In this document: in pieces, positions 1 to 38,615 of the stretch
Layout of the letters: the number at the start of each line of letters is the position of its first letter
Numbering within the stretch: the first letter of the stretch is position 1
Assembly: GCA_003225075.1 (NCBI GenBank)
Contig: QIAP01000089.1
Span: forward strand, 1-38,615
Source: Acidobacteriota bacterium
GTDB taxonomy: Bacteria; Acidobacteriota; Terriglobia; Terriglobales; Acidobacteriaceae
Direction of reading: 5' to 3'
DNA length: 38,615 nt
The notes under the pieces: model-generated
What the model was told of the DNA's origin: nothing
The model's database searches: none
The model's input: the letters and a program-made list of their open reading frames with translations, nothing else
Made by a program: the position numbers and the translations under genes

Positions 1-132
1 TTACTTGGCGCCCCCCAAGGCCCTCTGTGGAGACGCAACGAGCCGCGTTTCTGCTTTAGTGTTCTCACGCGGGCGAGAGTTTCAGGTTCTCTCAAGGAGA
101 GGGAGTGGGCACCGCCTAGTTCGCTCCCTGTC

Positions 133-144
133 GATATAAATATC
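133..144. promoter_or_regulatory. AT-rich short palindrome upstream of radical SAM gene
   Basis: GATATAAATATC has 5-bp inverted arms and stands out as an AT-rich patch in GC-rich DNA about 130 bp before the first gene. It could be part of a promoter or a small operator. No convincing -35 box was found. The rest of positions 1-271 shows no supportable gene; a long minus-strand frame there is only a shadow of the next gene. Confidence 0.2.
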
Positions 145-271
145 AGCATTAATGTCCAATTCGCGCCTTTCAGAGTGAATGAAACGACGCGGAGCTTGTC
201 CCTTGCGCGCTGACGAGGCGACTCGCCAACGTGTTCGAGGTTAAACCGGTCCTCAAGAAGGAGCTCCTGGC

Positions 272-1798
272 GTGAACGTTCATCTGATTAACCCGAGCAG
301 TGTGTCGTTTGGAACCGCGGTAATCACTCCGCGCTGGCAATATGTGCTGGCTGCCGCTACGCCGAAATCTTTTGGCGATCCGATTCTGGTGGATGAAACT
401 TTGTTTCAAGTAGAACCGGAGAGCATAAAAAAAGGCGACGCGGTAGGGATTGGGATTCATACTGCGAATGCGTTGCGGGGCTACGAAATCGGGAAGATGG
501 CGCGGGAGCGGGGCGCATTTGTGATCTTCGGGGGAATCCACGCGACTCTTTTTCCCGAGGAGGCGATGGAACTCGGTGGCGCGCACGCAGTCGTGAAGGG
601 CGATGGTGATCTGGCTTGGCCGAGGGTGCTGGCGGACTGCTGCAATGGCGGACCGAAATCCGTATATGCGGGCGGGCAGATCGAGGCCAGCGATTTCAAG
701 GCGGCGCGTTGGGACTTGATTCCGCGGAATCGTTATATGTGGGCGTCGGTGCAGACGGTGCGGGGCTGTCCCAAGCATTGCTCGTTTTGTTCGGTGTGGA
801 GAACGGATGGGCAGCGTCCGCGGCAGCGCGCGTCGGATGTGGTGGTGGAGGAGATTGTGCAGTTGCGCCGCCTGGGCTTTCGCTTCATCGCATTGGCCGA
901 CGACAACTTTTATCCAGTGACTCTGACCGATCTGGAGTTAGCGGCACGGCAGAATAATGGCGAGCGGCTGCATGAACTAAGAAGAATTCGGGATGAGCGG
1001 TTCGAGTTAATGGCGCGACTGGCGAAGCTTCCGGACGACACGGTGTTCTTCACTCAGATTACGATGGAGGCGGCCGAAGATACGGAATTTCTGGACGCCA
1101 TGCGTGCGGCGCGAATTAAAGGCGCATTGGTGGGAGTGGAATCGGTCACACCAAGCGGGCTGAAAGACGTCTACAAGGATTTCAATCTGGCAGGCGAAGC
1201 GCTGATTGAACAGCTCAAGACATTTCGGCGCCATGGGGTGCATGTGTTGGGGTCATTCATTTTTGGATTGCCGAGCGATCGTCCGGAGACGTTCGACACT
1301 ACTGCGGCGGCGGCCATCAGCGCGGAACTTACGTTTGCACAATTCGTGACATTGAGCCCCTATCCTGGAACGGTGGACTTCATTCGTTGGGAGAAGGGGC
1401 TGGGAGAGAACCCGCCAACTATCGCAGGCATTCCCCTGACGCGGCGCTGGCTGATACCGCAGGCCTTGCGGCCGAAACTTTACTGGGACCACCCGCTGAT
1501 GTCAGCGGAGGAAATACGGTCGAGGACTCAGGCGGTATGGGATACGTTTTACAGTTGGCGACCCATTTGGAAGCGCTCGCGTTTTATAAAGTCCAGCCGA
1601 GGCCGTCTGGCATTTCTCTTGATTTCCAAGATCTACCGTCAGATGTACGCAGACACCGGCATTGCTACCGATAGCGCCCGGGTATCGCGGTCGGCACGTT
1701 GGGTGCGAATCATGGCGAAGCCGTGCCGGCATCTATTTGCCGCGCAACCCCTGCCTAACTTGAAAGTCCCAGATGTAGATCAATCGGCAGTGAATTAG
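272..1798 (+). CDS. B12-binding-type radical SAM protein
   Basis: The product is 508 residues. The N-terminal ~130 residues resemble the Rossmann-like cobalamin-binding domain of class B radical SAM enzymes (the stretch GGIHATLFPEEA near residue 88 is typical), although no DxHxxG cobalamin-ligand motif is visible. The radical SAM cluster motif CxxxCxxC follows as C166, C170 and C173 in RGCPKHCSFC, the ligands of the [4Fe-4S] cluster that cleaves S-adenosylmethionine. The start is GTG at 272, chosen because a GGAG ribosome-binding site lies about 8 bases upstream (near 260). The family includes methyltransferases and ring-forming enzymes of lipid, pigment and natural-product pathways; the substrate here cannot be told. 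The gene stands alone, with a minus-strand gene converging on it from downstream. Family assignment is secure, function is open. Confidence 0.85.
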   Translation: MNVHLINPSSVSFGTAVITPRWQYVLAAATPKSFGDPILVDETLFQVEPESIKKGDAVGIGIHTANALRGYEIGKMARERGAFVIFGGIHATLFPEEAMELGGAHAVVKGDGDLAWPRVLADCCNGGPKSVYAGGQIEASDFKAARWDLIPRNRYMWASVQTVRGCPKHCSFCSVWRTDGQRPRQRASDVVVEEIVQLRRLGFRFIALADDNFYPVTLTDLELAARQNNGERLHELRRIRDERFELMARLAKLPDDTVFFTQITMEAAEDTEFLDAMRAARIKGALVGVESVTPSGLKDVYKDFNLAGEALIEQLKTFRRHGVHVLGSFIFGLPSDRPETFDTTAAAAISAELTFAQFVTLSPYPGTVDFIRWEKGLGENPPTIAGIPLTRRWLIPQALRPKLYWDHPLMSAEEIRSRTQAVWDTFYSWRPIWKRSRFIKSSRGRLAFLLISKIYRQMYADTGIATDSARVSRSARWVRIMAKPCRHLFAAQPLPNLKVPDVDQSAVN

Positions 1799-1804
1799 AT
1801 CAAA

Positions 1805-2542
1805 CTAGATTTTCGGAGCTTCTCCCTGGCGGGAACCGATTTGCTTGGGCAGTTCTCTGACTGCGAATCCGGCCAAGGCAGACATAATGGAGCCGGCAAT
1901 GGTGAGGAAGAGTGTACTGGCGTAGCGCTCCAGCCATCCAGCAGCAGTTACAGTTTCGGACGTGACACCAGTGGCTCCCTGCCACGAGAGTGCAATACCG
2001 GCACGCCGGGCGGATACAGACAGAGTGCGTTCACTGTTGCGGGAAAAATCGCCGCTGATGGTGTCGTCGCGCGCAACGCCGTCGTCGGAGGTCACCTGGA
2101 CACGAATCAAGTGCTTGCCTGAGGTGAGCGGCAAATTCTGCGAAAGAGTGCCTTGCACGGAATCTGGAATGAGGCCAAGTCTTTTCTTCATAGAGCCGGT
2201 AAGTTTGCCGGAGTAGGCAATCTCACCATCCACCCAAACCGCAATGCGGGCGCTGCGAAAGGAATGCTGAACCTTGAGATGGAGGCTGGAGGTCTTGTCG
2301 GCCAAGAACAAATGCAGCCCCATCAACGTGGCTGCCACTGTGAACAGCACGAGCATCACCCAGGCAGTGATCGGAACGCGTGCGGCACGTTGCCGGGTCT
2401 TCTGCCAGACGCGGAAGGCGGTGGCTTGCAGCGTTGCGACACCAGGGTGGGTGTTGGGAACTTCGTCCATGGGAAGGTCTATTTTCGCGCGTTCGGGGAG
2501 TAGGACTCCAGTTACCAAGGTGTAGGAAGAGTCAAACGGCAA
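1805..2542 (-). CDS. Hypothetical membrane-anchored protein
   Basis: The product is 245 residues and belongs to no family I recognise. One hydrophobic segment lies near residues 57-80 (beginning ITAWVMLVLFTVAATLMG) and a second near 208-228 (LFLTIAGSIMSALAGFAV). The region between them, about 125 residues, looks beta-rich and includes a conserved-looking VWVDGEIAYSGKLTG stretch, as in extracytoplasmic PEGA-like or immunoglobulin-like folds (inference). The frame opens with TTG at 2542; an ATG at 2470 (MDEVPN) is an equally possible start, and neither has a clear Shine-Dalgarno site. It converges on the radical SAM gene with a gap of 6 bases. A small protein with two membrane spans and a periplasmic beta domain is the safest reading. 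Confidence 0.6.
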   Translation of the reverse strand: MPFDSSYTLVTGVLLPERAKIDLPMDEVPNTHPGVATLQATAFRVWQKTRQRAARVPITAWVMLVLFTVAATLMGLHLFLADKTSSLHLKVQHSFRSARIAVWVDGEIAYSGKLTGSMKKRLGLIPDSVQGTLSQNLPLTSGKHLIRVQVTSDDGVARDDTISGDFSRNSERTLSVSARRAGIALSWQGATGVTSETVTAAGWLERYASTLFLTIAGSIMSALAGFAVRELPKQIGSRQGEAPKI

Positions 2543-2766
2543 GAACCTGGTTGAAAGAGACGTCTTTACCCTGGCTGCTCGCGGGAGGAATTTGGGCTCT
2601 CATGCCGCCACTGCCCAAAAGGCCTACAATCCAATAGTTAGCAGAAGGCCTTGTCGAATCTTGGCCAGGCTTTCTGACGGCTTTCGAACCAAACCCAGGG
2701 CCTAGAAGTGACATCCAACCAACAGGCCACGTCCTTAACAACCTGGCCGGGATCTGCGGAGGAATT

Positions 2767-5007
2767 ATGCGGAAACTTGGAATTGCGATTGGAATCATCA
2801 TTGTTCTGGTCATCGTGGCGGCTGTGGCCGTGCTGGCGCTGGTGGACGTGAACAAGTATCACGGGGTGGTACAAAGCCAACTCGAGCAGCGGCTGAACCG
2901 GAAAGTGACGCTGGGCGAGATGCACCTCGGTATTTTTCCGCCGCGGTTCCAAGTCCAGAACCTGGCCATTGCGGATGATCCGAAATTCAGCACTGGAAGT
3001 TTTGTACAGGCGCAACAAGTGGATGTGTCGGTAAAGCTGATGCCACTGTTCCACCACTCGGTGGAGATCAATTCGTTGGACCTACAACGACCAACAGTTG
3101 AGCTGGTGCAAAATACACAAGGCGTGTGGAATTTTGCGTCGCTGGGAAAGCCGACGGAATCGACCACGGGGGGAGCTAATCCAAATCCACCCGCGCGGCC
3201 GGCGGGAACGAATCAGCCTGCGAGCGGAGCGCCCCAGGGTAGTACATCCGGATCGAGCAGTTCCGGAAATGAATTCTCGCTGGGCAAACTGACCATTAGC
3301 GATGGACAAGTCGCGCTCACCGACCAGGCGAAAAGAAGTCCACGAGCGGTTTACGATCATATTAATTTGACGCTTACGGATTTTGCGCCTAATAAGCCTT
3401 TTTCCATTGATGCGGCAGTGCATTTGCCCGGTTCCGGAGCGGAGCAAATTCATCTCCAGGGCGAAGGGGGACCGATAGCAACGAACAATTTTGGCATTAC
3501 CCCGTTTCGCGGCACGCTGGATTTGAAGGGAGTTGGCATTGCTGATCTGCAAAAATTTCTTCAGACCGGGGCGTTGGCCAACACCGACGGCAGCTTGTCC
3601 GGCAAGACCGACATCAATAGTGAAAATGGAAAGATTGCAGCCAAGGGACAGATGACAATACAGAGTCCGCGAGTACGCGGGCTTGACGTGGGTTATCCGA
3701 TTACGGCGGACTACGATCTAAGTGATGACGTTAACAGTGATTTACTGCGGATCAACAAAACCACGCTGAAGCTGGGGGAGACACCGCTGTTCGTCAATGG
3801 GACGGTGAACCTGAAGCCGACGCCGGCGCAACTGGATGTCAATTTAAAGGCAAATGATGTTTCCATTGCGGAAGCAGCACGCCTGGCGGCAGCCGCCGGG
3901 GTGGCGTTCTCTCCAGGCACCACGGTTAACGGACGGGTGAATGCTGATATCACGGCGCGCGGTGCGGCGGATAAACCTGCCCTAACTGGGACCATTGCCG
4001 GCCGTGATGTTCAGGTAACAGGGAAAGATATTCCGCAGCCGGTACAGGTTAAGGCGATCAATCTGGCGTTGACACCGAACGAAATTCGCTCTAACGACTT
4101 CAATGTGACATCGGGTGGAACGAACATCGCGGCGAGATTTGCGCTGCGGCAATACACCTCGAAGTCTCCGCTGGTGGATGCGGCGGTGCAGGCGCCGAAA
4201 GCGGCCCTGCCCGAGGTTCTGGCTATGGCCAAGGCGTGGGGGGTAACCGGGCTGGACAAAATCAGTGGTGCAGGAACACTAAGCCTGGATATGCATGCTG
4301 CGGGACCATTGCAAACCATTGGCTCGAACGAAATCCTGAGAGCATTGAATGGCAATTTGAACACCAACTTCATGAATGTGCGTTTGGCGGGTACGGACAT
4401 CAGTCACGAACTGGCTTCGATTGCAAAATTCATCAGACCGGGTGGGGACAAAGATCAGGGGTTCACCAACATTCTAAAAATGACGGGTAATGTCCTGGTG
4501 AGAAATGGGGTAGCCCAGACCAACGATCTGCAGGCGCTGCTTGATCTGGGAAATGTCGGGGTGGCGGGAACTGCGGACCTGGTGACCCAGGCGCTTAATC
4601 TGCGCGTGACCGCGGTGCTTTCGAAAGCTGCCAGCCAGCAAGTGGGCGGAACGGGAATTGGCGGATACATGAACACGGCTCTCTCCAACAACCAGGGCGA
4701 GATCGTGATTCCGGCGATCGTTACCGGTACTTTTCAGCATCCCATTTTCCAGCCCGATGTACAGAAGATCGCTCAGATGAGGTTGAAGGGATTGTTGCCG
4801 AGCGCCGACAACCCTAACGGCGCCGTTACCGGAATGCTGGGAAATCTGTTGGGACAAAAGACAGGAAATCAAAACCCACAACAAAAACAGCAACAGCAAC
4901 AGAATCCAGGACAAAATGCAGTGCAGCAAGTGCTGGGTCTTTTCGGGGGCAAGAAGCAACAGCAGCAACAGCAGCAACAGCCGCAGCAGCAGCCGCCACA
5001 GAAGTAG
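2767..5007 (+). CDS. AsmA family envelope protein with Gln-rich tail
   Basis: The product is 746 residues. An N-terminal transmembrane helix (residues 5-27) is followed by the AsmA N-terminal domain, recognisable by VDVNKYHGVVQSQLEQRLNR and the LGEMHLGIFPPRFQVQNLAI segment. A Pro/Gly/Ser-rich linker lies near residues 125-165, and a long beta-rich AsmA C-terminal region ends near 670. AsmA proteins are inner-membrane-anchored and extend into the periplasm; several act in phospholipid transport or outer-membrane assembly. The last ~50 residues are very Gln-rich, coded by CAG/CAA repeats, and look disordered. The start ATG has a good GGAGGA site about 5 bases upstream. The gene appears monocistronic, with a strong hairpin after its stop. 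Confidence 0.85.
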   Translation: MRKLGIAIGIIIVLVIVAAVAVLALVDVNKYHGVVQSQLEQRLNRKVTLGEMHLGIFPPRFQVQNLAIADDPKFSTGSFVQAQQVDVSVKLMPLFHHSVEINSLDLQRPTVELVQNTQGVWNFASLGKPTESTTGGANPNPPARPAGTNQPASGAPQGSTSGSSSSGNEFSLGKLTISDGQVALTDQAKRSPRAVYDHINLTLTDFAPNKPFSIDAAVHLPGSGAEQIHLQGEGGPIATNNFGITPFRGTLDLKGVGIADLQKFLQTGALANTDGSLSGKTDINSENGKIAAKGQMTIQSPRVRGLDVGYPITADYDLSDDVNSDLLRINKTTLKLGETPLFVNGTVNLKPTPAQLDVNLKANDVSIAEAARLAAAAGVAFSPGTTVNGRVNADITARGAADKPALTGTIAGRDVQVTGKDIPQPVQVKAINLALTPNEIRSNDFNVTSGGTNIAARFALRQYTSKSPLVDAAVQAPKAALPEVLAMAKAWGVTGLDKISGAGTLSLDMHAAGPLQTIGSNEILRALNGNLNTNFMNVRLAGTDISHELASIAKFIRPGGDKDQGFTNILKMTGNVLVRNGVAQTNDLQALLDLGNVGVAGTADLVTQALNLRVTAVLSKAASQQVGGTGIGGYMNTALSNNQGEIVIPAIVTGTFQHPIFQPDVQKIAQMRLKGLLPSADNPNGAVTGMLGNLLGQKTGNQNPQQKQQQQQNPGQNAVQQVLGLFGGKKQQQQQQQQPQQQPPQK

Positions 5008-5047
5008 CGTGAGGTCCGGAATTCGGGCTGCTAGTTGAAGTTCCGGC

Positions 5048-5078
5048 GCTAGCTTCTGGCATGAAGCCAGAAGCTAGC
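5048..5078. repeat. Perfect 13-bp inverted repeat (hairpin) after asmA-like gene
   Basis: GCTAGCTTCTGGC (5048-5060) and its exact reverse complement (5066-5078) flank a 5-base loop ATGAA. No T-tract follows on either strand, so it is not a classic intrinsic terminator. It could be a dispersed REP-like palindrome or an mRNA 3' stabiliser. No second copy was found in this window. Confidence 0.6.
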
Positions 5079-5214
5079 CGGCCCGGTATTGCATTTTCGT
5101 AGCCAGCGGACCGTGGTCTGCGACTCAAGTTTTTCTCTTCTTCATTCTGCGATTCAAAACTTCCGTCGGTATGTTCTAATAGCGAGTCTTTCCTGAAAGT
5201 TCACAACGTGTGAG

Positions 5215-6807
5215 GTGGTCTTGATCCGATTTCTTCGAGGCCGAATCTACATTTTGATTTTGACTGTCGTACCTCTTCTAGTCGCGGGATCTCTCATCGC
5301 TCAAACTGCTCCTCCCTCGGACCTGGATGCCTGGGTCGCGCGATCGATGAAGACGTTTGACGTGCCCGGGCTTTCGGTTGCGATCGTCAAGGATGGAAAG
5401 GTGGTGCTCACCAAAGGCTACGGCGTGCGCAAGCTGGGAGAACCGTCGTCCGTTGATGAGCGCACGATGTTTGGAATCGGTTCGAATACCAAGGCGTTTA
5501 CCACCGCGGCCCTGGCTATGCTGGTGGATGAGGGCAAGATCTCGTGGGATGATCCGGTTTACCAGCGCTTGCCCGATTTCCAGATGTATGACCCCTACGT
5601 TTCACACGAAATGACCATCCGCGATTTGCTCACGCACCGTAGCGGGATGGGACTGGGCGAAGGCGACTTGCTGATATGGCCGCACAGCACGTATACACGC
5701 GATGAGATTATTCACCGGCTTCGGTATATGAAGCCCGTGTCGAGCTTTCGCAGTCGTTACGCGTACGACAATCTGATGTACGTGGCGGCGGGACAGATCA
5801 TTCCGGCGCTGACCGGGAAATCCTGGGATGACTTTATCCGCGCGCGGATTTTTGGGCCGCTGGGAATGAGTTCATCCAACCTAAGTAATGCCGCCTTCAA
5901 AGCAGGCGACGATTACGCGTGGCCGCACTCCAAGGTGGAAGGTAGGCTGCAGGCCATCGAGTTTGAGAACCTAGATAACGCTGCCCCTGCCGGCGCGATC
6001 AATTCCTGCGTGGCCGATATGGCTAGGTGGGCGTTGGTACAACTGAACCGGGGAAAGTTGGTTGACAAGGAATGGCGGCTGTTCAGCGAGCGGCAGTCGC
6101 GCGAAATGTGGTCGCCACAAACCATTTTGCCGATCGGCGAGGGAGAGCCGTCACTCGCGGCGTTGAAACCAAATTTCGCCGATTACGGTCTGGGCTGGGG
6201 ATTGCGCGATTATCACGGCCGCAAGGTGGTAGGGCATACTGGCGGCGTGGCGGGATTTGTGTCACGGGTCATGCTGGTGCCGCAAGAAAACCTTGGGGTT
6301 ATTGTGCTCACCAATGCGGAGGAGGGTGGGGCGTTCGACTCGATTCTGTACCACATTCTCGACCAGTATTTTAGTTTGCCGGTAACTGACTGGATTGCCG
6401 CTTTTAAGGCGGCCAAGGATCACGAAGAAAAAGACGCGGCGGAAGTGGAGCGGAAGCAGGCTGGTTCGCGGGCAACGGATTCCAAGCCGTCGCTTCCACT
6501 GGAGAAATACGCAGGCGCGTATAGCGATGCGTGGTATGGGCCGGTGAATATCAGCGTGGAGAATGGCAGGCTCGTGCTCCGCTTCAGTCATACTCCGCAA
6601 CTGACGGGCGAACTGGAGCATTGGCAGTACGATACGTTTAAAACTCACTGGCGCGACCGTACGGTTGCGGACGCCTTTGTGACCTTCGCGCTACAGCCGA
6701 ATGGCAATATTGATCATTTCAAAATGGTGCCGGTTTCTCCGCTGGCAGATTTCAGCTTTGATTACCAGGATTTGTATTTGACGCCAGTGGCGGGCTCGAC
6801 AAAATAG
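5215..6807 (+). CDS. Secreted serine hydrolase, beta-lactamase/class C PBP fold
   Basis: The product is 530 residues. An N-terminal hydrophobic segment (residues 10-29, ending near the AQ-TAPP site) looks like a signal peptide. The Beta-lactamase (class C/esterase EstB-like) domain spans about 35-385 with all three active-site motifs: SxxK as S90-NT-K93, YxN as Y184-D-N186 and the KTG-equivalent HTG at 341-343. A C-terminal DUF3471-like domain follows at about 425-525, a pairing common in this family. Such proteins are usually peptidases, esterases or D-aminopeptidases, not resistance enzymes; the natural substrate is not predictable. The start is GTG at 5215 or TTG at 5221; no ideal ribosome-binding site separates them. 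A separate transcription unit is likely. Confidence 0.88.
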   Translation: MVLIRFLRGRIYILILTVVPLLVAGSLIAQTAPPSDLDAWVARSMKTFDVPGLSVAIVKDGKVVLTKGYGVRKLGEPSSVDERTMFGIGSNTKAFTTAALAMLVDEGKISWDDPVYQRLPDFQMYDPYVSHEMTIRDLLTHRSGMGLGEGDLLIWPHSTYTRDEIIHRLRYMKPVSSFRSRYAYDNLMYVAAGQIIPALTGKSWDDFIRARIFGPLGMSSSNLSNAAFKAGDDYAWPHSKVEGRLQAIEFENLDNAAPAGAINSCVADMARWALVQLNRGKLVDKEWRLFSERQSREMWSPQTILPIGEGEPSLAALKPNFADYGLGWGLRDYHGRKVVGHTGGVAGFVSRVMLVPQENLGVIVLTNAEEGGAFDSILYHILDQYFSLPVTDWIAAFKAAKDHEEKDAAEVERKQAGSRATDSKPSLPLEKYAGAYSDAWYGPVNISVENGRLVLRFSHTPQLTGELEHWQYDTFKTHWRDRTVADAFVTFALQPNGNIDHFKMVPVSPLADFSFDYQDLYLTPVAGSTK

Positions 6808-6913
6808 CATCCGCTGAAGCTAAGCACCGAGGATGCGAAGGTTTTCGCTAAGCAAGCAGCGAAGTTCTTTTCCCGCTGTGGCGGGTACAATAATGACGAA
6901 CCGAGGACCAGGC

Positions 6914-7795
6914 ATGTCTGTCACCCGCAGTGTTCGTCGTGAAACCGCGTCGGCGGAGATTCCTGCCGTCCCTCTGACCACTGAAGGCTATAGCGTACTG
7001 CATCAGATGATGCGGGTGCGTTGGTCTGCCTGGAGAGCTTTAGGTGACAACGAACGGCGCGAGATTGCCGCGGAGGCGGCCGCCCTGCTGGCGAAGATGG
7101 AACAGAATTCCGCGGGGCAGTCGGCGCTTTTTTCGCTGCTTGGCCACAAGGGCGATCTAATGCTGGTGCATTTTCGGGAGTCGTTTGACCTGCTGAATCA
7201 GGCGGAGTTGCAGTTGGCGCAATTGCGACTGCACGATTTTCTCGAACCGACGACTTCGTATCTGTCGATGATTGAGCTGGGCTTGTATGAGTCAACGATC
7301 AAGGCTTATCGGGCTCTCGCGGATCGCGGCGTGGAGCTTTATTCGGAGGAGTGGAAACGGGAGATCGGCGATACGGTAGCGCGGCAGAAAGAAGCGATGC
7401 ACCCACGGCTCTTCCCTGCCATGCCATCGCATCGGTATATCACTTTTTATCCCATGGACCGCAGACGGGGCGAGGAGAAGAACTGGTACACGCTTCCCAT
7501 TGAGGAGCGCCAGCGGCAGATGAACGAGCACGGGATGGTAGGGCGACGCTATGCGAGCGAAGTGAAACAGATCATTACCGGTTCGATTGGATTCGATGAT
7601 TGGGAGTGGGGGGTGGATCTGTTCGCCGACGATCCGCTGGTATTTAAGAAGTTGATATACGAAATGCGCTTTGACGAAGTCAGCGCGGTGTATGCGTTGT
7701 TCGGACATTTCTATGTGGGAGTACGGTGTCCGGCAACGGAGTTGGGGAAGCTGCTGAGCGGTGAAGTGCCGGCGAAAGCGGCATCCAGGCCGTAA
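6914..7795 (+). CDS. hemQ: Coproheme decarboxylase, HemQ/ChdC (chlorite dismutase family)
   Basis: The enzyme decarboxylates iron-coproporphyrin III to heme b, the last step of the coproporphyrin-dependent heme pathway, in the cytoplasm. The product is 293 residues from ATG 6914. Diagnostic motifs are FYPMDRRRG with the reactive Tyr179, NWYTLP, the axial heme ligand His206 in MNEHGMVGR, then ITGSIGFDDWEWGVDLF and IYEMRFDE; the Tyr-His spacing of 27 matches characterised HemQ proteins. The frame is open upstream to 6833, and ATG 6893 is another candidate start, but ATG 6914 follows GAGGACCAGGC and gives a length closer to the family. The first 20 residues are not conserved. It is isolated from other heme genes here and converges on the ATL gene with 8 bases between stops. 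Confidence 0.88.
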   Translation: MSVTRSVRRETASAEIPAVPLTTEGYSVLHQMMRVRWSAWRALGDNERREIAAEAAALLAKMEQNSAGQSALFSLLGHKGDLMLVHFRESFDLLNQAELQLAQLRLHDFLEPTTSYLSMIELGLYESTIKAYRALADRGVELYSEEWKREIGDTVARQKEAMHPRLFPAMPSHRYITFYPMDRRRGEEKNWYTLPIEERQRQMNEHGMVGRRYASEVKQIITGSIGFDDWEWGVDLFADDPLVFKKLIYEMRFDEVSAVYALFGHFYVGVRCPATELGKLLSGEVPAKAASRP

Positions 7796-7803
7796 AGCTA
7801 ATG

Positions 7804-8112
7804 CTAGCGTTTGCGAGTCGCTTTCGGCCGTGGAAACTTGAACTCGTGTTGGGACATATTCACGCGGCGTCCGCGGAAGGTGACTCCCTCGGCTTCCAGG
7901 CGCAGGCGCTGTTCGAAAGCGGAGTCTCCCCGCAGTTTGATTTCACCGCCCACGCCCAGGACGCGATGCCAGGGCAATCCCATTGACGTGTGCAGGGCCC
8001 GCACGACTTGGCGGGCCGCGCCGGGATAGCCTGCGGCGCGCGCGACGGCACCGTAGGTGGAGACCTTCCCGCGTGGGATTTTTCGGATAGCGGCGACGAT
8101 TCGTTCACGCAT
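7804..8112 (-). CDS. Alkyltransferase-like protein (ATL, MGMT family without the Cys)
   Basis: The product is 102 residues and corresponds to the DNA-binding domain of O6-alkylguanine-DNA alkyltransferases, with IPRGKVSTYGAVARAAGYPG and the recognition-helix region ARQVVRALH. The active-site PCHR motif of true methyltransferases is replaced by P47-W48-H49-R50, so the alkyl-accepting Cys is a Trp. This is the hallmark of ATL proteins, which bind and flip O6-alkylguanine without repairing it and flag it for nucleotide excision repair. The start ATG 8112 gives the usual ATL length. It lies 25 bases after the end of the YeiH-family gene on the same strand and may be cotranscribed. It should not be called Ogt. 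Confidence 0.88.
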   Translation of the reverse strand: MRERIVAAIRKIPRGKVSTYGAVARAAGYPGAARQVVRALHTSMGLPWHRVLGVGGEIKLRGDSAFEQRLRLEAEGVTFRGRRVNMSQHEFKFPRPKATRKR

Positions 8113-8137
8113 TGGGGATTATTCTATTCAACCTCGA

Positions 8138-9061
8138 CTACAGGGCGATCCATCCAGCCCGAATCAACCACAACGAACCTATCGAAACCAGAAGCCACAG
8201 CAATACTCCCTGCAAGAGCGGGCGGTGGCCGACCTGTTTCAGGGTGGCGATGGAAATCCCGCTGCCAATCAGGAATAGAGTAACGGTGAGTCCGATGCGA
8301 GCGGCGTGGGCGAGCACGCGATAAGCTGGGGCGCCGGCTGGAAAGTATGTGTTGCACATTGCAGCCAGGCAGAAGAATGCGATGAACCAGGGCCATTGGA
8401 TATTTGCCTTGGCGCGCATCGCGATGGCCGTCGCTAGCGATAAAGGAACGATCCACAAAGCGCGGGCGAGTTTCACGGTGGTGCCAACCGCCAGGGCCAG
8501 GGGGCCGTATTTTGCGGCGGCGCCGACGACCGAGCTGGTGTCATGGATGGCGAGCGCGGCCCATAATCCAAACTGTGTTTGGGTGAGTTTGAAAGCCGCT
8601 CCGATGGCGGGGAAAATCAGCAGCGCGATGGAGTTAAGGACGAATACGGTGCCGAGCGAGACCGCCATTTCTTCGTCGGTGGCGTGGCAGATGGGACCGA
8701 CAGCGGCGATCGCGCTGCCTCCACAGATCGCGGTGCCGGTTGAAATCAGGAAGGCCGAAGTCCTCTGCATCCCTAAAAAGACGCCCAAGGCCATGCCGAC
8801 GAGCATGGAAAAACTGATGCTCAGCATGGTGTAAACAAATCCGCTGCGTCCGGCGCTTACTACCTGGTGGAGATTCATCCCGAAACCCAAGCCGACCACG
8901 GAAGCCTGCAGCAGATACTTCGATAGAGTTCTGGAGGCGGTATCGAAAGGATTGGATAGCAGTAGGCCAAGGGCCAATCCAATAGCCAGCGCCGCGGGTG
9001 GGGAGACAAATCCGCTCGCGGCTATGACCAAGCCGAGGACAAAAAGAAGTTTGCGAATCAT
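8138..9061 (-). CDS. YeiH-family putative sulfate exporter (UPF0324)
   Basis: The product is 307 residues and almost wholly hydrophobic, with about 9-10 predicted membrane helices. Family signatures are LGFGMNLHQV near residue 60, the STGTAICGGSAIAAVGPI motif near 105 and AIHDTSSVVGAA near 170. The family (Cons_hypoth698, YeiH/YedR) is annotated as a putative sulfate or small-anion exporter, but transport has rarely been shown, so the substrate is uncertain. A periplasmic sulfite-oxidase-like enzyme is encoded 27 kb away; a link is only a thought. The start ATG 9061 sits after a GGAGAG-like upstream region read through the STAS gene's 3' spacer. Confidence 0.82.
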   Translation of the reverse strand: MIRKLLFVLGLVIAASGFVSPPAALAIGLALGLLLSNPFDTASRTLSKYLLQASVVGLGFGMNLHQVVSAGRSGFVYTMLSISFSMLVGMALGVFLGMQRTSAFLISTGTAICGGSAIAAVGPICHATDEEMAVSLGTVFVLNSIALLIFPAIGAAFKLTQTQFGLWAALAIHDTSSVVGAAAKYGPLALAVGTTVKLARALWIVPLSLATAIAMRAKANIQWPWFIAFFCLAAMCNTYFPAGAPAYRVLAHAARIGLTVTLFLIGSGISIATLKQVGHRPLLQGVLLWLLVSIGSLWLIRAGWIAL

Positions 9062-9075
9062 GAGGGAGAGAATTG

Positions 9076-9099
9076 GGGCGCGAAGCGGGAGTCGCGCCC
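9076..9099. terminator. 8-bp GC hairpin between STAS and yeiH-like genes
   Basis: GGGCGCGA (9076-9083) pairs perfectly with TCGCGCCC (9092-9099) across an 8-base loop. It lies 14 bases past the STAS stop on the minus strand and just before the yeiH-like start. The following bases on the minus strand (CAATTCTCTC) are only partly T-rich, so attenuation or mRNA processing is as likely as full termination. Confidence 0.4.
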
Positions 9100-9112
9100 T
9101 TCGAAGACCAAT

Positions 9113-9469
9113 CTATGCGGCAGCACCCCTTCGGAAGGACTGGACGGCCTGCTCTTCGTTGTCGTAGACCTCAAAAATCGTGACCAGTTTGGTGACCTGA
9201 AGGAGATCTCCGACGCGGGGAGTAAGACTGGCCAGCTTGATCTTGCCTCCATTGGTCTGGGCACTGGTGTAAAGGGCTACCAGGGTGCCAAGTCCTCCCG
9301 AGTCTATATAGCTGACGCCAGATAAATTGAGCACGATGTTTTTGTTCTCATTGATCAATTTCTTGACGGTGTCGCGCAGATTTGCCGATTCCTCGCCGAA
9401 CACGATCCGGCCATTGCAATCTACAATCAAGACACCATCGATGGTGCGGGTACTAATTCTGAGTTGCAC
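9113..9469 (-). CDS. STAS-domain anti-sigma factor antagonist
   Basis: The product is 118 residues. It is a single STAS domain of the SpoIIAA/RsbV type: a beta start (QLRISTRTIDGVLIVDCNG), the phosphorylation loop YIDSGGLGTLVAL with the candidate phospho-Ser in DSGG near residue 59, and a C-terminal helix. Such proteins bind an anti-sigma kinase (RsbW-like) in partner switching; the kinase gene is not in the window. The frame is open to 9544, but GTG 9469 is preferred because a full AGGAGG site ends 5 bases upstream and homologous STAS proteins begin there. The extra 25 upstream residues look non-coding. A nearby hairpin separates it from the exporter gene. Confidence 0.88.
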   Translation of the reverse strand: MQLRISTRTIDGVLIVDCNGRIVFGEESANLRDTVKKLINENKNIVLNLSGVSYIDSGGLGTLVALYTSAQTNGGKIKLASLTPRVGDLLQVTKLVTIFEVYDNEEQAVQSFRRGAAA

Positions 9470-9652
9470 GGAAACCTCCTGGGGCCTAGGCAAACAGGGC
9501 CACTGCAGCCCACAAAGCCTATCGCTTCGGCGGTTGTGGTGCAAGCAGTTTGTAGTCAGTTTGGCGGATTGACGACGCCCGGCTTATGGCAGGGGAGGGG
9601 CAAGCCGTCGCAAGGGCGGGCTAGAAGAGCCCTCCTTCTCCGTACCGGCGGC

Positions 9653-10787
9653 CTAAGGGTAAAACGGCGTCCGGTCGAAAAGGTCGTGTGGCTTAAACAT
9701 AAAGCCCGTCCACATGACCAGCGCAACGCCATGCCAGTAACCATTCACAATCTCGCCGTCCTCATCGCGGGGATGATGGTGAATTGACCCCTTGTACCAC
9801 AGGACAACGTCAGTATCGGCGGCCGGTTCAGGGGGCGTGATGTAGGACAGCAGATCTCTTGCGCTCATTTCCGTCCAGTTATAGTGGGTGACCCAGAAAT
9901 CCTGCTGAGTGAACGCCTCCAGATGGCGGGATAAACCTCCGGTAGGCAATGGAATAAGCTGGTACTCAGTCTGGTCGCCTTTGCCGTTTTTTAGGAATTT
10001 GTCGCTGACATTCAGAGAGTTGAAGGCATGGGGATCCCATGGCAGCCCCGCCTCAAACAGTGAACACCGGCTCCACGTCGGTGGCAGAGGGACCAGGCAG
10101 AGATTCTATGTGGGTACCCAGGGCTACGGAATCGTTCGGCCAGCCGTTGAGATCAACATCCAACCGCCAGATGGGGTTGTGCATGTGCGTTTCCCAGGGG
10201 TCGCTGGGAGAGTTGGAGGAAGTTGCCCCCACCCGACCGATGACTACGCCATCATCGCGGAAGGTCCATTCAATCACATAGTTGTACCAGGCTGCGGCGA
10301 GTGCCGACCACAATATTAGTTCCTCGCCGCGACGGACATCATTGTCAGACTTCCACGCCAGTCCCCGGTCATGCACCTGTTTGCACACATTTCCGCCAAA
10401 GACAGTGCCCCCAACCGCAGCGGGACAGTCCTGCGCACCTACGGGCGTCAGAGGGAACATATACTCCACATCGTAGTAACGGGGCGAGCCAGTGTGATAA
10501 GGAACGAAAATCTCCGAGAGCCGAGCATCCCAGAGGAGGAAAAGCCAATTCGAGGTGGGCGACTTGCGGAAATAAGCCCAACGGATCAGCAAGCCGTTTC
10601 CCGGAACTGTATCCCAGCAGAGGCGCCAGTGGGTAACCTCGGGACCGGCGGTGGGAAAGCTTTGGTCGACGAGATTGGCGCCCGAACAGGGCATCCACGG
10701 AGGCGGCGTTTGGGCGGAGGCCAACAAAGAGAGGACAATCTCAGCGAGTAGCAGGAAGAAGACTTGGCGGGCGCAGGAGGATTTCAT
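9653..10787 (-). pseudogene. Copper amine oxidase catalytic domain, one-base frameshift
   Basis: Two minus-strand frames, 10787-10053 and the frame ending at 9653, join into one 377-residue protein if one base is removed near 10053-10057 (GTTTGAG on the minus strand). The first part has a signal peptide (residues 1-25), the candidate catalytic-base Asp106 (RYYDVEYMF), Cys121/Cys135, the candidate topaquinone Tyr168 in WYNYVIEWTF and copper ligands H201/H203 (HMHNPIWRLDVDLNG). The second part has the third-His region IHHHPRDED and the C-terminal FKPHDLFDRTPF block typical of the family. The ATG at 10787 has AGGAAG upstream. It is a copper/topaquinone enzyme that oxidises primary amines to aldehydes, likely periplasmic. 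Usual length is 600-700 residues; here the N domains are encoded by the preceding gene. Frameshift may be real decay or a sequence error. Confidence 0.78.
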
Positions 10788-11417
10788 TGCTGTTTCTTCC
10801 TTTCCACGTAGACTCGCTTAGCCGTCAAGTCGGCGATGATCATGGGACCACTAAGAAAATCCCGACCACGACGAAACGCCAACTGGAGACATCGGTGCTT
10901 GAAACAAGGGTCATGTTCATCGCTAGACCGGACCCTTGCGTAAAGCCAGCTGAAAAGCGTCAGCGAGATCCTCCGTCGTCATGGGAACCTGGCTACCGTC
11001 CAGACGTATCACTTGCTCCACGGCGGCACTCGCAAGATTGACGAGGGCCCGAGCACCGACTTCCCCTTGGGGTTGGAACAGCACGACTTCGGCGTGACGC
11101 ACGGGTCGGGCCGACTCAGTCGCGGACTCGGGCTTTAGAGCCACGACTTGGACCAGGACGAGCCGCACGTTGGCCTCACCAACGAGGTCCCGGACTCTCC
11201 TATCGGACCGCGCCAGCCGTTCCGCTACTGCTTTGTCCTCCTTATCGAGAGGGTTGAGAGGAAGGGCTTTTTGTTCTGGGCGGGGCTGCTGCTGGTTGGG
11301 TACCGATTGAGCTGAGCCAAAAACGAAACCGAAAAGGGCCAAACTCAGGATGACCAAAGCTCGAAGAGTAAATGCGGTCCTACAAGAGCGAGAAATAAGA
11401 TATCGCAAGAAGGTCAC
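10784..11417 (-). pseudogene. Copper amine oxidase N2/N3-domain-like partner, one-base frameshift
   Basis: The first frame (11417-10923) gives 164 residues: a signal peptide ending near residue 36, then PLNPLDKEDKAVAERLARSD and AEVVLFQPQGEV followed by VNLASAAVEQVIRLDG and PMTTEDLADAFQLAL, a pattern like the small N-terminal domains of copper amine oxidases. It stops at TAG 10925-10923. The +1 frame continues with HDPCFKHRCLQLAFRRGRDF and IIADLTAKRVYVERKKQQ and stops at 10784, exactly in an ATGA overlap with the catalytic gene. Removing one base near 10926-10945 therefore restores a 210-residue protein. The start is GTG 11417 with a full AGGAGGT site 6 bases upstream. The domain match is from pattern recognition and moderate; the restored frame and coupling are seen directly. 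Confidence 0.65.
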
Positions 11418-11655
11418 GCGGCACCTCCTATCACGTACTCATCTATACGGGCGCAGATCCCCACATGGGAGTTTACCCTTCTCTGGCAGAATGAGTGACT
11501 GCGTTTTCGATACCTTCGCGCTTGCAACTGATCTTCCTTACACTCACGAGGTGTTAGGCAGATTCAGCTATCCATCTACGTCTTGATGGTGAGGCAGTTA
11601 TCGTGTGACGGACAATTTTCTTTAACCTCGGTGATCGTTCATCCAGCGATTCCCC

Positions 11656-11691
11656 TATCCGGTAAGATAGTTGGATTATCCGTTTAGATAG
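11656..11691. promoter_or_regulatory. Two 15-bp direct repeats spaced two helical turns
   Basis: TATCCGGTAAGATAG (11656-11670) and TATCCGTTTAGATAG (11677-11691) differ at two positions and start 21 bp apart, which places them on the same face of the helix. Each also has inverted ends (CTATC...GATAG in the first). This is the pattern of a dimeric or tandem regulator-binding site. It could serve dnaX or the amine-oxidase genes. Confidence 0.4.
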
Positions 11692-11812
11692 CTTGGGGAC
11701 ATCTTCGCTGACTCACATTTCAAAAATTGCCACGGGCTTATATCTGTTGAGAAATCAAAGATTGCTAACGAAGGAGAATTCCGGACGGCGATTTTAGCGG
11801 GGCGGCATCACG

Positions 11813-11818
11813 TATAAT
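11813..11818 (+). promoter_or_regulatory. Candidate -10 box of dnaX promoter
   Basis: A consensus TATAAT ends 14 bases before the dnaX ATG. No good -35 box is present at 16-18 bp spacing. If used, transcription would begin about 8 bases before the start codon, giving a nearly leaderless message, which fits the absence of a Shine-Dalgarno site before dnaX. Confidence 0.3.
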
Positions 11819-11832
11819 CGAGTGTCAACCCC

Positions 11833-13662
11833 ATGAGCTACCAAGTCCTGGCGCGCAAGTACCGTCCCCAGAAATTCTCCGAGGTGATCGGGCAAGAACA
11901 CGTCACCCGCACGCTCAAGAACGCCATTGAGCAGGGGCGCACCGCCCATGGATACATTTTCAGCGGGCACCGGGGCATCGGAAAGACTACCGTGGCGCGC
12001 ATTCTGGCGATGGCGCTGAACTGCCGGTCTACGGACCATCCGGTGCCGGAGCCTTGCGGGATATGCGATTCGTGTACCGAGATTCGAGCCGGGAATGCCG
12101 TAGATGTGATCGAGATTGACGCCGCTACCAACCGCGGCATTGACGAGATTCGCGAGCTAAGGGATGCGGCGAGGTATCGTCCCGCGAGAGATCGGTTCAA
12201 GATTTACATTCTCGATGAAGCGCACCAGATTACCGACGCAGCGTTCAATGCCCTGCTGAAGACGCTGGAAGAGCCGCCTGACCATATGGTGTTTATGCTG
12301 GCTACCACACAGCCAGAGGATATTCCGCAGACGATCCGGTCGCGATGCCAGCATTTCAGTTTCCGTGCGGTGCGCTTCCAAGATATTTTGGGACAACTGC
12401 GAGCGTTGGTGACGGCGGAAAAGATCGAAGCTGACGAAGATGCACTGGCGCTCCTGGCCGAGGCCGGGGATGGGTCCATGCGCGATGCGCTCTCCATTCT
12501 TGACCAGGCGATCGCCTCGTGTGATGGCAGGTTGACGGCGGATGCAGTACGGCAGTTGGTGGGCGCGGCGCACTCGGGTGTGCTCGAAGACGTGATGCAG
12601 GCAGTAGCGCAGGCATCAAGTGAAGAAGTATTACGGCTGGCAGACAAGCTGATTTGTGAGGGACATAACCCGACACACTTCGCCCGGCAGATGGCGCGTT
12701 TTCTACGCAACGCGGTGGTGGCGAAAGTGGCCGGGAAAGACTCACCGCTGCTTCAGCTATCGGGTGACGAGCGGGCGCGGGTGGCGCGAGTGGCGGAGCT
12801 GTTTGGCGAGGAGGATCTGGCGAGGCATCTCCAGATCATGCTGCGTACTCACAGCGAACTGGGCTACAAGCAGGAACAGCGGTTTCATCTTGAACTCGGA
12901 CTGCTGAAGATGGCGCATGCGCAACGCCTGCTGCCGATCGAGCAGTTGCTGACCGAGGCGGCGGGAACTCAGTCGGGGGGTGCTTCCACCCGAGCACCGG
13001 GTAGACCGTCAATTGTGGCTGCGGCAGGGGAGCGGCGGAGTGCGGCAGAGTCGCAAGCATCCGGGTATGTTTCTCCATTTGCTGCCGATTCGGCGCGAAA
13101 GGGCGGCTCGAAACCGGAGCTTTCGGCGGACGTTCAGCCGGGTTCCGGGCCGCGAATCGTTGCTGCGGCTGTCGCGCCGGCTAGAGTTGTTATGGGAGCT
13201 GCGGCTCCGGCGGTAGCTGAAGTTCCGGAAGAATCGGCGGAGCCGGATGCGCAGGGAGAACCAGTTCGGCAGTCGTCTGCAGTGGAAAGTCTGCGGAGCA
13301 GCGTGTTAGGGGCCCTGGCGAATGCAGGCCATCGTATGCTCGCATCCATGCTGGAAGGTGGGGAATGGAGAGTGAACGCTGGAGAGCTGGTGATTTCGGC
13401 CGCTGCCTCGGCGACTGTAATTGACATGGCTCTGGGAGCGGATGCCAGGCGTTTGGCTATCGCCACGGCGAGTGGAGTGCTGGGGCGTCCGGTAAAGCTC
13501 AACGTTGTGCCGGGCGGGACGTCCGAAGGAGCGCCTGCGAGTCGAGCGGCTTCCAACGGAGGAGGCCGCAGCCGCGCCGAGCAGGATGCGGTGGTGCAAC
13601 GCATGCAGGAGAAGTTTGGGGCGCAGATTCGGACGATTATTGATTACCGGGAGAAGCGGTAG
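11833..13662 (+). CDS. dnaX: DNA polymerase III subunit gamma/tau
   Basis: The product is 609 residues, the ATPase of the replisome clamp loader that also tethers polymerase core and helicase. The AAA+ region has Walker A GHRGIGKT (45-52), zinc-binding Cys64, Cys75, Cys78 and Cys81, Walker B ILDEAH (126-131) and the SRC sensor (170-172). Domain III follows to about residue 365; an Ala/Pro-rich linker to about 490 leads into a C-terminal tau-like domain (HRMLASMLEGGEWRVNAGEL onward) ending in GAQIRTIIDYREKR. It heads the conserved dnaX-ybaB-recR block. No slippery A-rich frameshift site for a short gamma form was noticed. No clear ribosome-binding site precedes the ATG. Confidence 0.95.
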   Translation: MSYQVLARKYRPQKFSEVIGQEHVTRTLKNAIEQGRTAHGYIFSGHRGIGKTTVARILAMALNCRSTDHPVPEPCGICDSCTEIRAGNAVDVIEIDAATNRGIDEIRELRDAARYRPARDRFKIYILDEAHQITDAAFNALLKTLEEPPDHMVFMLATTQPEDIPQTIRSRCQHFSFRAVRFQDILGQLRALVTAEKIEADEDALALLAEAGDGSMRDALSILDQAIASCDGRLTADAVRQLVGAAHSGVLEDVMQAVAQASSEEVLRLADKLICEGHNPTHFARQMARFLRNAVVAKVAGKDSPLLQLSGDERARVARVAELFGEEDLARHLQIMLRTHSELGYKQEQRFHLELGLLKMAHAQRLLPIEQLLTEAAGTQSGGASTRAPGRPSIVAAAGERRSAAESQASGYVSPFAADSARKGGSKPELSADVQPGSGPRIVAAAVAPARVVMGAAAPAVAEVPEESAEPDAQGEPVRQSSAVESLRSSVLGALANAGHRMLASMLEGGEWRVNAGELVISAAASATVIDMALGADARRLAIATASGVLGRPVKLNVVPGGTSEGAPASRAASNGGGRSRAEQDAVVQRMQEKFGAQIRTIIDYREKR

Positions 13663-13665
13663 AGG

Positions 13666-13765
13666 AAGGTTTCAAGGTTTCAAGGTTTCAAGGTTTCAAG
13701 GTTTCAAGGTTTCAAGGTTTCAAGGTTTCAAGGTTCTTCAGGTTTCAAGCTTTTCAGGTTTCAAA
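13666..13765. repeat. 8-bp tandem repeat array (AAGGTTTC), 8 perfect copies plus decayed ones
   Basis: Eight exact copies of AAGGTTTC run from 13666 to 13729, followed by copies with one-base losses and an AAGCTTTTC variant to about 13765. The array begins 4 bases after the dnaX stop and lies upstream of ybaB. Copy number would be expected to vary by strand slippage. Possible effects include spacing of a ybaB promoter or mRNA structure; no direct evidence. Confidence 0.9.
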
Positions 13766-13834
13766 GTCGCAACCCGAAATCTTTGCGAACAAAATCGGAA
13801 CCGTCAGGAAATTGGGATCTAAAGAGGATGCGCG

Positions 13835-14131
13835 ATGGGCGGATTTAATATTCAAGAATTGATGTCGCAGGCGAAGCAGCAGTACGAAGTGCTGCAGAAG
13901 AAGATGCAGGAAACGACGGTGGAGGCATCCTCTGGCGGCGGAACCGTGACGGTCAAAATGGATGGGCGTAAGCAACTTCTGAAGGTGACAATCGATCCCG
14001 AGGCGGTGAAAGCCGGTGACGTGGAGATGCTTCAGGATCTGATCACGGCAGCGGTCAATGAGGCGGCCCGCAAGGTGGATGAAAGTATGCAGTCTACTAT
14101 GGGCGGGATGCTGGGCGGACTCGGGTTGTGA
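13835..14131 (+). CDS. ybaB: YbaB/EbfC family nucleoid-associated protein
   Basis: The product is 98 residues, close to the family norm of 100-110. Features are the N-terminal helix MSQAKQQYEVLQKKMQETTVE, the central beta segment GGGTVTVKMDGRKQLLKVTIDPEAV and the C-terminal helix LITAAVNEAARKVDESMQ. The family forms tweezer-shaped homodimers that bind DNA and shape the nucleoid. The start ATG follows AAAGAGGATGCGCG, giving a ribosome-binding site about 8 bases upstream. Its place between dnaX and recR is conserved across bacteria. A Met/Gly tail (STMGGMLGGLGL) is typical. Confidence 0.93.
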   Translation: MGGFNIQELMSQAKQQYEVLQKKMQETTVEASSGGGTVTVKMDGRKQLLKVTIDPEAVKAGDVEMLQDLITAAVNEAARKVDESMQSTMGGMLGGLGL

Positions 14132-14224
14132 GAATTTATAATTTAGTAATTTGTAATCGGTAATTTGCCAGGGCGCGATCGCTGCGTCATTCGTTTGTCG
14201 TAGTAAGCGATCGCAAATCCTCTT

Positions 14225-14705
14225 ATGTCCAAATTTGCCGAGCCGATGACGCGGCTGATTGACGAATTGAAGAAGCTTCCGGGCATCGGCAGCAAGACCG
14301 CGCAGCGGCTCGCCTTTCACATCCTGCGATCGAGCGATGAAGACGCCGAGGCTTTGGCGGTGTCAGTGCGCGAGGTGAAAGCCAACCTGCGGCTTTGTTC
14401 CATCTGCAATAACATCACCGATGTTGATCCCTGTGTCTATTGCAGCAGTCCTACGCGTAACCAGCGGCAGGTGTGCGTGGTTGAAGAACCTACCAACATC
14501 GCTGCCATCGAAAAAACCAAACACTTTAACGGCGGGTATCATGTGCTGCGAGGGGGAAGCGACAGCGGTCTACCTGGCGCAACAGTTGAAACGTCCCGGG
14601 CTCAGGATCACGCGGATTGCCATGGGCATTCCTGTGGGCAGCGATATCGAGTACGCCGATGAGATCACCATGCTGAAGTCCATGGAAGGGCGGCGCGAGT
14701 TGTAA
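14225..14705 (+). pseudogene. recR: recR with out-of-frame internal deletion
   Basis: RecR works with RecO/RecF in recombinational repair of single-strand gaps. The first frame gives a normal start: helix-hairpin-helix LPGIGSKTAQRLAFHIL, zinc-finger Cys58, Cys61, Cys70, Cys73, and the beginning of the Toprim domain ([16 protein letters not shown]) up to GGYHVL at residue 108. Instead of the usual HGAISPL... block the frame then reads GGSDSG and stops at 14662. The next frame resumes with [17 protein letters not shown] and ends normally at 14705 (SMEGRREL). The two parts sum to about 159 residues against about 200 for the family, so roughly 42 residues of the Toprim core plus a frame shift are missing at about 14551. 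As written no complete RecR can be made. Confidence 0.88.
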
Positions 14706-15122
14706 ATTCCTATCCCTGCTAAATTCTTCTGAAGAGCTGTCCTGGCTTACTTCACTTTTCCTACTTATGCAAAGTTTTTGTTTGTCACGGGTGGCCGCGA
14801 CAGGGAATCCTATTCTCGATTTTATGACATAAAACTAACCTCCTATTAAAGAATGACTTACAGGCACCCGTTCTAGTGACACGCGAAGCCGATGAGTGGC
14901 CCACCGGTTGCTGATAGATCCTGGGTTCGCCACTCGCTCGCACTTTACCGTCGGGCTGAAAAGCGAGGAGCGCAAATCGGAAACGAAGCTGGCCACAACC
15001 CAGGGCCAGCGCCGCATTCTCCGCATCAGCCGCGCCGGGCTGCGATGTAACCGCATCCCAACTCGACGCCATAAGAAACCGGGCCAACCAGCCCGGTTTT
15101 CTTATCTCCAGAACTGACCACT
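14706..15122. other. 417-bp spacer between recR and a convergent gene
   Basis: The only clear element is the hairpin terminator at 15076-15099. The GC-rich part (about 14880-15070) is open in several frames on both strands without family features, so those frames are probably shadows or a decayed element. On the minus strand a full AGGAGGT site (14845-14838) precedes ATG-TCA-TAA at 14830-14822, a two-codon frame. Confidence 0.4.
15076..15099. terminator. Bidirectional intrinsic terminator
   Basis: AAACCGGGC (15076-15084) pairs perfectly with GCCCGGTTT (15091-15099) around the loop CAACCA, and pairing extends outward with one bulge to TAAG/CTTA. T-runs follow on both strands (GGTTTTCTTA on plus, GGTTTCTTAT on minus). 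On the minus strand it lies 23 bases past the stop of the PD-(D/E)XK-like gene; on the plus strand it could end recR-side transcripts. Confidence 0.8.
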
Positions 15123-15683
15123 TCACTGCGGCTCAAAGGCGGGCTCCGGCTCAAGGAAGAAATTGGGCTCCTCTTCCTGCCCGGAAATGCCTTCGGGGAG
15201 TTGGCCGCGATTGTACTCGGCCATGCGGTTCTTCCACTTCAGGAACTGGGTAATGGTTTGCGGCTCGATGCGAATTTCCACCCGGCGCAGGCTAGCCAAC
15301 AGCAAATTCATTTCGTAGTGCAAGCCCGGGGTGGTACGCATCTTCTTGCTGGAGGGGCGAATCATTTCGATGCGGTGGCCACGGGTTTCGAGCAGTCCCC
15401 AACCGATGGGCAACTCTTCCAGACGCAGCAGTCCAGCCGGAACCAGGTAGAAGCGTTCGCAGCCCAGACCCAGCTCGGCTTTCTGGCGAAAGGGTTTGCA
15501 GCGGTCCGCGAGAAAATCTGGGCGGGAAAGTTTGCATTCCACCAGAACCGAGTGGGAGGCGCGCTTCCAGCCAATGGCGTCGGGCATCTCGCCGCTGACG
15601 CAGGCCTGCTCGGCGAGCACGATCCCGCAGCGATAACGACGGAGCCAATTTACCGCCATTTGTACCAATTGGGCGTGGGTCAT
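15123..15683 (-). CDS. MmcB-like / PD-(D/E)XK nuclease-fold protein
   Basis: The product is 186 residues from ATG 15683; the frame stays open to 15764, and neither start has a clear ribosome-binding site. An N-terminal helix (THAQLVQMAVNWLRRY) leads to a PD-(D/E)XK-like core: P34-D35 in GEMPDAIGW, then E49-C-K51 in VLVECKLSRPDFLAD, the acidic/Lys set that binds metal in this nuclease superfamily. The layout resembles the MmcB DNA-repair family (DUF1052) and similar small restriction-like proteins. The C-terminal ~20 residues are Glu/Pro-rich. Whether it cuts DNA is unknown. It is transcribed alone and ends at the bidirectional terminator. Confidence 0.6.
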   Translation of the reverse strand: MTHAQLVQMAVNWLRRYRCGIVLAEQACVSGEMPDAIGWKRASHSVLVECKLSRPDFLADRCKPFRQKAELGLGCERFYLVPAGLLRLEELPIGWGLLETRGHRIEMIRPSSKKMRTTPGLHYEMNLLLASLRRVEIRIEPQTITQFLKWKNRMAEYNRGQLPEGISGQEEEPNFFLEPEPAFEPQ

Positions 15684-15841
15684 GACAGCAATGGTTTTAC
15701 TCGCGAGGGAGCGTTCGAGGAAGTGACTGAGTGGTTTCGGGTTTTTGAGCACCGGTTCACACATGTAAGTGGCCCGGCGGTCTCCATGCTTCTCCGGAGG
15801 ACAAAGGCTTGACCTTCTACCCTTTCAGCTGACCTGGGCGA

Positions 15842-15877
15842 ACGGAGGGTTTCCCACATTGGAACAATTACCTCCGT
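15842..15877. promoter_or_regulatory. Nested hairpin upstream of the HEAT/PilZ gene
   Basis: ACGGAGG (15842-15848) and CCTCCGT (15871-15877) are perfect inverted arms enclosing a smaller TTCC-CACATT-GGAA stem. It lies about 45 bases before the proposed TTG start and could be a 5' leader structure or an operator. Confidence 0.25.
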
Positions 15878-15922
15878 AACGTGCATAGTCATGTCAGTTC
15901 GCATTACCCTGACGAGTGACCG

Positions 15923-18655
15923 TTGTGCCAGGAGCGGCGTATCTATACCACAAACATCAATAAGGACAACAGGAACGCATCGGCCAGTGCGTTCGTGCAC
16001 AGTCTCAACATCCTGGTGAAGTACGTGCGCATGTATGGCTTCGAGCATAAGCGCACCGAAGGCCAATTCGAAATCGCCTGGAACGAACTGCAGGCGGCGA
16101 TTCCACAAGCGGGGGACGGCGGTTTTCTGCTGGGGGTTTCCGGTAGCAAATTGCTGCTCGACGGCATCCCGATCGAAACTGGCCAGGCGGAGCGCACATT
16201 TGCGCAACTGCTTACCACTGCGGGTCTGGCGAGCATTCATTTTTCCACCAAAGTAACGGTAACGGATTTTGCCCGCCTGGTCCGCGCTTTCGCGATTGGG
16301 GGCTCCAAGGGCCAGGATGTCGCCAAGCACATTAAAGACACGCTCGGCGAAATCAAAGATTCCACCATCAAGATTAACGAAGTGAAGTTCGTGGCGGCCG
16401 ATCCCGCAACCGGAGACGTAATGGTTGCGTCCCAGATCGCCGCGCAATCTCTGGGACCAGAATTCAAGCAATGGCTGAATGATCCGCAGAAATTGCTGCA
16501 ACTGATCGCGGCGGCAGAGGGTGCCCGCAGCGGTGGGGGCGACGGAACGATGGTTCCCTTAGGCAGCGTTCCGCTGGTGAGCGGGAGCGGAGGCGGGGCT
16601 GCAACAGGAGGGGGAGGAGGGGGAGGCGGTGGCGGCGTTGTCGGAGGTGTCGTGGGGGGCGTTGTGCCGCTCCAGGAGCAGGAGGTCATTCAGGCGATTC
16701 GGCTGCTTACCCGGTTTGGAGAGGCGGGAAAAGACGAATCGAAGACTCCGATCCTGCAAAAGGAACTCAGCGAGACCGATCCCAATACCAAACTGAATCT
16801 GCAGCAGTTGCTGGAGAGTCTGGCTGCCAATCTTCCCAGCGAAAAGACCGAGACTCCGTTGCTCATGAAGGCGGCGGAGCACATGGCCATCCGGTTTGCG
16901 CTGGAGCGATATTCGAAGGGCGAAGTGCGGGTCAATGCCGTGCACCAAATGATGGAACACATGAGCCGGCAGATGGACACCCTGCGCCAGATTCTGAAAA
17001 TCCAAGAAGATAAAATGGGTAAGGCGGGGCTGCTGGTCGAATCGCACGCCGACATTCTCGACCGGATGTTCTGGGCAGAGGTGCCTGAGGCGGGCAAAAA
17101 AAGCGTTCTGCTTTCGAATGAAGCGGCTTGCGTACCCCCAAGAAATGTGCGGCAGTTTGTAGAGTTGCTGCTGGAACGCGGGGATAAGGAGGGTGCGGGA
17201 GGAATCCTGCTGAATTATGTAGGCTGCCTGGATGCGAAGGACATTGAGCCGCGCCGTAAAACGGCGATTGGTCTAAGTCAGTTGCCAGACCTGTATGCCG
17301 GTCCCGGAGGCACATTGTTGGCGACAACCATCCGCAAAGTGGGCGAGCATCTATCGAAGGAGCAGGATTCTGAGTTGCAGAGCATGCTGAGTTCTGCTTT
17401 CGTGCGACTGAGCCAGGAAGCCAGCTCGCGCCGGAACTATCCGGCGGTAAGCGAAGTGTGTGAGTCGATGGACGTTGTGGCAAAGGCGCGGCCGGTGCTG
17501 GCGAGTGATATGCGTCCGCGCATTGGGGTAGAAAACCGTTTGCCAGAATTTATTGAGGAAGCGCTGGGATCTTCAGAGATACCCAAGGATCTGATAGATG
17601 TGCTGCGTCGCACTTCGCAGGCCGCTGTGGAGCATCTTTCGGACCGCTTTTTCCGCTGTATGCGCCGCGAAGAGTGTGACCGGATGGTGGACATGGTGCG
17701 GGAACTCGGCTCTCCGGCTCTAGCCCAACTTCGGGAAATGCTGCGCACCGGGCAGCCGCGCCAGGCTTCGTCGACGGTGGGTTTGCTGAGCCGGCTCGAC
17801 GTAGGCACCATGCTGGAATTGCTTCCCGTGCGGCTAAAGGAATTCAACCGTTTTTACCACGACGTGGTAGTGCGACAGGTGGCGTACGGTGCGGCCCACG
17901 ATCGCGGCCGTTCCCTGCTTGAATTATTGGAGATTATTGATCCGTTGGTTCTGCCGCAGGCAGTCGACGAAATCGGCATGAGTGGAGATCGCACCGCGTC
18001 CGAACCGCTGATCGTCATGGCGCAGGTGGGCGAGGCGGAATCGCGCTCGCCATTCGTTCAATTGAAAGCCATTGAATCATTAGGCAGACTGCGTGAGCCG
18101 GAAGCAGTACCGGTATTGCGCCAGATAGTCGAAGCCAAAAAAAGGTGGAAATGGGCTCATCACCGCGAATTGCGAATTGCGGCGGCGCAATCGTTGGTAA
18201 AAATCGATCCTCGTTATGGCAGCCAGGTTGTCGCCGATAGTGGCCTGGAGCCCGCGGAATTAGCGATCGCGCCCTTGGATGCGGCGCCGGCGTGTCCGTG
18301 GGTCCGGCAGCGCCGTTACGAGCGCATAGTTTTATCGCGAAAGGTGTCGGCCCAGTTGGGCAGTTCCTGGGGGAAATCCAGTATTATGATCCGCGAGTTG
18401 AGCCTGGGCGGTGGAATGGGAACGAAGGAAGACAACCTCCGCATCGGTTCGGAAGCAAACCTCGACATCTCGGTGGGTGTGCGCCACATCCGCGCGCAAG
18501 TGCTGTTGCGACGGTCGCGGGTGAATGAAGTGGGGTTTGAAATTGTTAATACCGATCTGGAAAGCCGCTATCGGCTACGACGGATCCTGGTGGAAGCTCT
18601 GCAGCGCGGACCCGAAAATAAAGATATCGACTGGGACGGCAAGCGGAAAGCCTAG
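15923..18655 (+). CDS. Large HEAT-repeat protein with C-terminal PilZ-like domain
   Basis: The product is up to 910 residues. The first ~215 residues form a region of unknown fold (FVHSLNILVKYVRMYGFEHK, then LLLDGIPIE). A glycine tract near 220-245 is followed by a helical region with HEAT-like repeats, clearest at about 685-765 (AVPVLRQIVEAKKR, ELRIAAAQSLVKID). The end (about 795-900) resembles PilZ: RRYER fits RxxxR and ELSLGGG stands where (D/N)xSxxG is expected, with Glu replacing Asp/Asn, so c-di-GMP binding is uncertain. TTG 15923 is the first possible start after an in-frame stop; an AGGAG at 15930 is inside the frame and leads to no ATG, so the true start may be slightly downstream. 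No partner gene is adjacent. Confidence 0.65.
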   Translation: MCQERRIYTTNINKDNRNASASAFVHSLNILVKYVRMYGFEHKRTEGQFEIAWNELQAAIPQAGDGGFLLGVSGSKLLLDGIPIETGQAERTFAQLLTTAGLASIHFSTKVTVTDFARLVRAFAIGGSKGQDVAKHIKDTLGEIKDSTIKINEVKFVAADPATGDVMVASQIAAQSLGPEFKQWLNDPQKLLQLIAAAEGARSGGGDGTMVPLGSVPLVSGSGGGAATGGGGGGGGGGVVGGVVGGVVPLQEQEVIQAIRLLTRFGEAGKDESKTPILQKELSETDPNTKLNLQQLLESLAANLPSEKTETPLLMKAAEHMAIRFALERYSKGEVRVNAVHQMMEHMSRQMDTLRQILKIQEDKMGKAGLLVESHADILDRMFWAEVPEAGKKSVLLSNEAACVPPRNVRQFVELLLERGDKEGAGGILLNYVGCLDAKDIEPRRKTAIGLSQLPDLYAGPGGTLLATTIRKVGEHLSKEQDSELQSMLSSAFVRLSQEASSRRNYPAVSEVCESMDVVAKARPVLASDMRPRIGVENRLPEFIEEALGSSEIPKDLIDVLRRTSQAAVEHLSDRFFRCMRREECDRMVDMVRELGSPALAQLREMLRTGQPRQASSTVGLLSRLDVGTMLELLPVRLKEFNRFYHDVVVRQVAYGAAHDRGRSLLELLEIIDPLVLPQAVDEIGMSGDRTASEPLIVMAQVGEAESRSPFVQLKAIESLGRLREPEAVPVLRQIVEAKKRWKWAHHRELRIAAAQSLVKIDPRYGSQVVADSGLEPAELAIAPLDAAPACPWVRQRRYERIVLSRKVSAQLGSSWGKSSIMIRELSLGGGMGTKEDNLRIGSEANLDISVGVRHIRAQVLLRRSRVNEVGFEIVNTDLESRYRLRRILVEALQRGPENKDIDWDGKRKA

Positions 18656-18689
18656 CTAATATCGCCTTCTAGGAACCGACTCCAACTAG

Positions 18690-18723
18690 AAAAGCCTCCA
18701 CTCAGAGATGAGCGGGGGCTTTT
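18690..18723. terminator. Bidirectional intrinsic terminator between HEAT/PilZ gene and atpE
   Basis: A 14-bp stem (18690-18703 with 18710-18723; one wobble and one mismatch) encloses the loop AGAGAT. The arms end in AAAA and TTTT, giving a U-tract on both strands. It lies 34 bases after the plus-strand stop and 21 bases past the atpE stop, so it ends both convergent transcripts, including the long nuo-atp string. Confidence 0.85.
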
Positions 18724-18744
18724 GTACATCTGAACAATAAATTC

Positions 18745-19047
18745 CTATTTTACTTTGACGATGATGATCGCCAGGGTGTAGAGCGCCAGAGACTCGATCA
18801 GGGCTAGACCGAGAATCAAGGCAAATGTAATGCCTGGGCGGGCGGCGGGGTTACGCGCCAAGGCCTCGGCGGCGGCGGCGGTAGCTCTGCCCTGCGCAAG
18901 ACCGCAGATGGCGGAGGCAATCGCCATGGAGAATCCAGCGGCGATAGCGACCCAGTTGACGGGGGCGGCTTCCCCGCCCTGCGCGAACGCAGGGACGGCG
19001 AAGCACATCAATGACAGCATCATGAACATGAAACTCAGCTTACGCAT
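18745..19047 (-). CDS. atpE: ATP synthase F0 subunit c, with signal-like N-terminus
   Basis: The product is 100 residues, the proteolipid of the rotary c-ring. Residues 1-22 (MRKLSFMFMMLSLMCFAVPA...) look like a cleavable signal peptide, an extension seen in some c subunits. Helix 1 follows, then the polar loop ARNPAARPG (64-72) and helix 2 with the ion-binding Glu85. Gln52, Glu85-Ser86 and Tyr90 match positions of the sodium-binding c-ring set, but the residue after Ser is Leu, not Thr, so ion specificity is unresolved. ATG 19047 is chosen over the frame opening at 19095 because AGGAG lies about 7 bases upstream. It is the last gene of the nuo-atp string. Confidence 0.93.
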   Translation of the reverse strand: MRKLSFMFMMLSLMCFAVPAFAQGGEAAPVNWVAIAAGFSMAIASAICGLAQGRATAAAAEALARNPAARPGITFALILGLALIESLALYTLAIIIVKVK

Positions 19048-19218
19048 TGTGTATCTCCTGGTATGAAATTGCCGCCAGTGGGTGGTTGACGTCATCCTCG
19101 TGCAGACGCCCTCACGCTGAACGGCGGGTTCTCAACTTTCGGTGCTTCAGGTCTTAGTTCCGAGTTCCTCAATTTTCAAAGATCAGTACTAGGAGGCAGT
19201 ATCACTTCCACGCACCCT

Positions 19219-19980
19219 TCAGTGCTCTTCTGAGACCGCTCCTTGCAAATATACGGTCGTCAATAGGACGAAAATGTATGTCTGCAAAAACGACACTCCA
19301 ATATGTAGCCCTAGAAACAACACCGGCACCCCGATCGAGATCATGGAAAAGAACGCCATGGTGACTAAATCTCCAGCAAACATATTCGCCCAAAGGCGGA
19401 TGGTCAGCGAAAGCACTCGAGCCAGATGGCTGACGATTTCAATAGGCAGCATCAGGATCGAAAGCGGGATACGAATAAAAAGAGACATGCTCGAATCCGC
19501 CGGACCCAGGAAATGCGCGGCGTAGTGAGCGAGCCCCTTCTTACGAATTCCCTGGAGGTGATAATAAGCAAAAGCACACACCGCGCAGCCCAGCGGGACT
19601 CGTGGATTGGCGGTGGGAGATTCGAAACTGGGAATCAGTCCGATGAGATTGCAAATCAGAATGAAGAAAGCCAGTGCCACTAGAAACGGGGTATAGCTTT
19701 CGCTGTGGTGGCCGATGATGTCGTGGCTCTGTTGCTGAATGAAACCGTGAGCGCCTTCGAAGACGTGCTGAAGCGGAGCTGGATTATCCACCGAGAGACG
19801 AGAGCGCACTATCACGAATAAAACAAGCAGAAATAAAAATACCAGAACTTGCATGGCCACGGCATTGGTAATCGGAGCTTGCGGATAATGCGGCTCAATG
19901 TGAAGGGCGCGCAGCAGGTGGGTGACCGGGCCGGCGAAGAGGTGGTTCAGAATTTCGGTAAACCAGAGTTGTTCAGGCAT
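19219..19980 (-). CDS. atpB: ATP synthase F0 subunit a
   Basis: The product is 253 residues, the stator-channel subunit that passes ions to the c-ring. Five or more membrane helices are visible. The essential Arg is Arg195 in SLTIRLWANMFAGD, the most conserved block of the family, and PTANPRVPLG near residue 122 is the other family mark. The start is ATG 19980 without a strong ribosome-binding site. It lies 33 bases after atpI and 171 bases before atpE. Subunit b (atpF), which normally follows atpE, is absent here because transcription ends after atpE. Confidence 0.95.
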   Translation of the reverse strand: MPEQLWFTEILNHLFAGPVTHLLRALHIEPHYPQAPITNAVAMQVLVFLFLLVLFVIVRSRLSVDNPAPLQHVFEGAHGFIQQQSHDIIGHHSESYTPFLVALAFFILICNLIGLIPSFESPTANPRVPLGCAVCAFAYYHLQGIRKKGLAHYAAHFLGPADSSMSLFIRIPLSILMLPIEIVSHLARVLSLTIRLWANMFAGDLVTMAFFSMISIGVPVLFLGLHIGVSFLQTYIFVLLTTVYLQGAVSEEH

Positions 19981-20013
19981 ATAAAACGGCGCTAGCTAAT
20001 TACTGAATCAAGG

Positions 20014-20463
20014 TCAGGTGTCACGCACCAACGTTGCAAAGGTCTCGTAGGCGGCTTCGCACGCGATGGCGGCCACGGGCAAAAACAGTCCGGTCAAGAG
20101 CCCGTAGAGACTCGCGGGGGAAACACTCAATATAGCATAGGCTCCGAGAGCCATCAAAAAGTAGCGCAACAGGAAACGTATGACGACTCCCTTGCCAGAT
20201 TGCCGCTTTCCGGTTTGAGTGATGTGGTCTGCCAACTCGGTCACCACACCTTTAAGCCAATGAAAATTCAAATAGGCGACGGCGCACCCGATAAAAAACC
20301 CGACAGCCACGCGCCAGCCAAAGCGCAACCAGGCCGTTGCGCTCAGAAACATCCATAGCACGAACATAAAGCGGCGAATGCGATCGAGGGCATGGGCATA
20401 GAACGACTCCGAAGCACTGCTGGGTGTGGATTCCGGGTTTGCGGGCTCACTTTCCAACTGCAT
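20014..20463 (-). CDS. atpI: ATP synthase protein I-like (AtpI) membrane protein
   Basis: The product is 149 residues from ATG 20463. Four hydrophobic segments (near residues 31-48, 52-68, 100-116 and 118-136) and the position just before atpB fit the AtpI/UncI family, which helps assemble the c-ring. The sequence itself is weakly conserved, so the call rests partly on context. The frame is open upstream to 20526 but that part overlaps the end of the previous gene; ATG 20463 leaves 7 bases between the two and is preferred. GFFIGCAVAYLNFHWLKG is the segment most like family members. Confidence 0.7.
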   Translation of the reverse strand: MQLESEPANPESTPSSASESFYAHALDRIRRFMFVLWMFLSATAWLRFGWRVAVGFFIGCAVAYLNFHWLKGVVTELADHITQTGKRQSGKGVVIRFLLRYFLMALGAYAILSVSPASLYGLLTGLFLPVAAIACEAAYETFATLVRDT

Positions 20464-20470
20464 TTTCCGA

Positions 20471-21370
20471 TTACGGAATTTCGTCACGTTCGAAGCGCGG
20501 AGCGCTGGGTGGAGATCTGAGGCCATTCGAAGTGATGCCGTATTTTTCTTTAAGGAAGTCCTTCAGCTTATCAGGCAACTCTGCTGAAAGTTCCTGCCAA
20601 GTCAGCATTTTGCAGCGCAGGCGGAGGTCCAATATTTGCACACAACGCATGACCGCGTACCATGCCTCGCGGAGATCCGGCCGTCTCGCATCTGCGATGA
20701 CGCAGAAGGAGCACTGGTTTGCATACGCGGCGAGAACGTTGCGAATCAACTGGTAAGAGAAATAGAGATCTTTGCTGCGCGGCAGATTGCGGCAATTAAA
20801 AACGTCGCGGAAATCGCGATAGCCCTCAACTGCCTGGACCTGCCTACTTTGAAAATCCGACTCAGTCAGTTTCGATTCCACCAGCAAATCGCCGAGTTTC
20901 ATATCCACTTCCGTGCGGTCGGCATGCCCATTGCCCAGGGGCACGCGCGCCTTAAATCCAAATTGCGGGACGGCTTGATTCTCAAGACCTAGAAGGGCGA
21001 AGAGTCGTGGCTGCTTTAACGTGCCCGGAAAACAAAAAACGTTCATCAAAAGTGCATCCGAACTGTTGCTGGAGTCCAGTTCTCGCCATCTCCGATCGCT
21101 GCGCGGCAGGGCAGTGCGGGCCTGACTGTGGGCTTTTTCTAAACGCCTACGCCAGTTTTCATTTTTGAGGATGGCCTGGTACGTTTCGGGAAGAAAATTA
21201 CCATGGCGAGAACCGTCCTGCGAAGGCGAATAGCAGATTACCGGCAGGTCCCCCCGACTTTCACAAAATGGCAGGCGCAGCCGCTCGGCATAGCGTTGGT
21301 TGCGCAAGCTGAGTTCGGTGCGGAGGCTGCTCACAAAAGCCAGAGGCCGCAAATTGGTTAGTTGGGACAT
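20471..21370 (-). CDS. PD-(D/E)XK-like protein embedded in the atp genes
   Basis: The product is 299 residues, soluble, with no signal peptide. A nuclease-like motif is visible: E154-V-D156 in RTEVDMKLGD and E165-S-K167 in LLVESKLTE, matching the D...(D/E)xK metal-binding pattern, followed by YRDFRDVFN and a Cys-containing C-terminal half (FCVIADARRPDL). It resembles putative restriction endonucleases of the PGN_0703 type (moderate recognition). It sits on the same strand between atpZ (64-base gap) and atpI (7-base gap), so it is probably cotranscribed. No methyltransferase is nearby, so a classic restriction system is not supported. Its role beside ATP synthase genes is unknown. Confidence 0.65.
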   Translation of the reverse strand: MSQLTNLRPLAFVSSLRTELSLRNQRYAERLRLPFCESRGDLPVICYSPSQDGSRHGNFLPETYQAILKNENWRRRLEKAHSQARTALPRSDRRWRELDSSNSSDALLMNVFCFPGTLKQPRLFALLGLENQAVPQFGFKARVPLGNGHADRTEVDMKLGDLLVESKLTESDFQSRQVQAVEGYRDFRDVFNCRNLPRSKDLYFSYQLIRNVLAAYANQCSFCVIADARRPDLREAWYAVMRCVQILDLRLRCKMLTWQELSAELPDKLKDFLKEKYGITSNGLRSPPSAPRFERDEIP

Positions 21371-21434
21371 GCCAGAGCAGGATACAACCTTTTACACGCG
21401 TGAGTGCAATGCAATCCCGCAAGACAGAGCGCGA

Positions 21435-21677
21435 CTATTTGTTTTCTGAAGACGTTTCAGAAGACATGGCAGTACGGATGAGTTCAATAAAGCCGGCAGC
21501 GATTCCGAGAAGTAATCCCACCAGATACAGCCAGGTGGTATGCAGCCAACGATCAAGCGCGGCGCCGAGCAGCCATCCCACCATAGTGGCGGCAGGCAGA
21601 ACAAAGGCGAGTTGGCTATAACGCGCAACCTGCACCCAGAAGTTTTGTTTGCCGGGAGTGTTGTCGTCGTCGGGCAT
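21435..21677 (-). CDS. atpZ: AtpZ/AtpI family small F0-associated membrane protein
   Basis: The product is 80 residues with two membrane helices (near 20-38 and 48-66) separated by LDRWLHTTW, the hairpin layout of the ATPase_gene1 (AtpZ) family. GWLLGAALDRWL and GLLLGIAAGFIELIR are typical. AtpZ is thought to act in ATP synthase assembly or magnesium/calcium handling. The start ATG 21677 lies 34 bases after nuoN, linking the nuo and atp genes into one string. Confidence 0.85.
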   Translation of the reverse strand: MPDDDNTPGKQNFWVQVARYSQLAFVLPAATMVGWLLGAALDRWLHTTWLYLVGLLLGIAAGFIELIRTAMSSETSSENK

Positions 21678-21711
21678 GGGGATTAGGGCGACACGTCTGC
21701 GATGGGGAAAC

Positions 21712-23262
21712 CTAACGCATCAGCATAGCTACGGGCGAGGTCGGATTCAATCCCAGCGACCAGTTCACCAGCCCAATGAACCTCTCGGGAAAAATTCCGA
21801 TATAGACGGTGGCAAAAGCGGTTAACCCAAGAGCGACTTTCATTCCCAGACTAACGGGCAATGGCTCTTTCTCAGCAGCCGGCCGCATAAGCATGGCATT
21901 TGCAATTCGCATGTAGTAGTAGAGACCGAATACCGCATAGAGAACCGCAAGCGATGCCAGGATGTAATGTCCGCTTTCGATGAGACTCAGGAAGATAAAG
22001 TACTTCCCGTAGAAGCCGGCCAGAGGAGGGATTCCGGCGAGCGACAAAAGGAAGATCAGCATCAGGATGGCTTCCGTGGGAGCGCGAAAGAAGAGTCCTG
22101 CGATGTCGTCGATCTCATCGCCGATCACTTCTCTCTGCCGCAGCGAAGTGACCACAGCAAAGGCCCCCAGGTTCATGAAGGTGTAGACCAACAGGTAGAT
22201 CAAAATTCCCTTGATGCCGTCGGCCGACGCTGGCATTTGGCCGGAACCAAATGCGATCAAGCCCAATAGCATATATCCGACGTGCGCGATGGAAGAATAG
22301 GCGAGCAGGCGTTTGAGGTTAGTTTGGGTGAGGGCAGCGAGATTGGCGCCAGTCATGGTGGCGATCGAAACAAAGATCACCAGCGGAACATAGACGCTTC
22401 GCAGCGGGTAGAGTCCATATACCAGGATGCGCAGCAGCATTGCCCAGGCGGCAGCTTTCACCGCGACAGACATGAAGCCGGTTATGCTAGTGGGCGCCCC
22501 TTCGTAGGCATCAGGCAGCCACTGATGGAAAGGGATAGCAGCGATCTTGAACAGCAGTCCGGTCGCGGTGGTCAGCAAAGCGATCACAATGATCGGATCA
22601 GCGTCTCCACCTGTCATTGCCATTTGGCGACGCAGATAAACGCTGATTCCGTGCAGATTAGTGCTGCCCGAGAGGCCGTAGAAAATCGAGAGGCCGTAAG
22701 CGAATATGCCGGAGGAAAATGCGCCCAGCAGCAAGTATTTCAGCGCAGCCTCATTGGAGCGGCGATCGGTGCGGAGAAAACCGACCAGCACATAAGTCGA
22801 AATGGCCATCAGTTCCAAGCCAATGAAGATGAGAACTACGTCAAGGCCGGCAGCCATACACATCATGCCGACTACCGAGAAGAGCATGAGCGCGTAGAAC
22901 TCTCCGTGATGTTCATGCTCGATTTCGAGATAGCGCACCGACATGAGGATCGCAATAGCAGTGCCACCAAGGAACAGGTAGAAAAAGTAAATAGCAAAGC
23001 GATCCACCACCATGGACTGTGCGAAGGCGGTTTGGCCGGTAAAACTGGGCCCTCGCTGCGCGTAGGCCACCTGGATGCGCCAGACTCCGGCGCTAGCGAA
23101 GAGCACCCCTACGAATGCGGTTACCGCGTTTGCCCACTTCCACTCTGGCGGCAGCATCAGGTCAATCAGCAAAATTCCGAGCGCGAAAAGAGTCAGCAGA
23201 ATGATGGGCAATCCCAGCAGATAGTCCGTACCGGTGAAGTATTGGGAGATCGTGCCAGGCAC
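21712..23262 (-). CDS. nuoN: NADH-quinone oxidoreductase subunit N
   Basis: The product is 516 residues with about 14 membrane helices, one of the three antiporter-like proton-pumping subunits of complex I. Family marks are the conserved Glu in FIGLELMAISTYVLVGF, FHQWLPDAYEGAPTSITGFM and LLAYSSIAHVGYMLLG. The start is GTG 23262, whose first base is the last base of the nuoM stop (TAGTG), a translational coupling. Length is usual (about 480-520). Confidence 0.95.
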   Translation of the reverse strand: MPGTISQYFTGTDYLLGLPIILLTLFALGILLIDLMLPPEWKWANAVTAFVGVLFASAGVWRIQVAYAQRGPSFTGQTAFAQSMVVDRFAIYFFYLFLGGTAIAILMSVRYLEIEHEHHGEFYALMLFSVVGMMCMAAGLDVVLIFIGLELMAISTYVLVGFLRTDRRSNEAALKYLLLGAFSSGIFAYGLSIFYGLSGSTNLHGISVYLRRQMAMTGGDADPIIVIALLTTATGLLFKIAAIPFHQWLPDAYEGAPTSITGFMSVAVKAAAWAMLLRILVYGLYPLRSVYVPLVIFVSIATMTGANLAALTQTNLKRLLAYSSIAHVGYMLLGLIAFGSGQMPASADGIKGILIYLLVYTFMNLGAFAVVTSLRQREVIGDEIDDIAGLFFRAPTEAILMLIFLLSLAGIPPLAGFYGKYFIFLSLIESGHYILASLAVLYAVFGLYYYMRIANAMLMRPAAEKEPLPVSLGMKVALGLTAFATVYIGIFPERFIGLVNWSLGLNPTSPVAMLMR

Positions 23263-24908
23263 TATCTATTCCTCTTGGTTGCTTCGGGCATGGCCTCAAC
23301 CGCCGCAACCGGAACTTCCGGAGTCGGGGTCAACGACTTCGGCTGAGCCGCGGCATTTACTGTTCTGCCCGACAGCGGATAGTCGGGACGTACCGTTTTT
23401 ACAAGGTGATTCACCGGCTGTTCGAGAATCTCGAAGAATGGTTTGGGATAAAGTCCGATCCAGAACGCCAGGATAACGAGTGGCACGAAGGTCACCAACT
23501 CACGCGGCGTGAGGTCATGCAGCTTTTCGTTTTTGGGATTGGTAACGTTGCCGAAGAAGACGCGCTGATAGAGCCAGAGCAAGTAGGCCGCGGCGAGGAT
23601 TACGCCACTGACGGCGAAAGCGGTCCAAAACAATCCGCTGTGACCGCCAAGATCCCTCTCCATGAATGTGCCTTGCAGGATCGTGAACTCGCCGACGAAA
23701 CCGTTAAGCAGCGGCAATCCCATCGATGAAAGGAACATGATCATCGCAATAGTGGCGTAGGCCGGCATAACATTCGAAATACCGCCATATTCTGAAATTT
23801 CACGAGTGTGGCGCCGTTCGTACAGCACGCCGACGATCAAGAACAATGCGCCGGTCGAGATGCCGTGATTGATCTGCTGGAGCACTGACCCGCTCAATCC
23901 GAGGGGATTCAGCGCAAAAATTCCCAAGGTGCAGAAACCCAGGTGACTGACCGAGGAGTAGGCGACCAGCTTCTTCATGTCTTTCTGCATCAGCGAAACC
24001 AAGGCGCCGTAGATGATGCCCACGACGGAGAGGAAGATCATCCACCAGCGCACTCTCGAGTCCATCACGACGCTGGGAAAGAACGGCAGCGAGAAGCGGA
24101 CGAATCCGTACGTTCCCATCTTCAGCAGAACGCCCGCCAGGATGACGGAGCCGGCAGTGGGCGCCTCCACGTGGGCATCGGGGAGCCAGGTGTGGAAGGG
24201 GAACATGGGGACTTTAATAGCAAAGCCAAGGAAGAACGCGAGGAACAGCCAGATGGCGTAATGGAATGCGATTTTAGGAGCGGTCTCATAGAGAGCCGTG
24301 ACAGAGAAGGTGTAAACCCCAGTCACGGTTTGGTGGTGGAAATACAGGAACAGGATGCCCAGCAGCATCAGCACCGAGCCGAACAGCGTGTACAAGAAAA
24401 ACTTTATTGCGGCATAAAGCTTGCGCGGACCACCCCAGATGCCGATGAGCAGGTACATGGGGACTAACATGGCTTCCCAGAAAACAAAAAAGAGAAAGAA
24501 ATCGAGCGCCATGAAGACGCCGAGCATGCCCGTCTGGAGCACCAGGAACCATATGTAGTATTCCTTGACCCGGTTTTCGATTGCGGTCCACGAAGAGAGG
24601 ATCGAGATCCATCCCAGCAACGTGGTGAGCATGATCAAGAGAAACGAAATGCCGTCGATGCCGAGCACGTAACCGGCGCCGATGGAGGGAATCCAGTTAT
24701 TGGTGCTGCCCTCCATGAACTTAAAGCCAGGCTCGAAGCGCTGCGCCCAGAACCACGGAACCAGCGGCAGCGAGACGAGGAAACCAGCGAGCGCGAATAT
24801 GTTGGCGATCCACCGAACGGCGTCCTTCTTCTCGCTCGGAACAAACAGGAGAAGGAGGGCGCCGACCAGCGGTGTGAAAAGAACAATCGATAGTATGTGC
24901 GTCTGCAT
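23262..24908 (-). CDS. nuoM: NADH-quinone oxidoreductase subunit M
   Basis: The product is 548 residues with about 14 membrane helices, an antiporter-like subunit of complex I. The key Glu lies in FFVFWEAMLVPMYLLIGIWGG; FPFHTWLPDAHVEAPTAGSV and VAYSSVSHLGFCTLG are further signatures. The C-terminal ~45 residues (after VNHLVKTVRP) are hydrophilic, Pro/Ala-rich and not conserved. The start ATG 24908 lies 51 bases after nuoL. Confidence 0.95.
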   Translation of the reverse strand: MQTHILSIVLFTPLVGALLLLFVPSEKKDAVRWIANIFALAGFLVSLPLVPWFWAQRFEPGFKFMEGSTNNWIPSIGAGYVLGIDGISFLLIMLTTLLGWISILSSWTAIENRVKEYYIWFLVLQTGMLGVFMALDFFLFFVFWEAMLVPMYLLIGIWGGPRKLYAAIKFFLYTLFGSVLMLLGILFLYFHHQTVTGVYTFSVTALYETAPKIAFHYAIWLFLAFFLGFAIKVPMFPFHTWLPDAHVEAPTAGSVILAGVLLKMGTYGFVRFSLPFFPSVVMDSRVRWWMIFLSVVGIIYGALVSLMQKDMKKLVAYSSVSHLGFCTLGIFALNPLGLSGSVLQQINHGISTGALFLIVGVLYERRHTREISEYGGISNVMPAYATIAMIMFLSSMGLPLLNGFVGEFTILQGTFMERDLGGHSGLFWTAFAVSGVILAAAYLLWLYQRVFFGNVTNPKNEKLHDLTPRELVTFVPLVILAFWIGLYPKPFFEILEQPVNHLVKTVRPDYPLSGRTVNAAAQPKSLTPTPEVPVAAVEAMPEATKRNR

Positions 24909-24959
24909 AAGAGCAGTTCTCGGTTCTCAGTTAGCGTGCGGACCGCCTCAAATATTGTT

Positions 24960-27089
24960 CTATCGCCACGCGTAATAAGCCACAAATCCTATCAGGCCGG
25001 CTACCATCACCAGCGCATACCACTGCACCAATCCCCATTGCAGCAGCCGCGCCGGGTACGACAGCATGCGAGCCAGGGTGGCGGGGCCATTTACTAAGAG
25101 TTCATCGATAATCCAAGTGTCCCACCATTTCGACAGTGTTCCGCTGAAGCGTGTGATCCAGCCCGCGCCGTTTACCGTGCCATCGATGATGTGAACATCA
25201 TTCCAGGCGGAGGCATCGCCCAGGCCCAAGACGCCCAGACGAACATCTCCCACTTTGCGACGACCGGTGAACACATAGTCGTAGCCTTCGTCCACGAAAT
25301 ATTTGTTGTAGAGCAGGTTTTGCAGTGGAGGGACGGTAGTTGCGATGGGCTCCGCATAACCCTTATCAGCCTGGTAATAGGCTTTCCACGCCATTCCGCC
25401 GCCAATGACGGCAGCAGCAACCGAAAGAAACATCAGTAAATATTCGGTATTGCTGGTGTGTTCTTCCTCTTTCACGCCGGCCGCCAACTGTCCGGTCTTC
25501 CCTTCTGCCTGAAGCACCACGGCCTCTCTGGCAAAGACCGGCTCCAGAAACTTGGCGAAGTGATCAGATCCCTTGAGGCTGCGCGGCCAGCCCAGCCAGC
25601 CGGCAAAAATTGCGCAGATGGCCAAAATTACCAGGGGCACGGTCATGGACCTAGGCGACTCGTGGATGTGATGTTCCACCTCATGGCTCATGCGGGGCCG
25701 CCCATGAAACGCCAGGAACATCAGGCGGAACATGTAAAACGCGGTCATCAGCGCGGTGACGTAGCCGATGATCCACAAAAGGCGATAGGCGCCGCCTTCG
25801 GAGGTCCAGGTCTGCCAGAGAATTTCGTCTTTGGAGAAGAATCCCGCGAAGGGCGGAATGCCGGCTATCGCGAGGGTCGCGATGATCATTGTCCAGTAAG
25901 TAACAGGGATGCGACGGCGCAGGTCGCCCATGTTACGCATGTCCTGCTCACCGCTCATGGCGTGAATCACTGACCCGGCACCGAGGAATAGTAATGCCTT
26001 GAAGAAAGCATGGGTGAAGACGTGGAATACGCCAGCCGCAAAAGCTCCGATGCCGAGCGCGAGGAACATGTATCCCAATTGAGAGACAGTGGAATAGGCG
26101 AGCACGCGCTTGATATCGTTCTGCACCAGGGCGATGGATGCCGCGAAGATTGCAGTGAGCGCGCCAATGATTGCGACGGTTTTCATTGCCGTAGGCGCGA
26201 GCACGAAGATCGCGTTAGAGCGCGCGACCATGTAGACGCCTGCGGTGACCATGGTGGCGGCATGGATCAGCGCCGAGACGGGCGTAGGGCCTTCCATAGC
26301 GTCGGGCAGCCAGATATAGAGGGGGATTTGCGCCGACTTGCCGGTCGCACCCACGAAAAGCAGGAAAGCGGCGAGCGTAATGACGGGGTCGCCGAGGGCG
26401 AAATGTCCGTTGCGCGCCAAATGGTTGATGTCTGTAAAGCGGAATGATCCGAAGCACCAGGCTATGGTGAACATGCCGAGCAGAAACCCGGCGTCCCCAA
26501 TACGGTTGACGATGAATGCTTTATTGGCGGCGTCAGTGGCCGATTTACGGTGGAAGTAGAATCCGATCAGCAAATAAGAGCACAGACCTACACCCTCCCA
26601 GCCGACAAAGAGTTGAGCGTAGTTGTTCCCCAGAATCAGGACCAGCATGGAGAACATAAACAGATTGAGATAGCCGAAGAAGCGGTAGTAGCCGCCTTCG
26701 TGCGCCATGTATCCGGTGGAATAAATATGGATCAGCATGCCCACGCCGGTCACGAACAGCAGCCAGATGCTCGACAAAGGATCGAGCAGGAAGCCTACTT
26801 CAGCCTTGAATTCCGCGGGCGCACCGCTTTGGGTTACATAATTGAGATTTCCGGTGTCGCTGCCAAGCCAGGTATAGAGGATTGTTTCGAACGGCTTTCC
26901 GGGAACGTCGTGGGCATAGTCGGCATATTGCCAGACCGTACCGACCGACATAAGAAACGCCAAAACGATCACACCCACGCAAACGACGTTCACGGTCGCC
27001 TTCTGCATCTTGCGGCCGAAGAAGAACATCATGGCTGCGCCGAAGGCAGGGAGCAGAGGAATGATCCAGATGTGATCGAGGAAGAACAT
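24960..27089 (-). CDS. nuoL: NADH-quinone oxidoreductase subunit L
   Basis: The product is 709 residues, the distal antiporter-like subunit with the long lateral helix. Marks are FVGWEGVGLCSYLLIGFYF with the conserved Glu, IPLYIWLPDAMEGPTPVSAL and VLAYSTVSQLGYMFLALG. The C-terminal part contains YYQADKGYAEPIATTVPPL before the lateral helix and final transmembrane helix. It is somewhat longer than the E. coli protein (about 613), mainly after residue 480. The start ATG 27089 lacks a clear ribosome-binding site. A 133-base spacer with inverted repeats separates it from nuoK. Confidence 0.95.
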   Translation of the reverse strand: MFFLDHIWIIPLLPAFGAAMMFFFGRKMQKATVNVVCVGVIVLAFLMSVGTVWQYADYAHDVPGKPFETILYTWLGSDTGNLNYVTQSGAPAEFKAEVGFLLDPLSSIWLLFVTGVGMLIHIYSTGYMAHEGGYYRFFGYLNLFMFSMLVLILGNNYAQLFVGWEGVGLCSYLLIGFYFHRKSATDAANKAFIVNRIGDAGFLLGMFTIAWCFGSFRFTDINHLARNGHFALGDPVITLAAFLLFVGATGKSAQIPLYIWLPDAMEGPTPVSALIHAATMVTAGVYMVARSNAIFVLAPTAMKTVAIIGALTAIFAASIALVQNDIKRVLAYSTVSQLGYMFLALGIGAFAAGVFHVFTHAFFKALLFLGAGSVIHAMSGEQDMRNMGDLRRRIPVTYWTMIIATLAIAGIPPFAGFFSKDEILWQTWTSEGGAYRLLWIIGYVTALMTAFYMFRLMFLAFHGRPRMSHEVEHHIHESPRSMTVPLVILAICAIFAGWLGWPRSLKGSDHFAKFLEPVFAREAVVLQAEGKTGQLAAGVKEEEHTSNTEYLLMFLSVAAAVIGGGMAWKAYYQADKGYAEPIATTVPPLQNLLYNKYFVDEGYDYVFTGRRKVGDVRLGVLGLGDASAWNDVHIIDGTVNGAGWITRFSGTLSKWWDTWIIDELLVNGPATLARMLSYPARLLQWGLVQWYALVMVAGLIGFVAYYAWR

Positions 27090-27138
27090 TTTTTAGACAG
27101 TAATCGTTTCGTTGCGCCTTGTTAACTTTCGGTGCCTG

Positions 27139-27219
27139 GCAATCAGCACTCGAGCATTTACACACGCCACTCTAAATGCGTGACAAACTCACGGTTACTG
27201 ACTGCTGAGTGCTGATTGC
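27139..27219. repeat. Nested inverted repeats with short heptamer run between nuoK and nuoL
   Basis: GCAATCAGCACTC (27139-27151) and its exact reverse complement (27207-27219) enclose a second pair GCATTTA (27154-27160) and TAAATGC (27173-27179). The right arm overlaps a short tandem run of ACTGCTG, AGTGCTG, ATTGCT. The RNA could fold into a long hairpin that sets relative expression or processing of nuoL. Confidence 0.6.
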
Positions 27220-27222
27220 TCT

Positions 27223-27528
27223 CTACCATTTCAACAAATCTACTTCATCCACGTTGACGGTCTCTTTATTACGGAAGAAGGCGATCAGGATGCCTAATCC
27301 GACGGCGGCTTCGGCAGCGGCGTCGGTAATGACGAAAATTGCGAACACCTGGCCGTGCAGTCCCCACAACCGCGAGAACGCCACCAAATTCAAGTTCACG
27401 GCGTTCAGGATCAGTTCGATCGACATCAGGACGATGACCACGTTGCGGCGGGTCAGCACGCCGACTACGCCGAGAACAAACAACCCAGCGGCAACTATGA
27501 GGTAATGCAACGTTGTGATCGGGACCAT
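27223..27528 (-). CDS. nuoK: NADH-quinone oxidoreductase subunit K
   Basis: The product is 101 residues with three membrane helices, the standard NuoK size. The conserved membrane Glu residues lie in [18 protein letters not shown] and in [21 protein letters not shown], both needed for proton coupling in the family. The start ATG 27528 lies 18 bases after nuoJ. The C-terminal [11 protein letters not shown] is typical. Confidence 0.96.
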
Positions 27529-27546
27529 GTATTCAATAAACCTGCT

Positions 27547-28065
27547 TCAGATCCTTTTTTTCGCCATTACTACCGCACCAATGATTGCAACCAACAAAAG
27601 CAGTGACGCAATCTCGAAGGCAAGCATGTAATTGCCATAGAGATACACCGCGATTTCTTGTGTGTTGGACTGTTCCGGAAGCTGTGCCATGGGCATGCCG
27701 GTAAGGTCGTGGAGCGCTTTGCTCCTCACAAAGACTCGCACGAATAATGCACCCAAGGCGACGGCCCCGACGAGTCCACCGATCCATTGTTTGTTGAACT
27801 GATCCTCTCTTTGCGATTTCTCAATGCTTACCAGCATGATGACGAAAAGGAACAGCACCATAATGCCGCCGGCATACAGAATGATTTGCACGCCAGCTAC
27901 GAAGGGCGCGTAAAGCATGAGATAGAGGCCGGCGAGCGCGAGCAACGTCAGGATCAACGCCAGCGCCGAATGCACTGCATTCTTGCGAGTAATGACGAGG
28001 ATGCCGCCGAGCAAAGCGAGACCGGAGAGCAGGTAAAAGAAAAATGGGGTGGCAACGGGAGTCAT
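27547..28065 (-). CDS. nuoJ: NADH-quinone oxidoreductase subunit J
   Basis: The product is 172 residues from ATG 28065, with five membrane helices. FVAGVQIILYAGGIMVLFLFVIML is the family signature containing the flexible helix with the pi-bulge region, and the end has ASLLLLVAIIGAVVMAKK. The frame is open to 28110, but that part overlaps nuoH; ATG 28065 leaves one base after the nuoH stop. nuoI, which usually lies between nuoH and nuoJ, is absent and no room exists for it. Confidence 0.94.
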   Translation of the reverse strand: MTPVATPFFFYLLSGLALLGGILVITRKNAVHSALALILTLLALAGLYLMLYAPFVAGVQIILYAGGIMVLFLFVIMLVSIEKSQREDQFNKQWIGGLVGAVALGALFVRVFVRSKALHDLTGMPMAQLPEQSNTQEIAVYLYGNYMLAFEIASLLLLVAIIGAVVMAKKRI

Positions 28066-28066
28066 G

Positions 28067-29347
28067 TTAGAGGAGCACCCCCACAATCGCCGTAAGAATG
28101 AGCACGCCAAGACCTACGGGCAGCAGGACTTTCCATCCGACTCTCATAAGCTGGTCGAAACGATAGCGCGGGAACGTGCCACGATACCAGATGTACAGAT
28201 ACATGAAGCCTGCGACTTTGAGCGAGAACCAGTAGATATCCTGGATGCGGTCACGCACCGGCGGCAGTAACAGCAGGATTCCGATCAACGCGAGCACAGC
28301 AGCGAATCCGGCCAAGCCGAGAGTCTGCACGCGGAAATAGGGGTGCTTGGGCATCCTGAGCGTACCCACAAGTGCGATCAACGCCAGCAGAAGGAAAGTC
28401 GCGGCCGGGAACAGTGAGAACACTAAGTCCCAGGTCTCCCCTGTCAACCAGGTGGGAAACGGTCGCAGCCAGCCGCCGAGCCACAGCGTCACCGCGATCG
28501 AGGAGACTGCGATCATGGCGGAATATTCAGCGAGGAAGAAGAGTGACCAGCGAAATCCGCTGTACTCGGTGTGAAAGCCGGCGGTCAGTTCAGACTCTGC
28601 TTCGGGGAGATCGAAGGGTGCGCGGTTGGTTTCGGCAATCATGGCTACGGCGAATATGAAGAACGCGATCAGGCCCAAAGGGAAGAATTTGAAAATGAAC
28701 CAGGCATGTTGGTCTTGTTGAGCCTTAACAATGTCAATCATGCTCAGCGTGCCATCACCGACTGCGCCGTGCGCCACACCATAGAGCCCAATTCCGTGCA
28801 GACTGGTCATTAACACGGCCGCGACGACCGCCAGCCCCATGGCGATTTCATAAGAAACCATTTGGGCGCTGGAGCGCAGCGCGCCGATCAATGGATAGTG
28901 TGAATTCGATGCCCATCCCGCCATGACGACACCCAGCACGCTGAGCGACGAAACTCCCAGCATGAAAAGGACACCGATGTTCATGTCGGTCACGGCATGG
29001 GTGGGGCCGAAAGGCACGACAATAAAAGTTGTGAAAGCGGTGATGACGATTAGTACCGGGGCGATCCAGAACACGGATTTGTCGGCCTCGGCCGGCATGA
29101 TGTCTTCCTTGATCAGCAGCTTGATTGCATCAGCAATCGGCTGTAGAAGTCCATGGGGCCCGACTCTCATCGGACCGAGGCGAACTTGCATGTGGGCAAG
29201 AATCTTTCGCTCCAGCCAATTCATAGCGATGACGGCAACGGAAAGTCCCAGAAAAATAAGGATGATGTAGATGAATGCCCACAGCAGATTGCCCGCCTGG
29301 CCCGGAGTGGTGTTCGATCTTAGATAGGAGGTGACGTAGTCGAGCAT
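28067..29347 (-). CDS. nuoH: NADH-quinone oxidoreductase subunit H
   Basis: The product is 426 residues with eight or more membrane helices, forming the quinone chamber with NuoD and NuoB. Signatures are ERKILAHMQVRLGPMRVGPHG near residue 46, the Glu-rich loop AETNRAPFDLPEAESELTAGFHTEYSG, and WYRGTFPRYRFDQLMRVGWK. It is longer than the E. coli protein (325), with extra residues in the C-terminal third. The start ATG 29347 overlaps the nuoD stop as TGATG. Confidence 0.95.
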   Translation of the reverse strand: MLDYVTSYLRSNTTPGQAGNLLWAFIYIILIFLGLSVAVIAMNWLERKILAHMQVRLGPMRVGPHGLLQPIADAIKLLIKEDIMPAEADKSVFWIAPVLIVITAFTTFIVVPFGPTHAVTDMNIGVLFMLGVSSLSVLGVVMAGWASNSHYPLIGALRSSAQMVSYEIAMGLAVVAAVLMTSLHGIGLYGVAHGAVGDGTLSMIDIVKAQQDQHAWFIFKFFPLGLIAFFIFAVAMIAETNRAPFDLPEAESELTAGFHTEYSGFRWSLFFLAEYSAMIAVSSIAVTLWLGGWLRPFPTWLTGETWDLVFSLFPAATFLLLALIALVGTLRMPKHPYFRVQTLGLAGFAAVLALIGILLLLPPVRDRIQDIYWFSLKVAGFMYLYIWYRGTFPRYRFDQLMRVGWKVLLPVGLGVLILTAIVGVLL

Positions 29348-30501
29348 CAGCGGTCCACCTCGCCGAGAACGATGTCGAGCGTGCCGATCACGGCGACCAC
29401 GTCGGCAACGAGTTGGCCGCGCACCATCATGTCGAGGGCCTGAAGATTTACAAATGACGGCGGACGCACCCGCAGCCGATAGGGCTGAGTGGAGCCATCG
29501 CTTACGATGAAGTATCCCAGTTCGCCTTTGGGCGCTTCGATGGAGTGATAGATTTCTCCTACCGGTGGCTTTATGACCTTGGGGACTTTGGCCATGATGG
29601 GGCCTTCAGGAATTTTGCCGACGGCCTGGCGGATGATGTGCAGGGACTGCCGCATTTCGGCCATGCGCACCAGGTACCGGTCGTAGGTATCGCCGTTCTG
29701 GCCAATGGGAATTTCGAAATCGAAATCAGAGTAGGCGGCATAGGGTTGCGCCTTACGGACATCCCAGCGCACACCGCTGGCCCGCAGCACCGGGCCGGTG
29801 ACACCCAACGCAATGCACTCCTTGCCGGATATCTTGCCGACATTTTTGGTTCGCTCCACCCAGATGCGGTTGGTGGTGAGCAGTTCTTCGTATTCATCTA
29901 TCTTCGGAGTTACGAAATCAAGGAAGTTAGTAACATCTTTCTCGAAACCGTCGTAAGTTTCGTAGAGGCAGCCGCCGATGCGGAACGCGTGCGTGGTCAG
30001 ACGAGCGCCGCAATACTTCTCGAAGATTTTGAGAATCTCTTCCCGGTCGCGGAAAGTGTAGAAGAGCGGAGTGATGGCACCGATATCGAGGGCGTGGGTT
30101 CCCAGCCAAAGCATGTGGCTGGCCAGCCGGTTTAATTCCGTAAGGATGACGCGAATATAGTTGGCGCGGGGCGGCGCTTGTACATTAAGGAGCTTTTCCA
30201 CCGCTTCGCAATATCCCAAACCGTTGGAGACCGCGGCGACGTAGTCCATGCGGTCCACGTACGGGTTGAACATGGCATAGGTGCGATTCTCGGCAATTTT
30301 CTCTACACCACGATGAAGATAGCCGATGACGCACTCGGTGCCGAGAACTTTCTCACCATCGAGCTTGAGAATGACGCGCAGCACACCGTGAGTGGCGGGA
30401 TGCTGCGGACCCATATTAATGACGAGTTCATTAGAATCGAGAAAAGTCTCGTTGCGATCCCCGAGTTCAAGGTGCGAAATATTCGTGCTCGGATCGCTCA
30501 T
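29347..30501 (-). CDS. nuoD: NADH-quinone oxidoreductase subunit D
   Basis: The product is 384 residues, the 49-kDa-type subunit that forms the quinone-binding pocket. [21 protein letters not shown] holds the conserved quinone-site His, and [18 protein letters not shown] and the C-terminal DIVLGEVDR are typical. It derives from a NiFe-hydrogenase large subunit but lacks the metal Cys residues, as normal for NuoD. The start ATG overlaps nuoC by four bases (ATGA). Confidence 0.96.
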
Positions 30502-31211
30502 TGGCCGCTTTCAATCCCCAGGTTGGCCTGCACCCATTCATTGTCCTGCTGAATAATTCCGTAGTCTTTGCGCAAGGGATGGCCCTTCCAGCCTTCCGGC
30601 AGGAGAATTCGCTTGAGATCGGGATGTCCCTCAAAGGCAATGCCGAACATGTCGTAGACTTCGCGTTCCAGCCAATTTGTAGTGGGCCAGATGGGGACCG
30701 AACTGGGAAGCGCCTCACCATCCGAGATGAGTGTCTTTACTAGAATGCGCTCATTGCGAGCGAAAGAGTACAGAATCCAGATCACATCAAAAGGCTTTTC
30801 GCGAGTGAGATAGTGGACGGCAGTGATGTCCACACAGTAGTCAAATTGTTCCTGATCGCGAAGGACCTGGAGAATTTCGGGAATGAGCGATCGATCCACC
30901 ACCATGTAGTTCTGGCCGAGGTAGGTGCTGGCTTCGCTGATGCCGGAGCCGAACTGGCGCTTCAGGGTCGCGACCATAGGTGAGTCCCATGGAATCGTAG
31001 CCGGGCCAGTGGGTTTAGCCGGCGCCGCGGGAGCATGATCCCCCGCCGTTTTTGCAGGCGTGCCGGCTGGAGTCGCCGGCTTGGCCGCAGATGCACTCGC
31101 GGCCCCCTCGGGTGGCGGCGATGGCTGGACGGAGCCAGCAGGCTTCCCTGTCGTCGGCTTGTTGTCGCCGTCTGAAGGCGTCGGCGGAGTGGGCTTGTTT
31201 TCGTCGGGCAT
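30498..31211 (-). CDS. nuoC: NADH-quinone oxidoreductase subunit C with Pro/Ala-rich extension
   Basis: The product is 237 residues from ATG 31211; the frame opens at TTG 31232. The first ~75 residues are low-complexity Pro/Ala/Lys/Thr and are not part of the family. The 30-kDa domain follows (about 80-237): [11 protein letters not shown], then [20 protein letters not shown] and [17 protein letters not shown], the conserved signature. It sits at the junction of peripheral and membrane arms. No nuoC-D fusion as in E. coli. The extension may be a disordered tether. Confidence 0.93.
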
Positions 31212-31299
31212 AGCTAGGAAGCGGCGCGGCAAATATCTCGGAAGAACGTTAACTTCTAACAGCTTGGCAGTGCGGTGTCAACGGTAGCACGCAGGAGTG

Positions 31300-31617
31300 T
31301 TACGGGGTGCGGGTTGATTGGAAATGTTCGATCAAGTCCCTGATCCGTTCTGCATCACGTTTGCGATGTCCGTGGCTGAGAATCGGATTACTGCCGCCTG
31401 AGGAGTCTATCCGGATCTCTGACCAGAACACTCCAGTTGAGATTTGGACGGAAGCTACCTTTCCGATGGCAATGCTTTCCTGACTGCTACCAAACAGGTG
31501 GGACTTAACCCGCAAGACATGTTCCGGGCTGACTACGATGCGAGTGGGAAAGAGAAAATTGCCTCGAGTCCAGCGGCTAGCGGCGAAAGTTTCGGTTTGC
31601 GGAAGCGGATCAACCAT
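31300..31617 (-). CDS. Small PH-domain-like protein in the nuoB position
   Basis: The product is 105 residues from ATG 31617 (the frame also opens at TTG 31623). It has no signal peptide or membrane helix. FPTRIVVSPEHVLRVKSHLF followed by IAIGKVASVQISTGVFWSEI and a final helix DAERIRDLIEHFQ is the beta-rich-plus-helix pattern of bacterial PH (bPH/YdbS-like) domains; this is pattern recognition of moderate strength. It lies 12 bases after nuoA and before nuoC, where nuoB normally lies, and is probably cotranscribed. It has no Cys, so it cannot replace the NuoB iron-sulfur subunit. Confidence 0.6.
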   Translation of the reverse strand: MVDPLPQTETFAASRWTRGNFLFPTRIVVSPEHVLRVKSHLFGSSQESIAIGKVASVQISTGVFWSEIRIDSSGGSNPILSHGHRKRDAERIRDLIEHFQSTRTP

Positions 31618-31629
31618 GGCCAATCAGGT

Positions 31630-31986
31630 TTACACCCACTCCAAGGCGCCCTTTTTCCAAATCCAGATGTAACCGACTACCAGGATTGCGAGAAAGATCA
31701 ACATTTCAACCAGGCCAAACAGCCCGAAGGCTTTGAACTTGACCGCCCACGGAAAAAGGAAAATGGTTTCCACGTCAAAGACCACAAACAGGATGGCCAC
31801 GATATAAAAGCGGACGGTATAGCGGCCGCGGGCACTGTCCACGGGATCGATGCCGCATTCATAAGGCATCAGCTTTGCTTTGTGAGGATTGTCTGGGCGC
31901 ACGAGTTTGGCGGCAAGCAAGGTTACCGGAATCAGAATCGCAATGAACGCGATGAAGATGAAGATGGGAACGTAATTCTGGGGCAT
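31630..31986 (-). CDS. nuoA: NADH-quinone oxidoreductase subunit A
   Basis: The product is 118 residues with three membrane helices. KLMPYECGIDPVDSARGRYTVRFYIVAILFVVFDVETIFLFPWAV spans the two family signatures (ECG loop and FDVE motif). The start ATG 31986 has AAGGAG about 11 bases upstream. It is the first gene of the nuo-atp string, with a candidate promoter just upstream. Confidence 0.95.
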   Translation of the reverse strand: MPQNYVPIFIFIAFIAILIPVTLLAAKLVRPDNPHKAKLMPYECGIDPVDSARGRYTVRFYIVAILFVVFDVETIFLFPWAVKFKAFGLFGLVEMLIFLAILVVGYIWIWKKGALEWV

Positions 31987-32027
31987 TCAGACCTCGGCTC
32001 CTTGCCGCCACGAAATCGGTCGCGGTA

Positions 32028-32056
32028 ATAGTAACGCCGACTGGGACAAGCTTCAA
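32028..32056 (-). promoter_or_regulatory. Candidate sigma70-type promoter of the nuo-atp string
   Basis: On the minus strand TTGAAG (32056-32051) and TACTAT (32033-32028) are separated by 17 bases, each matching four of six consensus bases. Transcription would begin about 35 bases before the nuoA ATG. Plausible by position and spacing only. Confidence 0.4.
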
Positions 32057-32106
32057 GGAGGATGAAATCAGCGGCAGCCGGAAGTTAGTCCGCAGGAGGA
32101 ACCTTG

Positions 32107-32640
32107 CTAATTGGAGCCCTCGGTGACAGGGTCGTGAACGGGCCTGGTGTAATCTTCCGCGGTAGTCACATAACAAGGCAAAGGGGCTCGATGCCGCTGA
32201 AGGTTCAGCGCCGGAGCATCGGTCGAATACTTCAGGCTTGGTTGCGCCTGGCGCCAGTCTCCCACTTCACCCGAATTCATTTGCGAAAGCGTCTCGTCAC
32301 AAGTTGGATCCCGGACGGCACGAAACTCATGTACTGTCGAGTAGTCAAGGCCATTCTCTGAAAGGCGCGGCTGATATGGAAGGAACCCATATACCAGCTT
32401 CACCAGGCTTGACTCGTTATGGCTCAACTGTTTTTCGGCAATGAACACCTCTTCACTCGAAAAAAAAGAAGAACGCGGATGAGACCAAGCTAGAGCAATC
32501 AGACGCACACGCATCTCTTCTCTTTTGGGTGACTGCCAGCGGAGCTCTCCTTCAGCACTCACAGGGCGGTAAAGCGTGCTCATGACAGCGAGCAACATAA
32601 GAGACATAGCGCCCGAAAGCCAAGTTCTGACTAATTTCAT
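32107..32640 (-). CDS. Secreted hypothetical protein
   Basis: The product is 177 residues with an N-terminal signal peptide (MKLVRTWLSGAMSLMLLAVM, cleavage near the VSA site at about 28-30). The mature part is hydrophilic, with Cys near residues 114 and 151 that could form a disulfide (PTCDET and PLPCYV). I do not recognise the family. The start ATG 32640 has a GGTGGGGA stretch upstream that can serve as a ribosome-binding site. It is divergent from lysS and precedes nuoA on the same strand with a 120-base gap. Confidence 0.6.
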   Translation of the reverse strand: MKLVRTWLSGAMSLMLLAVMSTLYRPVSAEGELRWQSPKREEMRVRLIALAWSHPRSSFFSSEEVFIAEKQLSHNESSLVKLVYGFLPYQPRLSENGLDYSTVHEFRAVRDPTCDETLSQMNSGEVGDWRQAQPSLKYSTDAPALNLQRHRAPLPCYVTTAEDYTRPVHDPVTEGSN

Positions 32641-32831
32641 GTGTCCCCACCCGGGTTCTTATTGGTCTTTGGATACGACTAGGGCGCGTACGACTTTTTT
32701 GAACGGTGCTGACTCTTTGTTTTTGATGCAATCATACCGCTGCCAGGTTTTTTGCAATTTTTCAATTGAGCCCCAAGTTATATGCGTAGGTATCGACAAG
32801 GCGGCTAAAAACGCAAGCATTGCGTGTTGGT

Positions 32832-32837
32832 TATAAT
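32832..32837 (+). promoter_or_regulatory. Candidate -10 box of lysS promoter
   Basis: A consensus TATAAT lies 75 bases before the proposed TTG start of lysS, with no good -35 box. If used, it would place the codons upstream of 32913 in an untranslated leader, which agrees with the internal start choice. Confidence 0.35.
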
Positions 32838-32912
32838 CGTTCGTCGTCCTTCCAGCCGTGTGGATATCGCTCTGTCTTTGGGCGCGTAATTCACCGAAAT
32901 AAAAGGAAATTC

Positions 32913-34505
32913 TTGGCCCTCGACGAAAAGATCTACGAACTGCGCCGCGACAAGCTCAAACAGATCGAAGCGCTTGGACAGCAGTCGTATCCCCGCCAAT
33001 ACCACTTCACGCACACGATTCCGCAGATTCTGACCGAATATTCCGAGAAAACCGCCGAGCAACTGGAAAATCCGCGGGTAAACGTGCGTGTCGCTGGACG
33101 GATTATGGCAATCCGGCTGATGGGTAAAGCCGGGTTCGCCCATCTGCAACAAGCCGGTCAGAAGCTGCAAATCTATGTGAAGAAAGATGCCGTGGGGGAC
33201 AAGGGATTTGAGCTTTACAAACTGCTTGATCTTGGCGATCACATCGGTGTGAGTGGCTACCTGTTTCGTACGCGTACCGGTGAGTTGAGCGTCCACGTCG
33301 AGGAAATCACATTTCTGGCCAAAGATCTGCTTCCACTTCCTGAAAAATGGCATGGCCTTACAGACGTCGAATTACGCTATCGCCAGCGTTACGTGGATCT
33401 GGTGATGAATCCGGAGGTGCGTGAGGTTTTCCTCAAGCGCAGCAAGCTGATTCAGTCTTTGCGGCGTTACCTGGATGAACATGATTTTATCGAAGTGGAA
33501 ACGCCGATGATGCAGCCCATTGCCGGCGGAGCTGTGGCGCGGCCCTTCAAGACCCACCATAACACCTTGGACATGGATTTATTTTTGAGGATTGCGCCGG
33601 AGCTTTATCTGAAACGCCTGACCGTGGGCGGGCTCGATCGAGTCTACGAAATCAACCGCAACTTCCGCAATGAAGGCCTCGGGTGGCGTTGGAATCCAGA
33701 GTTTACCATGCTGGAGTTTTACCAGGCTTATACGGATTTCCGCGGCGTAATGGATCTAACGCAGAACATGATCGAGCAGGCCGCGAAGGATGTAACTGGC
33801 GCCACTAAGACCAAATGGGGCGAGCACGAGATCGATTGGAGCAGCTCGAATTGGCAGCGCATGACCATGCGGGAGGCCATCATCCGCTTCTGGCCGGAAG
33901 CTGCGGGCGCAAAACCGGAAATGTCAGACTTCGGCTCGCAGGATTCAGTGAAAGCGCTGGTCGCACGATTCAATGCCGCCCACACTCACATGGCATACGA
34001 TCCCAACGAGCCCGCTGGAAAAACCATCGCGGCCCTGTTTGAGGCGGTAGCCGAAGAGCACTTGGTGCAGCCGACGATTATTTACGAGTTCCCGGTTGCG
34101 GTGTCGCCGCTGTCCAAGAACAAAGCGGACGAACCAGACTGGGTAGAGCGCTTCGAAATCTTCGCCGGAAAAATGGAAATTGCTAACGGGTTCAGCGAGC
34201 TCAATGATCCTGATGAGCAGCGTCGCCGCTTTGAACAGCAATTGAAAGCGCGCGAGCACGGCGATGAAGAGGCGCACCAGATGGACGAGGACTATATTCG
34301 AGCATTGTCTTATGGCATGCCGCCGACGGGGGGCGTTGGGGTAGGCGTCGACCGGCTGGCCATGCTGCTTACCGACTCACATACCATCCGCGACGTAATC
34401 CTGTTTCCGCTGTTGAGGCCGGAACGAAACTCAGCCGCAGAGGACAGGGAGAACAACGAGGACCGAATGAAAGCTCAGACTCCAGAAGATGGTAAAAGAA
34501 ACTAA
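32913..34505 (+). CDS. lysS: Lysyl-tRNA synthetase, class II
   Basis: The product is 530 residues. An N-terminal OB-fold anticodon-binding domain (about 40-150) is followed by the class II catalytic core: motif 1 region DEHDFIEVETPMMQPIAGGA, motif 2 NRNFRNEGLGWRWNPEFTMLEFY near 250 and motif 3 GVGVDRLAMLL near 477. The enzyme charges tRNA-Lys. The frame opens at 32820, but the first 31 codons are not conserved; TTG 32913 (LALDEKIYELRRDKL) has AAAAGGAAA just upstream and fits the family start. The final ~30 residues are charged and variable. Apparently monocistronic. Confidence 0.95.
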   Translation: MALDEKIYELRRDKLKQIEALGQQSYPRQYHFTHTIPQILTEYSEKTAEQLENPRVNVRVAGRIMAIRLMGKAGFAHLQQAGQKLQIYVKKDAVGDKGFELYKLLDLGDHIGVSGYLFRTRTGELSVHVEEITFLAKDLLPLPEKWHGLTDVELRYRQRYVDLVMNPEVREVFLKRSKLIQSLRRYLDEHDFIEVETPMMQPIAGGAVARPFKTHHNTLDMDLFLRIAPELYLKRLTVGGLDRVYEINRNFRNEGLGWRWNPEFTMLEFYQAYTDFRGVMDLTQNMIEQAAKDVTGATKTKWGEHEIDWSSSNWQRMTMREAIIRFWPEAAGAKPEMSDFGSQDSVKALVARFNAAHTHMAYDPNEPAGKTIAALFEAVAEEHLVQPTIIYEFPVAVSPLSKNKADEPDWVERFEIFAGKMEIANGFSELNDPDEQRRRFEQQLKAREHGDEEAHQMDEDYIRALSYGMPPTGGVGVGVDRLAMLLTDSHTIRDVILFPLLRPERNSAAEDRENNEDRMKAQTPEDGKRN

Positions 34506-34603
34506 TTGCCTGAGCGCTTTATTTCGCAGGGGACGGTTGTCCCAGAGAAAACTTTTGACCGCAAATTTCGGATAGACCCCATGCCTTATCTCCAATTAGC
34601 CTA

Positions 34604-36154
34604 GTGGGCATGGGATTTGAGTTTGATTCCGCAACTCGCCGCAAACTGGGCTACCGGCTGATTGATCAGGTTGACGGGTACTTCTCTTCCCTGCCGGAGC
34701 GCGCGGTGCAACTGCCTGCCGAGCAGCGTACTTATGGTCCGCTAAATAATCCTCTACCTGAGATTGGCGAAGACGCGGGCAAAGTCTTAGACGACATCTG
34801 TGGCGAGATGGTGGATAAAGGTTTCCACGTGCCTAGCGCTACTTATTTTGGGTTAATGAATCCCACTCCCACTTACATAGGGTTTCTGGCTGAGGCGCTG
34901 GTAGCGGCGCTTAACCCGCAATTGGCAACTCTGGCACGATCGCAACTGGCATCAAAAATTGAACTCGAAACCGTCCGCTGGATCGGTGAACGGGTGGGCT
35001 GGTCAGGCGCGTTCAACGGAACGTTTACCAGCGGTGGGAACGAGGCGAATTTCAGTGGATTGGCGCTTGCCCTGACAGCCAAATTCCCGGCCGCAATCGA
35101 AGACGGTGTGGCTTCGATCGGAGGACAACCGATCTTGTATGCGTCTGCCGAAGCACATCACTCGCTGGACAAATCCGCTGGTCTGCTCGGCATTGGCAGG
35201 AAGGCACTGCGGCGCATCGCGGTAAACGCCCAACTCCAACTCGATCCAGAGAAGCTGGACCAGAATATCCAGCAGGACCGAGCTGCCGGGAGGAAGCCAT
35301 TCTGTGCAGTAGCCACCGCAGGAACAACCAACTCCGGGATCGTCGATGATCTTATTGCAATCTCTGATGTATGCCGTCACCACGATCTGTGGCTTCACGT
35401 GGATGGCGCTTATGGAGCGTCAGCCATCTTCTCTGATCGACATCGCGACCTGGTGCGCGGCATCGAACGCGCTGACTCGCTCACCATCGACCCGCACAAA
35501 TGGCTGGCCATGCCGTTTTCTGCCGGTCTAATACTCACTTGCCATCCAGACATTCTGGAGCGCGCATTTTCAGTGGCCGGTGCCTATATGCCGAAGGCGG
35601 CTGGCGCGACTTTGCCGGATAACGCTCGGATCAGCACACAATGGACCCGGCGCATGAATTCATTGAAGCTATGGCTCACGCTGCGCGTGCATGGACGCAA
35701 AGCCTATGAGGAGTTGATTGATCGTCAACTCGGCCTTGCCCGCAGTTTCGCTGGCTGGATAGAAAGTTCCGAGAAGTTTGAACTGGCTGCGCCACAAGTC
35801 TTGCCGATCGTCACTTTCCGCGTGAAAACATCGGGCATGAGTGCGCAGCAGCTTGCAACCGTTCACGTTGCTATCGTGGAGGAGGTTACCCGCGACGGAC
35901 AGCGCTGGATTTCAGAAACCGTTGCCAACAATCAGAGCGTCATTCGGATGATGGTGATCAGCTACCTAACCGGTGAGCGTCACCTTATTGCTTCTTCGTC
36001 TTCTTTCTACTGGTGCGCGATGTCTCGTAGTCTGGTCTATCGGGTCCGAAGTTTGTGCCCAGATAATCAATCAATGCGTCGTGATCATTTGCATCGACGA
36101 CCGCGCCCCAGCGAATCATCTTGTCGACTTCTTTTGCCCAACTTTGTTTATTGA
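34604..36154 (+). CDS. PLP-dependent group II decarboxylase with antisense-derived C-terminus
   Basis: The product is 516 residues. It belongs to the aromatic-L-amino-acid/glutamate decarboxylase family: NGTFTSGGNEANFSGLALAL (cofactor phosphate region), HHSLDKSAGLLGIG, LHVDGAYGASAIFS with the conserved Asp, and TIDPHKW with the PLP Lys299. Substrate is uncertain. The conserved part ends at ISYLTGERHL near 35984; the remaining ~56 residues are read antisense through the cytochrome gene and have no family similarity. The usual final helix (~15 residues) is thus missing or replaced. The start is GTG 34604 or ATG 34610; no strong ribosome-binding site decides. Confidence 0.85.
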   Translation: MGMGFEFDSATRRKLGYRLIDQVDGYFSSLPERAVQLPAEQRTYGPLNNPLPEIGEDAGKVLDDICGEMVDKGFHVPSATYFGLMNPTPTYIGFLAEALVAALNPQLATLARSQLASKIELETVRWIGERVGWSGAFNGTFTSGGNEANFSGLALALTAKFPAAIEDGVASIGGQPILYASAEAHHSLDKSAGLLGIGRKALRRIAVNAQLQLDPEKLDQNIQQDRAAGRKPFCAVATAGTTNSGIVDDLIAISDVCRHHDLWLHVDGAYGASAIFSDRHRDLVRGIERADSLTIDPHKWLAMPFSAGLILTCHPDILERAFSVAGAYMPKAAGATLPDNARISTQWTRRMNSLKLWLTLRVHGRKAYEELIDRQLGLARSFAGWIESSEKFELAAPQVLPIVTFRVKTSGMSAQQLATVHVAIVEEVTRDGQRWISETVANNQSVIRMMVISYLTGERHLIASSSSFYWCAMSRSLVYRVRSLCPDNQSMRRDHLHRRPRPSESSCRLLLPNFVY

Positions 36155-36335
36155 GCCGCTGCTGCATAATGATGCGGCTCTCGTGACACTCAGTACAGGC
36201 GGTGATCGCTTTGGCTTGCATCGGACCGGGCGGGAGGTCGGGCGAAGAGGGGGATTCTCCCGAGAACAGCGGAGAGGCACTGAAGGCTACTAGCGCGACG
36301 GAGAGGACAACAACGCTGAAGCCACTAAGAGACAT
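35985..36335 (-). CDS. Secreted mono-heme cytochrome c, likely molybdoenzyme partner
   Basis: The product is 116 residues. A signal peptide (residues 1-20) is followed by a single heme-binding motif C47-T-E-C50-H51, with Met73 (WAKEVDKMIRWGA) a candidate sixth ligand. The C-terminus is strongly basic (SRKKTKKQ). Its ATG at 36335 overlaps the end of the sulfite-oxidase-like gene by 11 bases, so the two are translationally linked. By analogy with SorB it would accept electrons from the molybdenum subunit in the periplasm. It overlaps the decarboxylase frame antisense by 170 bases. Confidence 0.82.
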   Translation of the reverse strand: MSLSGFSVVVLSVALVAFSASPLFSGESPSSPDLPPGPMQAKAITACTECHESRIIMQQRLNKQSWAKEVDKMIRWGAVVDANDHDALIDYLGTNFGPDRPDYETSRTSRKKTKKQ

Positions 36336-37485
36336 GGACCTTCACCTGATCGATTGCGTTATACAGATAGCCGCTGGGATTCCACGCCGCGGTCGCCGGC
36401 TGGGTGCGTCCCTGGCTGTCAGTCGCACGCGCCATGATTACATAATCTCCCGCTTTCGGCGCCTTCCACTGATGACTCCACAGCCGCCATGCAAAGCGCG
36501 ATTGCTCGCTGCCCAATTGCGCCGGTTGCCAAGTGGCCCCGGAGTCGGTGGAAACCTCCACACGAACAATGTTCGCCTCACCTGCCCAGGCTGCCCCTTG
36601 AATGTGTAAGGCATGGGATTTCAAAGTCGTGGCATCGCTTGGAGTCGCGATTACGGATTTCACGTTGAGAGCGGTCATGGAATGAGTGTCTTCGGCCTTC
36701 ACCGCTTCACCCGGCTCTATGGGGTGATTGGGCAGGCGATAGCCGGGATTCATGAAATTGCCTTCGAATTCTTTACCGAGAACTTTAATTTCGGTTAACC
36801 ACTTGCACGAGGCTGCGCCAATCCATCCCGGTACCAAAGCTCGCGCGGGAAATCCATGATCCTTGGTTAGAGCTGCCTCATTCATCCGGGTGGCGATCAG
36901 AGTGTCTTCGTCCATTGCTTTTTCGATCGGAATGCTGCGGATGAACGGAGGAACTTTCCCTGGTACTTCGTCTAATCCACGGAACATCACATGCTTCCCG
37001 GTTTCCTTTACACCTGCCCGCATCAGAACATCGCGCAGACGCGGGCCCGCGAAACGAGCGGTGCCAACCGCCCCTCGCTGCCATTGAACACCAGGAACGT
37101 GCGGCTTCTGGAAAGCGCGGCCATTCCCTGCGCACTCCAGCGTATTGGTAACATTATGGCTTTCAAATTTACGCAGCTCAGCAAGACTCAGTGCGAAAGG
37201 CCGTTCGACTTCGCCGCGGATACGCAAACGCCACTCCATCGGATCCAATGTACTGGGTTCGTGCATGTGGTTGCGGACGAAGAAATGGGACACCGGTGTA
37301 AGCCAGGAGTTGAAGTACTCCGTCGGCATTTCGAGATCGAGGAAACGGAACGAACGCAGGATCATTCCGTCCTTCCCTGGAACTGAGACAGCTTCGGTTG
37401 ATGACCAGGCAAGGAGTGGACGGACAGCATTGGTCGCGACCATCGCTGCGGAGATTCGCGCCAGAAAATCGTGTCTGGAAATCAT
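36325..37485 (-). CDS. Sulfite oxidase family molybdopterin enzyme
   Basis: The product is 386 residues from ATG 37485 (the frame opens at 37530). The oxidoreductase molybdopterin domain spans about 65-255: HFFVRNHMH, then TLECAGNGR with the molybdenum ligand Cys118, and GFPARALVPGWIGAASCKWL. The Mo-co dimerisation domain follows (about 275-385) with WAGEANIVRVEVSTDSGATW. The N-terminus, SRHDFLARISAAMVATNAV, looks like a Tat signal in which the second Arg is His. With the adjoining cytochrome it resembles SorAB-type sulfite dehydrogenases, but substrates other than sulfite are possible. A putative porin gene lies upstream on the same strand. Confidence 0.85.
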   Translation of the reverse strand: MISRHDFLARISAAMVATNAVRPLLAWSSTEAVSVPGKDGMILRSFRFLDLEMPTEYFNSWLTPVSHFFVRNHMHEPSTLDPMEWRLRIRGEVERPFALSLAELRKFESHNVTNTLECAGNGRAFQKPHVPGVQWQRGAVGTARFAGPRLRDVLMRAGVKETGKHVMFRGLDEVPGKVPPFIRSIPIEKAMDEDTLIATRMNEAALTKDHGFPARALVPGWIGAASCKWLTEIKVLGKEFEGNFMNPGYRLPNHPIEPGEAVKAEDTHSMTALNVKSVIATPSDATTLKSHALHIQGAAWAGEANIVRVEVSTDSGATWQPAQLGSEQSRFAWRLWSHQWKAPKAGDYVIMARATDSQGRTQPATAAWNPSGYLYNAIDQVKVHVS

Positions 37486-37606
37486 GATGTATTCAAATGA
37501 ACAAAACGTATACGAGGCCGAACCTCGCATGACTCCGCCGGCCGTCCCGGTTTCTTGTTGGGAGGGCCAGCGGTTGTGGTTGCGTCTTGCTAATCGCGAA
37601 CGAGCT

Positions 37607-38615
37607 CTAAAACGAGTAATTCAAATCAAATTGCAGACGGTTGAGCCACGGTTCCACCTGACCGGCTTTGAGTCCTTGAACTAGAACGGCATTCTCAAGG
37701 TTAGTGTTGAGCGTCCGTCCGTGCCACCAGGTAAAGTTGGCAACGGTATTTTGGCGCAATTTATACAAGGCGTAAAAACGATACTGCAGGATGTTGGTCG
37801 GCGCACGTTGATCACTCTCTGCAAAGGAAGCCAGCGCTGAATCCTGCTCCTGCCTCAGGTAAGCATACCCGACCTGGAAATCATTTTTGTTCTTTACCTG
37901 ACCCACACTAATATCAGCCAGGTAGACATGGGACTGTTTGCCGAGATTGGTGGCCAGGTTACCAGTGAAGTCAATGGGATGTTCCTTGGCGGCCAAGTTG
38001 TCTTCATATTCAAGCAACACATTTAACGGCAGGCGGCTTGAACCGGTCTTAATCTGGTTATTGAGGATGAAATCGGCGTAAAGGAACTGAGACAGGAAGT
38101 GAGGAACGCCTTTTGCGTCAGTGAATGTGCCATTGGTCATACCGTTGGGAGAAAAGGCGCAGGGTGGGAAGCTGGGTAGTTTGCCAGAGTTGGATCCAGC
38201 CGCGCACCCGGGACCCTCTCCCGGAACTGGGAGGGCTGCGATCGGGGCTGTGGTGCTGCTGCTGCCAGTCGTCGGGGACTGTACGGCGAATGCTGAGGCC
38301 TGAAGAATGGCGTCTGGGTCGCGCCAATTCAAGACCAGGAACGAAGGGGTTGCTGTCCACCGGCCCATTTCCAGCCTGCTAGATACTTGTCCCCCCGCGG
38401 CAAACGAATCATGCCCTCTGGTAACTTCGTTAAAGAAATATTCGATGCCTTGGAAGGTGACGTTCTTCACTACCGGAATGTTCATGTCGAACGAAAGTTT
38501 CTCGTTGAAGCCTTCCGGATTAATGTCAGGGTCTCCGGTAACCTGAGTGCGCTGCCATAGATAGGCGAACTTTCCACCCGTCAACGAAAGCCATTTGTGG
38601 GCTATTGGGTTGTAT
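37607..38615 (-). CDS. Putative porin, 5' end beyond the window
   Basis: At least 336 residues are encoded; the frame is still open at the window edge, so the N-terminus and signal peptide are missing. The sequence shows alternating beta strands with aromatic girdles (HVYLADISVGQVKNKNDFQV, ILQYRFYALYKLRQNTVANF) and ends in LNRLQFDLNYSF, with the terminal Phe typical of outer-membrane beta barrels. It resembles the Porin_5 putative porin family. A Ser/Thr/Pro/Gly-rich insert with two Cys (GCAAGS...PPCAFS) may be an outer loop. It lies 121 bases upstream of the sulfite-oxidase-like gene. Confidence 0.75.
   Translation of the reverse strand, partial: YNPIAHKWLSLTGGKFAYLWQRTQVTGDPDINPEGFNEKLSFDMNIPVVKNVTFQGIEYFFNEVTRGHDSFAAGGQVSSRLEMGRWTATPSFLVLNWRDPDAILQASAFAVQSPTTGSSSTTAPIAALPVPGEGPGCAAGSNSGKLPSFPPCAFSPNGMTNGTFTDAKGVPHFLSQFLYADFILNNQIKTGSSRLPLNVLLEYEDNLAAKEHPIDFTGNLATNLGKQSHVYLADISVGQVKNKNDFQVGYAYLRQEQDSALASFAESDQRAPTNILQYRFYALYKLRQNTVANFTWWHGRTLNTNLENAVLVQGLKAGQVEPWLNRLQFDLNYSF

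Follow-up and report, generated by a model that had tools for sequence, protein, structure and literature searches.

The window analysed here, 38,615 nucleotides long, is a whole contig (QIAP01000089.1) of the 4.79 Mb genome of an Acidobacteriota bacterium, assembled in 259 contigs. Two adjacent genes, hereafter named A and B, lie on its minus strand. Gene A runs from a GTG start at 11417 to a TGA stop at 10786-10784, and gene B from an ATG start at 10787 to its end at 9653; the stop of A and the start of B share a 4-base ATGA overlap (10784-10787, minus strand). A likely ribosome-binding site was read from the sequence for each gene on the same strand, AGGAGGT at about 11423-11429 for A and AAGGAAG at 10796-10802, inside gene A, for B. 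Each gene is interrupted by one frame break. The frame of A is open from 11417 to 10926 and continues in a different frame to 10787, and that of B is open from 10787 to 10056 and continues in a different frame from about 10054 to 9656. Programmed frame shifting was ruled out as an origin of these breaks, since intact relatives read straight through.

The first piece of A (10926-11417, minus strand) comprises the GTG start, a hydrophobic leader, a domain resembling the small domain D2 of copper amine oxidases (CAOs) and the start of a D3-like domain. The second piece (10784-10936, minus strand), in the other frame, holds the end of the D3-like domain and the TGA stop, and covers positions 171-222 of the A7 profile. 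Both were matched by a hidden Markov model whose seed was seven intact A proteins from other bacteria (A-HMM; E 3.6e-14 and 2.1e-16, with E-values computed over the small set of open frames searched). In B, the first piece (10056-10787, minus strand) carries a leader and the first part of the CAO domain D4 (PF01179, E 8.8e-5, under the cut-off; B-HMM positions 12-255, E 6.6e-73). The second (9653-10054, minus strand), also in another frame, carries the last part of D4, including the third copper His (PF01179, E 5e-8, over the cut-off; B-HMM positions 259-390, E 8.7e-47). For A as for B, these matches to both pieces show that both frames are parts of a single gene; the pieces were nevertheless analysed separately throughout, and the frame breaks were left unmended. 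A crude hydropathy count recognised a hydrophobic leader at the N-terminus of all 14 A and all 17 B proteins scored, a set without L036, L037 and L078, and the threshold of the count was passed once more, inside the window A itself (1.89). A sequence-only reading of the window had described two reading frames joined by an ATGA overlap, each broken once and each preceded by a ribosome-binding site and opening with a leader; its coordinates and anatomy proved right, on the minus strand, with the leaders recognised by this crude count.

On sequence comparison, gene B is the CAO catalytic domain D4 (PF01179). A PF01179 match at E<=0.001 was obtained for all 18 rows of the B alignment (A8), two of which are the window pieces. 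These pieces also matched the NCBIfam primary-amine oxidase profile PRK11504 (at 348-408 and 536-627), and the B profile aligned with a canonical CAO profile with a probability of 99.95 (E 5.4e-38). The B protein of locus L071, which shares 50% and 55% identity with the two window pieces, was modelled with a pLDDT of 80; the model superposed on residues 231-623 of the Arthrobacter CAO structure 7wno (Z 32.1, rmsd 2.7, 322 residues aligned), and its D4 fold gave Z 31-33 to Arthrobacter entries.

The active-site residues of CAOs were found in the window B: Tyr97 (10499-10497), Asp106 (10472-10470), the quinone-precursor Tyr168 (10286-10284) and the copper ligands His201 (10187-10185) and His203 (10181-10179), with the third copper His in the second piece (9778-9776), all on the minus strand. 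The window row of the joint alignment is the first B piece, the third His having been read separately. In this alignment Tyr94, Asp103, Tyr167 and His203 (L071 numbers) are present in 67/67 rows, the Asp column being confirmed by profile alignment too. His201 occurs in 16/16 split, 4/4 B-only, 27/27 canonical and 14/20 fused rows, and His334 in the 15/15 split rows that reach that column, 4/4 B-only, 27/27 canonical and 13/20 fused rows (six Arg, one gap). The tyrosine of the VPY motif we take to be the conserved active-site Tyr of CAOs. The quinone motif departs from the consensus T-x-x-N-Y-D/E, given with the residue roles in the part of a CAO review drawn on here (PMC3382800). Tyr167 is followed by N, M, V or R in 16/16 split rows and by R in 20/20 fused rows, as against D or E in 27/27 canonical and D in 4/4 B-only rows. 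The Asn before the quinone Tyr is kept in 14/16 split rows, and replaced by Trp in the window, in L037 and in 20/20 fused rows. With this altered motif, topaquinone formation by the split B proteins is not certain.

Gene A is supported, by sequence profiles and a structural model, as a pair of small CAO domains, D2 and D3. The first hint was the match of its first piece to positions 7-114 of the 648 of PRK11504 (E 6.5e-5). This profile matched 4 of 14 A proteins at E<=0.01, in its N-terminal part in the two inspected. A profile of 14 A proteins aligned with 27 canonical CAOs over 107 columns (probability 94.6, E 6.7e-8; column-reversed control, probability 0.1, E 0.63), and with 20 fused chains of 536-612 aa over 155 columns (E 4.2e-10; reversed control, 0.46). 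The A-HMM recovered eight A proteins outside its seed (L074, L079-L082, L086, L036 and the window) and, at E<=1, 13 of the 20 fused chains (best 6.8e-10) and 5 of the 27 canonical CAOs (best L006, 5.7e-4). The Pfam N2 and N3 models matched 0 of 14 A proteins at E<=0.1, and a PDB sequence search with A gave nothing significant, with a CAO at E 2 after an unrelated chain at 0.58; the link between A and CAOs therefore rests on profiles and fold.

The model of the L071 A protein, built from 14 sequences (pLDDT 81, pTM 0.69), shows a helix and four strands, twice. In Foldseek, CAOs occupied the 50 best rows listed (best E 2.3e-7); in these rows the TM-scores, normalised by model length, were moderate (0.46-0.53) and the rmsd was 5.7-8.2. 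VIA-align placed residues 45-230 on residues 96-282 of 1qak (Z 10.6, rmsd 3.6, 168 aligned) and the same model on residues 12-193 of 7wno (Z 8.6, rmsd 3.8, 169 aligned). CAOs made up 44 of the 50 VIA-align rows listed; the other six were single-domain matches, the best of them a designed single cystatin-fold domain that tied with 7wno (Z 8.6 over 72 residues). In several E. coli rows the rmsd exceeded 14, and how the parts of A are placed relative to each other in the model is therefore not secure. With A on residues 12-193 of 7wno and B on 231-623, the chain break falls between residues 193 and 231 of the Arthrobacter CAO, which we take to be the D3-D4 boundary. The catalytic features that the sequence-only reading had seen in B were recovered as PF01179 and the active-site residues, with the caveat of the altered quinone motif in the window, W-Y-N (Asn before the Tyr to Trp, acidic residue after it to Asn), and its likening of A to the N-terminal CAO domains was borne out by the profile alignment (E 6.7e-8) and the fold.

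We then considered 19 B loci of one clade, each counted once, 18 with B in one open frame and the window with B in two pieces. Outside these 19 stand L033, a truncated plasmid B fragment with no A, and L037 of genome G331, a deeply divergent pair. A lies directly upstream of B in 15 of the 19 loci (L071-L076, L079-L083, L086, L087, L036 and the window), and outside the window, in 14 loci, both genes of the pair are open. Loci L071-L087 were picked by B only, so the presence of A was not built into this count. The 15 pairs belong to Planctomycetota (8), Acidobacteriota (4, two by kinship code), Pseudomonadota (2) and Nitrospinota (1), and the intact ones include those of Caulobacter sp. Root655 and Aquisphaera insulae, whose record titles do not name a MAG. 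The junction is a 4-base overlap in the window, L071, L072, L076 and L036, an 8-base overlap in L075 and a gap of 2 in L087, with gaps of about 15 to 200 in the eight Planctomycetota loci, where the start choice is unsure. Pairwise distances of A and B were correlated over 13 pairs (r 0.958; 0 of 5000 permutations as high), which shows shared descent and not contact. These results agree with the earlier expectation that the two genes are conserved together in relatives, and the search for intact pairs in other genomes that it called for yielded the 14 open pairs.

Among 13 genomes scanned with the A profile, eight have A, each with a recognised pair; the misses are four B-only genomes and G331, where A has diverged strongly (A-HMM E 0.029). 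In the four B-only loci (L077, L078, L084 and L085), A was found neither next to B nor elsewhere in the genome at E<=0.001. The B loci came from several searches. PF01179 matched in 34 of 396 genomes of the phylum. A B alignment search of 162 genomes of the class of G132 yielded matches in 39, mainly canonical or fused chains as judged by frame length. A scan with a three-row B alignment, one genome per species, gave 17 loci, L071-L087, among which L071, L076 and L084 lie on the same contigs as L035, L042 and L034, respectively. The second B piece of the window found no match as a query in the same contig collection, and the first matched in 0 of 60 relatives of the window genome, a single-protein query that reaches close relatives only. 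Searches with A, which scored at most 9 or 10 candidates per genome and give lower bounds, found at least one match in 294 Planctomycetota genomes, namely the centre genome itself, and at least two in 289 genomes of the class of G565, one being the centre and the other (E 9.4e-4) lying inside a 717 aa frame. The A/B pair seems to be rare, with a patchy distribution. No A was found in a plasmid collection, and B matches there were distant (about 22-26%), many of those listed being annotated as primary-amine oxidase. The truncated B fragment L033 (4922-5390), annotated as a hypothetical protein, lies near an IS110 transposase on a Methylocystis parvus plasmid, and is present in two plasmid records of this species.

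The gene environment of the pair was compared by eye in eight loci, with eight neighbours scanned in Pfam, and no third gene recurring across phyla was common to all eight. Upstream of the pair, L076 (match under the cut-off) and L087 have amidohydrolase-like genes that belong to different Pfam families. In L074 the pair follows a large gene encoding a DUF5117/DUF4953 Met-zincin (Pfam), and in L073, L083 and L086, also Planctomycetota, it follows a large gene that looks similar to that of L074. Downstream of the split pair of L036 (243-5875), in the same orientation, come genes for an HlyD protein and for an ABC exporter with a C39 peptidase, an arrangement like that of peptide export clusters. 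These neighbours hint at a peptide substrate at L036; those of the other lineages differ.

In a quick tree of D4 (67 rows), the 15 split and four B-only rows formed one clade (SH-aLRT 98), the 27 canonical rows their own clade (SH-aLRT 99), and the fused chains with L037 a third group (100 for the set). Fifteen of the 16 split B proteins are thus in a clade apart from the single-chain CAOs, the exception being L037. The rows of L036, L037 and the window sit on long branches, and their placement in this tree is unsure. The label "split" requires three changes on the tree, at least two of them by starred branches, so the gene layout was altered more than once. The changes so placed, judged from this D4 tree, would be the loss or gain of A on the B-only branches and the split pair L037 beside the fused chains. 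The L037 pair (3473-5166) is very divergent, has a GTGA overlap and groups with the fused chains, which suggests an independent fission or fusion. As the D4 tree is without a known root, fission and fusion are not distinguishable in it.

Single-chain CAOs (E. coli, Arthrobacter; PRK11504) share with A/B the D4 fold, the quinone-precursor Tyr, the three copper His, the catalytic Asp and the VPY Tyr, as well as the D2 and D3 folds found in A. The pair differs from them in having two chains with two leaders, an altered T-x-x-N-Y-D/E motif and a separate clade; the D4 of split B is also shorter, by about 25 residues before HxH compared with the E. coli CAO and by about 5 residues before the catalytic Asp compared with single-chain CAOs. 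A typical CAO is a homodimer of one 70-80 kDa D2-D3-D4 chain. With two genes instead of one chain, A/B is a variant of the family and not a typical member. The fused CAO-like chains (536-612 aa, 20 rows, L038-L070) resemble the pair in their A-like N-terminal part, B-like C-terminal part and alignable D4, but are single chains with W-Y-R in 20/20 and belong to a different clade, with the split pair L037 beside them. At each of two positions, 6 of the 20 have Arg in place of a copper His, and some members of the fused family may therefore be inactive. The D4-only CAOs (L077, L078, L084 and L085; about 370-460 aa) share the clade and active-site residues of split B; unlike split B, they keep N-Y-D in 4/4 and no A was found in their genomes. 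That 4 of 19 B proteins occur without A suggests that D4 alone may suffice in some lineages.

Regarding the window copy, genome G011 has about 100 bases between the STAS gene and dnaX, the place that the pair occupies in the window. G001, a genome of the same genus, has different genes in the 4 kb upstream of dnaX, and no A or B match there. The absence of the pair beside dnaX in both genomes indicates that it was probably inserted in the window lineage, and that it is dispensable. The nearest B to that of the window by tree path is L071, from another class of the phylum, and this position in the tree suggests acquisition of the window pair by transfer. The two frame breaks probably inactivated it: no comparable break was seen by eye in the other long open reading frames of the contig, which suggests decay of the pair. 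The breaks could instead be assembly errors in a pair that is functional in the organism, a possibility that we regard as real if doubtful. In its favour, each piece retains the sequence of the family as far as the break, and the family frame contains no further stop; on the other side stand the unbroken long frames of the same contig and the dispensability of the pair.

We consider it probable that A and B represent a CAO cut at the D3-D4 boundary and secreted, most likely as an A2B2 amine oxidase, whose assembly and activity we infer. A two-chain CAO variant is well supported as a gene family and an architecture, and its enzyme function is predicted. The proposal of a CAO split into two coupled secreted genes, made by the sequence-only reading, is in this respect upheld by the boundary, the leaders, the homology and the 15 of 19 paired loci. 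The two proteins would be translationally coupled and exported separately, and outside the cytoplasm they would most likely assemble into the A2B2 enzyme, a stoichiometry that stays presumptive. A could dock in the D2-D3 place of the single chain and wall part of the amine channel. Positions 155-156 of HPAO-1, which presumably lie in D3, are of interest here. They are amine channel positions according to the part of the literature drawn on (PMC3382800). By analogy with known enzymes, B would bind copper, convert Tyr167 to a self-made topaquinone and oxidise a primary amine to an aldehyde, ammonia and hydrogen peroxide, with Asp103 as the base.

It is unlikely that A is instead a helper descended from D2-D3, whether as an exported factor that assists the assembly or maturation of B or as a docking protein with a lipid anchor. 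Such a role would fit the 4 of 19 B proteins that do without A, and a lipobox-like Cys occurs in four A leaders (L072, L076, L079 and L087; pattern match only). However, A has both small domains in single-chain order (Z 10.6, 168 residues), and the fused chains with A-like and B-like parts in the same phylum point to a structural part. Equally improbable in our estimate is a copper protein that no longer oxidises amines and serves in binding or sensing, for which the changed quinone motif of 16/16 split B rows and the related fused chains with Arg for a copper His (6/20 at each of two positions) could speak. The six catalytic and copper residues are nonetheless kept in the split B rows reaching them, despite 25-55% identity to the L071 B, and this retention disfavours the drift of a dead enzyme. 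That frame shifts in a single-chain CAO gene produced two reading frames, and with them an artificial split, as the two breaks of the window copy might suggest, is hardly credible and already refuted, since the A/B boundary lies away from the breaks with its own stop, start, ribosome-binding site and second leader, and recurs in 14 other loci with open genes.

No description of a two-chain CAO was found among the best matches listed in the open-licence literature. A study of the Arthrobacter CAO (PMC4497604) reportedly purified a heterodimer of two monomers, one active and one inactive, which differs from the A/B split. In the part of a 2012 review drawn on here, every CAO with a characterised structure at that date is a homodimer of a single 70-80 kDa chain (PMC3382800), in line with the earlier statement that CAOs are normally single chains. 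On balance we favour a broader view, in which A/B forms a natural two-chain A2B2 class of CAOs, passed between phyla as a two-gene cassette; the acidic residue next to the quinone Tyr would have been lost along with the covalent D3-D4 link, and some lineages would have lost D2-D3 and kept working D4-only CAOs. The A proteins represent a family missed by the Pfam N2 and N3 models, and the split B proteins offer natural variation of the quinone-forming motif. A natural system in which D2-D3 is separate or absent would allow a direct test of the role of these domains in folding, in the amine channel and in substrate choice.
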